From: Bacteroidota bacterium
Lineage (GTDB): Bacteria; Bacteroidota; Bacteroidia; Palsa-965
Length of the DNA stretch: 64,000 nucleotides
Assembly: GCA_006218065.1 (NCBI GenBank)
Contig: VBWE01000012.1
Location: 135,616 to 199,615, forward strand
Reading direction: 5' to 3'
In this document: one piece after another, positions 1-64,000 of the stretch
How the letters are laid out: each line of letters opens with the position of its first letter
Position numbering within the stretch: the first letter of the stretch is position 1
Made by a program: the position numbers and the translations under genes
Notes under the pieces: model-generated
Told to the model about the DNA's origin: nothing
Seen by the model: only the letters and a program-made list of their open reading frames with translations
Databases searched by the model: none

Positions 1-131
1 CAGAATACCCGCTCGTTCCGCGGATCGATTATATCCTGCACAGCCCATACTACGAGGCTTCCGGGTTTACGGTCATCAAAAAAGAACTGAGTGATCATTA
101 CCCGGTGGTTTGCCGGCTGAAGAAGAAATAA
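1..131 (+). CDS. endonuclease/exonuclease/phosphatase family protein, C-terminal fragment
   Basis: The open frame runs in from the left edge and ends at the TAA at 129-131. The 42 visible residues include RIDYILHS and, near the end, SDHYPVV. These match the last two conserved blocks of the EEP superfamily (DNase I-like hydrolases), where the Asp-His pair in SDH is catalytic. The substrate cannot be told from this fragment; in Bacteroidota such proteins are often secreted or membrane-bound phosphodiesterases. The gene converges on the membrane protein gene that follows, with 36 bp between their stops. Confidence 0.75.
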   Translation, partial: EYPLVPRIDYILHSPYYEASGFTVIKKELSDHYPVVCRLKKK

Positions 132-167
132 GCCGCGACCTTTTTGCTGCCCGGACTTTTCAAAAAA

Positions 168-785
168 TCAACTCCCTTCGCTTTCCCTTTTCACGCGGTA
201 TGATCGCATCGTAAAATATTCAAATCCCAGGGCAATGCTGAAAAGCACCGGAAAGACTATCACACGTGCAAGGATGAGAACCGGATCGATGTCGGCCGGC
301 CACGAATCGCTGCGGAAAACCGTTTTCCAGGAAAAGATCACATGCACGATACCGAGATGGCAAGCTGCGTCAAGCACCAGCAGCACCGCAAACAAAGTCG
401 CCCAATTGTTCCGCCTGATCTTCCTGAACCAGAACAGGCTGGCAAACACCATGAGCAGAACAGGCAGCCAGTAAAAAACAGCATACGGTCCGGTCATACG
501 GTTTAAAAACGGGAACTCGTTCGCAACCGCTTCTGCATCCATAGTATTCCGGGCCAGCCAGGTCAGGTGCCGGATCAATCCGCCGATAAAAAGAAAAATA
601 TAAATCGTCGTTACCGAAGCCAGCAGCAAATTGGCCAGGTGTATAAAATGCAGGAGAAGTTCACGGCGTTTTTTCAGCAGCCGCGATAATAAAAAGAATG
701 CGGGCACGATAACCACATACCCGTAATAACACGAGTTGACGGCCAGTCCTAGGCCGGTGAGAAAAGTCATACCTGCTATTTCCAT
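168..785 (-). CDS. hypothetical polytopic membrane protein
   Basis: This 205-residue protein is not recognised. It has about five hydrophobic segments, near residues 20-36, 46-70, 101-120, 129-150 and 168-188, separated by basic loops (KKRR near 38-41, RKIRRN near 121-126), as in an inner-membrane protein. There is no enzymatic motif. Its ATG overlaps the end of the upstream metallophosphatase by 10 nt, so the two are probably co-transcribed and translationally coupled. A second Met at residue 6 is an equally possible start. Confidence 0.7.
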   Translation of the reverse strand: MEIAGMTFLTGLGLAVNSCYYGYVVIVPAFFLLSRLLKKRRELLLHFIHLANLLLASVTTIYIFLFIGGLIRHLTWLARNTMDAEAVANEFPFLNRMTGPYAVFYWLPVLLMVFASLFWFRKIRRNNWATLFAVLLVLDAACHLGIVHVIFSWKTVFRSDSWPADIDPVLILARVIVFPVLFSIALGFEYFTMRSYRVKRESEGS

Positions 786-1405
786 ACAAACGTTATCGCT
801 TCGTTGGCCGGTTGATAGTGCCTGTTCAGTACGCTGGCATTTACAAAAAGCGTATCGTCCTGCCGGATTGTTCCGTAGGCTTCGTGAATATGACCGAAGA
901 GATGCAGCTTAGGTTTAATGCGACCAACGGTTTCCATCAGGTCTTCACAACCGACAGGCAGGCCGGTATAAACCTGGTCGAGCATGCCTGCGGGCGGGCC
1001 GTGGGTAACAAGGATATCGGTATTATCGGGAATAAGATCCCAGTGCTTTTTTATTTCCGCTCCACGCTGCCGGTTAAAAGCCCAGTCCATAAACCAGGGC
1101 TGGATCGGGGAACCCCAGATGCGGACTCCTTCGATTTCAATCCCGGAATCGTTGAGGTAAATAACCCCGGGAGGAATGAGCGAGCGGATTTTTTCGGGGC
1201 TTTCTTTTTCAAAGAAAAAATCGTGGTTCCCCGAGATGAAAATTTTATGGCGGTAATCCTGTTTCGCGAACCATTCGAGGAATGGAATGATCTCCTTTTC
1301 TTTTCCGCCCATCGAAACATCACCGGCATGCAATAAAATATCTCCCGGTGGAAGCGAAATTTCCCTGTGCAAACCATGCGTATCCGAGATGCAAATGATT
1401 TCCAT
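776..1405 (-). CDS. calcineurin-like metallophosphatase (MPPED/239AB-like)
   Basis: The 209-residue protein carries the full metallophosphoesterase motif set: SDTHG (Asp8, His10), HAGDVS (Asp29), SGNHDF (Asn60, His61), THGPP (His135) and FGHIH (His172, His174). These coordinate two metals for phosphoester hydrolysis. The compact length and the THGPP and HIHEAYG blocks resemble the MPPED1/2 (239AB) group, which hydrolyses phosphodiesters. There is no signal peptide, so it should be cytoplasmic. A near-consensus -7 box lies 25 nt upstream at 1431-1438. It is the first gene of a two-gene unit with the membrane protein. The natural substrate is unknown. Confidence 0.88.
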   Translation of the reverse strand: MEIICISDTHGLHREISLPPGDILLHAGDVSMGGKEKEIIPFLEWFAKQDYRHKIFISGNHDFFFEKESPEKIRSLIPPGVIYLNDSGIEIEGVRIWGSPIQPWFMDWAFNRQRGAEIKKHWDLIPDNTDILVTHGPPAGMLDQVYTGLPVGCEDLMETVGRIKPKLHLFGHIHEAYGTIRQDDTLFVNASVLNRHYQPANEAITFVWK

Positions 1406-1430
1406 GCGATTTTCCGCCCGATTTTTTTCC

Positions 1431-1438
1431 TAAAGATA
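1431..1438 (-). promoter_or_regulatory. -7 promoter box of the metallophosphatase unit
   Basis: On the minus strand the site reads TATCTTTA, 7 of 8 positions of the Bacteroidota -7 consensus TAnnTTTG, 25 nt before the ATG. The 265 bp between this gene and ssb are otherwise AT-rich. They contain two copies of ACAAACGTTT near 1490 and 1540, one within the palindrome CAAACGTTTG, which could be an operator. No -33 TTTG was checked exhaustively. Confidence 0.4.
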
Positions 1439-1670
1439 CAAAAGCCTGAAAAGTCGTAACACACTGTTTATCAATTAAATTATCCGACAACAAACGTTTG
1501 CAAACGAATACAACCAAGTACTTCCGGATACAAACGTTTATTAACCGGATAAAATTTGGAGGCTGTCACACCTTTGCACCGCATTTCGAAATTGCACCGC
1601 TAAGATCGATCGGCGGAAATTAAAAAAAGTAAGTGAAGATGCTTACGTATGTTAAACTTTAAAACAAATT

Positions 1671-2036
1671 ATGATTATGAACACGGTTAAGAACAAAGTA
1701 CAGTTGGTAGGAAACGTAGGAATGACTCCCGAATTGCGCGATTTCAACAACGGACGTAAAGTGGCGCGTTTTTCGATCGCCACACACGATTATTATAAAA
1801 ATGCAGCCGGTGAGCGTGTGCAGCAAACACACTGGTTCATGGTAGTTGCCTGGAACGGCCTGGCGGATACGGCCATGGAAAAGCTGCAACAGAAAGGAAC
1901 CGAAGTGGCTGTGAACGGGAAACTGATCTCCCGCAGCTACCAGGATAAAAATGGCCAGAAGCGTACGATGGTCGAAGTACTTGCCGGGGAACTCCTCCTG
2001 GTCGAGGACGAGGCCAAAGCGCAGGTTAACAGCTAA
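1671..2036 (+). CDS. ssb: single-stranded DNA-binding protein
   Basis: SSB coats single-stranded DNA in replication, repair and recombination. The 121 residues form one OB fold: NKVQLVGNVG at the start, RFSIATHDYY in the second strand, and WFMVVAWNGLAD, where Trp and Phe typically stack on bases. The protein stops soon after the fold with VEDEAKAQVNS, so it lacks the long Gly/Pro linker and acidic DDIPF tip of the main replicative SSB. It may be an accessory paralogue; in E. coli SSB that tip recruits partner proteins. Starts at 1671 and 1677 (both ATG, in frame) are equally plausible. A terminator hairpin follows. Confidence 0.92.
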   Translation: MIMNTVKNKVQLVGNVGMTPELRDFNNGRKVARFSIATHDYYKNAAGERVQQTHWFMVVAWNGLADTAMEKLQQKGTEVAVNGKLISRSYQDKNGQKRTMVEVLAGELLLVEDEAKAQVNS

Positions 2037-2060
2037 CCGAACGCAGTTCAGCTATTTTTC

Positions 2061-2087
2061 ACGGGAATCCGGAAGGGTTCCCGTTTT
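2061..2087 (+). terminator. rho-independent terminator after ssb
   Basis: ACGGGAA (2061-2067) pairs with TTCCCGT (2078-2084) over a 10-nt loop and is followed by a short T-run, 25 bp after the ssb stop. It separates ssb from the tandem-repeat block downstream. Confidence 0.6.
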
Positions 2088-2112
2088 CATTTATAAGTGG
2101 GTGATTCAGAAT

Positions 2113-2388
2113 TTCTCTCGCAAAGGCGCAATGGAAAACAGACTTTCTCGCAATGACGCAATGGAAAACAAACTCTCTCTCGCAATGGCGCAATGACGCA
2201 ATGGAAAACAGACTTTCTCGCAATGACGCAATGGGAAACAAACTCTCTCGCAATGGCGCAATGACGCAATGGAAAACAGACTTTCTCGCAATGGCGCAAT
2301 GGAAAACGAACTCTCTCTCGCAATGGCGCAATGGCGCAATGACGCAATGGAAAACAAACTTTCTCGCAATGGCGCAATGGAAAACAAT
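2113..2388 (+). repeat. tandem repeat block, ~30-bp unit with 8-bp internal words
   Basis: Eight units begin with TCTCGCAA at 2116, 2146, 2178, 2216, 2246, 2284, 2316 and 2362. The basic unit is TCTCGCAATG + RCGCAATG + GAAAACARACTT, 30 bp. The spacings are 30, 32, 38, 30, 38, 32 and 46 bp, so units grow by whole copies of the 8-bp word RCGCAATG plus an occasional CT. Overlapping open frames on both strands are low-complexity artefacts (RHCEK-type translations). All units face the same way and no inverted arm was found. The block fills the gap between ssb and the GxxExxY gene. Confidence 0.9.
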
Positions 2389-2433
2389 ACTACATGATGA
2401 AAAACTAGCTCTTGAAACGCAAAAACAAAAACC

Positions 2434-2820
2434 ATGACTGAAAATGAAATTGCAAAGAAGCTCGTTGAGCTATTTCTGAAAATACACAGGCACCTTGGAC
2501 CGGGTTTGCTGGAGTCCGTTTACGAAGAAATACTTTGCTACGAACTGGACAAGAACAACCTGGTTTACAAAAGGCAACAAGCAGTACCGGTAATCTACGA
2601 AGACATCAGGCTGGAACTGGGATTCAGAACAGATATTATCGTTTGCAATAAGGTTATTGTTGAACTAAAATCTGTGGAATATATATTGCCGGTTCACCAT
2701 AAACAACTCCAAACCTATTTAAAACTGACTGATAAACGGTTGGGGTTGCTGGTTAATTTCAATGTATCCCTGATAAAAGATGGAATAAGCAGGGTGGTGA
2801 ATAATCTCGGGGAAATGTAA
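2434..2820 (+). CDS. GxxExxY protein
   Basis: The 128-residue protein has the family-defining motif: Gly24, Glu27 and Tyr30 within GPGLLESVY. It then has a PD-(D/E)XK-like core: RTDIIV (Asp67) and VELKSVE (Glu77, Lys79). The family is known from scattered bacterial genomes, including inserts inside 23S rRNA genes, and is suspected to be a nuclease-fold protein, but its function is not established. Length is normal for the family. It lies directly after the tandem-repeat block and looks more AT-rich than its neighbours, suggesting acquisition. It converges on the DUF6913 gene. Confidence 0.85.
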   Translation: MTENEIAKKLVELFLKIHRHLGPGLLESVYEEILCYELDKNNLVYKRQQAVPVIYEDIRLELGFRTDIIVCNKVIVELKSVEYILPVHHKQLQTYLKLTDKRLGLLVNFNVSLIKDGISRVVNNLGEM

Positions 2821-2838
2821 AAGCGAAACAATTGAAGT

Positions 2839-3396
2839 TTACTCCGCTGCTGGTTTATTCAGTTTCAGCAGGTAGGTATCGATGTGACGGAGAAAATTTT
2901 TCAATCCTTTTGCCGGCGGGCTGTCGATCAGCATATCGTGCAGGTCATGATCATCTTCCTCCCAGCGGCCCACTTTGAACCGGGCGCGTGAAACGGCGGT
3001 GAGATAACGCAGCGGAAGCAGGTCATTCATATTCAGATCAAGCAGGATATCGTGCTCTTCTTCCACAAAATTGGCGAGGATCGGGTCTGCGGGTTTGCCG
3101 TTCCAGGCAAAACTCTTTTTTCCAAAAAAATCGAATTCCAGTTTGGAATAGGGAAACTGGGGAAGCTCTTTCATCGCATAGTACCCGATTGCGCGGACTT
3201 TCTTTTTCATCTCGCGCAGGTAGAGTACATATTTTTTCAGGAGATCGAAATCCTCCGCATTGGTGTATTCGAAAACGATCCCGATCGATTTGGCCTGGTC
3301 GATGCTGAGCGCGGCGCGCTGGCGGGCGATATTTTTCATCTCCGCCCGCAGGGCACGTTCCCCGATCATCTTCTTTATGGAATCGCCAAATGCCAT
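2839..3396 (-). CDS. DUF6913 family protein
   Basis: This 185-residue cytoplasmic protein matches a Bacteroidota-restricted family of unknown function. The N-terminus is basic and helical (residues 1-35). A central block SIGIVFEYTNAEDF with YLREMKKKVRAIGYY is followed by FDFFGKKSFAWNGKP and by DILLDLN near residue 118, which is typical of the family. It starts 5 nt after the ligA stop, so it is the last gene of the prmC-ligA operon. No catalytic motif is evident. The position suggests a link to DNA or ribosome maintenance, but this is only context. Confidence 0.8.
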   Translation of the reverse strand: MAFGDSIKKMIGERALRAEMKNIARQRAALSIDQAKSIGIVFEYTNAEDFDLLKKYVLYLREMKKKVRAIGYYAMKELPQFPYSKLEFDFFGKKSFAWNGKPADPILANFVEEEHDILLDLNMNDLLPLRYLTAVSRARFKVGRWEEDDHDLHDMLIDSPPAKGLKNFLRHIDTYLLKLNKPAAE

Positions 3397-3401
3397 ACTT
3401 T

Positions 3402-6316
<2,915 letters not shown>

Positions 6317-6320
6317 GCGG

Positions 6321-6328
6321 CAAATTTA
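6321..6328 (-). promoter_or_regulatory. -7 promoter box of prmC, 4 nt from the ATG
   Basis: The minus strand reads TAAATTTG, an exact match to TAnnTTTG, then CCGC and the prmC ATG at 6316. This spacing would put transcription start at or beside the start codon. Confidence 0.65.
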
Positions 6329-6388
6329 CCGATAATGCCGTTTCAGAAACTGCAGCCGGTTAAATGAAAAGCATAACTGCCAAACCCG

Positions 6389-6396
6389 TAATTTCG
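6389..6396 (+). promoter_or_regulatory. -7 promoter box of ribD, 4 nt from the ATG
   Basis: TAATTTCG matches 7 of 8 positions of TAnnTTTG and is followed by CGGC and the ribD ATG at 6401. It faces away from the prmC box; the two lie within 84 bp. Confidence 0.5.
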
Positions 6397-6400
6397 CGGC

Positions 6401-7435
6401 ATGAGTTCCCATGAGGAGTTTATGCGCAGGTGCATCGGGCTCGCCCGGAAAGGTGAAGGACTTGTTGCGCCCAACCCGATGGTCGGTTGTGTTATTCTTT
6501 ATAAAGGAGTAACTGCCGGAGAAGGCTGGCATGAACAGTTCGGCGGACCGCATGCGGAAGTGAACGCGATCCATAACGTACAAAACGCGGATTACCTCCG
6601 GGATGCAACATTATATGTCAACCTCGAACCCTGCGCGCATTTCGGGAAAACGCCGCCCTGCGCCGATCTCATTATTGAAAAAAAAGTTCCGCGCGTCGTC
6701 ATAGGCTGCTCCGATCCGAATCCACTGGTCAAAGGACAGGGAATTGAAAAACTGCGGAAAGCCGGGATAGAAGTCATTACCGGCGTGCTGGAAGAAGAAT
6801 GCCGGGAACTGAACAGCGCATTCATCCGTTTTCACGAGAAGCAAAGACCGGAGATCATCCTGAAATGGGCGCAAACGGAAGACGGGTTTATCGATCACGA
6901 CCGAAACGTGCACGGAAACAGTCCCGCCAAAATCAGCCATCCCGAACTTGACAAGTGGGTGCACGAACTGCGCGCTTCCGTTGACGCCATCCTGGTAGGA
7001 ACAGGAACTGCGCTGGCCGATAACCCGCAACTGACTGTCCGGCTGGCGGAAGGGAAAAATCCACTGCGCGCAGCGCTGGACAAGGATCTGCGGCTTCCGC
7101 AAACGCTGCACCTGTTCGACGGTTCAACACCGACACTCATTTTTACGGCGAAAGACGCGGATAGCAAAAAAAATCTCGAATACGTAAAAATCGATTTTTC
7201 GGGCGATGTGCTTCAGCAGATCCTTTTTACTCTTTATAAAAGGAATGCCCGGAAACTGCTCGTGGAAGGCGGGGCCAAACTGCTCACTAATTTCATCGGA
7301 AGAAATCTCTGGGACGAAGCGTATGTGCTGAAAGGCGGGACTGTTTTCGGAAGCGGTGTTCCCGCGCCGGCATTTGATATTTCAAAACCGGTTTCGGTTT
7401 CCGGGCCGGGACTTTATTTTTTCAGGAACGTATGA
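6401..7435 (+). CDS. ribD: bifunctional riboflavin biosynthesis deaminase/reductase
   Basis: RibD carries out the second and third steps from GTP to riboflavin: deamination of the pyrimidine, then NADPH reduction of the ribosyl group. The N-terminal CDA-fold deaminase has the zinc motif HAEVNAI (His51, Glu53) and PCAHFGKTPPCADLI with two zinc cysteines. The C-terminal reductase (about 145-344) has PEIILKWAQTEDG, LVGTGTALADNPQLTVR and LLVEGGAKL. Length 344 is normal. Other rib genes are not in the window. The next gene starts within the stop (ATGA overlap). Confidence 0.96.
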   Translation: MSSHEEFMRRCIGLARKGEGLVAPNPMVGCVILYKGVTAGEGWHEQFGGPHAEVNAIHNVQNADYLRDATLYVNLEPCAHFGKTPPCADLIIEKKVPRVVIGCSDPNPLVKGQGIEKLRKAGIEVITGVLEEECRELNSAFIRFHEKQRPEIILKWAQTEDGFIDHDRNVHGNSPAKISHPELDKWVHELRASVDAILVGTGTALADNPQLTVRLAEGKNPLRAALDKDLRLPQTLHLFDGSTPTLIFTAKDADSKKNLEYVKIDFSGDVLQQILFTLYKRNARKLLVEGGAKLLTNFIGRNLWDEAYVLKGGTVFGSGVPAPAFDISKPVSVSGPGLYFFRNV

Positions 7436-8298
7436 TCTTTCTCCTGCTCGCGATCGTATGTAATGCGCTGCTTTTCCTGGTGCTGAAATATTTTGAACGT
7501 TTCGGGATCAATACGCTGCAGGGAATCGTCGTGAATTATTTTGTAGCCGGTTCACTCGGTATTTTACTTACGAAAACGGATTATACATTCCCGTCACTTT
7601 TTCAAAACGAATGGTACTGGGTGCCGCCGGTACTGGGTTCCCTGTTCATCAGCATTTTCTTCCTGCTGGCCCGCACGGCGCAAACCATCGGCGTTTCGGT
7701 TGCTTCGGTCGCGAATAAAATGTCGTTCATTATCCCGGTAGCTGCAGCCGTGCTGCTTTACGGTGACCCGCTGGGCGGCATGAAAATTACGGGGATCATC
7801 GTAGCACTGGCGGCTGTTTACATGACTTCGAAAAAAGAGAATGGCGGGCATGGAAAAGGATTTTCCGTTTTTCTTTTGCCGGCGGTGGTTTTCATCGGCA
7901 GCGGGATTATTGATGCGCTGGTAAATTATACGCAGCAAAAACTGCTCGGTGAAAACGAAGCCTCTTTATTTATTGCGCTTTCTTTCCTCGTGGCTTTTGT
8001 GATCGGAACATTGATTGTAACCGGGAACATCCTGCTGGGGAAAACAAAATTTCAGTCCAAAGCCATCCTGGGCGGAATCGTGCTCGGCCTGCCGAATTAT
8101 TTTTCGATCTGGTGCCTGGTTGAAGCGCTGGAAACCGGGCAATATCAAAGTTCCGTTTTGTATCCTGTAGCCAACATGGGTATCGTGCTTGTTTCCGCCA
8201 TAGGCGCACTGATCCTTTTCCGCGAAAAACTTTCGGCGTTCAACTGGGCTGGAATCGGGCTTTCGCTGGCGGCCACCCTGCTCATTATGTTTTCGTAA
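7432..8298 (+). CDS. EamA-like (DMT superfamily) transporter
   Basis: The 288-residue protein is almost entirely hydrophobic, with about ten predicted membrane helices in two similar halves (about 1-130 and 145-288), the architecture of drug/metabolite transporters. The sequence begins directly in a helix (MIFLLLAIVCNALLFLVLK). Charged breaks such as TSKKENGGHGKG near residue 125-136 separate the halves. It overlaps ribD by 4 nt (ATGA), so a role in flavin or precursor export is conceivable, but only the neighbourhood suggests it. The substrate is unknown. Confidence 0.85.
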   Translation: MIFLLLAIVCNALLFLVLKYFERFGINTLQGIVVNYFVAGSLGILLTKTDYTFPSLFQNEWYWVPPVLGSLFISIFFLLARTAQTIGVSVASVANKMSFIIPVAAAVLLYGDPLGGMKITGIIVALAAVYMTSKKENGGHGKGFSVFLLPAVVFIGSGIIDALVNYTQQKLLGENEASLFIALSFLVAFVIGTLIVTGNILLGKTKFQSKAILGGIVLGLPNYFSIWCLVEALETGQYQSSVLYPVANMGIVLVSAIGALILFREKLSAFNWAGIGLSLAATLLIMFS

Positions 8299-8299
8299 T

Positions 8300-8914
8300 A
8301 TGCTGTTCGACGATACATACCGAACCATTGAATCGCCTGCCAAAGGTTTGTTCAAAGACCGCGGAAGTAAATTCATCGGTTATGCTTACCCGGTTTCAAC
8401 CGAAGCGGAAGTAAAGGAACATATCGCTTTGCTTCGCCGCGAACATTTCGATGCGCGCCACCATTGTTATGCTTTCCGCATCGGGCCGGACAAACAGTTC
8501 TTCCGGGCGAACGACGATGGCGAACCTTCGGGAACAGCAGGCCGCCCGATACTGGGACAACTGCAGTCGCAGGATCTTACCAATGTGCTCGTGGTGGTGG
8601 TTCGTTATTTCGGCGGAACATTGCTCGGCGTAAGCGGACTGATCAATGCGTACCGTGCTGCTGCAGCGGACGCTTTATCCAATGCAACGATCGTGGAACG
8701 TACGGTGAACGAAGTTTACGAGTTGCTTTTCCCCTATGCGGCGATGAACGACGTGATGAAGATTATGAAGGAAGAAGAACTGGAACAATGGGACCAGCAG
8801 TTCGAACTGGACTGCCGCCTCTTATTTTCAGTCCGGAAATCGATCGCCGACAACGTCACGGAAAAACTCAAAAAAACGGATGGCGTGAAAGTCGTTTATG
8901 TGAAGACTGTGTAA
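8300..8914 (+). CDS. YigZ/IMPACT family protein
   Basis: The 204 residues match the YigZ family, which has an N-terminal UPF0029/IMPACT domain and a C-terminal ferredoxin-like domain. Diagnostic blocks are KGLFKDRGSKFIGYAYPV, ARHHCYAFRIG, NDDGEPSGTAGRPIL and VVVRYFGGTLLG. Eukaryotic IMPACT regulates Gcn2; the bacterial role is not settled, although nucleic acid or ribosome binding has been proposed. It starts 1 nt after the upstream transporter stop and so ends the ribD-transporter-yigZ unit. A repeat element begins at its stop codon. Confidence 0.93.
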   Translation: MLFDDTYRTIESPAKGLFKDRGSKFIGYAYPVSTEAEVKEHIALLRREHFDARHHCYAFRIGPDKQFFRANDDGEPSGTAGRPILGQLQSQDLTNVLVVVVRYFGGTLLGVSGLINAYRAAAADALSNATIVERTVNEVYELLFPYAAMNDVMKIMKEEELEQWDQQFELDCRLLFSVRKSIADNVTEKLKKTDGVKVVYVKTV

Positions 8915-9140
8915 AATCCCTCCGGACCTGTTTTACAGGAGAGCGTTATTTTAATGTCGGGATAGCTTCGTTTACCCGTTTACCGTTTACCCGTTTACCG
9001 TTTACCCGTTTACCGTTTACCCGTTTATCGTTTACCCGTTTATCGTTTCCTGTTTACTGTTTACTGTTCCGTTCGGGGGTTAAACAAAAACTGAGAACTG
9101 AGAACGGGGAAACGGTAAACCAGACACACGACTATTCCGG
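8913..9140 (+). repeat. intergenic foldback element E1 (TTTACCCG/TTTACCG words)
   Basis: From 8971 there are five 15-bp units, TTTACCCGTTTACCG, at 8971, 8986, 9001, 9016 and 9031; the last two carry T for C in the second word. They continue as TTTACTG words to about 9066. A shorter opposing arm with AAACGGTAAACC lies at 9110-9121. The outer boundary is GTCGGGATAG (8956-8965) facing CTATTCCGG near 9132-9140. The left flank 8913-8965 contains the hairpin CCTGT-TTT-ACAGG at 8927-8939 and resembles the flank of E2 at 16667-16719. The element sits between converging genes (yigZ and the thioesterase). Confidence 0.8.
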
Positions 9141-9196
9141 TAAAACACACTTTGAAGTAATAGTTACGCAGAGGAATTTAAAATTGGCCCTGGTCT

Positions 9197-9616
9197 TCAG
9201 GAATTCTGCTGCGTAAAATAAGGTGCGATGGCTTTCACAAAATCGGCCGGTGAACCGCATGGACGTTTCGTATCGGCTTTGATGAACACGAGCGTGGTTT
9301 CTCCTTCATTGATCAGTTCACCTTTCGCATTGTACATTTCATAATCGAAACGGATACGCGCTTTCGGAATTTCTTTGATCATGGTTTTCACCACGAGCAG
9401 ATCGTCGTAATACGCAGGCTTGTGGTATTTGATGCTGAACGAATGAACCGGCAGCAGGATACCGCTGTCTTCCATTTCCTTGTAATTCCAGCCCAAAGCA
9501 CGCAACGCTTCCACCCTGCCCACTTCATAATAACCGGCATAATTTCCGTAATACACGTACCCCATCCGGTCGGTTTCACCGTAACGTACACGTAATGAGA
9601 CTTCAGAGACGAACAT
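9197..9616 (-). CDS. acyl-CoA thioesterase, YbgC/4HBT family
   Basis: A 139-residue hotdog-fold thioesterase that hydrolyses acyl-CoA esters. The active-site segment is RYGETDRMGYVYYGNYAGYY; in most family members the catalytic Asp lies in a D-x-x-G-x-V-x-x-x-x-Y pattern, here DRMGYVYYGNY. The second block, RIRFDYEMYN with GETTLVFI, forms the rest of the hotdog sheet. Length is normal. It is monocistronic and converges on the E1 element. A perfect -7 box lies 25 nt upstream. The chain-length preference cannot be read from the sequence. Confidence 0.92.
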   Translation of the reverse strand: MFVSEVSLRVRYGETDRMGYVYYGNYAGYYEVGRVEALRALGWNYKEMEDSGILLPVHSFSIKYHKPAYYDDLLVVKTMIKEIPKARIRFDYEMYNAKGELINEGETTLVFIKADTKRPCGSPADFVKAIAPYFTQQNS

Positions 9617-9641
9617 CTTGTTTCGAGCTTTAATGCAGGCA

Positions 9642-9649
9642 CAAAGGTA
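9642..9649 (-). promoter_or_regulatory. -7 promoter box of the thioesterase gene
   Basis: The minus strand reads TACCTTTG, an exact match to TAnnTTTG, 25 nt before the ATG at 9616. Confidence 0.6.
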
Positions 9650-9750
9650 ATCGGCTGAAATGATATTTATAACGAATTAATATGCCCCCGGATGCCCGAG
9701 AAACCGGGAAAAATCGTTATACTTGCAATACCCCAAAGGAATTGAAATTT

Positions 9751-10497
9751 ATGGTATTTTCTCCCGTTTTGCGTTTGGCATTTTTATGCCTCATTGTAAT
9801 TTCCTGTAACCGTCCCGGGGAAATTACCGGTATAGAATACACGAGTCTCAGCCTGTCCAATTCCGCTGCCGACAGTTCAACGCACCGGATCATCTCCCCC
9901 TATAAAGAGAAGCTCGACAAAGAGATGAATGAAATTGTCGGGATAACCGATACGGCATACGTCAAAGAAAAAGACAAGCCCGAATATTTGCTGGGCAACC
10001 TGGTATCTGATATTGTTTTCCAGGCTTCGGCCAAAGCAGGCCAACCGGCCGACATCTGCCTGCTGAACAACGGAGGTTTGCGCACCTCGCTTCCGAAAGG
10101 AGAGATCACGCGCGGGAAATTATTCGAGCTCATGCCTTTCGATAACGAGATCGTAGTGGTTACGATCAGCGGGGCTAAAATGAGCGAGCTGTTCAAATAC
10201 GTCGCTGCTTCGGGTGGCGTCCCGGTATCCGGTTTGAAAATGGGCATCAAGGGTCGTGTGCCGGTGGATATGAAAATCGGCGGGCTGCCTTTTGATACCA
10301 CGCGTACATACCGCGTCGCCACTTCGGATTACCTCGCTGCCGGCGGAGATAAAATGTCGTTCCTGGGCGAGCCGGTTAAAACGGATATTACCGGCATACG
10401 CATCCGGGATGCACTCATCGATTATTTCCGCGCGGAAAAACAGAAAGGCAAGCTTATAAAATCAAATCTTGACGGAAGGGTGTACTATGCACGATAG
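9751..10497 (+). CDS. 5'-nucleotidase C-terminal domain lipoprotein
   Basis: This 248-residue protein equals the substrate-binding C-terminal domain of 5'-nucleotidase/UshA-type enzymes without the metallophosphatase half. Conserved blocks are LGNLVSDIV, ICLLNNGGLRTSLPKGEIT, LFELMPFDNEIV and YRVATSDYLAAGGDKM. An upstream in-frame ATG (9682) would add 23 residues before the signal. I chose 9751 because it opens a lipoprotein signal ending LIVISC, with the lipidated Cys in SCNRP. The next gene encodes the missing catalytic domain, overlaps this one, and is probably its partner. Confidence 0.88.
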   Translation: MVFSPVLRLAFLCLIVISCNRPGEITGIEYTSLSLSNSAADSSTHRIISPYKEKLDKEMNEIVGITDTAYVKEKDKPEYLLGNLVSDIVFQASAKAGQPADICLLNNGGLRTSLPKGEITRGKLFELMPFDNEIVVVTISGAKMSELFKYVAASGGVPVSGLKMGIKGRVPVDMKIGGLPFDTTRTYRVATSDYLAAGGDKMSFLGEPVKTDITGIRIRDALIDYFRAEKQKGKLIKSNLDGRVYYAR

Positions 10498-11419
10498 GCG
10501 AAGTTTCCTGCGCAGGCTTACCGGCGGCGGAGCATTGCTCGGTCTCGGTATGCTCAGCTCGGCTTTTGCGGAGAAACGCCAGACGGTGAAAATTGTCGTG
10601 CTGCATACGAACGACGTGCACAGCCATATCGATCCTTTCCCGGATAACGATCCGAAATATCCCGGGCAGGGCGGCATTGAACGTCGCGCAACCATGATCC
10701 GGGAAATCCGCGAACAGGAACCGAACGTCCTGCTGCTCGACGCCGGTGATATTTTCCAGGGAACGCCTTACTTCAATTTGTACAACGGTGAGCTGGAAAT
10801 GAAACTCATGACACAGATGGGTTACGATGCTTCAGCTATCGGCAACCATGATTTTGACGCCGGGCTGGACAACCTGGCGAAGCAAATGGTGCATGCCCGT
10901 TTTCCGTTGCTCAACTGCAATTACGATTTCACCGGAACAGCCATGGAAGGTCTTGTGCAACCGTATAAAATTTTTCACAAAAGCGGGGTCGATATCGGGG
11001 TATTCGGATTGGGTATCGAACTGGCCGGATTAGTGGACAAAAGACTTTATGGAAAAACGAAATATCTCGACCCTATTCAGAAGGCGGCGGCGATGGTGAA
11101 AATACTGAAAGACGAAAAAAAATGCGATGTCGTGATTTGTCTTTCACACCTGGGTTACAAATACGAAAATGATAAAATCAGCGATATCATACTTGCCAGG
11201 GAATCGAGAGGTATCGACATGATCATCGGCGGACATACGCACACGTTTCTCGACAAACCGGTCATTATACCGAACCGGGAAGGAAAACAGGTTTATGTTA
11301 CGCAGGCAGGTTGGGCAGGATTGCGGCTGGGGAAAATAACAATTAATATAGATCAAAAAACAAGAAAAAAATCGCTCGAAGGCCACACTGTAAGAGTTTC
11401 CAAAAAGTCAAGTATCTGA
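10487..11419 (+). CDS. 5'-nucleotidase-type metallophosphatase, Tat-exported
   Basis: The 310-residue protein is the catalytic half of a 5'-nucleotidase. Motifs are HTNDVHSH (metal-binding Asp and His), LLDAGDIFQG, IGNHDFD, LSHLGY and GGHTHTF. The N-terminus has a twin-arginine signal, RRSFLRRL, followed by a hydrophobic stretch and AFA cleavage, so it is exported folded. The ATG at 10487 lies inside the end of the preceding gene (11-nt overlap); a TTG at 10469 is possible but would spoil the signal. Together the two genes rebuild a UshA-like nucleotidase, in reversed domain order. Confidence 0.92.
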   Translation: MHDRRSFLRRLTGGGALLGLGMLSSAFAEKRQTVKIVVLHTNDVHSHIDPFPDNDPKYPGQGGIERRATMIREIREQEPNVLLLDAGDIFQGTPYFNLYNGELEMKLMTQMGYDASAIGNHDFDAGLDNLAKQMVHARFPLLNCNYDFTGTAMEGLVQPYKIFHKSGVDIGVFGLGIELAGLVDKRLYGKTKYLDPIQKAAAMVKILKDEKKCDVVICLSHLGYKYENDKISDIILARESRGIDMIIGGHTHTFLDKPVIIPNREGKQVYVTQAGWAGLRLGKITINIDQKTRKKSLEGHTVRVSKKSSI

Positions 11420-11476
11420 CGAGATTTTTTTGAAATTTTTTTTCTCATAAAAGAGCTTAAGCTGTTCGGGAATTGA

Positions 11477-11484
11477 TATTTTTG
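11477..11484 (+). promoter_or_regulatory. -7 promoter box upstream of dnaA
   Basis: TATTTTTG matches TAnnTTTG exactly and lies 53 nt before the dnaA ATG. The 118-bp gap holds an A/T-rich stretch at 11420-11452. I saw no DnaA-box-like TTATCCACA on either strand here, so neither autoregulation nor an origin is supported by eye. Confidence 0.5.
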
Positions 11485-11537
11485 GGACTCGAAGAAAGTA
11501 CACACACACAATATATAGCACACAGGAGTAATCACTA

Positions 11538-12968
11538 ATGGATAAGAGCCACGATAAAGTCTGGGAGAATTGTCTGAACATCATAAAAGATAATGTACCA
11601 ACACAAAGCTTCAAGACCTGGTTTGAACCCATTCGCGCCGTAAAACTTTCGGGCAGTGTTCTGACTATCCAGGTCCCCAGCCAGTTTTTCTACGAGTGGC
11701 TTGAAGAACATTATATCGGTCTTCTGAAAAAGACCATCAAGAAAGAACTCGGCAACGAAGGCAAGCTGGAGTATTCTATTATAATGGAGAATGCATACAG
11801 CAATACAAAACCGTATACCGTTAAAATTCCCACATCGAATTCGCGTGAAGTAAAAAATCCGGCGGTGGCCATGCCCATCGACCTGAATAAAAATACCATC
11901 CGCAATCCGTTCATCATTCCCGGTCTGAAAAAGGTAAACGTAGAATCGCAGCTCAACGCGAACTACTCTTTTGAAAATTTCGTGGAAGGTGATTGTAACC
12001 GCCTGGCACGTTCTGCCGGGTATGCTGTTGCAAACAAACCCGGCGGAACAGCTTTCAATCCCCTGCTTATATACGGCGGTGTCGGTCTCGGAAAAACGCA
12101 CCTGGCGCATGCCATCGGTTTGGAGATCAAACGGAACTACCCGGGGAAAACAGTACTCTACGTTTCTTCTGAAAAATTCACGCACCAGTTTATCGATGCT
12201 GTTAAAAACAATAACCAGAACGACTTCATCCATTTCTACCAGATGATCGACGTACTGATTATTGATGACGTGCAGTTCTTCGCCGGCAAAGACAAAACAC
12301 AGGACGTATTCTTTCACATCTTCAACCACCTGCACCAGACCGGCAAGCAGCTCGTGCTCACAGCCGATAAACCGCCTGTCGAAATGCAGGGTATGGAACA
12401 GCGCCTGCTCTCCCGTTTCAAATGGGGACTTTCCGCCGACCTGCAGACGCCCGCACTCGAAACGCGGATCGCCATTCTTGAAAAGAAACTCTACATCGAC
12501 GGAATCGAACTTCCGCGCGAAGTAGTCGAATACCTTGCTTACAGCATCACCACCAATATCCGCGAACTCGAAGGAGCATATATCTCCCTGCTTGCCCAGG
12601 CATCGCTCAACAAGAAGTCGATCACCCTCGACCTTGCCAAGCAGATGATCGACAAGTTCGTGAAGAACACGGCCCGCGAAGTCTCCATCGATTATATCCA
12701 GAAAGTGGTTTGTGATTACTTCGATCTCCCGATCGAACTGCTCAAATCCAAAACGCGCAAGCGCGAAGTCGTGCAGGCCCGCCAGATCGCCATGTTCTTT
12801 GCAAAGAACATGACCAAATCATCGCTGGCAACAATCGGTATGCACTGCGGAGGCAAAGACCACGCTACCGTACTCCACGCCTGCCGCACGGTAAATAACC
12901 TGATGGATACCGATAAACGCTTTAAAGCCTATATCGACGAACTCGAGAAGAAACTGAGCATCCAGTAA
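11538..12968 (+). CDS. dnaA: chromosomal replication initiator protein DnaA
   Basis: DnaA binds and melts the origin and loads the helicase. The 476 residues have all four domains. Domain I (1-85) has VWENCLNIIKD and FKTWFEPI. A variable linker follows. The AAA+ domain has Walker A GGVGLGKTH (about 179-187), Walker B LIIDDVQFF (about 239-247) and the sensor/Arg-finger region LLSRFKWGL. Domain IV ends with the DNA-binding signature GGKDHATVLHA near 439-449. dnaN and recF are not adjacent, which is common in Bacteroidota. A strong terminator follows. Confidence 0.98.
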   Translation: MDKSHDKVWENCLNIIKDNVPTQSFKTWFEPIRAVKLSGSVLTIQVPSQFFYEWLEEHYIGLLKKTIKKELGNEGKLEYSIIMENAYSNTKPYTVKIPTSNSREVKNPAVAMPIDLNKNTIRNPFIIPGLKKVNVESQLNANYSFENFVEGDCNRLARSAGYAVANKPGGTAFNPLLIYGGVGLGKTHLAHAIGLEIKRNYPGKTVLYVSSEKFTHQFIDAVKNNNQNDFIHFYQMIDVLIIDDVQFFAGKDKTQDVFFHIFNHLHQTGKQLVLTADKPPVEMQGMEQRLLSRFKWGLSADLQTPALETRIAILEKKLYIDGIELPREVVEYLAYSITTNIRELEGAYISLLAQASLNKKSITLDLAKQMIDKFVKNTAREVSIDYIQKVVCDYFDLPIELLKSKTRKREVVQARQIAMFFAKNMTKSSLATIGMHCGGKDHATVLHACRTVNNLMDTDKRFKAYIDELEKKLSIQ

Positions 12969-12989
12969 AAGACATTGTTTTCATTGATA

Positions 12990-13029
12990 AAAACAAAAAC
13001 GATTCGCCCGGCGGATCGTTTTTTGTTTT
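12990..13029. terminator. bidirectional terminator between dnaA and the TerB-like gene
   Basis: AAACAAAAACGAT pairs with ATCGTTTTTTGTTT around CGCCCGGCG, giving an A-rich 5' side and T-rich 3' side on both strands. It can stop dnaA from the left and the TerB-like gene from the right. Confidence 0.85.
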
Positions 13030-13061
13030 CAGCCGGAAGTACGCGATCGGTTTAAACCGGC

Positions 13062-13457
13062 TCAGCGGGACTCGTAATAAACAGGATCGCCCTGCAGCGA
13101 AGCCAGTTCGTCGCAGAATGTATCAACCAGTTTCTTTTCTTTACCGGTAACCGGGGGAAAAGCGGCGGCCACCTGTTCAACGGCTTTGCAGAAAGCCAGT
13201 TTCATTTGCGGAGTGAGATACTGGCTGTTGAGCCGCAACTCGCGGATGGACCATTCTGCCGCAGTTTCCAGCGAAAGATGATCGCGTTCGAGCACCTGGA
13301 AAATAATGTCGGTGTAATTCCCGGCGCCGTTTCCCGGTTCATTCCCGATAAGCTGTTTCAATTTTTCTTTTTCCGCTGCCTGGATCTTGCCGTCGGCAGC
13401 GGCGATGGCATACAGCATTTCGCCGAGCGCATAATACAACCCTTCTGTCTGGTTCAT
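13062..13457 (-). CDS. TerB-like protein
   Basis: A 131-residue, largely helical cytoplasmic protein. The N-terminal block GEMLYAIAAADGKIQAAEKE is the signature of the TerB/DjlA-like fold, in which acidic residues of an AADG loop bind metal. It contains one TerB unit and nothing else. TerB-like proteins are linked to tellurite resistance and membrane stress, but small single-domain versions are widespread and uncharacterised. It is monocistronic, faces dnaA across a shared terminator, and has no other ter gene nearby. Confidence 0.75.
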   Translation of the reverse strand: MNQTEGLYYALGEMLYAIAAADGKIQAAEKEKLKQLIGNEPGNGAGNYTDIIFQVLERDHLSLETAAEWSIRELRLNSQYLTPQMKLAFCKAVEQVAAAFPPVTGKEKKLVDTFCDELASLQGDPVYYESR

Positions 13458-13558
13458 GTTTCCGTTTATTGATTTCCCGATAAAACTAAACCGGGTAAAC
13501 GGCGAAAGATATGATTTACGTCACCGGCCTGTGTGCGTAAAATCAGTAACGGCGGAAA

Positions 13559-16558
13559 TCAGCCTTTGAACAGGAGCACCCAGCGTGTTCCGTCGGCAGG
13601 TTCGAGCACCATGCGGCCATCGACCTGGTCGGCAAGAATACCGATGAGCTGCAACCCCAGCGTTTTCGGGTTCACGGTGTCGAGGTTGTGCGGGAGACCG
13701 ACCCCGTTGTCGCTCACCACCAGCTCGAAATGGAAACCGGAAGTTTTTCGGAGGGACACAAAAATGGTTCCTTCTTCCCTTCCCACAAAAGCGTATTTCA
13801 TCGCATTGGTGATCACCTCGCTCAGGATCAGCCCCAGCGGCACGATCGTATCGATGCTGAATGCATGCGATTCGATTTCGCTCCGCAGTTTGATCTTTTT
13901 GTCGAGATCGTACACATCGACCAGCGAACGCACAAGATCATTGATATATTCCCGGATGTCGATATTGACGAGCGTATTGCTCTGGTACATTTTGGCATGA
14001 ATCAGTGCCATGGAATTTATCCGGTGCCGGCATTCGTCAAACAGGGCGAGTACTTTGGGATCTTCGATATTCTCGGATTGCAGGTTGATGAGACTGGAAA
14101 TGATCTGCAGGTTATTTTTCACGCGGTGATGAATTTCTTTCAGCATCACGGTTTTTTCCTCGTTCTGCCTGCTGATTTCCTGGGTGCGCAAACGCACGAT
14201 TTCTTCGAGTTCTTCTTTCTGCCGGCGGATGATGCGCGTGCGGAGCACCACGAAATAATACAATACGATGATCACGATCGAAAAACCGATCAGCCAGAAC
14301 CACCAGGTCGCCCAGAACGGCAGCGGCGCCATCCTGATCACGATGGGGCTGGAAACCGCTTCCGTTTTACTCCATACACCGTCGCTGTTCTGCGCTTTCA
14401 CTTTGAAACGGAAAGTCCCGGGAGGAAGATTCGGATACGTGAATTCGTTTTTCAGCCCGGGCGGCGACCAGGTGGAATCGAAACCTTCGAGCATGAACGA
14501 ATACCGGATGTTCTGCGGGCTGGGCAGGTGCACCGCTTTGTAATAAAAAGTCAGGTGGTTCTGATCGTACGGAAGCTCGATTTTTTCCGGGAGGTGAAAC
14601 CAGCCTTCTTCCCGCACGCCTTTCCAAAGCCAGTTGGTCGGTTCGAGGAAAAGACGGATATCGGTAATGTGTATTTTCGGTTCGTTCACATCCGGGCGAT
14701 CCTCTTCGGGATTGTAGCGTGTAATGCCTTTAATCGTTCCGAACCAGAGATGCCCGCTTTTGTCTTTATGAACGGCACGCGCATTGCATTCAATACCGCG
14801 AAAACCTTCGGACGGCCCGTAATTTTTTACGGCGAGCGGAATTCCTTTTTCCGTCAATGTTATCCGGTCAACGCCTTTGTTCGTACCTACCCACAGGTGT
14901 CCCGAGTCATCGAAACTCATCAGGAATACGGTATTCGACCGCAGCCCGTCTTTCTGCCCGTAACTCCGGAACGAGGTTCCGTCAAAACTCATGATGCACT
15001 TATCGGTATTGAACCAGATCATGCCACGCTTGTCTTCCAGGATCGTTCCGACATACGTATTGCATAATTCTTTTGCATACGTTTTAAAACCGTAGCCGTC
15101 GTAACGCGTAATGCCGGCGCCCGTTCCGATCCAGATCGTTCCTTTGCGGTCTTCTTTCACGGCATGCACGAAATTCATCGGTAGTCCATCGCTCGTCGTG
15201 AAATTCTTAAACGTTTTTCCGTCGTACATGAACAGTCCTTTTTCCCAGGTACCAATCCAGATATTGCCTTTGCTGTCTTCGGTAACTGCACGGACAACCG
15301 TGCCTTCGAGGAACGATTTGGTGGCATTGTTTCCTTCCACCAGCAGCAGGCCGTTTCCGTGTGCGGCCCAGATGCGTCCTTTACTGTCGCAGAAAACTGC
15401 AGATACGCGCCGGAGTTCACCGCCTACTTTTTTTGAACCTGTTCCGTCATAAACAAAAAGTCCCTGGCTCCCGGTTCCCACCCAGATCTGTCCTTTCGTA
15501 TCGGACGCGATTCCGTACACGTCATTCTGCCGCAAGCCTTCTACGTTGTTGAAATAGTTGAACGCTTCACTACGCAATTTGACCAGGCCTTTTTCTTTTG
15601 TCCCGATCCAGGTATGATGCGTATTGTCTTCCAGCAGCGCATGGATCACGCCGCTTTCCAAACCGGTCTGGGGCGTGTACAATTGTTTTCCGCCGGCCGA
15701 AAGGTATTTGCAAAGCCCGTTATCCTGCATCGCCAGCCAAACATCGCCTTCGCTCGAACAATGCACCAGCGCAACGTTTTTTCCTTCCTGGTCTTTTGTA
15801 ATTTCATTACCGGTGGGTTTTCCCGACGAAAGATGCCAGGCGAACAAACCGTCGGTGGCGGCAACATACAGGATGCCTTTCGTATCGCTGCTGATCCGGT
15901 TGATCTCGCGTCCCGGTGTTTTTTCCGGCAAAGCCACGGCAACCGCGTCATGCCCGCTGAACCGGAACAGTTTTCCTTCGGTGGCCATCCATACCTGGTT
16001 GTTCTTATCGGTATGAAGCGCCGTGATTCCTTTACTAAAAGGTCCAATCCTTTTGATCTTCCCGGTGGTGGTGGAAAAAACCGCGAGACCGGCGGATGTT
16101 CCGATCCAGACTTCCGGCCCGTTTTTTTCGAGGCACTGAATACCGGCGGAAGGAAGCCCGTCGCTGGTTGTGAATATTTTGAAATTTTTTCCGTCGAACC
16201 GCGTTACGCCGCCCCAGGTGGATCCGATCCAGATATTGCCCTGGTCGTCTTCCGTAATTGCCTGCACGATCGGTCCGCCAAGCCCGTGCGATTCATTGTA
16301 CTCTGTAAAATTCACCCCGTCGAACTGGCAAACGCCGCCGCCTGCAGTGCCTACCCACAGGTAACCGCGGCTGTCCTGGAAAATGGACAGGACTTCGCTC
16401 TGCGACAACCCGTTTTCTACCGAGTACGCGATAAAGTCAAAATTCTGCGCATGCAAACGATTGGTAAAACCGGCAAAGATTAAGGCAAGCGTCAACAAAA
16501 CGTTCGAAACGGAACGTAAGCGGGGTTCATGCCTGTTTACAAAAACAGTGCTGCTCAT
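13559..16558 (-). CDS. two-component-propeller sensor histidine kinase
   Basis: The 999-residue protein starts with a signal peptide (1-37), then many Reg_prop blades (repeats of GNIWIGTxxGG type) forming a periplasmic double propeller to about residue 640. A Y_Y_Y Ig-like domain follows, with [13 protein letters not shown]. One membrane helix lies near 757-778, then a coiled coil. The HisKA_2 dimerisation domain has [11 protein letters not shown] (phospho-His near 811) and the HATPase_c domain has NAMKYAF and DNGVGL. Unlike Bacteroides hybrid systems it has no receiver or AraC domain. No response regulator is adjacent, so its partner and ligand are unknown. Confidence 0.93.
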
Positions 16559-16666
16559 ACGGGGAGAGTCTATGAAAAAGGCTCTTTGGATTAAATCCTG
16601 ATTTGGTCTGCCTACTTAGTAAAAGTAGGAATATTCCATATAATACCATTGATAAAGAGACTGTTT

Positions 16667-16850
16667 AAAACTCCTCCGGAGTCCGTTTTACAGGGATGTC
16701 TTTTTATACGTCGGAATAGTTACTACTCAGTGGCAGTAACAGTGGCAGTAGCAGTGATATACTTAAACTGAAGGAGTATGTGGATTTTACCGACTTCCCT
16801 CTAATACGGAGACTGCCACTGCCAACTGGATCAAAAACTATTCCGACATC
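16667..16850 (+). repeat. intergenic foldback element E2 (CAGTNN words)
   Basis: Outer arms GTCGGAATAGTT (16710-16721) and AACTATTCCGAC (16836-16847) are perfect 12-bp inverted repeats. Inside, the left arm is built of 6-bp words CAGTGG, CAGTAA, CAGTGG, CAGTAG, CAGTGA (16728-16757), opposed by GACTGCCACTGCCAACTG (16811-16828). The left flank 16667-16719 resembles that of E1 (shared TCCGGA, TTTTACAGG and GTCGGRATAG, same total length of 53 nt). It lies between divergently transcribed genes, so it cannot be only a terminator. The rest of the 387-bp gap (16559-16666, 16851-16919) shows nothing recognisable. Confidence 0.85.
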
Positions 16851-16919
16851 AACAAATCTTAATTTTGTAACAGGTACCGTCGGAATTTTAAACAAACTCC
16901 ATTTAATGCCGGCACTTGC

Positions 16920-16927
16920 TATTTTTG
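16920..16927 (+). promoter_or_regulatory. -7 promoter box of the tyrosine phosphatase operon
   Basis: TATTTTTG matches TAnnTTTG exactly, 18 nt before the ATG at 16946. Confidence 0.55.
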
Positions 16928-16945
16928 TACCCGTAATTCAGCACT

Positions 16946-17416
16946 ATGCAGCGCATCCTGATGGTTTGTCTCGGAAATATCTGCCGCTCCCCGCTGGCCG
17001 AAGGCATCCTGCGGCAGAAAATCGGGGAACTGGGCATCACCACGATCGAAGTGGATTCGGCCGGTACCTCCGACTATCATACAGGAGATGCTCCCGATCA
17101 GCGCTCCTCGGAAAATGCGTTGAAAAACGGCGTGGACATCCGGATGCTGCGTGCGCGGCAATTTACCGCCGGCGACTTCGATCGTTTCGATCGTATTTAC
17201 GTCATGGATGCTTCGAATTACCGGAATGTCATAAATCTTGCACGGGATGAATCCGATCATGCGAAAGTCGATTTTATCCTGAACGTCGCCTGGCCCGGTG
17301 AAAACCGCGCAGTTCCCGATCCTTACTACGGCGGGGAACAGGGCTTCGAGCAGGTTTTCCGTTTGCTCGAAAAAGCCTGCACCAGTATTGCCGAAAACTT
17401 ACAGGATCGCTCATGA
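16946..17416 (+). CDS. low-molecular-weight protein-tyrosine-phosphatase
   Basis: A 156-residue LMW-PTP. The phosphate-binding loop is CLGNICRS (Cys8, Arg14, Ser15), matching C-X5-R-S, and the catalytic acid is in VPDPYYGG near residue 115. It removes phosphate from protein tyrosine; in bacteria it often opposes BY-kinases of polysaccharide export, but no such kinase is in the window. It overlaps the following methyltransferase gene by 4 nt (ATGA). The N-terminus begins directly at the first strand (MQRILMVCLGN), which supports the start. Confidence 0.95.
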   Translation: MQRILMVCLGNICRSPLAEGILRQKIGELGITTIEVDSAGTSDYHTGDAPDQRSSENALKNGVDIRMLRARQFTAGDFDRFDRIYVMDASNYRNVINLARDESDHAKVDFILNVAWPGENRAVPDPYYGGEQGFEQVFRLLEKACTSIAENLQDRS

Positions 17417-18117
17417 GCAAAGGCGTATTATATCTCATTCCCGTTCCTCTCGGTGAAGAAAGTTTACCGCAGCAGGTTTTACCCGCACAGGTCACCGAAG
17501 TGATCAATAAAGTCAGCGAGTTTATCACCGAAGATGCGCGCAGTGCACGCCGCTTCCTGAAAAAAGCCGGCTATAATAAATCACTCAATGAACTGGTTAT
17601 GCATTCCATCGGGAAACATGCGGCTGAAGACCGTTCCGCATATCTCGCTGCCGCTGAAAAAGGAATGGATATCGGTTTGCTTTCCGAAGCCGGTTGTCCC
17701 GGCGTTGCCGATCCCGGTTCCGATATCGTGCGTATGGCGCATGAGAAAAATATCCGCGTTGTTCCGCTCACCGGGCCTTCCTCCATCCTGCTTGCGCTCA
17801 TGGCTTCCGGTTTTAACGGGCAAAGTTTCTGCTTCCACGGGTACCTGCCGATTGACAAGCACGATCGTTCCCGGAAAATAAAAAACATGGAACGCGATGC
17901 CCGGGAGAAAAAACAGACGCAGATTTTTATCGAGACTCCTTTCCGGAACGAGCAATTGTTTTCCGAACTGGTTCAAAACTGCGACGCCTCCACCCTGCTC
18001 TGCATCGCCTGCGACATTTCGCTGCCGGCGGAGTTCATTCAAACACATAAGATCGGGTACTGGAAAAACACGAAACCGGCTTTGCATAAACGGCCTGCGG
18101 TTTTTTTGATCGGCTGA
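17413..18117 (+). CDS. tetrapyrrole methylase-fold SAM methyltransferase (RsmI-like)
   Basis: A 234-residue protein with the fold of RsmI, the 16S rRNA C1402 2'-O-methyltransferase. The blocks GLLSEAGCPGVADPGSD and VPLTGPSSILLALMASG match, as does FHGYLP. The N-terminus differs from true RsmI: it begins LYLIPVPLGEES, followed by an insert with FITEDARSARRFLKKAGY. This matches a Bacteroidota paralogue family of unproven substrate, so I do not assign rsmI. It is coupled to the tyrosine phosphatase gene. Its stop directly abuts the stop of the converging HD gene, with no gap. Confidence 0.85.
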   Translation: MSKGVLYLIPVPLGEESLPQQVLPAQVTEVINKVSEFITEDARSARRFLKKAGYNKSLNELVMHSIGKHAAEDRSAYLAAAEKGMDIGLLSEAGCPGVADPGSDIVRMAHEKNIRVVPLTGPSSILLALMASGFNGQSFCFHGYLPIDKHDRSRKIKNMERDAREKKQTQIFIETPFRNEQLFSELVQNCDASTLLCIACDISLPAEFIQTHKIGYWKNTKPALHKRPAVFLIG

Positions 18118-18645
18118 TCACTTCAGTATATCATCTGCGCGAACAAGCAGTTCATCATACATCAGTTCCAGGGGAGGATTTATTCCACGGATCGGCTGCA
18201 CCACTTCACGTGTCCATAAAACGTATTTCCGGCGTTCGGCGATATCCCACGAAGCCGGGGGTGCATGCAGGATATCTTTCACGTTGCTGATTTTATCGGC
18301 AAGCCTGATCAGTTTCGCACCTTCGGATAACAGGTGCGCGCGCTCGGCCTGCAGCCGTTTACGTTCCTGCTTCGGCGTATCCTTATCGTCGGTAACTTCC
18401 CATACGATGGAGGCGATACGCGTATTGAATAGTTTTTCAATGTCGCGGATGGTGATGCTGGTATCTTCCACGATATCGTGCAAAACGGCTGCGCAGAGAA
18501 ATGTTTCATTCCTCACATCACCGTGTTTGCTCAGCAGTTGCATCACTTCGAGCGGGTGATTGATGTACGGCGTCAGTTTATCCTTGCGCAGCTGACCGGC
18601 ATGTGCACGGGATGCAAAATGAATGGCGGAGATGAGCAGTTTCAT
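18118..18645 (-). CDS. HD-domain (p)ppGpp hydrolase-like protein
   Basis: The 175 residues correspond to the N-terminal hydrolase domain of RelA/SpoT proteins alone: HAGQLRKDKLTPYINHPLEV, then the metal-binding AAVLHDIVEDT (His-Asp and ED) and IRLADKISNVKDI. Stand-alone versions (MESH1-like small alarmone hydrolases) remove pyrophosphate from (p)ppGpp, or dephosphorylate NADPH in animals. There is no synthetase, TGS or ACT domain. It is the last gene of the porQ-DUF721-HD unit, 13 nt after DUF721. Substrate specificity is inferred from fold only. Confidence 0.85.
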   Translation of the reverse strand: MKLLISAIHFASRAHAGQLRKDKLTPYINHPLEVMQLLSKHGDVRNETFLCAAVLHDIVEDTSITIRDIEKLFNTRIASIVWEVTDDKDTPKQERKRLQAERAHLLSEGAKLIRLADKISNVKDILHAPPASWDIAERRKYVLWTREVVQPIRGINPPLELMYDELLVRADDILK

Positions 18646-18658
18646 AAGCCGGGACAGG

Positions 18659-18949
18659 TCAGGTAAGTACGATATCGTCGATAATCTGACCGCCGCATTC
18701 TTCGTTCAGCGACTGCACGATTTTGGACTTTCCGTAGGATAATTCTTCACGCAGCACGGCAGAAGCCAGCTCGACATAAAGAACACGGTTGCGGATAAAA
18801 ATTTTGCGTGTGTATTTCTGGATGGCAGGACCCATAACCTTCTCCCAGGTCCCGATGAGTTTTACCTCGCTGAGTTTTCCGTCGAGCTTGTAGGCATGAA
18901 GCATCGCCTCAATTGCTTCTTTCAGCGTGTATTCATTGCCTTTGCCCAT
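18659..18949 (-). CDS. DUF721 (DciA-like) protein
   Basis: A 96-residue DUF721 protein. Blocks are LKEAIEAMLHAYKLDGKLSE, GTWEKVMGPAIQKYT and LYVELASAVLREELSY, typical of the KH-like domain shared with DciA. DciA loads the replicative helicase DnaB in bacteria that lack DnaC or DnaI, and Bacteroidota have DUF721 proteins rather than DnaC. The same role here is likely but not shown by this sequence. It starts 10 nt after porQ and is followed by the HD hydrolase gene. Confidence 0.85.
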   Translation of the reverse strand: MGKGNEYTLKEAIEAMLHAYKLDGKLSEVKLIGTWEKVMGPAIQKYTRKIFIRNRVLYVELASAVLREELSYGKSKIVQSLNEECGGQIIDDIVLT

Positions 18950-18959
18950 GGCCGGAAGC

Positions 18960-20012
18960 TTATTTTTTCTTGTAAAAATCGGAGATATTGGAACTCAGCG
19001 TAAACGTATTCGTTCCGCCCGCCATGTGATACGAAGAGCGGGCATAGCTCAGGTGAAATTTGTAAATCCGCACACCCGCCCCGAAGGAAAAGCCGAGCAT
19101 ACCCGGCCGCGTATCGATGAGCAGTTCTTTGCGGCGCATGTAATTATACCCGAAACGGATATGGAAACTTTTGCCGAGCAGCAATTCGCCGCCGAGTACC
19201 GCGTGCCGCATCAGTTTATCACCGAACGTGCGGAATTTGCTGGTTTTGATGGAATCGCCGGTCAGCGGATCGACCAGTTGCGGCGGGTTGGCGGGATCGG
19301 TGAATGTGAGGTCCCACTGCTGCAGTTGCTGCAAGGTGAGCGTAAAACGGAAAGGCATGTGCTTCGGCTTGTAGCTGGCGCCCGCCTCGAGTTCGAAAGG
19401 CAGTTTTTCACGCCCGCTGCTGTAATTGCGCAGCATCATGCCGGCATTGCGCAGCACCACGGATGCGGAAAAGTTTTTCGAGGGCTTGAAGAAATTCACA
19501 CCGAAATCAAAGGCTACACCGTTCGCTTTATATACGTACAGGTTGGAACCGATGTATTTCATCGTGGCGCCTACGGTGAACAGGCTGTCAATAGCCCTCG
19601 ACCAGCCCACGTTAAATACGTTTTCAGATGCCGTGAATTCCCCGATCACTGCGCCGGTATTATCCGTCTCCTTGAATTTGCCGTAATCGATATGCGTAAT
19701 GAAGCCTGCAAATGTTCCGACTTTCGGGTTGACATGGTAGGAATAACCCGCGTAGCCGTATTTAATGTCAGACAAGTAATCAACGAAACTCAGGGCCACC
19801 TGGTTACTCGTGTGCTGGTTCAGCAGCGCCGGGTTCCAGAAAGCCATATTGATATCGTTATCGTTGACGCTGACTACTTTTCCGCCCATCGAAGCGATAC
19901 GTGCTGAAAGGGGCAGATCGAGCGAAGCAAAAGCAACAGAACCGCCGATCTGCGCCGAAGCGGCAGACGATAAAAACAGAAAGGCGAAGAGTGTAATAAT
20001 CCGGCTGGTCAT
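18960..20012 (-). CDS. porQ: type IX secretion system protein PorQ
   Basis: PorQ is an outer-membrane beta-barrel of the PorU-PorV-PorQ-PorZ attachment complex that processes T9SS cargo at the cell surface. The protein has a signal peptide ending SSAASAQ, then IGGSVAFASLDLPLSARIASMGGK and NMAFWNPALL, typical of the PorV/PorQ family. Amphipathic strands follow, and it ends in aromatic-rich HLSYARSSYH. Six residues upstream an alternative ATG (20030) exists, but a perfect -7 box lies between them, so Met at 20012 is preferred (350 residues). T9SS cargo genes occur elsewhere in the window. Confidence 0.9.
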   Translation of the reverse strand: MTSRIITLFAFLFLSSAASAQIGGSVAFASLDLPLSARIASMGGKVVSVNDNDINMAFWNPALLNQHTSNQVALSFVDYLSDIKYGYAGYSYHVNPKVGTFAGFITHIDYGKFKETDNTGAVIGEFTASENVFNVGWSRAIDSLFTVGATMKYIGSNLYVYKANGVAFDFGVNFFKPSKNFSASVVLRNAGMMLRNYSSGREKLPFELEAGASYKPKHMPFRFTLTLQQLQQWDLTFTDPANPPQLVDPLTGDSIKTSKFRTFGDKLMRHAVLGGELLLGKSFHIRFGYNYMRRKELLIDTRPGMLGFSFGAGVRIYKFHLSYARSSYHMAGGTNTFTLSSNISDFYKKK

Positions 20013-20017
20013 CCTGA

Positions 20018-20025
20018 CAAATTTA
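20018..20025 (-). promoter_or_regulatory. -7 promoter box of porQ, 5 nt from the ATG
   Basis: The minus strand reads TAAATTTG, then TCAGG and the ATG at 20012. It falls inside the longer open frame, which argues against the upstream ATG as start. Confidence 0.6.
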
Positions 20026-20136
20026 AGCATTTAAACAGTCTCTTGGTTTGGCGCAATGGTAACGCCGGACGCCGGATTTAACATTTTATTGCAGATATAC
20101 GGGAAAAGCCCTATTGACCGGCCTCATAGTCCGCAA

Positions 20137-20144
20137 TACCTTTA
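20137..20144 (+). promoter_or_regulatory. possible -7 box of the Cys-rich secreted protein gene
   Basis: TACCTTTA matches 7 of 8 positions of TAnnTTTG, 23 nt before the ATG at 20168. Confidence 0.35.
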
Positions 20145-20167
20145 TTGAAGCATAATAATCTATACTC

Positions 20168-20896
20168 ATGAAACGACTCTTCTGCTTTTTGTTTTTTCTT
20201 CCCGGTTTCTGCATGGCGCAAAGCAGCCTGCTGTTCCAGGAAGACTCGCTCACGGAAAAGGGCACCACCATATTTCTTCCCAAAACGAAAAACGAATCGA
20301 TTTTTAACAAAACCAGGTACGTGATTACGCGGGACAAGGATTACAAAGCGCTTTTTGCAGATTCCGTGCACAGCCGGTTACCTGTTATTGATTTCAATAA
20401 ATACGACCTGGTGAGCCGTTCCTCCTGCTATAAATGCGCCAGCCTTTGTCCTGACCAGCCATACTGTCACCGCGACGCCTGCCAGTATACCCGTGGCTGG
20501 GCGCTCATCGAGCGGAAAGGCCGCCGGAAAGTGGATGCCGATCCGATCCTCGTCGGGAACTGCAATATCCTCTTCACGCCCGGGGACAAAAACGCGTACC
20601 GGCACGACAGCGATTTTGCCGCCATCCGGAAAAAATGCGATGACTTTAAGAATTACCCGATCGATTTTTCAAAACAAATGATCGTCACCCACGAAGTATT
20701 TGGCGACTGCCATGCCCGTTTCGAGCACGAATTTTATATCGACTCGGTCCGCCAATGCCTGACCTGGCGGCTTTACGAGTATTATGGCGGATGCCGGGGC
20801 GGAAATTCGTACCGCTTTATTTTTTCCGTACCGCGCGTACCTGATCATTACACGATACGCTTTGAGGAATACCCGGTATCGAAACGCAGAGATTGA
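20168..20896 (+). CDS. hypothetical secreted cysteine-rich protein
   Basis: The 242-residue protein is not recognised. It has a signal peptide (MKRLFCFLFFLPGFCMAQ). The middle contains a Cys cluster (SSCYKCASLCPDQPYC then RDACQYTRG), and more Cys near 152, 179, 186, 204 and 216. In total the mature part has about twelve Cys, so disulfides in the periplasm are likely. The CxxC spacing could instead hold a metal, but no known motif fits. It is monocistronic, with a 97-bp gap to the next gene. Confidence 0.75.
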   Translation: MKRLFCFLFFLPGFCMAQSSLLFQEDSLTEKGTTIFLPKTKNESIFNKTRYVITRDKDYKALFADSVHSRLPVIDFNKYDLVSRSSCYKCASLCPDQPYCHRDACQYTRGWALIERKGRRKVDADPILVGNCNILFTPGDKNAYRHDSDFAAIRKKCDDFKNYPIDFSKQMIVTHEVFGDCHARFEHEFYIDSVRQCLTWRLYEYYGGCRGGNSYRFIFSVPRVPDHYTIRFEEYPVSKRRD

Positions 20897-20993
20897 CAAG
20901 AATTTGCAAATCCGGGCGGTAAGCGTAAGAAGCAGGATTTTTTCCTGCTTCTTTCCTTTATAAGCTCCGCGTTTTTTATCTAAAATTGCGGTC

Positions 20994-21458
20994 GTGCAGC
21001 GCGTGATTTTATTCCTGGTTCTTTTTTCCTGTTCACTTTTACGGGCGCAGGAAGCCGATTCTTTAAAAAGTGACACGATAAAAAAACACGTCCGGCACAA
21101 TGCCGTTTTTATTTCTTTCGGCGGACCGGAAAACGCGTCGCTTGATTATGCCTACCGCGGGTACGTGAAAAAGCTATCCTGGCTGGCCGTCGATTTCCGG
21201 CTTGGCCTGGGCGGATCGCAGCAGGGACAGGGTTTTCATTACGGGACTTCCGCCGTGTTTTTCCGCAAATGGTTTAAACTGGAATGCGGCGGCGGACTGG
21301 CTTTCGCACAAACCGGCGAATGGTTCTGGACGATTTACGGTATGCGTTACGAAGGAAAAAGAGGTATGCTGGCTTCGCTCGCTTTCACGCCTTCTTTTTC
21401 ACGCGAGCATAAAGCGTATTATCCTGCAAGTCAGTTTGGACTTGGGTGGAGATTTTGA
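20994..21458 (+). CDS. hypothetical outer-membrane or periplasmic protein
   Basis: A 154-residue protein with a signal peptide (MQRVILFLVLFSCSLLRAQ) and a mature part of alternating hydrophobic/aromatic residues rich in Gly (LDYAYRGY, FRLGLGGSQQG, LECGGGLAFAQTG), ending in GLGWRF. The C-terminal Phe and strand pattern suit a small outer-membrane barrel. There is no ATG in the right place; the start is GTG at 20994 (another GTG at 21003). A convergent foldback hairpin (E3) follows its stop. Function unknown. Confidence 0.65.
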   Translation: MQRVILFLVLFSCSLLRAQEADSLKSDTIKKHVRHNAVFISFGGPENASLDYAYRGYVKKLSWLAVDFRLGLGGSQQGQGFHYGTSAVFFRKWFKLECGGGLAFAQTGEWFWTIYGMRYEGKRGMLASLAFTPSFSREHKAYYPASQFGLGWRF

Positions 21459-21465
21459 TTTCCAA

Positions 21466-21545
21466 TGATTCAATTTGAAAATTTGAAGATTGAGAAAATG
21501 CCCCCAGTAATTTTCTCAATTTTCAAATTGAGTAATTGAGGAATC
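21466..21545. repeat. intergenic foldback element E3 (ATTTGAAN words)
   Basis: ATTGAGAAAAT (21489-21499) and ATTTTCTCAAT (21510-21520) form an 11-bp perfect stem over a 10-nt loop. Beyond it the arms continue imperfectly as CAATTTGAAAATTTGAAG on the left and TTTTCAAATTGAGTAATTG on the right, and both ends approach GATTC/GAATC. It sits between converging genes and could end transcription from both sides. Confidence 0.8.
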
Positions 21546-21556
21546 AGCAAACGGAG

Positions 21557-22747
21557 CTATATAAAATCGAGCATATTGTACTTCCTGTTCAATACCTTCT
21601 GGTGATCAATGCCGAGCCATTTTTCCAGCAGCGTGGCGTACACATTTTTAAAATCCTGCGCGTAAATCAAATCGCCGTTGTCCAGGTTATTCAGGCTGGG
21701 CATATCGTTTAAAAATCCGCTCTTCTTCAGTTTGCCTCCGAAAAGGAACAGGTTATTCGCCGTACCATGATCCGTGCCGCCGCTGGCATTCTGGGAAACG
21801 CGACGCCCGAATTCGGAAAACGTCATCACCAGCACATTGTCCGCCTGCCCGGCGTCTTTCATGTCTTTCATGAAGGCGCGGATTCCTTCGGCCCATTGTT
21901 TCAGCAGGCGATCCTGCCGGCCGCGCTGGTTATTATGAGTATCAAATCCGCCGAGCGAAACATAATACACCCGCGTATTGATTCCCGAGCGGATGAACTG
22001 CGCAACCTGTTTCAGCTGTTTTGCAAAAGCGCTTTCCGGGTATTCGTGTTTGGAAACAGCCGTTTTCGTTTTTTCAAAAATAAATTCCGCGCCCGAAGCC
22101 GTGTCGGCCATCACCTTGTACAGGTAGCCCTGGTTGTCTTCGTTCAGCATGTCCGGCTTTTGTGCATTTGTTACGCCGGCGAAAAACGGTTCTTTCGTGT
22201 TCCGGTATAAAAGCCCGGTATCTTTCACGGCAAAACCGTTTTTGTTTTTTCCTTTCATCGCGAGGCTGAGCGAATCGTCCACTTCCACGGCGGCCCAGGC
22301 TTTTTCGCATCCCGGGCATTCCGAATCGAGATACCGCCCGATCCAGCCGGTGTTGAGATATTCATTCGCATCCGAAGCGGTATGCCAGATATCGAGCGAA
22401 CGGAAATGCGAACGATCCGGGTTCGGATAACCGACACCGTTGAGCACCGACATGTATCCCTGGTCCCAGACCGGGCGAAGCGCTTCGAGCGATTTGTTGA
22501 ACGCCAGCGTTTCGTTTATCCTGATGATCTCGTTTTCTTTCAGCGCGAGCTGCGTGCGGGAATTGTGATACACGGGATTTTCAAAAGGCACGATCGTATT
22601 CAAACCGTCATTGCCACCCGAAAGCTGCACCACGACTAATTTTTTATCCCCGGGTTCTTCCATGCCGAGATTCTTCAGGAACGACGGAACAAGCAGGGTT
22701 CCCGCTGTAACAAATGCCGATTGCTTTATAAAGTCGCGTCTTTTCAT
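21557..22747 (-). CDS. DUF1501 domain-containing protein
   Basis: A 396-residue protein with a twin-arginine signal (KRRDFIKQS followed by a hydrophobic stretch). It contains the alkaline-phosphatase-like blocks of DUF1501: VVVQLSGGNDGLNTIVP, DRSHFRSLDIWHTAS, GFDTHNNQ and FSEFGRRVSQNASGGTDHG. The Asp/His pattern suggests a metal-dependent hydrolase of the sulfatase/phosphatase superfamily. The activity of the family is not established. Its ATG overlaps the end of the DUF1800 gene by 4 nt; the two occur as a pair in many Bacteroidota and Planctomycetota. Confidence 0.92.
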   Translation of the reverse strand: MKRRDFIKQSAFVTAGTLLVPSFLKNLGMEEPGDKKLVVVQLSGGNDGLNTIVPFENPVYHNSRTQLALKENEIIRINETLAFNKSLEALRPVWDQGYMSVLNGVGYPNPDRSHFRSLDIWHTASDANEYLNTGWIGRYLDSECPGCEKAWAAVEVDDSLSLAMKGKNKNGFAVKDTGLLYRNTKEPFFAGVTNAQKPDMLNEDNQGYLYKVMADTASGAEFIFEKTKTAVSKHEYPESAFAKQLKQVAQFIRSGINTRVYYVSLGGFDTHNNQRGRQDRLLKQWAEGIRAFMKDMKDAGQADNVLVMTFSEFGRRVSQNASGGTDHGTANNLFLFGGKLKKSGFLNDMPSLNNLDNGDLIYAQDFKNVYATLLEKWLGIDHQKVLNRKYNMLDFI

Positions 22748-24159
22748 GTCAGCTGGAATTCAGGCAGGGAAAGCAGTTGAACAATGGCCGCTTTTTTCCC
22801 CGCGCCTTCGTTTGAATCCGATACCAGGCTGAGTACGGCTGGCGCGGGATTTGCGCGCAGGAAGAAACCCGTCATTTCACTTTTCCGCCAATCCGCGGGA
22901 ATTGTTTTCAAAAAAGTATCCCAGCTGAAAAGCGTTTCGTAGCGTTTCTGAATTTTCTGTTTCGCGGGCGGATTGGGTTCGGTAGTATTGGTTTCCATGC
23001 GGAAATCCTCGGGCATGTCGTCCTTCTCTTCCACTTCGATCACCCCGTTGCTCAGCAAAAGCGAAGACAGGCGCAGGCGCATCATCAGCGTGGAATTATC
23101 GATCCAGGTTTTTCCCCCGGGCCAGCCGGCTACGTTGGGTGGGTAAAATAAAATCTGCCCGAGCAGGCGCTGGATGAGTATGATCGTTCCCGGTTTTTTC
23201 ATTTGCACGCCGGTTGTGCGGATAATTCCCGCGAGCAGTTCCACCGGCGATTTTATTTTATTGCCCCGGTTTTCCGGCGCGTAAAACAAATCCGATTTCA
23301 GTATCCGTTTAACGAGCGCGCCGATATCGTACCCGCTTTGGTAAAACGATTCGGCGAAATCCGCAACGTATTTTTCATCCGGGCTGTCGTGCATAAAAAA
23401 GCGGCAGATTTTCCGGGTAATGAAATACGCCGTTTCTTTCCGTTCAAGCGCGATGTTGATAATATCTTCCCCGCCCCAGTTGCCGGTTTTATCCATAAAC
23501 GTTTTCGGATCATCGTCGTGCGCTTTTTCGCGAATCCCGAAAACGCCGGTTTCCCGGTTGAACGACCAGCCCGTAAACGCGCGCGCAGCTTCACGGATAT
23601 CGGTTTCGGTATAATTTCCCCGGCCGATGGTAAACAGTTCGAGCACTTCGCGCGCGAAGTTTTCGTTCGGGTGCTGCTTCCGGTTCTGCTGGTTGTTCAG
23701 GAATTGCAGCATGGCCGGCGACTTCGCTACTTCGAGTACCAGGTCTTTGAATTTCCCGAGCCCGTGCTTGCGCAGCACGTTATTCAGTTCCTGTGCAAAC
23801 CAGGGAATATCGGTGCGGCAGGCGAAATGACCGTGCCAGAAAAACGTCATCCGTTCGCGCAGCTGCGCTTTATCGGTAACCAGTTTATTGAACCAGGCGG
23901 TATTGATCTGCTGGAGCTGTTCCTTTTTCTCTTCGCGCCATTTCTTCCGCTCGGTATCGCTCATCTCTTTCATATTCTCCGGCCTGCCGATATCCTGTAT
24001 AACGTGGAGCGGAGCATATTCCACCGATTCTTCAAAAAGCCGGTCGGCCTGCGCATCCCTGCCGCGCGAAGACCACGCCGCCAGTTTATCCGCCGCCAGC
24101 CCGAAACCGGCCCGGGCATGCAGGTGCAGTGTATCCAGTTGTTCTTTGCTTAAAGCCAT
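22744..24159 (-). CDS. DUF1800 domain-containing protein
   Basis: The 471 residues match DUF1800: LHARAGFG near the N-terminus, MTFFWHGHFAC, MLQFLNNQQN, NENFAREVLELFTIG, RAFTGWSF and YPPNVAGWPGGKTWID. These blocks are conserved across the family, whose function is unknown. No signal peptide is visible, while its partner DUF1501 carries a Tat signal, so co-export of the pair through Tat is possible. It is the first gene of the pair and divergent from the acetyltransferase across the E4 element. Confidence 0.92.
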   Translation of the reverse strand: MALSKEQLDTLHLHARAGFGLAADKLAAWSSRGRDAQADRLFEESVEYAPLHVIQDIGRPENMKEMSDTERKKWREEKKEQLQQINTAWFNKLVTDKAQLRERMTFFWHGHFACRTDIPWFAQELNNVLRKHGLGKFKDLVLEVAKSPAMLQFLNNQQNRKQHPNENFAREVLELFTIGRGNYTETDIREAARAFTGWSFNRETGVFGIREKAHDDDPKTFMDKTGNWGGEDIINIALERKETAYFITRKICRFFMHDSPDEKYVADFAESFYQSGYDIGALVKRILKSDLFYAPENRGNKIKSPVELLAGIIRTTGVQMKKPGTIILIQRLLGQILFYPPNVAGWPGGKTWIDNSTLMMRLRLSSLLLSNGVIEVEEKDDMPEDFRMETNTTEPNPPAKQKIQKRYETLFSWDTFLKTIPADWRKSEMTGFFLRANPAPAVLSLVSDSNEGAGKKAAIVQLLSLPEFQLT

Positions 24160-24240
24160 CAGAATATAGAGACCATTAAGATACGTAAACGTTTAATGTC
24201 GCCGGAAAGTTTTGATGCTGACGCTGCGCGTGGTCACTTT

Positions 24241-24366
24241 AAAAAAAGCAAAGGGCAAAAGCAAAAAGGGAATATCCGTTTTTTGCAGACTCTTCTGCGA
24301 AGCAGTTCCCGGTTAATTGCCTTTTGCTTTTTGCCTTTTGCTTTTTGCCTTTTGCCTTTTGCTATT
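24241..24366 (+). repeat. intergenic foldback element E4 (TTTTGCY words)
   Basis: The right arm (24314-24366) is a run of 7-bp words TTTTGCC, TTTTGCT, TTTTGCC, TTTTGCT, TTTTGCC, TTTTGCC. The left arm (24241-24273) is the complementary AAGCAAAGGGCAAAAGC type. The ~40-bp core between them holds its own small stem, GCAGACTCTTCTGC. It lies between divergent genes. An in-frame extension of the acetyltransferase reading through the right arm gives a false hydrophobic N-terminus (FAFCFLPFAFC). Confidence 0.85.
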
Positions 24367-24410
24367 CATTCCATCCATCTATTCCGCAGGAATTTATACC
24401 TTCATCCGGT

Positions 24411-24950
24411 ATGCAAACGGCAATAGGCAATGAACTCGTTGTGCGTGATCTTCGCAGTTCCGATTCTGCGGCTTTTCTGTATATGATCAGGCGTAACCAG
24501 GAACGGCTGCGAAACAGTTTCCCGCTTATTCTGTCCAAAGTGAACAGCAAAATTTCCGCGCTGAGTTATGTGCGCGAAAAGGTGGCGGAAATCAGACAGA
24601 AAACATTTCATACCTGCATCGTGGAGCATACCCCGTCAAAAATACTGGTTGGTTACATCAGCATGAAAAACATGGATTTTACCGTTCCGAAAGCCGAGCT
24701 GGCTTATTTTATCGATGCGGAATTCGAAGGAAAAGGAATCGGCAGCCGTGCTGTCGGCGCGGTATGCGATTTTGCTTTTGCAGAAATCGGGATGAATAAA
24801 CTGTTCATGCGCATCAGCCCTGCAAACCCGGCCAGCCGCAGGTTAGCCGAAAAATGCGGTTTCGAAAAAGAAGGGCTGATCCGCGCCGATTTTAAAACCA
24901 GCGACGGTGAATTGCTCGATGTGGAGTACTGGGGAAAAGTGAAAAACTGA
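24411..24950 (+). CDS. GNAT family N-acetyltransferase (RimJ/RimL-like)
   Basis: A 179-residue acetyltransferase that moves acetyl from acetyl-CoA to an amine. Blocks include LVVRDLRSSDSAAF, then VGYISMKN, KAELAYFIDAEFEGKGIGSRAVG (CoA pyrophosphate loop, EGKGIGS) and NPASRRLAEKCGFEKEGLIR, typical of the RimJ/RimL group that acetylates protein N-termini or other amines. Start is ATG at 24411; longer frames run into the E4 repeat arm. It is the first of four closely spaced rightward genes. Substrate unknown. Confidence 0.9.
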   Translation: MQTAIGNELVVRDLRSSDSAAFLYMIRRNQERLRNSFPLILSKVNSKISALSYVREKVAEIRQKTFHTCIVEHTPSKILVGYISMKNMDFTVPKAELAYFIDAEFEGKGIGSRAVGAVCDFAFAEIGMNKLFMRISPANPASRRLAEKCGFEKEGLIRADFKTSDGELLDVEYWGKVKN

Positions 24951-24969
24951 TTTTAATTATATTTAACTC

Positions 24970-25374
24970 ATGAGCGGGGATAGAATGGCGGGGGTTGCAA
25001 AAGCAATAAACCTCAATTATTGCACGATAACCATGCGCGACGACGGTATAATTGTAGTGGAATGCGACAACGATACCTGTTTTGATCTGCAGCACCTGTA
25101 TGTGATTATGGAAGCTTATGAAGAACTGACTCCCGGGCAAAGGCGACCGATTCTTTTTATCGCCGGAAAATATACGTCCATTTCGAAAGAAGCCCGCGAA
25201 TGGGGAGGCACGGCGGATGGTACAAGATACTCACTGGCCGAAGCTTTCGTCATTCATTCGCTCGCGCAGAAAATGCTGGCTAATTTTTACATGAAATTCA
25301 ACAGTCCGCAGGTACCCTCGCATTTTTTCAATTCGAGAGAAGCGGCGGAAAACTGGCTGAAAACATTTCTATGA
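24970..25374 (+). CDS. hypothetical protein, possible STAS/SpoIIAA-like fold
   Basis: A 134-residue cytoplasmic protein. The order of secondary structure (CTITMRDDGIIVVEC, then a helix, then RPILFIAGKYTSISKEAREWG, then AEAFVIHSLAQKMLANFYMKF, ending FFNSREAAENWLKTFL) resembles SpoIIAA/STAS-like regulators, where the final helix often contains EAxxWL. This is a fold guess from pattern, not a recognised family. It starts 19 nt after the acetyltransferase and 15 nt before the methyltransferase, so it is in their operon. Confidence 0.65.
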   Translation: MSGDRMAGVAKAINLNYCTITMRDDGIIVVECDNDTCFDLQHLYVIMEAYEELTPGQRRPILFIAGKYTSISKEAREWGGTADGTRYSLAEAFVIHSLAQKMLANFYMKFNSPQVPSHFFNSREAAENWLKTFL

Positions 25375-25389
25375 GTCACCGGGAAACAG

Positions 25390-26328
25390 ATGAGCGGAGC
25401 GAAAAACATTTCTCAAAAAGTAAATCATTTCCGGCTGAAACTGGACGAGGACGAACTGCTGCCCGAAAATAAAACCTGTTTCTTTTGCGGGCATACAGAA
25501 AGGAATCCTGTTTTTGTTCTCCAGGACAAGCCGCTGATCCGGCTCTTAGAATGCACACGCTGCCGCGCTGCCAGCGCTTCCCGGATGCCCCGCGAGGAAA
25601 CGCTCGCCCGCTATTACCGCGATTATTATCCGAAAGACGAAACGAAGAAAAACATCCGGGTTACGTTTAAACAGGTGGGCCGGTTTTCAAATCATTTGTA
25701 CAAACTGATCGCACCCGGTTTTTCGCAGGTGGAAAACCTGCAGATCCTGGACTACGGCGGAGGCGACGGTTCGGTAGCGGCAAGTCTCGCAGGAAAAATG
25801 ATCGCCGGCGGACTGGCGAAAAACGCGACGATTACGGTTGTGGATTACGTGGAAGAATTAACGGCAGCAACCGGGAGCATCTCACTTAAACGCGTCGATC
25901 CGGGAACTCCGTTCCCGGAAAATACATTTCATATCATCATCGCCAGCGCCATCATCGAACATATCCCGGAAGGAGGCGACGTGGTCCGCAGTTTGTTTTC
26001 GATATTGAAACCCGGAGGATTTTTTTACGCCCGCACGCCCTGGGCCTTGCCGATGGCCGGTTTCAGCAGGTTGCTCGGCAAAAAATGGAATTTCTTTTTC
26101 CCGGCGCACGTGCACGATCTCGGTAAAACATGCTGGGAATATTCCGCGAAAAACGCCGCAGCAGGCATGACGATCATCCGGTCCAAACCGTCGATCGTGG
26201 AATCGTCTTTTAAAACGCGTTTTCTTGTAACAACGGCAGCTTATCTTTTCAAAGCGCCCTGGTACTTATTCCCGGGAACGTATAAGTTGGTTGGCGGCTG
26301 GGAAATTGTTTTGAGAAAAAACACGTAG
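25390..26328 (+). CDS. class I SAM-dependent methyltransferase with N-terminal zinc ribbon
   Basis: The 312 residues begin with a zinc-ribbon-like part: CFFCG near residue 30-34 and CTRCR near 53-57, four Cys in two CxxC knuckles. A Rossmann methyltransferase follows: LQILDYGGGDGSVAASL (SAM-binding GGGDG), VVDYVEE for the acidic loop, and IIASAIIEHIPEGG. This arrangement is common in methyltransferases of sugar or surface polysaccharide pathways, but no sugar gene is adjacent. It is third in an operon with the acetyltransferase. The substrate cannot be inferred. Confidence 0.85.
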   Translation: MSGAKNISQKVNHFRLKLDEDELLPENKTCFFCGHTERNPVFVLQDKPLIRLLECTRCRAASASRMPREETLARYYRDYYPKDETKKNIRVTFKQVGRFSNHLYKLIAPGFSQVENLQILDYGGGDGSVAASLAGKMIAGGLAKNATITVVDYVEELTAATGSISLKRVDPGTPFPENTFHIIIASAIIEHIPEGGDVVRSLFSILKPGGFFYARTPWALPMAGFSRLLGKKWNFFFPAHVHDLGKTCWEYSAKNAAAGMTIIRSKPSIVESSFKTRFLVTTAAYLFKAPWYLFPGTYKLVGGWEIVLRKNT

Positions 26329-26333
26329 TCCTC

Positions 26334-26876
26334 ATGAAAATTATTGTTCAAAGTATTATTGTACACTGGTCCAAAGATTTTCGTGGAGGGAAAAATGCAG
26401 TTATTCGAAATCAAGTCCCTGAAGCGCTGGAATTACCAATCGAGATTTTTACCAGTCCGAAACTTATTGCGTTTCACGAAATTCGCTATGACTTTTATCC
26501 CGGATCTAATCAACAACCAACTGTCTATTTCTCTTTTTCTGACAAAGAGCATGTTCAACTTAGGGGAGCTTATATTGATATAAAAGACAATCGGTTAATG
26601 GCTTCCTATAAATACGACCATTCTCATTGTGGGTTCCCCTACCGCACCAAATATAATCCCAATGGCGTTGAAGAACCTCTTGACGAGGAGGCGTTTGTAT
26701 TAACGAAAGGAGAGTATGGAAGAATACGTTTCAACGGCAAATACACAGATAGTGATGGCTACTGGTATTATGAGAAGAAAGTTCATAACCTGCTGATAAT
26801 GGATTCTCCCAAAAGAGACGAATTCACCAAAAGAGCCCCCCTGAAAACCTACGAACAAATGGAATTGCTGCGATAG
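26334..26876 (+). CDS. hypothetical protein, AT-rich
   Basis: A 180-residue protein I do not recognise. It lacks a signal peptide and membrane segments and is rich in Tyr and charged residues (YWYYEKKVHN, YKYDHSHCGFPYRTKYNPNG). The sequence resembles beta-rich immunity or toxin-associated proteins only loosely. The coding region is visibly AT-richer than the methyltransferase 5 nt upstream and lon downstream, hinting at a separate origin. It converges on lon with 3 bp between stops. Confidence 0.6.
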   Translation: MKIIVQSIIVHWSKDFRGGKNAVIRNQVPEALELPIEIFTSPKLIAFHEIRYDFYPGSNQQPTVYFSFSDKEHVQLRGAYIDIKDNRLMASYKYDHSHCGFPYRTKYNPNGVEEPLDEEAFVLTKGEYGRIRFNGKYTDSDGYWYYEKKVHNLLIMDSPKRDEFTKRAPLKTYEQMELLR

Positions 26877-26879
26877 CGA

Positions 26880-29363
26880 TTACTCCACTTTCTTCAGCTT
26901 CGCTTCACGCGGCACGTTTACATCTACCGGGTTCTTCACTTTTTCCTTAAGCAGGACAAGTTTCAGTACATCGGTCATTTGTTCCACAAAATGGAAACTG
27001 AGTCCTTTCAGGTAATGCGGTTTGATTTCCTCGATGTCTTTCCGGTTTTCTTCGCAGAGGATAATTTCCCTGATGCCCGCGCGCTTGGCGGCGAGAATTT
27101 TTTCGCGGATGCCGCCAACGGCCAGCACACGGCCGCGGAGCGTGATCTCGCCGGTCATGGCCAGGTTCTTTTTCACTTTACGCTGCGTGAATGCCGAAGC
27201 GATCGCGCTGAGCATGGCGATACCGGCAGAAGGACCGTCCTTCGGAACAGCGCCTTCCGGAACGTGCACATGCACATTCCAGTGATCGAAAATTTCCGGG
27301 TCGAGGTTCAGCGCATGTGCGTGGCCGCGCAGGTATTCCAGCGCAATCACGGCCGATTCCTTCATCACTTCGCCGAGGTTACCGGTAAGTGTGAGCTTGC
27401 CCGCTTTGCCGCGGCTCAGGCTGGTTTCGATGAACAGGATGTCGCCGCCGGTCGGTGTCCAGGCCAGCCCCGTAACCACGCCGGCTACGTCGTTGCCCTG
27501 GTAACGGTCTTTTTCATGCGCGGGCCCGAGAATTTTCGCCAGGTCGGCGATTACCGGTTTCAGTTTGTACTTCTGCTCCATCGCGATGTTTTTCGCGGCG
27601 TTGCGCACTACTTTGGCGATCGTACGTTCAAGATTCCGCACACCCGATTCGCGCGTATAATTTTCGATGATGTATTCGAGCACGTCATCGGTAAGGTTCA
27701 GGTTCTTTTCTTTCAGCCCGTGTTCTTCCACTTGCTTGGGCAGCAGGTGGCGCCTGGCGATTTCGAGTTTCTCCTCCACCATGTACCCGTTCACTTCGAT
27801 GATTTCCATGCGGTCGCGGAGCGCGGGCTGGATACTGCTCAGCGAATTGGCCGTAGCGATGAACATGACTTTCGAGAGATCGAAATCCATCTCCACGAAG
27901 TTGTCGTAGAAATTCGTGTTCTGTTCCGGGTCCAGCACTTCGAGCATGGCCGAAGAAGGATCACCGTGCCAGTCGTTACCAATCTTGTCGATCTCGTCGA
28001 GAATAAAAACGGGATTCGAACTTCCGGCTTTTTTGATATTCTGCAGGATACGTCCCGGCATCGCGCCGATGTACGTTTTGCGATGCCCGCGCACTTCCGA
28101 TTCGTCTTTCAGTCCGCCAAGCGACATGCGTACGTATTTGCGCCCGAGCGCTTCGGCCACACTTTTTCCGAGCGACGTTTTTCCCACGCCGGGAGGACCG
28201 TACAGGCAAAGGATCGGCGCTTTCATATCGCCGCGCAGTTTGAGCACGGCTAAGTGTTCGAGGATACGTTCTTTAACTTTTTCGAGCCCGTAATGATCGC
28301 GTTCGAGAATTTCTTCCGCACGTTTCAGGTCGAAAACATCCTGCGTGTATTCGTTCCAGGGCAGGTCGAGCAGGGTTTCGAGGTAATTGATCTGCACGGA
28401 ATATTCGGCGGCATTCGGATTCATCCGCTCGAGTTTGGCCAGTTCTTTGAAAAATATCTCCGCCGTTTCCTTGCTCCATTTTTTATGCTGCGAACGCTCG
28501 CGCAATTCGGCAAGCTCCTGCTCCACCGGGTTTCCGCCCAGTTCTTCCTGGATGGTTTTGATCTGCTGGTGCAGGAAATATTCGCGCTGCTGTTTATCGA
28601 GATCGCCTTTGACTTTATTCTGGATCTGGTTTTTCAGTTCCACCATCTGCAGGTCGGTGGAAAGATGCTTGAGCACCAGCGTGGCGCGCTCTTTCAGGTC
28701 GGCGGTCTGGAGAATTTTCTGCTTGTCTTCCACCGAAGCGTTCATGTTCGATGAAATGAAATTCACGAGGAACGAATGGCTCTCGATGTTTTTGATCGCC
28801 ATCTGCGCTTCGGAAGGAAGCTGCGGATTCTGCCGGATGATATTCAGTGCGGTATCTTTGATCGAACCGATCAGCGCCTGGAATTCCTGGTCTTCGGTTG
28901 CCGGGCGGATTTCGTTGAACGCTTTGATTTTCGCACGCATGTACGGCTCGATCTGCGTAATCTGCACGAGTTCGAAACGGCGCTTACCCTGCAGGATAAC
29001 CGTGGTATTTCCGTCCGGCATACGCAGCATCTTGATGATATGCGCAATGGTCCCGATGCTGTTCAGGTCGGTAATGCCAGGATCTTCGATATTGTCGCTT
29101 TTCTGCGCAACCACACCGATGGTGCGGTCTCCGCGGTATGCTTCGCGGATGAGCCGGATCGATTTATCGCGGCCTACGGTGATCGGGATCACTACGCCGG
29201 GAAAAAGCACCGTATTGCGCAGCGGCAGCAAAGGCAATTCTTCCGGCAGGGGCTCGTTATTCATTTGTTCCTCATCTTCACTGCTCATCAGCGGGATAAA
29301 CTCCGTGTCTTCATCAGCAAGATTCTGGAACTGGAAATCGTTTATTTCAAAAAGGTCTTTCAT
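26880..29363 (-). CDS. lon: ATP-dependent endopeptidase La
   Basis: Lon degrades damaged and short-lived regulatory proteins in the cytoplasm. The 827 residues have the usual order: N-terminal LON domain ([19 protein letters not shown] near 41-60), helical linker, AAA+ module with Walker [10 protein letters not shown] (about 385-395) and Walker [11 protein letters not shown], and the peptidase with catalytic Ser in [10 protein letters not shown] (about 712) and Lys in [14 protein letters not shown] (about 755). The C-terminal tail [13 protein letters not shown] is short. The 159-bp upstream gap should hold its promoter; no match to TAnnTTTG was found there. Confidence 0.97.
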
Positions 29364-29522
29364 GTTCGGTCAATATGTCAGCCATTCGCCTGGCCTGCTT
29401 TTACGGGGAACCGGTACAAAGCCCGGATTCATTGGCTGATGATTAAACAGGCGAAATACTTCATTGTAGTCTCAATAGGTATGCCAGCGCTGTTTTCCTG
29501 TCAAAACGGCAATCCCGGTTTG

Positions 29523-30632
29523 CTACTCTTCTTCGAGCCGGTAGGGACTGGTTTGTGCAAATATGGTCTCGAGCAGGGCCTTGTCTTTTTCTTCCAGTTT
29601 TTTCCCGCGGCGTTCCCAAACCCGGGCAATCGTTTCCATAGCTTTATCAATTTGACAGGTATCGAATCGCGGAACGCCGTTGCCCCAGGAAAAATCCGGG
29701 ATGAATTTCGGAGGAAAGCCGCCGCCGAAAACATTTGCACAAACACCCACCACGGTCCCGGTATTGAACATCGTGTTGATCCCGCATTTCGCATGATCGC
29801 CCATGATGAGTCCGCAGAACTGCAGGCCGGAACCTTCATTTTTTTTGCTGGCGTAGTTGTACACGTCAACTTCCCCGTAGGTATTTTTCAGGTTCGAGCA
29901 GTTCGTATCTGCGCCGAGGTTGCACCATTCACCGATCACGGAATTCCCGATGAAACCGTCGTGCGCTTTATTCGAATTGGCGAAGAAGACGGAATTATTC
30001 ACTTCTCCTCCCGCTTTGCAGCCCGGGCCGATGGTCGTTGCTCCGTAGATTTTAGCGCCCATTTTCAGCACGGCATGAGCGCCGAGCGCGAACGGACCGC
30101 GGATCATGCAGCCTTCCATTACTTCGGCATCTTCGCCGATATAGATCGGGCCGGCGGAAGCATTCAGGACGGACGCTTCGACTTTCGCGCCTTTTTCGAG
30201 GAAAATTTCGCCGGAACCGACAACGGTATTCGACCCAGGAAGCGGCTGCGATTTGCGCCCTTTGGTCAGTAATTCGAAATCGTTTTTGATCTCCGCATCG
30301 TTGCAGCAGAATATGTCGTACGGGCGGCGGATGATGGTGGGTTGTTCCTTGCTTTCGATTTTAAGTATTTCCGGGTAAGTTGAACTTGCAATGCAGAAAC
30401 CGGATACCCATAGGGAATGCCCTCGTTCCAGTGATTTTATTTCAGCCATTAGCCCGGGTGTCGGGCAAACCGCGTTGTTGATCTCCAGGTCGTGTCCGCC
30501 GGAATGATCCAGGCCTGCCAGGGCCCATTTTTCGCGGATGGTCAGTATGCCCACGCGAATATCTGCCACCGGCCTTGTCCAGGTCAGGGGCAGCAGGTTT
30601 TCGCGTTCGGTCTCCAGGAAAGCTATACTCAT
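29523..30632 (-). CDS. GlmU-family sugar nucleotidyltransferase-like protein
   Basis: This belongs to the Bacteroidota group of GlmU-like proteins: an N-terminal domain starting MSIAFLETERENLLPLTWTR, then a left-handed beta-helix of hexapeptide repeats (GPIYIGEDAEVMEGCMIRGP, IGPGCKAGGEVNNSVFF). It lacks the GxGTRM-type pyrophosphorylase loop of true GlmU, so uridylyltransferase activity is doubtful. Acyltransfer or a different nucleotide sugar step is possible. I chose ATG at 30632 (369 residues) because a 20-residue extension to 30692 has no family match. The 159 bp between it and lon hold only the lon upstream region. Confidence 0.85.
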   Translation of the reverse strand: MSIAFLETERENLLPLTWTRPVADIRVGILTIREKWALAGLDHSGGHDLEINNAVCPTPGLMAEIKSLERGHSLWVSGFCIASSTYPEILKIESKEQPTIIRRPYDIFCCNDAEIKNDFELLTKGRKSQPLPGSNTVVGSGEIFLEKGAKVEASVLNASAGPIYIGEDAEVMEGCMIRGPFALGAHAVLKMGAKIYGATTIGPGCKAGGEVNNSVFFANSNKAHDGFIGNSVIGEWCNLGADTNCSNLKNTYGEVDVYNYASKKNEGSGLQFCGLIMGDHAKCGINTMFNTGTVVGVCANVFGGGFPPKFIPDFSWGNGVPRFDTCQIDKAMETIARVWERRGKKLEEKDKALLETIFAQTSPYRLEEE

Positions 30633-30698
30633 AGTGCAGGCTGAAATTACTAAAAATGGAGATTGCTCTGCCGAAAACCGGGCATCAACCAACTGATC

Positions 30699-30821
30699 AG
30701 ATCCGTTTTAAAAACAAGAAGTTCGGGGCGGACGAACGGCTGAAAAGCGGGGTCTACTTTTGTAAATGAGCATTTTCAGCCGGAGTCCAACGCTGAAATT
30801 CGCAGCTTTTAAAACGGATCT
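30699..30821. repeat. nested inverted repeat between rpmE and the GlmU-like gene
   Basis: AGATCCGTTTTAAAA (30699-30713) and TTTTAAAACGGATCT (30807-30821) are perfect 15-bp inverted repeats 93 bp apart. Nested inside, CGGCTGAAAA (30737-30746) pairs with TTTTCAGCCG (30773-30782). The arms are not word-repeats like E1-E11, so I list it separately. It overlaps nothing coding. Confidence 0.75.
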
Positions 30822-30855
30822 TAAAAAAAATCCCCTCCGCGGGCAGCGGAAGGGA
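30822..30855 (-). terminator. rho-independent terminator of rpmE
   Basis: On the minus strand TCCCTTCCGC and GCGGAGGGGA form a GC-rich stem around TGCCC and are followed by eight T residues (30823-30830 on the plus strand are A). It lies 21 bp after the rpmE stop. Confidence 0.85.
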
Positions 30856-30875
30856 CAAATATGATGCTGCGAAAG

Positions 30876-31133
30876 TTACTTCGCTTCTTTCTTCTGGTAA
30901 CGGGTGCGGAACTTGTCGATACGGCCGGCCGTGTCAACCAGCTTCATTTTGCCGGTATAGAACGGGTGCGACATGTTCGAAATTTCAAGTTTCACCAGCG
31001 GGTACTCTTTGCCGTCTTCCCAAACGATCGTGTCTTTGGTATCGGCTGTAGAGCGGGTGATGAACGTGTAGTCGTTCGACATGTCTTTGAACACGACGAA
31101 GCGGTAGTTTTCAGGATGAATGCCTTTTTTCAT
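30876..31133 (-). CDS. rpmE: 50S ribosomal protein L31, type B
   Basis: L31 bridges the large and small ribosomal subunits. The 85 residues start [18 protein letters not shown], with [19 protein letters not shown] and [20 protein letters not shown]. There are no cysteines, so this is the zinc-independent (C-minus, type B) form, which many bacteria use when zinc is short; here it may be the only L31. A longer in-frame start at 31172 overlaps the promoter's -7 box, so ATG at 31133 is right. Flanked by a clear promoter and terminator, it is monocistronic. Confidence 0.95.
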
Positions 31134-31169
31134 GACTTTATTGTATTGTCGTTTTTTCTTAACGGACGG

Positions 31170-31200
31170 CAAAGATATTGATATTCTTTTGTTTTACAAA
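31170..31200 (-). promoter_or_regulatory. promoter of rpmE (-33 TTTG, -7 TATCTTTG)
   Basis: On the minus strand TTTG (31197-31200) is followed after 19 nt by TATCTTTG (31170-31177), matching both Bacteroidota boxes and their spacing. The transcript leader would be about 30 nt. Confidence 0.75.
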
Positions 31201-31208
31201 AAAAGTAG

Positions 31209-31420
31209 CGAGCCAAAGGGCAAAAAGCAAAGGGCAAAAGGCAATAACCTGTTGAAATAGTCTGTTTATACAGACTTAGGTACCTTAGTCGCTGCTAGTC
31301 GACGACTGAGTCGTCGACTAGCGAAGTCTCGTTTACGAAAGCTCGTTTAAAGCGAAGTCTCGTTTACGAAAGCTCGTTTAAACGTATTTTTTGCTTTTTG
31401 CCCTTTGCCTTTTCATTGTA
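31209..31420 (+). repeat. intergenic foldback element E5 (TTTTGCY words, complex core)
   Basis: Left arm 31211-31247 has words GGCAAAA, AGCAAAG, GGCAAAA; right arm 31385-31412 has TTTTGCT, TTTTGCC, CTTTGCC. It shares its words with E4. The core contains an 18-bp palindrome, AGTCTGT-TTAT-ACAGACT (31259-31276), a 29-bp near-perfect hairpin with 14-bp stem and one-base loop (31294-31322, centre at 31308), and a perfect 31-bp direct duplication (31321-31351 and 31352-31382) with GCGAAGTCTCG and ACGAAAGCTCG. It lies between divergent genes and fills most of the 354-bp gap. Confidence 0.88.
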
Positions 31421-31474
31421 CGGACTTCCATTTATACAATATTGCTCTTTTTCCCGCGTTTCAGGGCTGATCGT

Positions 31475-31482
31475 TATCTTTG
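31475..31482 (+). promoter_or_regulatory. -7 promoter box of the beta-helix lipoprotein gene, 5 nt from the ATG
   Basis: TATCTTTG matches TAnnTTTG exactly, then CCTAT and the ATG at 31488. Confidence 0.65.
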
Positions 31483-31487
31483 CCTAT

Positions 31488-32942
31488 ATGCTTCGCTTTC
31501 CGGCCTTTCTTTTACTGGTTTTCCTGTTATGTGCAGGTTTTTTCTCTTCATCCTGCCGGAAAGACCCGCTGGACGAGGATTCGGATGCACAACTGGTTTT
31601 CAGCCGCGACACGGTCCGTTTCGATACTGTTTTCACTACCGTCGGTTCCACCTACCGCCGGTTCAAAGCCTATAATTTCAGCAGCAAATCCGTCATGGTT
31701 TCCTCCATTCGCCTGGCGGGAGGCGCGAATTCACAGTTCCGTTTAAACGTGGACGGTGTTCCCGGTACCGATTTTACGGATATCAAGATCCGCGGCGGCG
31801 ACAGCCTCTGGATTTTTGCCGAGGTCACAGTTGATCCCACCAGCCAGAATTCGCCCATGCTGATTACCGATTCGGTGATTTTTGTAACCAACGGAAATAT
31901 CCAGCGTGTGCTGCTGGAGGCTGTGGGGCAAAACGTGTACCTCCACTACCCGACTTTTGTAACGACTTCCGGCGTGGCGTATTCGTATTTCAACTGTAAC
32001 GAAGTGTGGACCAACGACAAGCCGCACCTGATTTTCGGGCTGGCCATTATCCCGAGCAATTGCACGCTGACCATGCAGCCGGGCACCCGCGTTCACCTGC
32101 ACAACGGCGGAGTGCTCGCAGCCGATTCGAACGCCACGCTGATCGTCAACGGCGCGCACGGCAGTGAAGTGACCATCCAGGGCGACCGGCTGGAGCAGGA
32201 ATACAGCGAAGAACCCGGCCAGTGGGGCTATATCTGGCTTTCAGCCAACAGCGTGAACAATTCCATCAACTGGGCGATCATTAGAAACGGCACGATCGGG
32301 ATTTTGTCCGACAGCGTCGGCTCTTCCGCCAACCCGACGGTGAACATCGCCAATACCAAGATCCGCAACATGTCGCTCGCCGGGATATTCGGCCGCGACA
32401 CGTACATCCGCGGCAACAATTTACTCGTAACGAATTGTGCGCAATATGCGGCAGCGCTGGCCTACGGCGGAAAGTATTCGTTCACGCACTGTACGTTCGC
32501 CAATTACTGGAATATCGACAACAGGACCACGCCCGCGGTGATCATCAACAACTGGTACGAAGATGCGGACGGTAATCCCGTGAGGCGGAACCTGGACAGC
32601 GCGAATTTCCGGAACTGCATTATCCACGGCGACCTGGACAACGAATTTGAACCGGATTCGAATACTACAGGCGGGTACAATTTCCGCTACTACGTAACGA
32701 ATACGCTGCTGAAAACAACCATCAACGCTTCCGATCCTGTGCATTTTAATGTACCTACCAACGGGATCAATCAACTGGTGGCTTTTACGGATTTCGCCAA
32801 CCATGATTTTACGCTTGCGCCGGGTTCATGGGCACGCAACAAGGGGGATGCTATTCTCGCGCTGCCTTACCTGAACGACCTGAACAATCTCTCCCGCTTT
32901 GCGAGCGGCGCGCCGGATGCCGGGGCGTATGAGGGACAATAA
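31488..32942 (+). CDS. right-handed beta-helix repeat lipoprotein
   Basis: The 484-residue protein has a lipoprotein signal (MLRFPAFLLLVFLLCAG, lipid Cys in SSSCRKDP). The front part (30-150) looks like an Ig-type domain (FDTVFTTVGSTYRRFKAYN). The rest is a parallel beta-helix with short repeats such as GTIGILSDS, TKIRNMSLAGIFG and NNLLVTNCAQ. It ends PDAGAYEGQ, the usual close of such surface proteins. It probably sits on the cell surface or outer membrane and binds or cleaves polysaccharide, but no catalytic residues stand out. A longer frame starting at 31398 lies in the E5 element and is rejected. Confidence 0.85.
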   Translation: MLRFPAFLLLVFLLCAGFFSSSCRKDPLDEDSDAQLVFSRDTVRFDTVFTTVGSTYRRFKAYNFSSKSVMVSSIRLAGGANSQFRLNVDGVPGTDFTDIKIRGGDSLWIFAEVTVDPTSQNSPMLITDSVIFVTNGNIQRVLLEAVGQNVYLHYPTFVTTSGVAYSYFNCNEVWTNDKPHLIFGLAIIPSNCTLTMQPGTRVHLHNGGVLAADSNATLIVNGAHGSEVTIQGDRLEQEYSEEPGQWGYIWLSANSVNNSINWAIIRNGTIGILSDSVGSSANPTVNIANTKIRNMSLAGIFGRDTYIRGNNLLVTNCAQYAAALAYGGKYSFTHCTFANYWNIDNRTTPAVIINNWYEDADGNPVRRNLDSANFRNCIIHGDLDNEFEPDSNTTGGYNFRYYVTNTLLKTTINASDPVHFNVPTNGINQLVAFTDFANHDFTLAPGSWARNKGDAILALPYLNDLNNLSRFASGAPDAGAYEGQ

Positions 32943-33075
32943 TTTCCTGTTGCCGTATTTCGTTCTGTTTTATCAACAGTTTCTTGACTTGGGCTGTGAT
33001 ATGATGTATATTGCATGTATTATGAATGATGAGATAATGACTTGACCACAGCAAGGTTTTTATTGAACACTAACG

Positions 33076-33171
33076 ATCAAAAAAAATATTTTTTTCATAA
33101 TCCCCTTATTTTCTTTTAGTGTCGCCTGTTCTGTAAATACACAAACTCCTTCTAACCTGTTCATGATTTAA
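33076..33171 (+). pseudogene. lipoprotein signal-peptide remnant without ATG
   Basis: An open stretch with no ATG, closed upstream by TGA at 33064-33066, reads from ATC at 33076 to TAA at 33171. The peptide IKKNIFFIIPLFSFSVACSV is a textbook lipoprotein signal with lipobox SVAC, then NTQTPSNLFMI and stop. If ATC stood for a former ATG it would be a 31-residue lipopeptide. It could be a decayed 5' end of a lipoprotein gene or a real short product with a rare start. The 242-bp gap around it is AT-rich. Confidence 0.45.
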
Positions 33172-33184
33172 ACCACCTTCAGTG

Positions 33185-34519
33185 ATGGAAAAAGCAGAGC
33201 CTCTCATCAAAAAGCAGGAAACCATTTCCGACAATAATCTTTCTCCTGAAACAGATGTTGCTGACAATCCAACCAAAGAGAGTTCTACCGGCACTGATCT
33301 GAAAGAGAGTGCAATTGATCAAACTATAACCGGACAGGTATTCGGAAATAGCAGTGATTCGAAAAAACTCGATTTTTCATTTATCACACCGGTAAGTAAA
33401 GATCAGGAAGACCCCGGCCCTTACCTGCGTTACGAAATTGATTTGCAAACCGGTGAAATGCACGTGGATAAATTCTGGGAATACCGTTCGGGGGACATGA
33501 GTATACAGGTTTGGGTTAAACGATCTGGCAAATCTTCTTCACAATCCTCTAAATATTATACCAACGACGGAACTGATCTGGGTGACATGGTGCTTACCGC
33601 GACGGAAGAAAAAGTACTGAAGGATGCTTATTCCAGTAAATTGGTTCCAGATATGAAACGCCAGGTTACACTTGAATCACAGAATGTGAGTACCGGGCTC
33701 AAGATCAAACCGGAAAAATGCACCTATGCTTTCGAGAAGCCGGACAAAATGTATAATTCCCGGCAGTATTTTGAAGAGGTCGGCCTGCCTTTTTACCTAA
33801 AAATGCGCAAGGCAGAAGACATTTCTATTAACGGGAATGTAATACAAAAAAAAGTATGGGATGTTAAAGGCGCTGTTTTTGCGCTTTGTCTTTCAGCCGC
33901 GGAAACAGGTTATGCCAACAAGAGTAATTTCGACACAGCCAAGAAAAGTGGAAACTATTGGGGCGTAGGCGGAGCTTCCAATTTTCAGACACTCGGAAGT
34001 AATTTCGACGACTCTTATAATTACTGGATTGATTACATGACTTATGGCTACCTGAACAACAAGAAAGTAAGAGACGGCAAAGGCTTTGGCGGTGCGATAT
34101 CCTTGTTTGAAAGCGGTAATTTTACGGCTGATAAAATAAATAAAGAACTCCGGTCGGGAAGACATAAACCCAGTGCGACAGATCTGCATGCCGGTTATTA
34201 TCCATACAATACCGATGCGAGGGAGGCAAATGACAAATACTATAAAGACGAAACAAAAAAAGAATTAGCTGAATATAAAAACTATGCCGGTGAAATTATG
34301 GACTCCGACATGATGAAAATGATCATTGCCCGTTTTGTTGTTTTCCTGGATGAAAAAATTGCGAACCCTACTTTTCCTTTCAATGATCCTTATGCGGCAA
34401 AAGCAACGAACGAATACAATGCCGGGCTTTATGAAACGATAAAATGCGAACTCGCCGATTTCATGCAAAATGATTATCCAGGCCTGTTATCTACCAAGGA
34501 CAATTATGATGCGAAATAA
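33185..34519 (+). CDS. hypothetical protein with glucosaminidase-like segment
   Basis: The 444 residues are AT-rich in codons and not clearly assignable. The first 60 residues are polar and disordered-looking. The middle shows AAETGYANKSNFDTA followed by NYWGVGG, then a helix FDDSYNYWIDYMTYGY and the block GAISLFESGNF. This order resembles glycoside hydrolase family 73 (glucosaminidase), where Glu in an xETGx context is catalytic, but identity is too weak to be sure. There is no signal peptide, fitting a spike- or toxin-type cargo. It overlaps the following lipoprotein by 11-14 nt and is upstream of an Afp15-type ATPase. Confidence 0.6.
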   Translation: MEKAEPLIKKQETISDNNLSPETDVADNPTKESSTGTDLKESAIDQTITGQVFGNSSDSKKLDFSFITPVSKDQEDPGPYLRYEIDLQTGEMHVDKFWEYRSGDMSIQVWVKRSGKSSSQSSKYYTNDGTDLGDMVLTATEEKVLKDAYSSKLVPDMKRQVTLESQNVSTGLKIKPEKCTYAFEKPDKMYNSRQYFEEVGLPFYLKMRKAEDISINGNVIQKKVWDVKGAVFALCLSAAETGYANKSNFDTAKKSGNYWGVGGASNFQTLGSNFDDSYNYWIDYMTYGYLNNKKVRDGKGFGGAISLFESGNFTADKINKELRSGRHKPSATDLHAGYYPYNTDAREANDKYYKDETKKELAEYKNYAGEIMDSDMMKMIIARFVVFLDEKIANPTFPFNDPYAAKATNEYNAGLYETIKCELADFMQNDYPGLLSTKDNYDAK

Positions 34520-35336
34520 AAATCATACACATGCTCTGCCGGCTTTTTTCCTGAAAACCGGGCTGCTTCTTGCGATCATGTCCTGCCAAACGCCCGGCGA
34601 AAAAAAAACTACGCGCGATACGATGAATGAGCAACGTACGCCTGATACTACACACACACACACGGATTCAATAAAACAGCAGGTCCCGGCCGGCCATTGG
34701 AAATCTCAGGCATTTCTTGATACAATATGGAACGGGAAACCGCTAAAAATAGAATGGATGAATTTCCCGGAAGGACAAACTGATTCGTTTTGCGTCATTT
34801 ATGATAAAAACAAAAAAATCAGCCTGGCTGTACCGGAAGTCGATGATGTTTCCGGTTATGATCAGCGAGGCATGCTCATTTATAAAAACGGAAAACTAAA
34901 GCCCGGTTCTTTTGTATCCGTAAGTCATGATATTTTCCTCGTATCAACCATGACCATGGGCATGAAACGGCCTGAAATCAGAGGGTTTCGGGTCGCAAAT
35001 GATCGTCTCGAAATATTCAAAGAGGATGGCGCGAAACAAGCCTATGCCACTGTATCCGGCCAGGTAAATTATGTTTTTGTCAATACGGCAGATAAGTTGC
35101 TGCTACTTCACAGTTCGAACAACAGTAAGGAAAATGCGGCCGGGATAGAATCTTCGCGAACGATTTACATCTACCGGGTCGAAAACAACTCACTGGTTCG
35201 CCTGATTGAAAAAGAATTTTCAATCAAGGAAGAGGAAACTCCCGCTTACCATCGCCTTTTCCAGGAAAAAGACATGGACGCGTATATCACTTTTTATTTG
35301 CTGGCCTATAAAAAATACGGCTCCTCCAAAAACTGA
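34509..35336 (+). CDS. hypothetical lipoprotein
   Basis: A 275-residue protein with a lipoprotein signal: basic start MRNKNHTH, hydrophobic FFLKTGLLLAIMSC and Cys. After a Thr/His-rich spacer (TPDTTHTHTDS) it has a beta-rich body with no known domain (IEWMNFPEGQTDSFCVIYDKN). The start lies inside the previous gene; ATG at 34506 is equally possible. Tight overlap before and 4 nt to the ATPase after make the three genes one unit. An immunity or inhibitor role for the putative hydrolase is only a guess from the order. Confidence 0.7.
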   Translation: MRNKNHTHALPAFFLKTGLLLAIMSCQTPGEKKTTRDTMNEQRTPDTTHTHTDSIKQQVPAGHWKSQAFLDTIWNGKPLKIEWMNFPEGQTDSFCVIYDKNKKISLAVPEVDDVSGYDQRGMLIYKNGKLKPGSFVSVSHDIFLVSTMTMGMKRPEIRGFRVANDRLEIFKEDGAKQAYATVSGQVNYVFVNTADKLLLLHSSNNSKENAAGIESSRTIYIYRVENNSLVRLIEKEFSIKEEETPAYHRLFQEKDMDAYITFYLLAYKKYGSSKN

Positions 35337-35340
35337 CCCT

Positions 35341-36702
35341 ATGAGTAAGTACCTTCCCGAATATATCGCCACAAGTATTGAAAGCGAAAAAAAATGGTTG
35401 TCCAGCCTCATTCAATTCCGAAGCATAGCCAATGCAAAAAAAAACAAAAAAGAAGATGATGGCGATGTCGAACAGCCCGGAGATACATTTCCGCCCATGC
35501 TTTGCGAAAGTCCCTACAAAGAATTTATTGAGAAACATAATCTCACGACAGATGAACGGGCTATCCTGATTTTAGGGATAGCGCCGCATATCTGCCCTGA
35601 ACTGCTTGACGTTTTTTTATCTAAAAATCCGAATACCGGGAAAAACTTTACCGAATTCGGGGGACGCTTGTCCGCAAACGGCCGTTATTTTTTACCGACA
35701 GCAGAAACAGCAGCTCACCTGCTTGCTGGTTATGATATGCAGAAACGTCTTGCTGTAACGGAGCTTTTTGAACCGAATCACACTTTTCTCAGCAAAAACA
35801 TTCTGCATCTTGAAGAAACGCTTTCGGGGGAGCCACGGCTAAGCGGAACCATTGCCGTATCGGAAGAAGTAATTGATTACTTAACCACCGGCCTTGCCCG
35901 TATTCCCACATTCAGCAGTCACTTCCCCGCAAAACTATACACCACGCAACTCGGCTGGGACGATATGGTGTTCGGCGTGGGAACACGCACGATGCTCGAC
36001 GATGTAAAAACCTGGCTCACGCATCACCGTACACTGTTCGATGAAATGGGCTACGGAAAAAGGCTCGGCAAAGGATACAAAGCGCTTTTTCACGGTCCCC
36101 CCGGAAACGGGAAATCCGTTACGGCCGCTTTGCTCGGAAAACATATCGGCAAAGATGTACTCCGCATCGATCTTTCTATGGTCGTGAGCAAATACATCGG
36201 CGAAACGGAAAAGAACCTGAAAAAAGTATTCGATCGCGCGGAGCGTACCAATGCCATACTTTTTTTCGATGAGGCGGATGCGCTTTTCGGAAAACGGACG
36301 GCCACCAAAGATGCGCACGACAAATACGCCAACCAGGAAGTGAACTACCTCCTCCAGCGGATCGAAGAATTTTACGGGATCATTTTCCTCGCCACCAATT
36401 TCCGGAACAACCTCGACGATGCTTTCACGCGCCGTTTCAATACCATGGTTTATTTTCCCATGCCCGACGCAGCCGACCGCCTGCAGATGTGGAAAAAAGC
36501 CTTTACCGATAAAACGAGCTTCGGTCCGGATGTGAAACTCAACGATCTTTCCGATAAGTATTCCATTTCCTACGCGCAGATTGCCAACATAGGCGCCTGG
36601 TGCACACTGATGGCCATCGAAAAAAACAATTTCGTGATCGATCACCTCACCCTGCGCGCGGGACTCGCAAGAGAGCTCGGGAAAGAAGGACGAACGCTTT
36701 AA
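35341..36702 (+). CDS. AAA+ ATPase of contractile injection system (Afp15) type
   Basis: The 453 residues have a long N-terminal domain and a C-terminal AAA+ module: Walker A HGPPGNGKS (about 251), RIDLSMVVSKYIGETEKNL, Walker B ILFFDEADALFGKR (about 307), EVNYLLQRIEEF and DDAFTRRFNTMVYFP (Arg finger). The blocks KYIGETEKNL and FFDEADALFGKR with YANQEVNYLLQ are those of ATPases in extracellular contractile injection systems (Afp15/Pvc15), which act late in particle assembly or release. No sheath, tube or baseplate gene is in the window, so this copy is an orphan here. Similar ATPases occur outside such clusters. Confidence 0.85.
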   Translation: MSKYLPEYIATSIESEKKWLSSLIQFRSIANAKKNKKEDDGDVEQPGDTFPPMLCESPYKEFIEKHNLTTDERAILILGIAPHICPELLDVFLSKNPNTGKNFTEFGGRLSANGRYFLPTAETAAHLLAGYDMQKRLAVTELFEPNHTFLSKNILHLEETLSGEPRLSGTIAVSEEVIDYLTTGLARIPTFSSHFPAKLYTTQLGWDDMVFGVGTRTMLDDVKTWLTHHRTLFDEMGYGKRLGKGYKALFHGPPGNGKSVTAALLGKHIGKDVLRIDLSMVVSKYIGETEKNLKKVFDRAERTNAILFFDEADALFGKRTATKDAHDKYANQEVNYLLQRIEEFYGIIFLATNFRNNLDDAFTRRFNTMVYFPMPDAADRLQMWKKAFTDKTSFGPDVKLNDLSDKYSISYAQIANIGAWCTLMAIEKNNFVIDHLTLRAGLARELGKEGRTL

Positions 36703-36705
36703 ACA

Positions 36706-36835
36706 GACTGTTTACCGTTTTCAGTTTACCGTTTACTGTTTACCGTTTTGTATAGTTGAAAAAGAAGTATGCAGATATTGACGACATCCTTGTAATACCA
36801 AAACGGTAAACGGTAAACTGAAAACGGTAAACAGT
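36706..36835 (+). repeat. intergenic foldback element E6 (TTTACNG words)
   Basis: Left arm 36706-36750 is a run of 7-bp words, TTTACCG, TTTTCAG, TTTACCG, TTTACTG, TTTACCG. Right arm 36799-36835 is its complement; the outer 31 bp pair without mismatch, and the left arm has one extra word. The core (36749-36798) contains GTTGAAAAAGAAGTATGC and GATATTGACGACATCC and is nearly identical to that of E7. The ATPase gene ends 3 bp before and the bshA promoter starts 16 bp after. Confidence 0.93.
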
Positions 36836-36850
36836 CCCTGAAATAAACCC

Positions 36851-36858
36851 TAACTTTG
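36851..36858 (+). promoter_or_regulatory. -7 promoter box of bshA, 4 nt from the ATG
   Basis: TAACTTTG matches TAnnTTTG exactly, followed by CCGT and the ATG at 36863. Confidence 0.65.
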
Positions 36859-36862
36859 CCGT

Positions 36863-37999
36863 ATGAAAATCGGGATCGTTTGTTATCCGACCTTCGGTGG
36901 ATCCGGCGTTGTGGCTACGGAACTCGGCAAGGCGCTCGCACATAAAGGACATGAAGTTCATTTTATCACTTACAGCCGGCCGGTGCGCCTGGAATCGTTT
37001 ACCGAAAATCTTTTTTACCACGAAGTTTCCGTTTCCGATTACCCGCTTTTCGATTACCAGCCGTATGAACTCGTACTGAGCAGCCGGCTCGTGGATGTGG
37101 TGAAGCATAACAAACTCGACCTGCTGCATGTGCATTACGCCATCCCGCACGCCTCCGCCGCGTATATGGCGCAGCAAATCCTGAAATCACAGGGCATCGA
37201 TATTCCGTATATCACCACGCTTCACGGAACCGACATTACACTCGTGGGCCGCGACGCATCGTTCGAGCCGGTCATCACCTTTGCCATCAACAACAGCAAC
37301 GCAGTAACAGCCGTTTCCGAAAGCCTGAAAAAAGATACGTATGCACATTTCAACGTAAGCCGCGAAATCGAGGTCATTCCGAATTTCATTTGCCTGGACG
37401 ATTACGGAAAATCCGGCGCAGACTGCCAGAAAAAAACATTCGCCCCGAACGGCGAGCGCATCCTCGTTCACGTTTCCAATTTCCGCAAAGTGAAACGGGT
37501 GGAAGACGTGCTCCGTGTTTTCGATCGCGTGCGCAAAAAAATTCCGGCCAAACTTATCCTCATCGGCGACGGTCCCGAACGGCATAACATTGAAAAACTC
37601 TGCCGCGAAGGGAATACCTCCGACGATATCCGTTCACTCGGCAAAGTGGTGAATCCGAACGAAATTCTTTCCATCGCCGACCTGTTCATCCTGCCTTCGG
37701 AAACCGAAAGTTTCGGACTCGCGGCGCTCGAAGCCATGGCTTCCAAAGTACCCGTGATCAGCACGAATACCGGCGGGCTTCCCGAAGTAAATGTCCATGG
37801 ATTCAGCGGTTTCCTGAGCAACGTGGGCGATGTGGACGATATGGCGGAAAATGCGCTCCGCATTTTGAGCTCCGATGAAAGCCTGCAGACATTCCGGCAA
37901 AACGCTTACGAACAAGCCAAAAAATTCAAGCTCCCGAAAATCCTGCCGATGTACGAAAGGCTTTATGAAAAAGTCACCAACCGGCAACTGGTCTCCTGA
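36863..37999 (+). CDS. bshA: N-acetyl-alpha-D-glucosaminyl L-malate synthase
   Basis: BshA joins GlcNAc from UDP-GlcNAc to L-malate, the first step of bacillithiol synthesis; bacillithiol is the low-molecular-weight thiol of Firmicutes and many Bacteroidota. The 378-residue GT4 glycosyltransferase shows the BshA start GIVCYPTFGGSGVVATELG, HFITYSRPVRL, LLHVHYAIPHASAAYMA, the donor site ERILVHVSNFRKVKRV and the motif ETESFGLAALEAMA. bshB and bshC are not in the window. A leaderless-type promoter precedes it and a strong terminator follows. Confidence 0.94.
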   Translation: MKIGIVCYPTFGGSGVVATELGKALAHKGHEVHFITYSRPVRLESFTENLFYHEVSVSDYPLFDYQPYELVLSSRLVDVVKHNKLDLLHVHYAIPHASAAYMAQQILKSQGIDIPYITTLHGTDITLVGRDASFEPVITFAINNSNAVTAVSESLKKDTYAHFNVSREIEVIPNFICLDDYGKSGADCQKKTFAPNGERILVHVSNFRKVKRVEDVLRVFDRVRKKIPAKLILIGDGPERHNIEKLCREGNTSDDIRSLGKVVNPNEILSIADLFILPSETESFGLAALEAMASKVPVISTNTGGLPEVNVHGFSGFLSNVGDVDDMAENALRILSSDESLQTFRQNAYEQAKKFKLPKILPMYERLYEKVTNRQLVS

Positions 38000-38015
38000 A
38001 AAAACATCCGCATAA

Positions 38016-38049
38016 AAAGGCCCGTCTTTTTTTATAAAGACGGGCCTTT
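38016..38049 (+). terminator. strong rho-independent terminator after bshA
   Basis: AAAGGCCCGTCTTT (38016-38029) pairs perfectly with AAAGACGGGCCTTT (38036-38049) over a 6-nt loop. Each side has an A/T tract, so it may also serve the converging nuclease-like gene. Confidence 0.88.
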
Positions 38050-38085
38050 CGGTTAACCAAAACCGGGCAATTGATCTTTGAGTGT

Positions 38086-38976
38086 TCAGATATTGATTTT
38101 AATTCCCACCGGGCAATGGTCGCTGGCATGCGGACGATCTTTCCCTACGCCGGGGAAACGCGGACCGGTATAATTTTTCACGTTCAGCGATAAACCTTTT
38201 CGCACGATAACCGGTTTAACAGATGTATTCCGTTTGGCGAGCGACGACGACAGGAAAAGATAATCCAGTTGCCGTAAATCATTCCGGTAGGCATGCGTCC
38301 ATTGTTCTTCTTCCGGAAGCCGTTCGACCACGTTTTCCATCCAGCCGGTTTTTACCAGCGCTTCGATCGCCGTAGAAGGCTGGTAATCGTTCAGGTCGCC
38401 CAGCATCACCCAATCGTGTTTCGAAGGATCGTTGCCGTATTTTTCTTTCAGGATCTTCACGACTTCTTTCGCCTGCAGCGTGCGGCGCGGCATGCTTTCG
38501 TCGCGGCCTTCGATCATCGATTTGAAATGGTTGACGAAAAAACCGAGCGGTTTGCCACCTACCGTGAACGTTACTTCGAGGCAGTCGCGCGAAAAAATAT
38601 AACTGCTTCCCGAACGGCGGAACTGGTGCGTCTGCACATGATCGAAAGGCACTTTACTGAGAATCGCCACATCGATCAGGCGCGGATCATTGCCGTCGAT
38701 CATGGCTTTGTATTTATAGGCGCCGCCGAGGAAACGGGCATTGAATGCTTTCAGCGAATCCATGCTCTCCACTTCCTGCAGCGCAAGAATGTCGGGATTC
38801 ATTTCTTTTATGGCGGCGGCAGTAAGTTTGCGCTCTTCTTCGAGTACCGCGTCGAATTTTTTGACGTCGATAATAAACCCGTTTTCGACCGCTTTGGCCG
38901 CATCGGATTTGGAGTTGAATTTATAACGCAGGAAAAGGTTCTCGCAATTGAATGTCGCAATAGTCAGGGATGGCAT
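38086..38976 (-). CDS. endonuclease/exonuclease/phosphatase family protein
   Basis: The 296-residue protein has the DNase I-like motifs: TIATFNCENLF at the start (metal-binding Asn), ILALQEVES (metal Glu), WVMLGDLNDY (Asp, Asn) and ASDHCPVGI (catalytic Asp-His). No signal peptide is visible, so it is probably cytoplasmic. Length and the RRTLQAKEVVKIL block suit a nuclease or phosphodiesterase acting on nucleic acid, but specificity is open. It is monocistronic. A partial gene of the same superfamily ends at position 131. Confidence 0.88.
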   Translation of the reverse strand: MPSLTIATFNCENLFLRYKFNSKSDAAKAVENGFIIDVKKFDAVLEEERKLTAAAIKEMNPDILALQEVESMDSLKAFNARFLGGAYKYKAMIDGNDPRLIDVAILSKVPFDHVQTHQFRRSGSSYIFSRDCLEVTFTVGGKPLGFFVNHFKSMIEGRDESMPRRTLQAKEVVKILKEKYGNDPSKHDWVMLGDLNDYQPSTAIEALVKTGWMENVVERLPEEEQWTHAYRNDLRQLDYLFLSSSLAKRNTSVKPVIVRKGLSLNVKNYTGPRFPGVGKDRPHASDHCPVGIKINI

Positions 38977-39117
38977 GGGTCGTTTTTTTTCGAAAAGTAG
39001 TCCCGCCCGCTCATGCGATCACCTTTAGAAAGCCCAAAGCCCGGACATCCGGTAGCCCGGAGCAAACGGGTAGACAGTGCATCAATAAAGGAAAAACGGA
39101 AGGACTGCGGACATTCG

Positions 39118-39540
39118 TCAGTTCACCACCACGAGAAAACCCAGCAAAGCGATAATGATGTACCCCGTAAGCGAAGCTGCCCCGGCGTACTCTTTCACCA
39201 CGCGCTGCCCGAGCATCAGCGACAGCAGGGCGAGCAGGACGAAAACATGACCCAAAAACAAAATAACGCCGCCATACGGCCTGTTAAAAAAGTACACCGC
39301 GACGCCCGCCGCGCACAAAAGTCCGCCCGCCGTTTCGAGCAGGGTGAGCAAAGGCAGCAGCAGGCCGATGCTGTTTTTAAAAATGGTTTTGGAAAACTGC
39401 CCTTTCAGCCAGTCGAGGTTGTTTTTGTAATCCAGTATTTTATCCAGCCCGGATTGCAGGAAAATGACCGCCAGGAAAGCGCCTGTGGCAACTGCGACCA
39501 ATTCAATTCGGAGAGATTCGGCAAACCATTCCGGGAACAT
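39118..39540 (-). CDS. DoxX-like membrane protein
   Basis: A 140-residue protein with four hydrophobic segments (about 15-35, 58-80, 86-105, 112-138). The first contains AVIFLQSGLDKILDY, typical of DoxX-like proteins, where a conserved Gly and Lys lie at the end of helix 1. DoxX proteins are poorly understood and linked to thiosulfate or oxidative stress. I chose ATG at 39540 because a -7 box lies 5 nt upstream; an upstream TTG would add eight residues. Confidence 0.7.
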   Translation of the reverse strand: MFPEWFAESLRIELVAVATGAFLAVIFLQSGLDKILDYKNNLDWLKGQFSKTIFKNSIGLLLPLLTLLETAGGLLCAAGVAVYFFNRPYGGVILFLGHVFVLLALLSLMLGQRVVKEYAGAASLTGYIIIALLGFLVVVN

Positions 39541-39545
39541 AATCC

Positions 39546-39553
39546 CGAAATTA
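39546..39553 (-). promoter_or_regulatory. -7 box of the DoxX-like gene, 5 nt from the ATG
   Basis: The minus strand reads TAATTTCG, 7 of 8 matches to TAnnTTTG, then GGATT and the ATG. Confidence 0.45.
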
Positions 39554-39637
39554 ACCCAAATCAAGCGTTAGAAAATATTTAAGCGACAGTTTTTGTAATA
39601 TTTACTGATTTTCGCCTGATGCGTAATCCGGGATTAA

Positions 39638-40156
39638 TCAATAATCGGAGAAGGCCGCTGCGTGTTCGCCCAGCAGTTTCTGCGTAGCGGCATCGGTAAG
39701 TTCGTCGGCACTCACCAGGTTCCGCACCTGCGAAACGGGAATTTTATGGTGATACACGTTCATTTTCAGGTAATGAAAAGCATTGGTCAGGTCGTCTAAT
39801 CCGCGCAGGTTCCCCGCCCTGCCCGCCGAAACACCGATCAGTCCCATCTTTTTTCCGCGGAAATGCTCCGGCTGGACGGCATCGATAAACAGCTTGAAAA
39901 CACCCGGGAAACTGCCGTTATATTCCGGGACAAAAACGGCGAATTTTTGAACAGGAATCATATACTGATCCAGCAGCCCCTGGAATACCGGGCTCCGTTT
40001 GCCGTAAAGATCGGTCCGCAGGAAGTCGGCAGGCAACTCTTCCAGCGTAAGCAGTTGGTTCTCAACTCCAAGTCCCGTTAACGCCGAAGCATAATAGCGC
40101 GCTATCTTCAGTGTATTGCTGCCGGGGCGGTTTGTCCCCGAAATTATTGTGAGCAT
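39638..40156 (-). CDS. NADPH-dependent FMN reductase family protein
   Basis: A 172-residue flavodoxin-like reductase. The FMN phosphate loop is SGTNRPGSNTLKIA (residues 6-19). The second block FVPEYNGSFPGVFKLFIDA matches the PEYNxSxPxxLKNxID signature of the family, which contacts FMN and the dimer partner. GVSAGRAGN follows. It probably reduces quinones, azo compounds or chromate using NAD(P)H. It stands alone between a DoxX-like gene and a divergent hydrolase gene. Confidence 0.92.
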   Translation of the reverse strand: MLTIISGTNRPGSNTLKIARYYASALTGLGVENQLLTLEELPADFLRTDLYGKRSPVFQGLLDQYMIPVQKFAVFVPEYNGSFPGVFKLFIDAVQPEHFRGKKMGLIGVSAGRAGNLRGLDDLTNAFHYLKMNVYHHKIPVSQVRNLVSADELTDAATQKLLGEHAAAFSDY

Positions 40157-40308
40157 CAGCCTGTTAAATAGTTCGTGAAACGTTGTTTATAAGTTACAAA
40201 AAACCGTACCGCATATTTCCCTACCTTCGGGCGTGAATTTCCGGCAGTAATCATGCAAAGAACGGCATTTTGGCCATACCTGCAGCCACCGGAAAAATCA
40301 CCCGGATT

Positions 40309-40995
40309 ATGAAGATCAGTTATTACGGACATTCCTGTTTCGGTGTGGAATTGAAAGGCATAAACCTGCTTTTCGATCCGTTCATCAGCGACAACCCGCT
40401 CATTCCCGGCACGGGTGTGAATGCGGACAAGGTTGCGGCGGATTATATCCTGGTTTCACACGGGCACAGCGACCATATTGCGGACTGCGTATCCATAGCC
40501 AAACGCACCGGCGCCAAAGTCGTCTGCTCCTGGGAAATCAGCGTGTGGCTGAACAATCAGGGCATTGAAAATACGCACCCGATGAATACCGGGGGCAAAT
40601 GGATGTTCGATTTCGGCAAGGTGAAATGCGTGGTTGCCCTGCACAGCAGCAGCCTGCCCGACGGATCGTACGGCGGAAATCCCCTGGGATTCATCATCGA
40701 AAGCGAAGAAGGAAGTTTTTATTATGCGGGCGATACTGCGCTGACGCTTGATATGAAACTGATCGGTGATTACCGCAAAGTGGATTTCGCCTTCCTGCCG
40801 GTCGGCGACAATTTCACCATGGGCGTGGACAATGCCATCATCGCGGCGGGGTTCGTCAAATGCAGCGACATCATCGGGATGCATTTCGATACGTTCGGTT
40901 TCATCAAGATCGACCAGGAAGAAGCTGTGAAGAAATTCGCACAGGCCGGAAAAAAACTGAGGCTGATGAAAATCGGCGAAACCATAGAAAAATAA
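40309..40995 (+). CDS. UPF0173-type metal-dependent hydrolase
   Basis: A 228-residue metallo-beta-lactamase-fold protein. The metal site is SHGHSDHI (His51, His53, Asp55, His56), with AGDTALTLDMKLIGD and a C-terminal GMHFDTFG providing further ligands. The family (UPF0173) is widespread and of unknown substrate. The longer start at 40270 adds 13 residues with no match, so ATG at 40309 (MKISYYGHSCF) is used. E8 follows the stop. Confidence 0.93.
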   Translation: MKISYYGHSCFGVELKGINLLFDPFISDNPLIPGTGVNADKVAADYILVSHGHSDHIADCVSIAKRTGAKVVCSWEISVWLNNQGIENTHPMNTGGKWMFDFGKVKCVVALHSSSLPDGSYGGNPLGFIIESEEGSFYYAGDTALTLDMKLIGDYRKVDFAFLPVGDNFTMGVDNAIIAAGFVKCSDIIGMHFDTFGFIKIDQEEAVKKFAQAGKKLRLMKIGETIEK

Positions 40996-41161
40996 CAAAT
41001 ACCAACTTTCAAATACCAAAAAACAAAATTCCAAAAACCGGGTTACTGCATGCAACGCTAAGGTTAAACGACATACTCTCGTGTAAAATCCCTGCCTGTT
41101 TTTGGCGTTTGAAGGTTTGAAAGTTGAGTTTGCTTTTTGGGTTTTTGAAAGTTGAAATTTT
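40996..41161 (+). repeat. intergenic foldback element E8 (CAANNNN words)
   Basis: The left arm (40996-41038) divides into 7-bp words CAAATAC, CAACTTT, CAAATAC, CAAAAAA, CAAAATT. The right arm (about 41096-41161) has the complementary GTTTGAA, GTTTGCT, TTTTGGG, GTTGAAA. The best pairing is CAACTTTCAAATACCAAAAA against TTTTTGAAAGTTG, imperfect. The ~55-bp core (41039-41095) has no match elsewhere in the window that I found. It separates the UPF0173 gene from parA. Confidence 0.72.
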
Positions 41162-41168
41162 CATATAG

Positions 41169-41981
41169 ATGGGTAAAATTATCGCCATAGCGAATCAAAA
41201 AGGCGGCGTGGGCAAAACGACCACAGCCATCAACCTTGCCGCAAGTCTTGCCGTGCTCGAATACCGGACGCTGCTGATCGACGCCGACCCGCAGGCCAAC
41301 AGCACCTCGGGTGTAGGTCACGATCCGAAAAACGTAAAGACCAGCATCTACGAATGCATCATCGAGGGAAAAGATCCGAAAGACGTGATCCTGACTACTT
41401 CCACGCCCAACCTTGACCTGCTTCCCGCGCACATCGACCTGGTGGGTGCGGAAATCGAAATGATCAACCTGCCGAACCGCGAAAAAATGATGAAACATGT
41501 TCTTGAAAAAATCAGGAACGAATACGATTTCATCATCATCGACTGTTCGCCTTCACTCGGCCTGGTAACGGTCAATTCGCTGAGCGCGGCCGATTCGGTA
41601 ATTATTCCCGTGCAGTGCGAATACTTCGCGCTGGAAGGACTGGGCAAACTGCTGAACACGATCAAGATCGTACAAAGCCGCCTGAACCCGGAGCTCGCCA
41701 TCGAAGGCATCCTGCTCACCATGTACGATATCCGCCTCCGCCTGAGCAACCAGGTGGTGGAAGAAGTGAAAACGCATTTCCAGAGCATGGTTTTCGATAC
41801 CATCATCCAGCGCAACACCAAACTCGGGGAAGCGCCCAGTTTCGGAGAAACGATCATCATGCACGATGCCACCAGCAAAGGCGCAATCAATTACCTCAAC
41901 CTTGCGCGTGAAATTCTGCAGAAGAACAACATGACGCGGCTGAGCGACGAAGAGAAGATCATAAACCTCACCGGAAAATGA
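41169..41981 (+). CDS. parA: chromosome partitioning ATPase ParA (Soj)
   Basis: ParA moves ParB-bound origin regions along the nucleoid by ATP-driven patterning. The 270 residues show the deviant Walker A motif KGGVGKTT (residues 11-18), LLIDADPQANST (Walker A'), and IIIDCSPSLGLVTVNSL (Walker B). There is no N-terminal HTH, so it is a chromosomal Soj type. It heads the conserved Bacteroidota order parA-parB-DUF5683-dapB-lepB. Its stop codon lies inside a 17-bp perfect hairpin. Confidence 0.97.
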   Translation: MGKIIAIANQKGGVGKTTTAINLAASLAVLEYRTLLIDADPQANSTSGVGHDPKNVKTSIYECIIEGKDPKDVILTTSTPNLDLLPAHIDLVGAEIEMINLPNREKMMKHVLEKIRNEYDFIIIDCSPSLGLVTVNSLSAADSVIIPVQCEYFALEGLGKLLNTIKIVQSRLNPELAIEGILLTMYDIRLRLSNQVVEEVKTHFQSMVFDTIIQRNTKLGEAPSFGETIIMHDATSKGAINYLNLAREILQKNNMTRLSDEEKIINLTGK

Positions 41982-42009
41982 AAAGCGAAAAGCGCTTTTC
42001 ATTTTCCGG
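41971..42009 (+). repeat. hairpin spanning the parA stop codon
   Basis: CCGGAAAATGAAAAGCG (41971-41987) pairs perfectly over 17 bp with CGCTTTTCATTTTCCGG (41993-42009) around a 5-nt loop. The TGA stop of parA is in the left arm. There is no T-run, so it is not an ordinary terminator. Confidence 0.85.
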
Positions 42010-42020
42010 TGCAGTAAGTA

Positions 42021-42059
42021 CATAAGTAAGGGCGATGCAGTGCATCGCCCATACTTATG
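42021..42059. repeat. 39-bp near-perfect palindrome between parA and parB
   Basis: CATAAGTA (42021-42028) and GGGCGATGCA (42030-42039) mirror TGCATCGCCC (42041-42050) and TACTTATG (42052-42059), centred at 42040. Only bases 42029 and 42051 (A opposite A) break the symmetry. It is the same length as the preceding hairpin. It does not match the known parS consensus TGTTNCACGTGAAACA. Candidate roles are a protein binding site or an mRNA processing hairpin. Confidence 0.8.
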
Positions 42060-42111
42060 AGACACTTCCCGGGACACTTACTCAAGACACGCGTACCAGA
42101 ACACAAACACC

Positions 42112-43011
42112 ATGAGCACCAAAAAATCCGCCCTCGGAAAAGGCCTCAGCGCACTGCTCGAAAACGCAGGCACCGACATCACCAGCAACAGCCTTGCGGC
42201 ACAGGGCGCAGCAGTTGCAGGAGGCGTAAGCACGATCCCGCTCGAGCAGATCGAGACCAACCCCTTTCAGCCGCGCACGCATTTCGAAGAGCAGGCGCTC
42301 GAAGAACTTTCCGAATCCATCAAAGTGCACGGCATCATCCAGCCGGTCACCGTCCGGAAAATGGGATACGACAAGTACCAGCTGATCTCCGGCGAACGCC
42401 GTTTCCGCGCGTCGCAGATGGCCGGGCTTACCGCCATTCCCGCCTACGTGCGCGTGGCGAACGACCAGACCATGCTCGAAATGGCGCTCGTGGAAAACAT
42501 CCAGCGCGAAAATCTCGACGCCGTGGAAATCGCGATCAGCTACAAACGCCTGATCGACGAATGCGGACTGACGCAGGAACAACTGAGCGAAAAAGTGAGC
42601 AAGCAGCGTTCCACCATCACCAACTATCTCCGCCTGCTCCGCCTGCCCGCAGAAATCCAGCGCGGCATCCGGGAAAAGTCGATCACCATGGGCCATGCCC
42701 GCGCACTGATCAATATCGACAACCCGAAAGCGCAGCTCGATTTGTACAAGCGCGTGATTACCGATGATCTTTCGGTGCGCGAAATCGAATTGCTGGCGCG
42801 CGGCGAAAAATCGCCTTCACACCACCGCGCGGAGCATACCAACCTGCGCGGCGATCTTCATGTAACCTATGCCGATAAACTGAAATCGCTTTCCAAGCAG
42901 TACAACGGCAAAGTGGAACTGAAGAGCAATGAACAGGGCCGCGGAAAACTTATCATTCCCTTCGAAAACGAAGAAGCGCTCGAACGTATCCTCGATGCAC
43001 TCGATATTTAA
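42112..43011 (+). CDS. parB: chromosome partitioning protein ParB (Spo0J)
   Basis: ParB binds parS and spreads as a CTP-dependent clamp. The 299 residues have the start KSALGKGLSALLENAG, the CTP-binding box ISGERRFRASQMAG near residue 92-105 with LVENIQRENLD, a helix-turn-helix (GLTQEQLSEKVSKQRSTITNYLRLL), and a C-terminal dimer domain (YNGKVELKSNEQGRGKLIIPF). It is 130 bp after parA, separated by two hairpins. No parS site was found in the window by eye. Confidence 0.97.
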   Translation: MSTKKSALGKGLSALLENAGTDITSNSLAAQGAAVAGGVSTIPLEQIETNPFQPRTHFEEQALEELSESIKVHGIIQPVTVRKMGYDKYQLISGERRFRASQMAGLTAIPAYVRVANDQTMLEMALVENIQRENLDAVEIAISYKRLIDECGLTQEQLSEKVSKQRSTITNYLRLLRLPAEIQRGIREKSITMGHARALINIDNPKAQLDLYKRVITDDLSVREIELLARGEKSPSHHRAEHTNLRGDLHVTYADKLKSLSKQYNGKVELKSNEQGRGKLIIPFENEEALERILDALDI

Positions 43012-43065
43012 ACCGGAACGGTTTTTGCAGTTACGCCGTTTAAACCAGCCCCGCTGCAGTAAAGC

Positions 43066-43671
43066 ATGTACAGCCACCGGAGTATTTTCCTTTCCGTTTT
43101 ATTTTTCCTGCTTGCCGGGATAATTTCGCTTCGCGCGCAAACGGATTCCGTCAATACCTGGAAACTCACCGTCGGCGATTCGGCAAAAAAAGATACACTC
43201 GTCAAAAAAATAAAACCGGAACATTCGCCGAAAAAAGCGGCGGTCATGTCGGCCTGTTTGCCGGGACTCGGGCAGGTTTACAACAAGAAATACTGGAAAG
43301 TTCCCGTAATCTACGCCGGTTTCGCCGGGCTCGGTTACGGGTATTACTGGAATCATCGCGAACGCGGTATTTATGCCGAAGCGCTTCGCCTGCGATACGA
43401 CGATGATACGCTGACCACGGATAACCTGCCACAATACTCCGACAACGACCTGGTTACGCTGAAAAATTACTACCAGCGTTACCGCGATCTTTCCGCCATC
43501 GGCATGGCTTTACTGTATACGATCAACATCGTGGATGCCGCCGTGGATGCACATCTCTGGAAATTCAAAGAAAAAATGAGCGACGATCTTACCTTCTACC
43601 TCGCTCCCACCGCCGTTCCCACACCCCGCGGATTTCAACCGGGATTTTCGATGAGGATTACGTTCAGGTAA
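43066..43671 (+). CDS. DUF5683 domain-containing protein
   Basis: A 201-residue Bacteroidota protein with a signal peptide (FLSVLFFLLAGIISLRAQ). The DUF5683 body has KAAVMSACLPGLGQVYNKKYWKVPVIYAG and later YQRYRDLSAIGMALLYTINIVDAAVDAHL, with two hydrophobic hairpins. Function is unknown, but its place between parB and dapB is conserved in the phylum. It may be an inner-membrane or periplasmic assembly protein. It is 54 bp after parB and followed by E9. Confidence 0.88.
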   Translation: MYSHRSIFLSVLFFLLAGIISLRAQTDSVNTWKLTVGDSAKKDTLVKKIKPEHSPKKAAVMSACLPGLGQVYNKKYWKVPVIYAGFAGLGYGYYWNHRERGIYAEALRLRYDDDTLTTDNLPQYSDNDLVTLKNYYQRYRDLSAIGMALLYTINIVDAAVDAHLWKFKEKMSDDLTFYLAPTAVPTPRGFQPGFSMRITFR

Positions 43672-43704
43672 CATACTTACGGTGCGCTTCGCAAGTAATC
43701 TTAT

Positions 43705-43909
43705 ACAGATATGAGATGTGAGACTTGAGATTTGAGATATGAGACGATTGTGTTTCGCAGGTCTCGGCTGCCGCTCGACCTGACAAGAACGTTTCATTTG
43801 TCCTCGGCTGCCCCGCCTCCCAAAGTTGTACGGCGGGCAGGCGCTCGACCTGACGAATATTGGTGGTTCGCAGGTTTCTCATGTCTCAAATCTCATATCT
43901 CATATCTGT
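43705..43909 (+). repeat. intergenic foldback element E9 (TGAGAYN words)
   Basis: Left arm 43705-43744 is a run of 7-bp words ATGAGAT, GTGAGAC, TTGAGAT, TTGAGAT, ATGAGAC after ACAGAT. Right arm 43877-43909 is the complement with one word fewer. The ~130-bp core holds GGTCTCGGCTGCC and GCTCGACCTGAC, then a second partial copy (CCTCGGCTGCC to GCTCGACCTGAC) with a GC hairpin CCCCGCC/GGCGGG between. The core is related to those of E10 and E11. Together with promoter sequence it fills the 306-bp gap before dapB. Confidence 0.9.
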
Positions 43910-43963
43910 AAAACAGTTCGTTAAAAATCTGAAAAACAGAATCCATAATCCCGAAAGCCGCGT

Positions 43964-43971
43964 TATCTTTG
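43964..43971 (+). promoter_or_regulatory. -7 promoter box of dapB, 6 nt from the ATG
   Basis: TATCTTTG matches TAnnTTTG exactly, followed by GCACTT and the ATG at 43978. Confidence 0.65.
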
Positions 43972-43977
43972 GCACTT

Positions 43978-44694
43978 ATGAAAATCGCCCTACTGGGATA
44001 CGGCAAAATGGGTAAAACCATCGAAGGAATCGCCCTTTCACGCGGAAATGAAATTGTGCTGAAAGTGGACGAACACAATGCCGGCACCTATTCCGACGCC
44101 GAACTGATGCAGGCCGACGTGGCCATCGAATTCAGCACACCGGAAAGCGCGTACGGTAATATCATGCGCTGTTTCCGTTGTCATGTTCCCGTAGTTGCCG
44201 GAACAACCGGCTGGCTGGCGAAAATGGACGAAGTGAAAAAGGAATGCCTCGAAAACAACCAGGCTTTTTTCTACGCGTCCAATTTCAGTATCGGCGTCAA
44301 TATCTTCTTTCGCCTGAATGAAAATCTCGCGAAGATGATGAACGGCTACGGCGAATACGATGTGCGCATGGAAGAAATCCACCACATCCACAAACTCGAT
44401 TCGCCCAGCGGCACGGCCATTACCCTGGCCAACGGCATCATCGCAAACCTGGAACGGAAAAGCAAATGGATCGACGGTACGCAGGCGAAACCCGGCGAAA
44501 TTCCCATCGGATCGAAACGCGAAGGTGAAGTTCCCGGCACGCACATCATCACGTACCAGTCGGCTGTCGATACGATCACCATTTCGCACGAAGCGCACAA
44601 CCGGCAGGGATTTGCACTCGGCGCAGTGGTTGCGTCGGAATGGCTGCCCGGCAAAAAAGGCATTTTCGGAATGAACGATCTGCTCGGGTTTTAA
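43978..44694 (+). CDS. dapB: 4-hydroxy-tetrahydrodipicolinate reductase
   Basis: DapB reduces hydroxy-tetrahydrodipicolinate with NAD(P)H in the lysine and meso-diaminopimelate pathway, feeding peptidoglycan. The 238 residues start with the nucleotide loop LLGYGKMGKTIEG, have VAGTTGW, FYASNFSIGVN, and the substrate-binding HHIHKLDSPSGTA (His-His and Lys), ending FGMNDLLGF. An upstream TTG (43969) would give three extra residues, but ATG at 43978 is preferred. Downstream, the lepB frame opens inside its 3' end. Confidence 0.96.
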   Translation: MKIALLGYGKMGKTIEGIALSRGNEIVLKVDEHNAGTYSDAELMQADVAIEFSTPESAYGNIMRCFRCHVPVVAGTTGWLAKMDEVKKECLENNQAFFYASNFSIGVNIFFRLNENLAKMMNGYGEYDVRMEEIHHIHKLDSPSGTAITLANGIIANLERKSKWIDGTQAKPGEIPIGSKREGEVPGTHIITYQSAVDTITISHEAHNRQGFALGAVVASEWLPGKKGIFGMNDLLGF

Positions 44695-46331
44695 AACCGA
44701 TAACGAATACCAATGAAAAAGCCAATGTCGCGGGCTGGAAAGCGCTTGTACCGGTTTACAATTTCGTGGTCTGGCTCAAACTGGTCAAACGTCCCTGGTG
44801 GTGGATTTTCCTGCTGCTGATTCCTACGGTAGGCATTTACATGCTTGCGATCTTGCTGGTCGACCTGTCGAATCATTTCGGAAAACGGAGTTTCCGCGAT
44901 CACGTGATCGCCGTACTTGGTTATTTTCTTTTTGTTCCGCTGATCGGCTTTTCGAAGAAAATAAAATTTGTCGGACCGAAACCGCACGAGAAAAACAAAC
45001 ATATCATCAAAGAATGGGGCGAAGCGGCCGTATTCGCCATCGTGGCAGCGACACTGATCCGCACCTTCGCTTTCGAAGCCTTCACCATCCCGACCTCCTC
45101 GATGGAAAAGTCGCTGATGGTGGGCGATTATCTTTTCGTGAACAAAATGCGCTACGGCGCGAAAATCCCGAGTACGCCGCTCACCTTTCCGTTCACGCAC
45201 AACAGCCTCCCGTTTACGGAAAGCACACCGTCGTTCCTCGACTGGATCGAATTGCCTTACCTGCGTTTTCCCGGCTGGGCGAGTATCAAGAACAACGACA
45301 TCGTCGTATTTAATTTCCCGGAAGGTGATACCGTTGCAGGAAAATATCCCAACATCAGCTATTACCAGCTCGTGCGCGGGCAGGGCCGTGATGTGATCTG
45401 GAATAACCCGCAGATTTTCGGCGATATCCTCATACGCCCGGTGGACAAGGAAGACAATTACATCAAACGCTGCGTGGCGATTCCCGGCGACAAAATGGAA
45501 ATCAAAAACCGGCAGTTGTTCATCAACGGGAAAGAAGCTTACAATCCGCCGAACATGCAGTTCTCGCATTGTTTCAATAACTCGAATCTCGGCGACTGGA
45601 ATATGAAAGAGTTCCAGGAAGGCATCGCGAAGATGAATATCACCGACGAGGTGAATTATATGAACAACCCGAGACTGCTGAAATACGACTCGGCCAAAGA
45701 TTCCATTTTCGCTGTTCCGCCTACTTTGAAATACCAGTTTGCCGTTGCCATGCACGCAAACCAGGTGGACAAATTCCGCGAAAAAGTTGGCCTGACAGAA
45801 GTTGCGCTCGATTCCGCGCACCTGTTCGACCCGGAAACTTTCCCGCACGACATTAAAAACTTCCGCTGGAACCGCGACAATTACGGCCCGCTCACCATTC
45901 CGAAAGCCGGCGTAAAAGTGGACATCAGTTTGAGCAACATCGCACTCTACCGGCGCATCATCGACGTGTATGAGGAGAACGATTTTGAAATCCGCGACGG
46001 GAAAATTTTCATCAACGGGCAGGTCGCAACTTCCTATACGTTCAAGCTCGATTATTATTTCATGATGGGCGACAACCGCCACAACTCGCTCGATTCGCGC
46101 TTCTGGGGCTTCGTGCCCGAAACGCATATCGTCGGTTCGCCTTCCATGATCTGGCTTTCCATTCCCAAGCAGGGCGGCGGAGTACGGACAGAACGCATGA
46201 TCAGTTTCGTCAGCCCCGACGGATTATCGAGATCCTATCTCTGGTATTTTGCCGGTATCGTGGCCGCTATCTTTGCCTTTAACTGGTTCCGCAACCGCCA
46301 CAAACGCGAAGCTGCGAAAAAGAAGAGCTGA
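44640..46331 (+). CDS. lepB: signal peptidase I with extra N-terminal membrane domain
   Basis: LepB cleaves signal peptides of exported proteins. The 563-residue protein has an N-terminal DUF5684-like membrane part (WKALVPVYNFVVWLKLVKRPWWW), then the S26 peptidase: catalytic Ser154 in FTIPTSSMEKS, Lys near 276 in KRCVAIPGDKMEI, and the late motif MMGDNRHNSLDSRFWGFVP. A C-terminal helix near 535-552 anchors the end. A ~190-residue insert separates the Lys region from the last motif. The start is uncertain: the only in-frame ATG before the domain lies 55 nt inside dapB, and the first helix usual in relatives seems absent. Confidence 0.9.
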   Translation: MAARQKRHFRNERSARVLKPITNTNEKANVAGWKALVPVYNFVVWLKLVKRPWWWIFLLLIPTVGIYMLAILLVDLSNHFGKRSFRDHVIAVLGYFLFVPLIGFSKKIKFVGPKPHEKNKHIIKEWGEAAVFAIVAATLIRTFAFEAFTIPTSSMEKSLMVGDYLFVNKMRYGAKIPSTPLTFPFTHNSLPFTESTPSFLDWIELPYLRFPGWASIKNNDIVVFNFPEGDTVAGKYPNISYYQLVRGQGRDVIWNNPQIFGDILIRPVDKEDNYIKRCVAIPGDKMEIKNRQLFINGKEAYNPPNMQFSHCFNNSNLGDWNMKEFQEGIAKMNITDEVNYMNNPRLLKYDSAKDSIFAVPPTLKYQFAVAMHANQVDKFREKVGLTEVALDSAHLFDPETFPHDIKNFRWNRDNYGPLTIPKAGVKVDISLSNIALYRRIIDVYEENDFEIRDGKIFINGQVATSYTFKLDYYFMMGDNRHNSLDSRFWGFVPETHIVGSPSMIWLSIPKQGGGVRTERMISFVSPDGLSRSYLWYFAGIVAAIFAFNWFRNRHKREAAKKKS

Positions 46332-47527
46332 TGGACGAACAGCCGCCGGAAAACGAACAGCCATCCGAAGAACAGGTTCCCCCGCCCGTTCCGGAAGAGT
46401 CTGCTGCGACTTCCCCGGATGCCGGTGAGGAAGATGCTTCCGGAAAAAAGAAGAAAAAGAAAAAACACTGGGTGCGCGAATGGAGCGAAGCGTTTCTTTT
46501 CGCTTTTATCGCCGTACTCATCGCCCGGCTTTTCCTGTTCGAAGCGTTTTCCATTCCTTCGGGATCGATGGACAATACGCTGCTTGCGGGCGATTACGTG
46601 GTGGTGAACAAACTCGCCTTCGGACCGCGCATGCCGCAAACACCGCTCAGCATTCCCTTCACGCACCAGCGGCTCTGGGGAAATGTAAAAGCGTACGTGG
46701 AGTGGATTTCCCTGCCGTACATGCGCATTCCCGGCTATTCGGACATCGCGCACAACGATGTAGTGGTTTTTAATTTTCCCGCGGAAGATATTTTCCCGAT
46801 GGAAGGTCCGCCCGAAAAATACCCGGTCGACAAACGTTCGCATTTCATCAAACGCTGCGTAGCCCTTGCCGGCGATACATTTGAAATACGGAACGGGGAA
46901 ATTTATATCAACGGGAAAAATCTTTCCAACCCGGAGCAGGCGCTGTTCCGCTATTCCGTGAAAGTGGATTCGGTAATCCGCGATCCTGCCCTGCTCCGCC
47001 GTTTCGGTATGGCCAAAGAAAGCAACCGCTCCGAATTCTGGCTGTATGAAGTTACCCTTTCGCCTTCGGCAGCCGACAGCATCCGCAAACTGAAAAACAT
47101 TCTCGCCGTGGAAGCGATCACCGCCGAAGCAGGTTCATTCGATCAAAGCATTTTTCCGAACACCGATAAATTTCCCTGGAACCTCGACCAGTACGGCCCC
47201 CTGGTCATTCCGTCCGAAGGACAAACGGTTAAACTGACGGTGGACAGTCTCCCGCTTTATAAAAGAATCATCGTGGATTACGAACACAACACGCTGCAGG
47301 TTCGCGGCGATTCGATCATGATCAACGGGAAACTGGCGGACAGCTATACGTTTCAAATGAATTATTATTTCATGATGGGCGATAACCGTTACAATTCCTT
47401 CGACTCGCGCATCTGGGGTTTTGTTCCCGAAGACCATATCGTGGGCCGCGCGGCCTTCATTCTTTTTTCATACGACAAGCAAAACGGGCACACGCGCTGG
47501 AGCAGAATTTTTGACGGGATACACTAA
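46331..47527 (+). CDS. lepB: signal peptidase I, second copy
   Basis: A 398-residue paralogue of the upstream peptidase. A Pro/Glu-rich cytoplasmic start (1-40) and a Lys cluster precede one membrane helix (53-68). Ser78 lies in FSIPSGSMDNT, Lys near 173 in KRCVALAGDTFEI, and MMGDNRYNSFDSRIWGFVP closes the active site. It lacks the extra N-terminal domain and the C-terminal anchor. Its ATG overlaps the previous stop by 1 nt. Tandem lepB genes are frequent in Bacteroidota; division of labour is unknown. Confidence 0.95.
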   Translation: MDEQPPENEQPSEEQVPPPVPEESAATSPDAGEEDASGKKKKKKKHWVREWSEAFLFAFIAVLIARLFLFEAFSIPSGSMDNTLLAGDYVVVNKLAFGPRMPQTPLSIPFTHQRLWGNVKAYVEWISLPYMRIPGYSDIAHNDVVVFNFPAEDIFPMEGPPEKYPVDKRSHFIKRCVALAGDTFEIRNGEIYINGKNLSNPEQALFRYSVKVDSVIRDPALLRRFGMAKESNRSEFWLYEVTLSPSAADSIRKLKNILAVEAITAEAGSFDQSIFPNTDKFPWNLDQYGPLVIPSEGQTVKLTVDSLPLYKRIIVDYEHNTLQVRGDSIMINGKLADSYTFQMNYYFMMGDNRYNSFDSRIWGFVPEDHIVGRAAFILFSYDKQNGHTRWSRIFDGIH

Positions 47528-47528
47528 A

Positions 47529-47650
47529 CTGTTTACCGTTTACTGTTTACCGTTTACCGTTCTGTGTAGTTGAAGAAGAAGTATACAGATATTGACGACA
47601 TCCTTGTAATATCAAAACGGTAAACGGGGAACGGTAAACGGGGAACCAGT
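47529..47650 (+). repeat. intergenic foldback element E7 (TTTACNG words)
   Basis: The left arm from 47529 is TTTACCG, TTTACTG, TTTACCG, TTTACCG. The right arm 47614-47650 is CGGTAAA, CGGGGAA, CGGTAAA, CGGGGAA, an exact 14-bp double. The core (about 47560-47613) contains GTTGAAGAAGAAGTATAC and GATATTGACGACATCC. Across 68 bp including inner arm bases it differs from E6 at five positions, all transitions. It begins right after the lepB stop. Confidence 0.92.
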
Positions 47651-47664
47651 AATAACTACGCTGC

Positions 47665-48435
47665 ATGGAACTAGTCATCCTGATGTTCTTCGCATTCATC
47701 GCCGGTTTCATCGACGCGGTGGTCGGCGGCGGAGGACTTATCCAGCTTCCTGCATTTTTTCTCGCGTATCCCGCACTTCCGGCGCCGGTGATTTTCGGCA
47801 GCAACAAATTCGCGGGATTCGCAGGGACAACGGTTGCGGCCGTCCGCTACATACGCACCACTTCCGTTCCCTGGAAAGCCGTGTGGCCCGCCATTGTTAC
47901 AGCGCTCGTGTTTGCGGTAGTCGGTGCACGGCTGGTCAGTTTATTCGACAAGGAACTTATGAAGCCCGTGGTGCTGGGCTTGCTGATTGCCGTAGCCATT
48001 TACACCTTCCTGAAAAAAGATTTCGGAATCAGCAAAAAGAAAGCGCTCGACCCGGTTACGCTTACCGTCGCTTCTTTTTCTGCGGGCGCGCTGCTCGGAC
48101 TGTACGACGGATTTTTCGGACCAGGAACCGGCAGTTTCCTGATCGTGATTTACGTGAGCGTTTTCGGTTTCGATTTCCTGAATGCTTCCGTCAGCGCCAA
48201 GCTGATCAACTGCGCAACGAACCTCGCCGCGCTGGCCTGGTTCGCCTGGAGCGGGCAGATCCGCTACGATCTCGCCATCCCGGCAGCTGTTTGTAACATG
48301 GGCGGTGCATATCTCGGCGCGCGCATGGCGGTTGCGAAAGGAAGTAAATTCATCCGCGTACTTTTTCTCGTCGTGGTCAGCGGCATGATCCTGAAATTCG
48401 GCTGGGATGTTTTGTATCCGTATTTTTCGTCGTGA
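47665..48435 (+). CDS. TSUP family transporter (TauE/SafE)
   Basis: A 256-residue membrane protein with about eight helices. The first contains FIAGFIDAVVGGGGLIQLPAFF and the second half repeats it as GLYDGFFGPGTGSFLIV, the paired G/D motifs of sulfite exporter TauE/SafE proteins. Family members move sulfite, sulfoacetate or other organic anions. No sulfur gene is near, so the substrate is open. Its stop overlaps the wbqC-family start. Confidence 0.92.
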   Translation: MELVILMFFAFIAGFIDAVVGGGGLIQLPAFFLAYPALPAPVIFGSNKFAGFAGTTVAAVRYIRTTSVPWKAVWPAIVTALVFAVVGARLVSLFDKELMKPVVLGLLIAVAIYTFLKKDFGISKKKALDPVTLTVASFSAGALLGLYDGFFGPGTGSFLIVIYVSVFGFDFLNASVSAKLINCATNLAALAWFAWSGQIRYDLAIPAAVCNMGGAYLGARMAVAKGSKFIRVLFLVVVSGMILKFGWDVLYPYFSS

Positions 48436-49040
48436 TGAACGTCCCGGTACTGTCTTCGCTTTACCTCGCGCCGCTGGAATACTACGCTGTTCTTGCCGCC
48501 CAGGATTCCGTGGTGATCGACCTGCACGAACATTTCGTGAAGCAGACCTGGCGCAACCGCTGCCGGATCGCCGGACCGAACGGTTTGCAGGATCTCGTCA
48601 TCCCGGTGGAAAAATACGCGAACCATACGCCGGCAAAAGATATCCGCATGTCGTACCACGAACAATGGCAGCGGCTGCACTGGCGAAGCATTAAAACAGC
48701 TTATGGCAATTCTGCGTTTTTCGAATTTTATGCGGATTATTTCTCGCCGTTTTACGAAGCGCGGAAAACCGAACTGCTTTCCGATTTCAACCGGGAAATA
48801 CTGGAACTCACGCTTCGGCTGCTGAAGATCAACTGCAGTATCAGCTATTCCGAAAATTTTATCGAAACGGCAGATGCGGATTACCGGGAAAAAATTTCTC
48901 CCAAAAGCCATGTACTATTTTCAGCAGTTCCCCGTTATGCACAGGTATTTGAAGAACGGCATGGGTTTCAGCAGAACCTGTCGGTAATTGATTTGCTTTG
49001 CTGCGCCGGGCCGGAAAGCGGGCGTTTACTGAAAGGATAA
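48435..49040 (+). CDS. WbqC family protein
   Basis: The 201 residues match WbqC-like proteins: LYLAPLEYYAVLA at the start, WRNRCRIAGPNGLQDLVIPVEK, WQRLHWRSIKTAYGNSAFFEFYADYF and a late SVIDLLCCAGPES. WbqC is named from O-antigen loci, but its activity is unknown. Its position near lepB is common in Bacteroidota. ATG at 48435 shares one base with the transporter stop; a GTG three bases upstream is also possible. Confidence 0.9.
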   Translation: MNVPVLSSLYLAPLEYYAVLAAQDSVVIDLHEHFVKQTWRNRCRIAGPNGLQDLVIPVEKYANHTPAKDIRMSYHEQWQRLHWRSIKTAYGNSAFFEFYADYFSPFYEARKTELLSDFNREILELTLRLLKINCSISYSENFIETADADYREKISPKSHVLFSAVPRYAQVFEERHGFQQNLSVIDLLCCAGPESGRLLKG

Positions 49041-49046
49041 CGATAC

Positions 49047-50240
49047 ATGAAATCATTCCGAATTGCTTTTCTCTTCCTGGTTCCCGGTATGCTTTTTTTC
49101 GGCTGCAGCAAAGATGTCGCTTACCCGGCTGCAGTCGGCTCATTTGAAAAAACATACGGCGGTGCAGGAAGCGATTACGGACGATCGGTCAGCAACTATG
49201 GCCCAGGCGGAAAAGAATACCTGATGGCGGGGTATTCCAACAGCGCATCCGTTTCCAATTATGATTTTTTACTCATACGCGCCGATTCTGCGGGAACGGT
49301 GATCTGGCAAAAATATTACGGCGGTGCGGGCGATGATGTGCTGCTGGCAACAGCCGATCTTCAAGACACCACTTTCCTGGTTGCGGGTTATACGCAAAGT
49401 TTCGGCGCCGGTGGAAAAGACATGTACGTCATTGCCGTAAATACGTATGGCACGATGCAATGGAGCCATACTTACGGAGGCTCGGCCGACGAGCAGTGTT
49501 ATGGCATCGCGCAGTTTTCTAACGGACAGCGCCTGCTCACCGGCACAACACAAAGTTTCGGCGCGCAGGGCGAGGACCTTTACCTTGTCCGGACAGATTG
49601 GAGCGGCGATACGTTGTGGACGAAACGTTACGGCGGCCCCATGAACGATGGCGGAGTGAATATTCACGTGTTCCCGGATAACAGTTTTATGGTACTCGGC
49701 TATACGAACAGTTTCGGAAACGGTGACACGGATTTGTGGCTGCTGCGCTGTGATGCAAACGGCGATACGCTGTGGACAAAAACGATCGGAACTCCCGGGT
49801 ACGAAGAACCGCACCAAATCAAAATGACGCCCGACGGGAACCTGCTCATCACGGCGCATACCGCGGGATTCGGGCACCCGGAACATAATGTTTACCTGGT
49901 GAAAATTGATATGTCCGGAAATATCCTCTGGCAAAACAATTACGGCGGCAGCCAGCACGATGGCGGCGAATGGAGCGTGATCGCATCCGACGGTTCAATT
50001 TACACCGCTGCGCGCAGTATGAGCTTCGGCAATATGCAGCAAATGTACCTGCTGCATACCAGCTCGGGCGGAGGGTTGATGACTGAACGGAATTTCGGCA
50101 GCCACCATGACGAAGCTGCGCACAGTATTATTTTTTCTTCGCCGGGAAATTTTTCTTCTCCTTCCCACCTCCTGCTCTTCGGCGAGCGCGATGCAGACGG
50201 GCAGGTTGATTTTTTTCTTGCGCAGAAACCGGTGGATTGA
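49047..50240 (+). CDS. beta-propeller-like lipoprotein
   Basis: A 397-residue protein with a lipoprotein signal ending LFFGC (Cys near residue 20). The rest is about seven repeats of ~50 residues with the pattern W-x-K-x-Y/F-G-G, then D, then AGYTxSFGxGxxDxYL (for example VAGYTQSFGAGGKDMYVI and VLGYTNSFGNGDTDLWLL). This predicts a beta-propeller of the type seen in cell-surface proteins. No catalytic residues stand out. It is 6 nt after wbqC, so part of that unit. Confidence 0.82.
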   Translation: MKSFRIAFLFLVPGMLFFGCSKDVAYPAAVGSFEKTYGGAGSDYGRSVSNYGPGGKEYLMAGYSNSASVSNYDFLLIRADSAGTVIWQKYYGGAGDDVLLATADLQDTTFLVAGYTQSFGAGGKDMYVIAVNTYGTMQWSHTYGGSADEQCYGIAQFSNGQRLLTGTTQSFGAQGEDLYLVRTDWSGDTLWTKRYGGPMNDGGVNIHVFPDNSFMVLGYTNSFGNGDTDLWLLRCDANGDTLWTKTIGTPGYEEPHQIKMTPDGNLLITAHTAGFGHPEHNVYLVKIDMSGNILWQNNYGGSQHDGGEWSVIASDGSIYTAARSMSFGNMQQMYLLHTSSGGGLMTERNFGSHHDEAAHSIIFSSPGNFSSPSHLLLFGERDADGQVDFFLAQKPVD

Positions 50241-50251
50241 ATCCGGGAACT

Positions 50252-51136
50252 TTACTGCCGGACCGTTTTCATCCAGCGACCGGCGAAACGTTTACCGTCA
50301 GCTTCGGCAACGAGAAAATATAAACCGGCAGGAAACTCTTCCGCAGCCGGCTGCAGCCGGTGTACTCCCGGACTCAGCATACCTTCCTGTTTTTCATAAA
50401 GCACACGCCCCGCAACATCGGTCACCGTAAATTTCACCGGCGCATTCCGCTCCAGTTTCAATTCCAGGACAGGATGCGCTGTTCCTGATCCGAGTACCTG
50501 GAAATTGCCCGGGGAAGAAGTCGCAGAAAAAATTCCGGTCGATGTGGAGTAATGAATCGTAACGGCAATATGATCGATATACGCTGTTTGCTGCGAAGCG
50601 TCCCCATTCGACACTTTCACCAGCACGCCGAACTGCGCATTGTTGATCATCGCCGGTGTCCAGGCATATCCCCAAAGCGGATCGCCGGGCTGACCGTAGG
50701 TTTTAGTAGCATACGCTGCGGGCCATACTGTAGCCGGATCAGCCATATTCGTTCCTACCGGCCCGGTCAGCGGATCAGGTTCAAGCTGCACGATCGAATC
50801 ATGCAGTCCCTGGGCCGTTAATCCTTTCCGCGTTACGTCAACGTGAATGCTGTCTATCGTGGCGGTGAGCGGAATGTTGAAGCCGAAAACGGAAGCTTCC
50901 ATATACCGGGAAGCATAACAACTGCTCTGGAAGCAAAAACCGTTTTGCATCAGTCCGACATCCGCTCCCGCGCCATCGGCAGCAAGCACATTGGTTTCAT
51001 TGCTCCAGGTCGCTCCCGCGCAACTGAGACAGGCTGACGAAGGCAGTGTAGCTGCACTTCCCGGGTTTGCGGTGACAGGCGATTGCGCGAAAACACCAAA
51101 AGGAACAAAAAACAAAAGAGAAAAAGCGGTTTTCAT
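50252..51136 (-). CDS. T9SS type A sorting domain protein
   Basis: A 294-residue secreted protein. The signal MKTAFSLLFFVPFGVFAQ is followed by a beta-rich domain with SACLSCAGATWSN and DSIHVDVTRKG. The last ~70 residues form a type A sorting domain: VTDVAGRVLYEKQEG, SPGVHRLQPAAEEFPAGLYFLV and the closing FAGRWMKTVRQ. Such domains route proteins through the T9SS to the surface. A longer frame from 51241 is rejected since the signal peptide starts at 51136. Substrate or role unknown. Confidence 0.88.
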   Translation of the reverse strand: MKTAFSLLFFVPFGVFAQSPVTANPGSAATLPSSACLSCAGATWSNETNVLAADGAGADVGLMQNGFCFQSSCYASRYMEASVFGFNIPLTATIDSIHVDVTRKGLTAQGLHDSIVQLEPDPLTGPVGTNMADPATVWPAAYATKTYGQPGDPLWGYAWTPAMINNAQFGVLVKVSNGDASQQTAYIDHIAVTIHYSTSTGIFSATSSPGNFQVLGSGTAHPVLELKLERNAPVKFTVTDVAGRVLYEKQEGMLSPGVHRLQPAAEEFPAGLYFLVAEADGKRFAGRWMKTVRQ

Positions 51137-51224
51137 GGTTTCCTGTGTTTTATCAAATATACCCCGGAAAGCTGCAAAAAACAATGAGCGGGGCCCGGAA
51201 GTTTTTTCGTTTCCTCCCGATTCG

Positions 51225-51232
51225 TACATTCG
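51225..51232 (+). promoter_or_regulatory. possible -7 box of the aminotransferase operon
   Basis: TACATTCG matches 7 of 8 positions of TAnnTTTG, 21 nt before the ATG at 51254. Confidence 0.35.
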
Positions 51233-51253
51233 CATACACACATCCTCAAACCG

Positions 51254-52555
51254 ATGAGCAACCGCCGCAGTTTCATGAAAAAGCTGGGCCTCACCGCAGG
51301 CGCGCTTTCCCTCTCTTCTATTCTCGAACCGCTGCTGGCCGCCGGGCTTGACGATGCGCTGGAACGCGTGGACGGGATGACACCCGCCGAAGCGGCAGCC
51401 GATGAAGATTTCTGGGCATACATCCGCGAATGTTTTACCGTTTCACAGAATGTGATCAACCTGAACAACGGCGGTGTCAGTCCGCAGCCGAAAAGCGTGC
51501 AGGACGCGCATATCCGGTATTACCAGATGTGCAACGAAGGTCCTTCCTATTTCATGTGGCGTACGCTCGACCAGGGCCGCGAACCGCTGCGGAAAAAACT
51601 GGCCGATCTTGCCGGCTGCAGTTCGGAGGAAATCGCGATCAACCGGAATTCGACTGAAGGACTGAACACGGTTATTTTCGGGCTCAACCTGAAAGCGGGC
51701 GACGAAGTAGTGCTGACCAAACAGGATTACCCGAATATGATCAATGCCTGGAAACAGCGCGAAAAACGCGACGGCATTAAACTCGTCTGGCTGAATTTCG
51801 AATTCCCGATCGAGAATGACGAAGTGATCGTGAAAAAATTCGCGGAAGCGTTTACCGACAAAACGAAAATCGTACACATCACGCACATCATCAACTGGAC
51901 CGGGCAGATTCTGCCTGCGAAAAAAATCGCGCAGGAAGCGCATAAACGGAACATCGAAGTAATCGCTGACGGCGCACACAGCTTCGCGCATATCGATTAC
52001 AAAATTCCCGATCTCGATTGCGATTATTACGCCACCAGCCTGCACAAATGGCTCTGCGCACCGTTCGGCAGCGGTTTGCTTTACATTAAAAAGGACAAGA
52101 TCAAAAACGTATGGGCTTTGCTTTCGAACACCGAGCCCGATAGCAGCGACATCCGGAAATTCGAGTCGCTGGGCACGCGTTCTTTCGCTTCGGAAATGGC
52201 CATCGCCTACTCCGTGGATTTTCACCAGATGATCGGTTCGAAAAGAAAAGAAGCGCGCCTGCGTTACCTGAAAGATTACTGGGCGGCTAAAGCGGCGAAG
52301 ATCAAAGGCGTGAAACTGAACACATCACTGAAAGCCCCGTTCTCCTGTGCCATCGGCAACTTCAGCATCGAAGGCTGGAAGCCGGAAGAAATCGACGGGC
52401 ATCTTTTCGACAAGTACAAAATCCATACAGTCGGCATCAACTGGGAAAACATCCACGGTGTGCGCGTAACGCCGCATGTATATACTGCGCTGCCCGATCT
52501 CGACAAACTGCTGGAAGCCATTACGGAAATGGCGCAATCGCTGCCGAAGAAATAG
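51254..52555 (+). CDS. class V aminotransferase-fold PLP enzyme, exported
   Basis: The 433-residue protein has a twin-arginine-like signal (SNRRSFMKKLG) and then a PLP fold type I body: VINLNNGGVSPQPKSV, NRNSTEGLNTVIFGL, VIADGAHSFAHIDY (Asp for the pyridine nitrogen) and YATSLHKWLCAPFGSGLLY with the PLP Lys near 265. It resembles isopenicillin N epimerase/cysteine desulfurase-like enzymes. Export of a PLP enzyme via Tat is consistent with folded cofactor loading. It leads an operon with RidA, which detoxifies imines made by such enzymes. Confidence 0.9.
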   Translation: MSNRRSFMKKLGLTAGALSLSSILEPLLAAGLDDALERVDGMTPAEAAADEDFWAYIRECFTVSQNVINLNNGGVSPQPKSVQDAHIRYYQMCNEGPSYFMWRTLDQGREPLRKKLADLAGCSSEEIAINRNSTEGLNTVIFGLNLKAGDEVVLTKQDYPNMINAWKQREKRDGIKLVWLNFEFPIENDEVIVKKFAEAFTDKTKIVHITHIINWTGQILPAKKIAQEAHKRNIEVIADGAHSFAHIDYKIPDLDCDYYATSLHKWLCAPFGSGLLYIKKDKIKNVWALLSNTEPDSSDIRKFESLGTRSFASEMAIAYSVDFHQMIGSKRKEARLRYLKDYWAAKAAKIKGVKLNTSLKAPFSCAIGNFSIEGWKPEEIDGHLFDKYKIHTVGINWENIHGVRVTPHVYTALPDLDKLLEAITEMAQSLPKK

Positions 52556-52560
52556 TACCC

Positions 52561-53034
52561 ATGAACAAAACCATTTTCATCGGCGTGGCATTCATCGCGA
52601 TCGGCGGTTTGCTCTGGCTTACGCTTTCGACGCGGAAAACGATGGAAACCAAACCGGCGTATATCGTTACGGATAAAGCGCCCAAACCCATCGGACCGTA
52701 TTCGCAGGCGGTTGCCAAAGGAAACGCACTTTTCGTTTCCGGGCAGATCGCGCTCGATCCCGTGAATGGAAAATTAGATACGGCCGATATCGTTTCGGAA
52801 ACGAAAATGGTGATGGAAAATATCAAAGCCATCCTGTCCGCCGCCGGCATGAGCATGAACGATGTGGCCAAATCAACTATTTATATGACCAGCCTCGCCG
52901 ATTTCCCGAAAATGAACGATGTCTACGGTTCCTATTTCCAGGCCGGGAAATATCCCGCGCGGGAGACCGTGCAGGTGGCCGCCTTGCCGAAAGGCGTGCA
53001 TATGGAAATCAGCGTGGTGGCCGTAGCGCAATAA
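52561..53034 (+). CDS. RidA family protein with N-terminal membrane anchor
   Basis: RidA hydrolyses reactive enamines and imines released by PLP enzymes. The 157-residue protein adds a 22-residue hydrophobic N-terminus (KTIFIGVAFIAIGGLLWLTL) to a normal ~130-residue RidA domain: KAPKPIGPYSQAVAKGN, VSGQIALDP, and ARETVQVAALPKG, with the carboxylate-binding Arg. The anchor should place the domain in the periplasm, the same side as the Tat-exported aminotransferase 5 nt upstream. This matching location supports a joint role. Confidence 0.9.
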   Translation: MNKTIFIGVAFIAIGGLLWLTLSTRKTMETKPAYIVTDKAPKPIGPYSQAVAKGNALFVSGQIALDPVNGKLDTADIVSETKMVMENIKAILSAAGMSMNDVAKSTIYMTSLADFPKMNDVYGSYFQAGKYPARETVQVAALPKGVHMEISVVAVAQ

Positions 53035-53043
53035 ATAAACGGG

Positions 53044-53562
53044 ATGAATCTCCGCGAAGCCATTCTGAAAGAACATTCCAAAGCCAACAGGCAGCGAATC
53101 GTAAAATGGATCGGAAAAGATCCGCAGCGATTCAAAGAACTGGTCGGTCATTTTCTCGGCAACGAATATCGCCTGGTCCAGCTCGCCGCCCCGGTTTTGA
53201 GCGATTGTGCTGAAGCGCAGCCGCAATTAGTGAAACCGTATCTCGGCAAGCTGATCAAAAACCTGGAAAAGGAAGGTCATCACGATGCCGTTGTCCGGGG
53301 TACCGTTCGCTTTCTGCAGTTCACCGATGTGCCGGAAAAGTATCTCGGCATACTTGCCAATACCTGCTTCCGCCTGCTGATGAAAGCCGATTCACCGATC
53401 GCCGTAAAAGCGTTTTCGATGACGGTTTTATTGAATATCTGCCGGAAAGAACCCGGCCTGAAAAATGAACTGAAACTGGTCATTGAAGGACTTATGTCCA
53501 ATGCTTCGGCAGGATTGTGCAATCGCGGCCAAAAAACGCTGCGGGCTTTGGAGAAAATTTAG
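53044..53562 (+). CDS. hypothetical HEAT-like repeat protein
   Basis: A 172-residue, all-helical cytoplasmic protein. Its helices repeat with about 30-40-residue spacing (RFKELVGHFLGNEYRLVQLA, LVKPYLGKLIKNLEKEG, KAFSMTVLLNICRKEP), as in HEAT or ARM solenoids. It starts 9 nt after RidA. A protein of the same size and style (62933-63466) lies near the window end. No function can be assigned. Confidence 0.7.
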   Translation: MNLREAILKEHSKANRQRIVKWIGKDPQRFKELVGHFLGNEYRLVQLAAPVLSDCAEAQPQLVKPYLGKLIKNLEKEGHHDAVVRGTVRFLQFTDVPEKYLGILANTCFRLLMKADSPIAVKAFSMTVLLNICRKEPGLKNELKLVIEGLMSNASAGLCNRGQKTLRALEKI

Positions 53563-53619
53563 GCGCGTTTTCCCACATTTTTCTACCTTAGCTACTTGCC
53601 ACCACAAACAAACCTGCTC

Positions 53620-55800
53620 ATGAAAAAATTTATACTCGCTACAGCATTCATATTCGGTATGATTGGCCTGGATGCACAATCTGTTACAGTACTGGTCGGT
53701 TCGTCTCCTTTCCAGGACAGTCTTTGGACCGTTGATACCACCACACTGCAGATCAAACGCCGCCTCAGCCCTACGCCTTCTTCGGGCGGAACCATTACCG
53801 GGATGACGGCGCTGACCAAGGATCCTTCCAACGGAGATCTTTATATTGTCTGCAAACAATCGGCAACAACGGGCCGTACGCTGGGCAAACTCAATTTGCT
53901 GACCGGTGTCGTTACTATTATCGGCAACCTCGGCGATAACTTTTCCTCGCTCACTTTCACTTCCAATGCACGGCTTTTCGGAGCAACAGGCGACGGGGCG
54001 GCTGTTCCGGAAGCACTCTATTCCATTGATAAAACCAATGCCACAAAAACCCTGATCAAAAACATGGGAAGCGGCGCTGACGGTGAAGTCATCTGCGCCA
54101 ACCCGGACGACAATAACATGCTTTATCATTGGTCGGGCAACGGAACCGTTGTTTTTGAAAAATTCGATACCCTTACCGGGCCATATACTCCTACTAATAT
54201 TCCCATCATCGGGACCACCAACGGCGAAACATTCGGCGCTGTTTATATGGGCAACAATAAATTCTGGATCAGCAACATCAGTTCTACCTTCAACAGGATA
54301 AACGCCAACGGTACCTGGGGCGCCCAGTTCGGCAGTAACCCGGACGATCTGCGCGGCCTGGCTTTCATGACCTGCTCACGCGCAATCACCGGAAACGCTT
54401 CTTTCTGCACCGGCGGCAGTACCTTGCTTACCCACGGTTCATCTACAGCCGGCGCAACATACCAATGGTTTCTGAACGGCGCGTCCATTGTTGGCGCCAC
54501 TACTCAAACGTACACAGCTACTGCTGCAGGTCATTACAACTGCCTGGTTTCCGACGAATGCACCAGCAACGACAGCTCCGGTGTCGGCATCAACGTAATA
54601 GTTAATCCGCTGCCGGTTGTTTCGGTTTCAGCCACGGCAAGCAGTTTCTGCGCAGGCGATTCCACGCAGGTAGCTGCCAACGCACCTTCGGGAACGTATC
54701 AGTGGTACCAGGACGGCGTGCTCATTCCCGGTGCAACGACTTCGCCTTTCACCATCACCAGCGGCGGCGTGTTCAACATGATCTGCACGGATGTGAACGG
54801 ATGCAGCGACTCTTCGGCTACCGGTGTAACCGTAACGGTTAATCCGCTGCCAGTCGTTTCGGTTTCGGCTACGGCAAGCAGTTTCTGCGCAGGCGATTCT
54901 ACACAAGTGGCAGCCAACGCACCTTCGGGAACGTATCAGTGGTACCAGGACGGTGTGCTCATTCCCGGCGCAACAACTTCACCTTTCACCATCACCAGCG
55001 GCGGCGTATTCAACATGATCTGCACGGATGTGAATGGATGCAGCGATTCCTCAGCAACCGGGACAACGGTAATCGTTAACCCGCTGCCGGTTGTCGATCT
55101 CGGTAACGATACAACGGTTTGCGGAAGCCTGGTACTCGATGCAGGCAACGCCGGCTCAACATACCTCTGGAGCGACAGCACGACTGCGCAAACACTTACC
55201 GTTTCCGCTACCGGTAATTATTCCGTAACGGTAACCGATACCAACGGCTGCGCCAGTTCGGCTTCGATCGGTTATACTGCCGGGGTGATTCCTTCCGTAA
55301 CACTGTTCGGTGACACTTCGCAGTGCGGCGGTTCGATCGTACTCGACGCAGGCAACGCAGGATCGACATACCTGTGGATCGACAGCACGACTGCGCAGAC
55401 ACTCACCGTTTCCACATCGGGCATTTACTCCGTTGTGGTTACCAGCGCCGACGGCTGCACCGATTCGGATACGGTAAACGTAACGATCAACACGCCTCCT
55501 ACCGTTTCCGCTTCCGCTGCCAGCACAACGGTTTGCCAGGATGATGCCAACGTAACGCTCACCGGTACTCCTGCAGGCGGCACATTCTCCGGACCCGGTG
55601 TAACCGGAAACTCTTTTGATCCTTCTATCGGAACAGGAACACAGGCGCTTACATATTCGTTCACGGACGGAAACGGATGCTCGGGCTCTGCCGGTATCAA
55701 CATCACTGTAAATGCCTGCGTAGGTATTATCGAACAGCAAAACATCAGTACGGTGAGCATTTACCCGAAGAAGCTGAAAAAGCGACGATCAATATCGTGA
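53620..55800 (+). CDS. secreted Ig-like/PKD repeat protein, frameshifted before its T9SS domain
   Basis: The 726-codon frame opens with a signal (MKKFILATAFIFGMIGLDAQ). The first ~250 residues look like a propeller or DUF4394-like domain (SVTVLVGSSPFQDSLWTVDT). Then come Ig-like/PKD units: two near-identical 79-residue repeats (54601-54837 and 54838-55074, with SFCAGDSTQVAANAPSGTYQ), and further units with GNDTTVCGSLVLDAG. At VSIYP, where a sorting domain should read YPNP, the frame turns to KKLKKRRSIS and stops. The intact sorting domain continues in the next frame (to 55946). This is a 4-nt-type deletion or a sequencing error. Confidence 0.88.
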   Translation: MKKFILATAFIFGMIGLDAQSVTVLVGSSPFQDSLWTVDTTTLQIKRRLSPTPSSGGTITGMTALTKDPSNGDLYIVCKQSATTGRTLGKLNLLTGVVTIIGNLGDNFSSLTFTSNARLFGATGDGAAVPEALYSIDKTNATKTLIKNMGSGADGEVICANPDDNNMLYHWSGNGTVVFEKFDTLTGPYTPTNIPIIGTTNGETFGAVYMGNNKFWISNISSTFNRINANGTWGAQFGSNPDDLRGLAFMTCSRAITGNASFCTGGSTLLTHGSSTAGATYQWFLNGASIVGATTQTYTATAAGHYNCLVSDECTSNDSSGVGINVIVNPLPVVSVSATASSFCAGDSTQVAANAPSGTYQWYQDGVLIPGATTSPFTITSGGVFNMICTDVNGCSDSSATGVTVTVNPLPVVSVSATASSFCAGDSTQVAANAPSGTYQWYQDGVLIPGATTSPFTITSGGVFNMICTDVNGCSDSSATGTTVIVNPLPVVDLGNDTTVCGSLVLDAGNAGSTYLWSDSTTAQTLTVSATGNYSVTVTDTNGCASSASIGYTAGVIPSVTLFGDTSQCGGSIVLDAGNAGSTYLWIDSTTAQTLTVSTSGIYSVVVTSADGCTDSDTVNVTINTPPTVSASAASTTVCQDDANVTLTGTPAGGTFSGPGVTGNSFDPSIGTGTQALTYSFTDGNGCSGSAGINITVNACVGIIEQQNISTVSIYPKKLKKRRSIS
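54601..55074 (+). repeat. 237-bp in-frame tandem duplication
   Basis: Two consecutive 237-bp units (54601-54837, 54838-55074) encode near-identical Ig-like modules of 79 residues; a third, diverged unit begins at 55075. Third-position changes show the duplication is not brand-new, or that it has been partly homogenised. Confidence 0.92.
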
Positions 55801-55946
55801 ACAACCTTGGCCAGGTAATGGCAAGCAGGCAACTGACCAAAGGCATACACGCTCTTGACTATACAACGCTGCCCGCAGGAATTTACCTTGTACAGGTTCA
55901 GAGCGAAAACGGGAACGCAGCACAGCGCCTCGTGATCACGAAGTAA
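55765..55946 (+). pseudogene. out-of-frame T9SS type A sorting domain of the preceding gene
   Basis: In the +1 frame after about 55768 the sequence reads AEKATINIVNNLGQVMASRQ, then LTKGIHALDYTTLPAGIYLV and ends AAQRLVITK with TAA at 55944-55946. This is a complete sorting-domain C-terminus. The expected YPNPEAEKA codons fit if four bases (CCCG) were lost from CCCGAACCCGGAA. As read, the product would not be secreted by the T9SS. Confidence 0.85.
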
Positions 55947-55960
55947 TATTTTCTTTTTCC

Positions 55961-56006
55961 AAAAAAATCGCGGCTTCCATAAACACGGGGCCGCGATTTT
56001 TTTTGT
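55961..56006 (+). terminator. rho-independent terminator
   Basis: AAAAATCGCGGC (55963-55974) pairs with GCCGCGATTTTT (55990-56001) over a 15-nt loop, followed by more T. It lies 14 bp after the sorting-domain stop, which supports transcription through the frameshift to this point. Confidence 0.88.
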
Positions 56007-56082
56007 TCCTGTTTCAAATAATGGTAATTTTCAATTCCCGATCCGTTTCTTCCGGTTGTTTTGTATGCATTGATCACCCGTC

Positions 56083-57309
56083 ATGACATCACCGTTGATG
56101 CCCCGAATGATTGCCGTTATGCTGTTCCTGTTATTTCTCGCGGATTCCGCCGGGGCGCAAACGCAATATGCCTGGGTGCAGAAAGCGCAGCTCCCCGCTC
56201 CTGCACGGCACCGCGCCTCGGCCTGCGCGGTCGGCGGACGCGGGTATCTCGGGCTCGGTCATGTGAACGCCACGGGCCAGATCGTTTACCAGGACTGGTG
56301 GGAATATGATCCCGGCACAAACACGTGGACACAGAAAGCGAACTACGGCGGCGGCCAGCGTTTCGGCGCGGTGGCTTTTGCCATCGGGAATTATGCGTAT
56401 GTGGGTACGGGTGATGACGGGAATTCGCTGCATGCTGATTTCTGGAGATACGATCCGGTTAACAATCAATGGACACCGGTCACTTCTTTCCCGGGGCAGG
56501 CGACCGGGACAGCCAGCTGCGAAGCAGCAAACGGGAAAGGTTATGTGGGATTGGCCAATGCAACCACCAACTGGTGGGAATATGATCCGCCGGCAAACAC
56601 CTGGCAGGCGCGCGCGCAGTTTCCCGGGCAGCAGCGGAATTTCGCAGCTTCTTTCGAACTGGGCGGAAAAATTTATCTCGGCACAGGAATGACCTATAAT
56701 TACACGCTCATGTTCGGCGATTTCTGGTGCTACGATCCGGCCGCGAATTCCTGGTCGCAGAAATGTTCTTTTCCCGCGGGGCTGCGTTATTGCACTTCCG
56801 GTTTTTCTTTCCAGGGAAAAGGATATATCGGTCTCGGCTACAGCACGGCCACCACGAATAACTATGATGATTTCTGGGCTTACGATGCCGCTGCCGACAG
56901 TTGGTCGCCCGCGGCACAGTTCGCAGGTTCGGCGCGAAGGCTCTGTGCTGGTTTTACAATCGGGAATCGCGTTTATCTCGGCACGGGAACCAGCGGAACG
57001 AATTACAACGACCTCTGGGAATTCGGAACGCTGAGCGAAATTCCGGGTGGTGATGTATCTCCCGTTTCTCCGCTGATTTTTCCGAACCCGGCATCGGATT
57101 TCATCCGCATTGATTTTCGTATGTCCCTGCATTCCGGTTCGATCCGCGTGCATAACCCGGAAGGAAAACTGGTTATGCAGGAACAAAATATTTCCGGTAC
57201 TGCATTTACGATGCGCTGCGGAAACCTGGAGCCGGGTGTTTATTTTCTCTCCCTCGTGCAGGATGACAATACTATCTGCACAAAGAAGTTTATCATCGCA
57301 GGGCGCTGA
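56083..57309 (+). CDS. Kelch-repeat T9SS sorting domain protein
   Basis: A 408-residue secreted protein with a signal peptide ending SAGAQ (about residue 26). It then has about six Kelch-type blades with the pattern YxGxG, DFWxYDPxxNxW (for example FWRYDPVNNQWTPV and FWCYDPAANSWSQK), a six-bladed propeller. A type A sorting domain closes it: FPNPASDFIRIDF, VHNPEGKLVMQEQN and PGVYFLSLVQDDNTICTKKF. It should be surface-exposed or released via the T9SS. The 204-bp gap after it shows only a promoter at its end. Confidence 0.9.
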   Translation: MTSPLMPRMIAVMLFLLFLADSAGAQTQYAWVQKAQLPAPARHRASACAVGGRGYLGLGHVNATGQIVYQDWWEYDPGTNTWTQKANYGGGQRFGAVAFAIGNYAYVGTGDDGNSLHADFWRYDPVNNQWTPVTSFPGQATGTASCEAANGKGYVGLANATTNWWEYDPPANTWQARAQFPGQQRNFAASFELGGKIYLGTGMTYNYTLMFGDFWCYDPAANSWSQKCSFPAGLRYCTSGFSFQGKGYIGLGYSTATTNNYDDFWAYDAAADSWSPAAQFAGSARRLCAGFTIGNRVYLGTGTSGTNYNDLWEFGTLSEIPGGDVSPVSPLIFPNPASDFIRIDFRMSLHSGSIRVHNPEGKLVMQEQNISGTAFTMRCGNLEPGVYFLSLVQDDNTICTKKFIIAGR

Positions 57310-57479
57310 AGGTCCCGGTAGTCTCCGTTATCCGGATCGGGATTAATCTGCTTAATCTTCGGCAAAATTTTCAAAAGCAGGAAAGACGCATTTACTCCGG
57401 GCGAAACCAGGCGCTCCGACTGCCATTCATTACAAGGTACCGGTCAAAAAATCAGCCCTTTCCGGCCCTTCAAAAATAG

Positions 57480-57487
57480 TATCTTTG
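57480..57487 (+). promoter_or_regulatory. -7 promoter box of the acyl-CoA carboxylase gene
   Basis: TATCTTTG matches TAnnTTTG exactly, 26 nt before the ATG at 57514. The gap upstream (57310-57479) shows nothing else I can name. Confidence 0.6.
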
Positions 57488-57513
57488 AGCTTCCGAAAGA
57501 ATCCATAAATCTT

Positions 57514-59175
57514 ATGTCTGTAAAACCCGGTTCAACAGAAAAAGTGAACATCGATTTCAATAAGAATGACGACAACCTGAGGCTGCTCGTTTCCGCGATG
57601 GAGAAACGCCTGGAGAAAATATACCTCGGTGGCGGCAAATCACGTATTGACAAACAGCACGAACAGGGAAAACTGACCGCGCGCGAGCGTATCGATTACC
57701 TGTTAGATAAAGACAGTCCGCGTATCGAAATCGGCGCCTTTGCCGGTGACGATATGTATAAAGAATACGGCGGTTGTCCTGCCGGCGGAGCGGTTGTGAT
57801 GATCGGTTACGTAAACGGACGCCAGTGCATCGTGGTAGCCAATGACGCAACCGTGAAAGCAGGCGCCTGGTTCCCGATCACCGGTAAAAAAAATCTCCGT
57901 GCACAGGAAATCGCCATGGAGAACCGGCTGCCGATCATTTACCTGGTGGACAGCGCCGGGGTTTTCCTGCCGATGCAGGATGAAATTTTCCCGGACAAAG
58001 AAAACTTCGGGCGTATTTTCCGCAACAACGCGATCATGTCGTCGCAGGGCATCCTGCAGATTGCAGCCATTATGGGCAGCTGCGTTGCCGGCGGCGCGTA
58101 CCTGCCGATCATGAGCGACGAAGCGATGATCGTGGACAAAACCGGCACCATTTTCCTGGCCGGATCCTATCTCGTGAAAGCGGCGATCGGTGAAACCATT
58201 GACAACGAAACACTCGGCGGAGCAACCACGCATTGTGAAATTTCGGGTGTGACGGATTACAAATGCAAAGACGACCAGGATTGTCTTGATCGTATCCGCC
58301 GCATCATGGACAAAGTGGGCGATTACGAAAAAGCCGGTTTCGACCGCAGCGCTCCCGCTCTTCCGAAAAAAAATCCGAAAGACATCCTCGGCATCATCCC
58401 CGAATCGCGCGACAAAGCGTACGATATGCACGAAATTATTTACCGCCTGGTGGATAATTCCGAATTCGACGAGTATAAAGAATCCTACGGACAGTCGATC
58501 ATCTGCGGCCTCGCGCGCATCGACGGCTGGGCTGTGGGTATCGTGGCCAACCAGCGCAAAGTGGTGAAAAGCAAGAAAGGCGAAATGCAGTTCGGCGGCG
58601 TAATTTATTCCGACTCTGCCGACAAAGCCGCGCGCTTCGTGATGAACTGCAACCAGAAAAAAATTCCGCTGCTCTTTTTGCAGGACGCCACCGGCTTCAT
58701 GGTCGGATCGCGTTCCGAACAGGGCGGTATTATAAAAGACGGCGCCAAACTGGTGAACGCCATGAGCAATTCGGTCGTTCCGAAATTTACGGTCATCATC
58801 GGCAATTCATTCGGCGCAGCCAATTACGCCATGTGCGGAAAAGCATATGATCCGCGCCTGATCGTGGGCTGGCCCACTGCGCAGCTCGCGGTGATGGGTG
58901 GCGGGCAGGCGGCCAAAACGCTGCTGCAGATCCAGGTGAGTTCGCTTAAAGCGCAGGGCAAAGAAGAAATCACGCCCGAAGAAGAAAAGAAACTGCTCGA
59001 CATGATCACCGACCGCTACAACAGCCAGATGACGCCGTACTATGCGGCCGCACGGTTGTGGCTCGACGCGATCATCAACCCGCTCGATACGCGCCAGTGG
59101 ATCAGCATGGGTATCGAAGCGGCCAATCATGCGCCGATTACGAAAGCGTATAATGTAGGTGTGATACAGACTTGA
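57514..59175 (+). CDS. acyl-CoA carboxylase, carboxyltransferase (beta) subunit
   Basis: The 553-residue subunit moves CO2 from carboxybiotin to an acyl-CoA. It has the paired crotonase-fold halves: KLTARERIDYLLD, GGAVVMIGYVNGRQCIVVANDATVKAG and PIIYLVDSAG in the N half, and LFLQDATGFMVG with NSFGAANYAMCGKAYDPRLI in the C half. Length and the EQGKLTARER block suit methylcrotonyl-CoA or propionyl-CoA carboxylase beta. The biotin carboxylase/carrier subunit is not adjacent. A DinB gene overlaps its stop. Confidence 0.94.
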   Translation: MSVKPGSTEKVNIDFNKNDDNLRLLVSAMEKRLEKIYLGGGKSRIDKQHEQGKLTARERIDYLLDKDSPRIEIGAFAGDDMYKEYGGCPAGGAVVMIGYVNGRQCIVVANDATVKAGAWFPITGKKNLRAQEIAMENRLPIIYLVDSAGVFLPMQDEIFPDKENFGRIFRNNAIMSSQGILQIAAIMGSCVAGGAYLPIMSDEAMIVDKTGTIFLAGSYLVKAAIGETIDNETLGGATTHCEISGVTDYKCKDDQDCLDRIRRIMDKVGDYEKAGFDRSAPALPKKNPKDILGIIPESRDKAYDMHEIIYRLVDNSEFDEYKESYGQSIICGLARIDGWAVGIVANQRKVVKSKKGEMQFGGVIYSDSADKAARFVMNCNQKKIPLLFLQDATGFMVGSRSEQGGIIKDGAKLVNAMSNSVVPKFTVIIGNSFGAANYAMCGKAYDPRLIVGWPTAQLAVMGGGQAAKTLLQIQVSSLKAQGKEEITPEEEKKLLDMITDRYNSQMTPYYAAARLWLDAIINPLDTRQWISMGIEAANHAPITKAYNVGVIQT

Positions 59176-59672
59176 GCAACCAGCCATTTCTCGACCTGTT
59201 GAATAATTCGGGGATTGCCCTGGAAATCTTCCTGCAAAAAATCCCGGGCGACAGCGCGGCAAAAACACCGGCTGCCGGAGGCTGGACCGTGCTCGAACAG
59301 CTCGAACATATTTTCATCGTGGAAAAAGGCGTTCGCAATGCGCTGCTGGCCCCGGGAAAAGAGAACGCACAGGAAAAAACCGAATTATACGGCGATGCCC
59401 TGCTCGGGAAAAAAATGCGCGGCACGGGTAAATGGATGGCTCCCGATATGGTGAAACCCAAAGGCCGGTTTACCGATCTGCCCACCGTTAAAAAAGCCAT
59501 CATCGAACAGCGCGCCTTCATCCGGCAGAAACTGGAGAATAACGAAATCGTTTTTGACAGTACGACTTTCCCTCACCCCATCATCGGGGAAATGACCCGC
59601 GCCGACTGGTTTTATTTCATGGTGCACCATACGGAAAGGCATATGCGGCAGGTTGAGGAAATGCTCGGGTAA
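59172..59672 (+). CDS. DinB family protein
   Basis: The 166-residue helical-bundle protein carries the DinB/YfiT metal triad pattern: His46 in VLEQLEHIFI and a HHTERHMRQVEEM motif near 152-164. Members act as metal-dependent thiol S-transferases, for example in bacillithiol use, or have unknown roles. The start is TTG, overlapping the carboxylase stop by 4 nt (TTGA); no ATG suits. bshA lies in the same window, so bacillithiol as partner is conceivable. A second DinB gene is at 61088. Confidence 0.85.
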   Translation: MSNQPFLDLLNNSGIALEIFLQKIPGDSAAKTPAAGGWTVLEQLEHIFIVEKGVRNALLAPGKENAQEKTELYGDALLGKKMRGTGKWMAPDMVKPKGRFTDLPTVKKAIIEQRAFIRQKLENNEIVFDSTTFPHPIIGEMTRADWFYFMVHHTERHMRQVEEMLG

Positions 59673-59759
59673 CAGGGACTTCCGGCCGGCCGGCAAAAGA
59701 GGTACAATTTTTGATGTCACTTTACGTTAACAATAGCATTAAGCCCAAAAAGGATCCTC

Positions 59760-60227
59760 ATGAAAAAAACGCTCGCTATCCTGTTTCTCTTCGTTGCCGC
59801 AACGGCTTTCAAACCGGCGGATGACGTGTCCAAAAAAGTGGTGGAATTCTGCAAAAACAATATGGGCAAAAAAGTGGATCGCGGCGAGTGCTGGGATCTT
59901 GCCCGTTTTGCGCTAGATTACGCCAAAGCCGACTGGACCGCGCCGCACGATTACGGAACGAAAGTGGATTACAAAAAAGAAAAACTCAAAGGAGGCGATA
60001 TTCTCCAGATGGAAAATGTTTCGTTCTCCTGGACAGAAGGCGAGTACACGTATTCCGCCACATTTCCGCATCACACGGCCGTGGTATATGAAGTGAAAGA
60101 AAACGGCAAAGTGGTTCTCGCGCATCAGAATTTCAACAATGTCCGTAAAGTGGTTACGCTCGAAATCAGCATGAGTGATATTACCGCGGGAACCGTGGAA
60201 GCATTCCGCCCCAGGGCCAAAAGCTGA
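59760..60227 (+). CDS. secreted protein with papain-like (NlpC/CHAP-type) fold
   Basis: The 155-residue protein has a signal peptide (KKTLAILFLFVAATAF). The mature part has a Cys-His arrangement of small papain-like hydrolases: RGECWDLARFALDY (Cys44) and FPHHTAVVYEV (His104-His105), with VVLAHQNFN following. It resembles the BBC1/AIM3 cysteine proteinase-fold group more than NlpC/P60 itself. It may cut peptidoglycan peptides or be inactive. It stands alone, with a terminator after it. Confidence 0.75.
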   Translation: MKKTLAILFLFVAATAFKPADDVSKKVVEFCKNNMGKKVDRGECWDLARFALDYAKADWTAPHDYGTKVDYKKEKLKGGDILQMENVSFSWTEGEYTYSATFPHHTAVVYEVKENGKVVLAHQNFNNVRKVVTLEISMSDITAGTVEAFRPRAKS

Positions 60228-60254
60228 TACCTGTTTGTAAACTGTGAAAAGTAG

Positions 60255-60285
60255 TCCGCCGCAGCTTTAGCTCCGGCGGATTTTT
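60255..60285 (+). terminator. rho-independent terminator
   Basis: TCCGCCG (60255-60261) pairs with CGGCGGA (60274-60280), with AGC/GCT extending the stem inward, followed by TTTTTCTTTTTT. It lies 27 bp after the papain-like gene. Confidence 0.85.
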
Positions 60286-60303
60286 CTTTTTTACTTTCAT
60301 CCC

Positions 60304-61086
60304 GTGAAAACGAAAATCTACCAGGTCGATGCTTTTGCAGAGCAGGTTTTCAGCGGGAACCCGGCCGCCGTTTGCCCGCTCGGGAGCTGGCTTCCGGATG
60401 AGATGATGCAGCACATCGCAGCCGAGAACAACCTGGCCGAAACCGCTTTCTTCGTGCCGCTGGGCGATGATTTCCATATCCGCTGGTTCACGCCTGCCGT
60501 CGAAGTCGATCTCTGCGGGCATGCCACGCTTGCCGCTGCGCACGTACTTTTCGAACACGAACAGTATGCACGCAAACAGATCCGCTTCCAGTCGCGCAGC
60601 GGCTGGCTCGAAGTTTCCAAAACAGCCGGCGGACTTACGCTAGATTTTCCCGCCGACGAATTGCAGCAGCTCACTCCCGATCCGGCCATGAACAAAGCGA
60701 TCGGCGCCGTGCCGCTGGAAATATGGAAAGGCAAAACCGACTATATGCTCGTTTTTGAAAACCAGGAGCAGGTCGAAAAACTGCTGCCCGATTTCCGGCT
60801 GCTTGCGAAATCCGGAGGCCGGGGAATTATTGTCACCGCGCCGGGCAGGGACTGCGATTTTGTTTCCCGGTTTTTTGCACCGCAGGCGGGGATCGATGAA
60901 GACCCGGTAACCGGTTCTGCGCATACTTCGCTCACGCCTTACTGGGCTGTCCGGCTGAAAAAAAATCCGCTCCGCGCGATGCAGGTTTCCAGGCGGGGAG
61001 GAAAACTGCTCTGCAGCATGAACGCGGGCCGTGTACTGATCGAAGGAAAAGCCATTACGTACCTCAAAGGAACAATCACTACCTGA
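60304..61086 (+). CDS. PhzF family isomerase-like protein
   Basis: A 260-residue PhzF/DapF-fold protein. The N-terminal half has VDAFAEQVFSGNPAAVCPL and AAENNLAETAFF, with the catalytic Glu46; the C-terminal half has FAPQAGIDEDPVTGSAHTSLTPYW, the usual second signature. PhzF proper isomerises a phenazine precursor, while most homologues have unknown substrates. The start is GTG at 60304 (MKTKIYQVDAF); no ATG suits. The following DinB gene begins 1 nt after its stop. Confidence 0.93.
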   Translation: MKTKIYQVDAFAEQVFSGNPAAVCPLGSWLPDEMMQHIAAENNLAETAFFVPLGDDFHIRWFTPAVEVDLCGHATLAAAHVLFEHEQYARKQIRFQSRSGWLEVSKTAGGLTLDFPADELQQLTPDPAMNKAIGAVPLEIWKGKTDYMLVFENQEQVEKLLPDFRLLAKSGGRGIIVTAPGRDCDFVSRFFAPQAGIDEDPVTGSAHTSLTPYWAVRLKKNPLRAMQVSRRGGKLLCSMNAGRVLIEGKAITYLKGTITT

Positions 61087-61087
61087 T

Positions 61088-61549
61088 ATGCTGCACCCGA
61101 CCCACATCCACCAACTCGAACATCAGCACGAACTTGTCGTTCAGATTTTCCGCCGGACTTCGCCCGCATCCTGGAAAGCGCAGCCCGAGCCCGGCAAATG
61201 GAGCATGCACGATCAGCTCGCACATCTTGCGCGGTACCAGCAGGTTTTCCTCGGACGCATGCAGGAAATACTGGATCACGACGGCGTTTCATTCCAGCGC
61301 TACGTAGCGGAAAACGATCCGCAGTTTGCGGTTACACAAAATGAATCAACCGAAAACCTGCTTGAACTGCTTTTAAAAACGCGTGCGGAAATCGTATCGC
61401 GTGCGCATTCGCTTTCGGCAGAAGAATCCGGGCGCAAAGGCATTCACCCGGTCTTCGGCCCGATGGACATAACGACCTGGATCGAATTTTTTCTTGTTCA
61501 TGAAGGGCATCACCTTTTTTCGGTTTTTAAATTGTCGAGGACTGCGTAG
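61088..61549 (+). CDS. DinB family protein
   Basis: A 153-residue DinB/YfiT-like four-helix protein. The His ligands are in WSMHDQLAHLARYQ (His near 41-45) and FFLVHEGHHLFSVFKL near the C-terminus. The N-terminus MLHPTHIHQLEHQHELV is His-rich. It is translationally linked to the PhzF gene. Activity is unknown; thiol transferase or hydrolase roles are known in relatives. The element E10 follows. Confidence 0.85.
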   Translation: MLHPTHIHQLEHQHELVVQIFRRTSPASWKAQPEPGKWSMHDQLAHLARYQQVFLGRMQEILDHDGVSFQRYVAENDPQFAVTQNESTENLLELLLKTRAEIVSRAHSLSAEESGRKGIHPVFGPMDITTWIEFFLVHEGHHLFSVFKLSRTA

Positions 61550-61576
61550 TGTATGGCATAAACGAAAGACTGTTTT

Positions 61577-61752
61577 CCGGGATATGAAATATGAGACTTG
61601 AGATGTGAGATTGCGTGGTGTACAGGTCTCGGCTACCCCGCCTCCTCCGCCCCAGGCGGATACGGCGGGCAGGTGTTCGACCTGACAAGTAAGCTAAGCC
61701 GTGTAAGTATAAACGGTTGTCTCTAATCTCAAGTCTCATATTTCATATCCGG
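61577..61752 (+). repeat. intergenic foldback element E10 (TGAGAYN words)
   Basis: Left arm 61577-61610 has CCGG, then 7-bp words GATATGA, AATATGA, GACTTGA, GATGTGA. Right arm 61720-61752 has TCTCTAA, TCTCAAG, TCTCATA, TTTCATA, then CCGG. The arms pair with one extra G. The core has GTGGTGTACAGGTCTCGGCT and CGACCTGACAAGTA, with an insert of about 40 bp (CCGCCTCC to GGCGGGCAGG) that E11 lacks and E9 has in another form. Confidence 0.92.
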
Positions 61753-61773
61753 AAATAAAATTGCACAATCCCC

Positions 61774-62718
61774 ATGCCCGCTAAAGGAGAAATTGTCGCT
61801 TTGCTCACCACCTTATCGTGGAGCATTTGCATGTTCCCATTTACGGTGGCTGCACGAAAGCTCGGGGCGAATGTGCTGAATCACCTGCGCCTGCTTATGG
61901 CGGTGTTCCTGCTGACATTGATTCTTATAATCGGTTTTTCGTTTTCGCCATCGGATTTATTTACAGCTGCGGGAAGCAGGCAGTGGCTATGGCTGGGCAT
62001 TTCCGGGATAACCGGTTTAACCATCGGCGACTATTTCGCTTTCCGTTCCATGTCGCTGCTCGGACCGCGGATGAGCAGTGTATTCAGTACTATGGCGCCG
62101 ATGGCCGCGCTTTTTGCAGGGATGGCACTCCTGGACGAGTCGCTGAACCTTCCGGGGATTGCGGGGATGCTTATTACGCTGGCCGGTGTAACCTGGCTGG
62201 GGTTCAGCAAAAACGACCCGGCCGTTGTCCATCTTTCTGCGAAAGAGCGCTGGTCGGGACTTTTGTTCGCTTTTCTTTCGCCGGTTTGCCAGGGCGCGGG
62301 GCTGGCTTTTGCGCGTTACGGGCTGGAGCATGGTGACACGGACGCGGAACTTCTGCCCATACATGCTGCCTGGATGCGCATGTGCATTGCCACAGCTTCC
62401 CTGTTCCTGCTGAGTTTTTTCACCGGGCGGTTCCGTTCGGTTTACCGGCAGCTTCATGAAAAAAAAGGAGCGGGTACCGGCGCAGCTTTCCTGGGAACAG
62501 TATTCGGCCCGGTAGCCGGGGTAAGCCTTTCCATGTTTGCCATCGCGCTGATACCGGCATCGGTTGCGCAAACTATTTTTTCGCTCGTCCCTGTTTTTGT
62601 AACCGTTATCGCATTTGCTTTCTGGCGCGAACGGATCAGCTGGACTTCGGTTATTGCCATGCTTGTATCGGTTGCCGGCGTAATTCTGCTCGTAAGGAGA
62701 AATGATCTTGGGTTTTGA
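61774..62718 (+). CDS. EamA family (DMT) transporter
   Basis: A 314-residue protein with about ten hydrophobic helices in two halves. The first half shows LLTTLSWSICMFPFTVAARKLG and the typical EamA block GLTIGDYFAFRSMSLLGPRMSS; the second has GPVAGVSLSMFAIALIPASVAQTIFSLVPV and ends LVRRNDLGF. Metabolite efflux is the usual role. It is bracketed by E10 and E11 in opposite orientation, and is not related closely to the transporter at 7432. Confidence 0.92.
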   Translation: MPAKGEIVALLTTLSWSICMFPFTVAARKLGANVLNHLRLLMAVFLLTLILIIGFSFSPSDLFTAAGSRQWLWLGISGITGLTIGDYFAFRSMSLLGPRMSSVFSTMAPMAALFAGMALLDESLNLPGIAGMLITLAGVTWLGFSKNDPAVVHLSAKERWSGLLFAFLSPVCQGAGLAFARYGLEHGDTDAELLPIHAAWMRMCIATASLFLLSFFTGRFRSVYRQLHEKKGAGTGAAFLGTVFGPVAGVSLSMFAIALIPASVAQTIFSLVPVFVTVIAFAFWRERISWTSVIAMLVSVAGVILLVRRNDLGF

Positions 62719-62736
62719 TCCTTGTATTTTCAGGTT

Positions 62737-62884
62737 CAGATATGAGATGTGAGATTTGAGACAACCGTTTATGCTTACACGTTCCGGGTACTTGTCAGGT
62801 CGAGCGGTAGCCGAGACCTGTACACCACGCAATCTCAAGTCTCAAATCCAAGTCTCATGTCTCAAATCTCATGTCTCACATCTG
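62737..62884 (-). repeat. intergenic foldback element E11 (TGAGAYN words, inverted core)
   Basis: Left arm 62737-62762 (CAGATATGAGATGTGAGATT type) faces a longer right arm 62831-62884 of 7-bp words TCTCAAG, TCTCAAA, TCTCATG, TCTCAAA, TCTCATG, TCTCACA. Read on the minus strand its core has TTGCGTGGTGTACAGGTCTC, then GGCTACCGCTCGACCTGAC, then AAACGGTTGTCTC, matching E10 outside the ~40-bp insert. So E10 and E11 are inverted copies flanking the transporter gene. Confidence 0.92.
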
Positions 62885-62917
62885 CCCCGGGTACTTTCAT
62901 TTCCCAAAACCACTTAC

Positions 62918-62925
62918 TAACTTTG
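62918..62925 (+). promoter_or_regulatory. -7 promoter box, 7 nt from the ATG of the HEAT-like gene
   Basis: TAACTTTG matches TAnnTTTG exactly, followed by CCGCATC and the ATG at 62933. Confidence 0.62.
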
Positions 62926-62932
62926 CCGCATC

Positions 62933-63466
62933 ATGCCTGATACCAGCAAGCATACAGAGCCGAGCAATGAGGATGCGCCGGATTATCTTTCACATATCGG
63001 TGAAAACTTCAGCAGCATTTATTTCGGCGCTATGCCGAAAGAACTTCAGCAGAAAAAAGACAGCAAAAAGATTGTCAGCCATATCATCGCCCTGCTTACC
63101 GACGGTCGGAACAGGAATATGAAGGACGATGTTTTGCTTATCCTGAAAAACAGTGACTCGGCCGATATCCTGGTCGATATCCTCAAATCAAAAGAGTACC
63201 GGGAACACCGGCGGACTATTGCAGCAGCTTGCTGGGAATCGGGAATTGATTTCAGCAAACACCTGGATGCATTTATCCGCATTGCCCTGGAGGACAGTTA
63301 CGAAACATGCCTGGAAGCGATGACGGTTATCGAGCAAATGCAGGGACCGTTTGAAGCTGAACAAATACATGCGGCGATCGGGCAGTTAAATGCCGGGAAA
63401 ATCAGCGAAGACAAGCAGCTTATTGTATCTGATATCGAGCTTCGTCTCAGGAGTTTTTTAGCTTAA
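62933..63466 (+). CDS. hypothetical HEAT-like repeat protein
   Basis: A 177-residue soluble, helical protein. After a polar start (PDTSKHTEPSNEDAPDYLSH) the helices repeat in HEAT-like fashion: KKIVSHIIALLTDGRNRNMK, DDVLLILKNSDSADILVDIL, REHRRTIAAACWESG and SYETCLEAMTVIEQM. No catalytic motif is present. It is similar in size and style to the protein at 53044 but not clearly a copy. It is monocistronic. The 283 bp after it are AT-rich and hold only the next promoter. Confidence 0.75.
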   Translation: MPDTSKHTEPSNEDAPDYLSHIGENFSSIYFGAMPKELQQKKDSKKIVSHIIALLTDGRNRNMKDDVLLILKNSDSADILVDILKSKEYREHRRTIAAACWESGIDFSKHLDAFIRIALEDSYETCLEAMTVIEQMQGPFEAEQIHAAIGQLNAGKISEDKQLIVSDIELRLRSFLA

Positions 63467-63673
63467 ACTCTTCATAAAACACTATCCTTTTCAACCATTT
63501 TTTTTCCGGCCGGGGCTTCTAAGGCTTTCAGTCAGTATTAGTGCGCACTTCATATAATGATCACAAGATGCTGATTACAAGCATATTAAATACAATAATG
63601 TTGTTTTTAAAAAAGATACAGGCAAAAAATGAGAATTTATTAACAATTCTATGGTGTTAGCGACTGAGTTCCG

Positions 63674-63681
63674 TAAATTTG
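63674..63681 (+). promoter_or_regulatory. -7 promoter box of the last gene
   Basis: TAAATTTG matches TAnnTTTG exactly, 68 nt before the ATG at 63750, giving an unusually long leader for this window. Confidence 0.55.
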
Positions 63682-63749
63682 CAGGAATTTAACAAGGCAA
63701 TATCTCCCGCCCTTTAAGTTAAGCAATACACAACCAATTAAACACACAC

Positions 63750-64000
63750 ATGAAAAACAAGTACAGTTCCCTGGCAAGAGGAACGAGCAAATCGTTTCTC
63801 AAAATTTTTAGCTGGACATTGGTCGTTCTCTTCGCGACATTCGCCTCCGGCCTGAACGGGCAGGTCAGCTCTTACACATTCAGTTCAAGCACTGGAACGT
63901 ATACCCCGATTTCGGGTGGTACACAGCTTGGAACTGCCACAACCGACGATGATGTTTTCGGTGCGCTGCCGATCGGTTTCAGTTTCTGCTATAATGGAAC
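63750..64000 (+). CDS. secreted surface protein, N-terminal fragment
   Basis: The frame runs off the right edge. The 83 visible residues start MKNKYSSLARGTSKSF, have a hydrophobic signal (WTLVVLFATFASGLNGQ) with an unusually long, basic n-region, and then SSYTFSSSTGTYTPISGG and DDDVFGALPIGFSFCYNG. This opening is common to large Bacteroidota surface proteins with Ig-like repeats and a T9SS sorting domain, so a large cargo protein is likely, but its C-terminus is outside the window. Confidence 0.82.
   Translation, partial: MKNKYSSLARGTSKSFLKIFSWTLVVLFATFASGLNGQVSSYTFSSSTGTYTPISGGTQLGTATTDDDVFGALPIGFSFCYNG

Follow-up and report, generated by a model that had tools for sequence, protein, structure and literature searches.

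The composite repeat element E5 in the window analysed here (the window being the whole stretch of DNA under study, 64,000 nucleotides long) belongs to a dispersed repeat, of which it represents a single copy nested in a second type of repeat, and is not a site at which three different symmetric structures are independently stacked, as a preliminary description of the sequence had it. I read E5 as the work of two repeat systems, with a probability of about 0.68 for the reading as a whole: the inner part would be a REP-like copy spread by a RAYT transposase, and the outer part a pair of heptamer arms of the IVP type. In such a scheme the core palindrome is predicted to fold on single-stranded DNA, where the RAYT, to judge from what is characteristic of its HUH/Tyr family, would recognise and nick it, and a core copy would enter an intergenic site, as the shorter gaps in related genomes suggest. 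The central position of the core within the arms points to an entry at the tip of a pre-existing hairpin, the arms being the putative ends of IVP-type stem-loop elements without their gene, and the 31-bp duplication may represent a later slip.

The structures that make up E5 are listed with their neighbours in Table 1. The hairpin reported earlier is exact, with a perfect 14-bp stem and a one-base loop; this 29-bp structure contains the longest perfect stem in the 64-kb window at loops of up to 4 nt (9-11 in 8 Markov resamples). The 31-bp tandem duplication is exact as well, either at the originally noted 31321-31382 or, equally, 1 bp earlier at 31320-31381. The heptamer arms that were said to enclose the symmetric structures were recovered too, with 95% complementarity over 21 nt between 31211-31231 and 31390-31410 in an inverted-repeat search, and with 88% complementarity between 31222-31247 and 31388-31413; their period is 7. 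The 18-bp palindrome does exist at its reported place, but it is imperfect, one of its pairs being mismatched. When folded as single-stranded DNA, the stretch 31209-31413 reaches -51.5 kcal/mol; shuffled versions average -24.7 (z -8.4), and none of 200 of them folds as well. A tRNA search of the window found none, and in a MITE test at E5 the arms were present, while no target site duplication was apparent by eye.

Table 1. Positions, in window coordinates, of the parts of E5 and of the adjoining genes
Feature	Position	Strand	Remarks
rpmE, type B 50S ribosomal protein L31	30876-31133	-	NCBIfam NF002462, 130.6 bits
Putative rpmE promoter, Bacteroidetes-type TTTG N19 TATCTTTG	31170-31200	-	outside E5
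Composite repeat element E5	about 31209-31420		between rpmE and lipoprotein gene
Left outer arm, tandem GCAAANN heptamers	31211-31247	.	inverted repeat; lag-7 match 0.66 over 31209-31247
Imperfect 18-bp palindrome AGTCTGTTTATACAGACT, within left flank of core	31259-31276	.	16/18; L002 and L008 have similar sequences
Second imperfect 18-bp palindrome GACTTAGGTACCTTAGTC	31273-31290	.	position computed; symmetry judged by eye
Core hairpin (REP-like palindrome with a stem of 14 bp and a loop of 1 nt, G)	31294-31322	.	fold -14.5 kcal/mol
First copy of the 31-bp right flank unit	31320-31350	+	once only in copy L007
Second copy of the right flank unit (tandem duplication, apparently private)	31351-31381	+	
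Right outer arm of tandem heptamers, in inverse orientation to left arm	31388-31413	.	lag-7 match 0.71 over 31383-31413
Putative lipoprotein, signal peptide, ATG at 31488	31488-32942	+	

The core of E5 is a dispersed palindrome that is private to the genome of the window. A search with E5 gave 51 matches in this genome and 0 in 29 other genomes, the core region gave 68 HSPs in the window's genome, and the exact hairpin occurs there 21 times. The core was found in 0 of 11 family relatives, and a relaxed core pattern had 0 matches in public genome and viral contig collections, which may omit the window's own genome. I inspected 41 distinct core places. In 35 of them the alignment with the 29-bp core has no more than 7 mismatches; the counts on core copies refer to these 35, as the remaining six (L008, L028, L051, L054, L058 and L059) exceed 7 mismatches in the 29-mer alignment, and one further variant copy (L134) was found during the arm search. 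The stem is perfect over its 14 bp in 17 of the 35 copies, and at 6 of the 14 stem pairs both sides are changed with the pairing kept, so that it is the palindrome and not its sequence that has been conserved. On both sides of the core, the 35 copies share the outward flank consensus RRAGWCT. According to a rough gene caller, 40 of the 41 places lie outside predicted genes, the sole case inside a gene having been obtained with fallback coordinates, and the gaps concerned are tandem in 20 cases, convergent in 11 and divergent in 9. The preliminary description had argued that a long perfect hairpin with a tiny loop is unstable in bacteria, so that its retention points to recent origin or selection; the instability argument is not supported, since the genome has 14-bp stems of this kind at no fewer than 35 places, 17 of them perfect. 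Palindromes of such short length are usually tolerated.

Since many variant copies are spread across many contigs, it is very unlikely that the hairpin is an assembly error. The 31-bp duplication, which seems private to E5, the copy L007 having the unit once, could be such an error. Two other copies have peculiarities of their own: L020 has an array of four to five units, and in L012 the last part of a neighbouring gene, at its 3' end, is repeated beyond the core as a perfect inverted copy of 15 bp, the two being about equidistant from the core (57 and 61 bp).

REPs are palindromes of 20-40 bp in many extragenic copies, and the 29-bp core is a sequence of this kind. The GT[AG]G foot tetranucleotide is absent from the core hairpin, and in place of the REPIN layout of two inverted REPs with a spacer, the copies inspected have one central palindrome per element. 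The core is best read as a REP family of an atypical kind. Because of the CGTC and GTCG words in the stem I considered an identity with the CGTC-type REPs, and rejected it, as the available part of the source describes those REPs with stems of 8-9 bp, loops of 4-5 nt and an unpaired tag (PMC3733652).

The window's genome has two Y1 transposase genes, P0001 and P0002, and the former (185 aa, contig C24, L072:14515-15072) is the only RAYT gene of this genome above the NCBIfam cut-off, with 105.9 bits for NF047646 REP_Tyr_transpos at a cut-off of 80. P0002 (contig C76) was rejected as the RAYT of the core, as it reaches 63 of the 80 bits and has no adjoining core. The stop codon of P0001 falls within a core copy, in the unit that flanks the hairpin on its left, and the hairpin starts 20 bp past the stop. 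The core is present only 3' of this gene, with no inverted partner upstream, and no inverted arms or TIR were detected around the gene (arm score 8.0, shuffle maximum 11.0); a PDB sequence search with P0001 gave no match. As the chance of finding a core copy beside any given gene is estimated at about 2%, given some 41 intergenic copies, the link between the RAYT and the core leans on two other genomes, G006 and G179, which were chosen because hairpins had been seen there. In G006, a member of the same family, the 3' flank of the RAYT gene carries different palindromes, which are repeated within G006 and have 0 copies in G000 or G009, and in G179 a third palindrome in the RAYT flank is repeated within G179, with 0 copies in G000. 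The rpmE flank in G006, used as a control, matches its own place only.

Among RAYT homologues I tested 26 of 29 loci, leaving out three with short flanks. A stem of at least 8 within 150 nt is present at 9 of the 26 loci, which is supportive, though not universal; the hairpins are located downstream in 8 and upstream in 4 of the 26, and control windows gave 1-3 of 26. The gene is surrounded by inverted repeats of its own in 20 of the 26 homologues, and TIR-flanked RAYTs have been reported before, as the available part of PMC3733652 indicates. Taken on the sequence evidence, it is most likely that the P0001 RAYT spread the core.

The core and its putative RAYT resemble subclass 2.6 of TnpA_REP, which equals group 5 of Bertels (as far as the available text of PMC6006769 describes it), in that a short multicopy intergenic palindrome stands beside a RAYT gene, has copies elsewhere in the genome and lacks the GT[AG]G foot. 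In P0001 the motifs DHLH and YIHNNP are 81 residues apart; the latter fits the YIH[QN]NP of that subclass, and the distance is close to its HuH-Y distance of about 82. However, DHLH departs from its NH[LIV]H, the W of P0001 is followed by D (WD) instead of the WQ given there, the core stem is long and perfect where the structures of subclass 2.6 are described as weak in the same available text (PMC6006769), and the core is confined to a single side of the gene and nested in heptamer arms. Unlike classic RAYTs, which are associated with two REPs, P0001 has the core only downstream. With this core, one more genome-private REP family is added to the Bacteroidota-like RAYT systems, a branch for which the cognate structures are so far described in outline only.

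Alternatively, the core could be a MITE- or REP-like repeat that was spread by another enzyme, either a lost one or another transposase, with its position next to the RAYT gene being coincidental. The restriction of the core to one side of that gene, the lack of a TIR there and the missing GT[AG]G foot would agree with this, and so would the CGTC-type REPs, reported without a dedicated transposase in the available part of PMC3733652. However, I consider it unlikely, as the core hairpin begins 20 bp past the RAYT stop codon, and as the pattern is repeated in two other genomes with unrelated palindromes while the control flank is negative. It is quite improbable that the palindromes are both generated and maintained solely by slippage during replication together with template switching (quasipalindrome correction), in the absence of a mobile system. 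Such events could be responsible for the private tandem duplication in E5, for the unit array in L020 and for the arm in L012 that mirrors the 3' end of the neighbouring gene; however, one and the same 29-mer is present in tens of unrelated intergenic sites, and copying in trans is needed to bring it there.

The heptamer arms are a module independent of the core. The arm pattern of 15 bases, AAGCAAARRGCAAAA, has 52 matches in the window's genome and 2 in 11 relatives. Loci were obtained for 28 of the 52 matches and merged to 20 places, which hold the RAYT core in 6 cases (four recognised by pattern and two by the coordinates of core-region matches), a TCACAC palindrome in 5, and a short loop only in another 5; of the rest, one holds another hairpin (24242-24346), two are the ends of a single IVP element and one is a lone arm. 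The core, in turn, is found within arms of several different sequences, and 14 of the 35 core copies have arms that score at least 13 and above the shuffle maximum. It is located within 0.06 of the arm middle in 10 of 13 armed copies, a test that left out the armed copy L050, or in 10 of 14 when this off-centre copy (79/164) is counted. In the window, a lag of 7 was the best in 14 of the 15 arm stretches tested. A second palindrome (CGTCACACTGAGCG...AAGTGTG) lies inside E5-type heptamer arms at L133, L142, L148, L151 and L153. At 24242-24346, arms of the E5 family surround an inner GCTTCGC hairpin that replaces the core, and the left half of this element is common to the core copies L005, L006 and L025.

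A search with PF05635 found four genes of the IVP/S23 four-helix-bundle type (IVP genes) in the window's genome, one of them with an internal stop. Inverted arms enclose all four, with four different arm sequences and scores of 21-40 against shuffle maxima of 11.5-13.5, and these copies (contigs C21, C35, C37 and C41) seem to occupy gaps between protein genes and to be outside rRNA. At L158 (1483-1818), the IVP gene has an internal TGA and looks like a pseudogene that has retained its arms. The contig of the window itself (C20) had no IVP match in the PF05635 search, and E5 has arms without an IVP gene. By eye, the arms of E5 belong to the sequence family of the C21 IVP arms, and the arm pattern matched both ends of the C21 element. 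I infer that the arms of E5 are of IVP-type origin, with the gene either lost or never present.

Inverted heptamer arms are enriched at IVP genes also in other genomes. Of at least 319 confirmed IVP-relative loci, 79 were listed, the taxa of these listed loci being Bacteroidota, Ignavibacteria, Chloroflexi and others, and 73 were tested, six having been left out for their short flanks. Among the matches listed, the arm score is at least 16 at 40 of the 73 loci and above the locus's own shuffle maximum at 58, while a score of at least 16 is reached by none of the 145 control intervals taken at a distance of 1000 bp, which are likely largely coding, and by 0 of 10 rpmE flanks. The mean lag-7 base match is 0.391 in the 146 flanks of the IVP matches listed versus 0.268 in 52 flanks of RAYT homologues, and among the same 146 flanks the best lag is 7 in 61 and 14 in 26. 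Noncoding windows with a 7-nt period, again among the matches listed, amount to 48 of 154 near IVP genes versus 18 of 172 far from them; as the period is present in these 18 far windows too, heptamer arrays are enriched at IVP genes and not confined to them.

A search of the available literature revealed no gene associated with intergenic heptamer repeats apart from the 23S intervening sequence (IVS) of Coxiella burnetii. According to the available part of PMC4990558, this IVS has an inverted stem of 28 bp whose loop carries the S23 ORF, together with tandem heptamers that vary in number by strain, a layout that fits a link between IVP genes and heptamers. The IVP elements of the window's genome share with it the inverted arms, the long stem, the IVP gene in the loop and the adjacent heptamers, and the putative placement of elements at a hairpin tip is similar to that of the IVS, which is described there as replacing a tetraloop (PMC4990558). 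E5 differs from the IVS so described in its location between rpmE and a lipoprotein gene, in its arms without a gene, and in that these arms are degenerate heptamer arrays. Tandem repeats of 7 nt in intergenic regions have been described as TAACTGA in Beggiatoaceae, Cyanobacteria and Bacteroidetes (PMC4679880), and as GGGAATC in Xanthomonas, sometimes in inverted pairs, and GGGGA(C/T)T in Nostoc (PMC4692102). The arms found here are similar to these, and differ from them by their measured association with IVP genes, no partner gene being proposed in the available text of either source (PMC4679880, PMC4692102).

Intergenic heptamer repeats are known from several phyla without a mechanism, and in this respect the arms of E5 matter more than its core. 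The small dispersed repeats of Nostoc, which Elhai in 2008 reportedly described as sitting in heptamer arrays, would be similar in the placement of a small palindromic repeat in such arrays, and differ in phylum and sequence; they are not known to have a RAYT or IVP link. The association of IVP/S23 genes with heptamer arms offers a concrete and testable candidate, which connects these repeats with the long-standing question of the 23S rRNA intervening sequences and suggests a rule, namely insertion at hairpin tips. An arm module that encloses a small IVP gene in many bacteria may help to explain a repeat type that has long been unexplained. As a tentative generalisation, to which I give somewhat less than even odds, free-standing IVP/S23 genes could be the coding part at the centre of heptamer-armed stem-loops, which would form a widespread class with many unexplained intergenic heptamer repeats, those of the window included, as its gene-less members; the hairpin tips could then serve as landing sites for palindromic elements such as RAYT-driven REPs, giving rise to nested palindromes.

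The location of E5 fits an insertion between rpmE and the lipoprotein gene, as judged from the corresponding gaps in related genomes. The true start of rpmE was taken as 31133, as the family match begins at residue 14. The gene is present in 11 of 12 family genomes, the window's own included, and the lipoprotein homologue adjoins it in 10 of 10 relatives. The preliminary description had proposed to compare this gap in sister genomes: from start to start the gap measures 354 bp here versus 141, 132, 150 and 133 bp in four syntenic relatives, and since 354 less 212 gives 142, similar to these four gaps, an insertion of about 212 bp fits. The other six relatives have gaps of 231, 245 (with an N run) and 448 bp, two of about 1000 bp and one that is ambiguous, and the compact empty site is present in only 4 of the 10. 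A recent origin, which had been offered as one explanation for the retention of the hairpin, is supported by the shorter gap in four relatives, by the absence of the core from 11 relatives and by the apparently private duplication.

The putative rpmE promoter, which matches what I take to be the Bacteroidetes promoter consensus, is the only promoter-like match in the 64-kb window, where 1.64 are expected by chance, and E5 begins 11 bp upstream of it. That E5 has been selected as a regulatory element or RNA structure in the promoter region of rpmE and the lipoprotein gene, in line with the earlier suggestion of a regulator of both genes, is hardly credible in spite of its strong fold and its position between divergent genes, as the element is also present in tandem and convergent gaps elsewhere, as relatives keep the gene pair without E5, which starts upstream of the promoter-like match, and as no Rfam family in the window reached its gathering score. 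For rpmE and the lipoprotein gene, the insertion is probably without consequence.

Several other repeats are present in the window. GTTTACC-type heptamer arms with a similar inner sequence (GTTGAARAAGAAGTATRCAGATATTGACGACATCCTTGTAATA) are located at 36706-36836 and 47531-47646, and TGAGATN-type heptamer arms at 43701-43913, 61575-61755 and 62737-62884, a lag of 7 being the best in all of the latter. An array of CGCAATGG/CGCAATGAC units with a period of about 68 bp extends over 2114-2387, and a 237-bp tandem repeat in 2.1 copies over 54594-55088.
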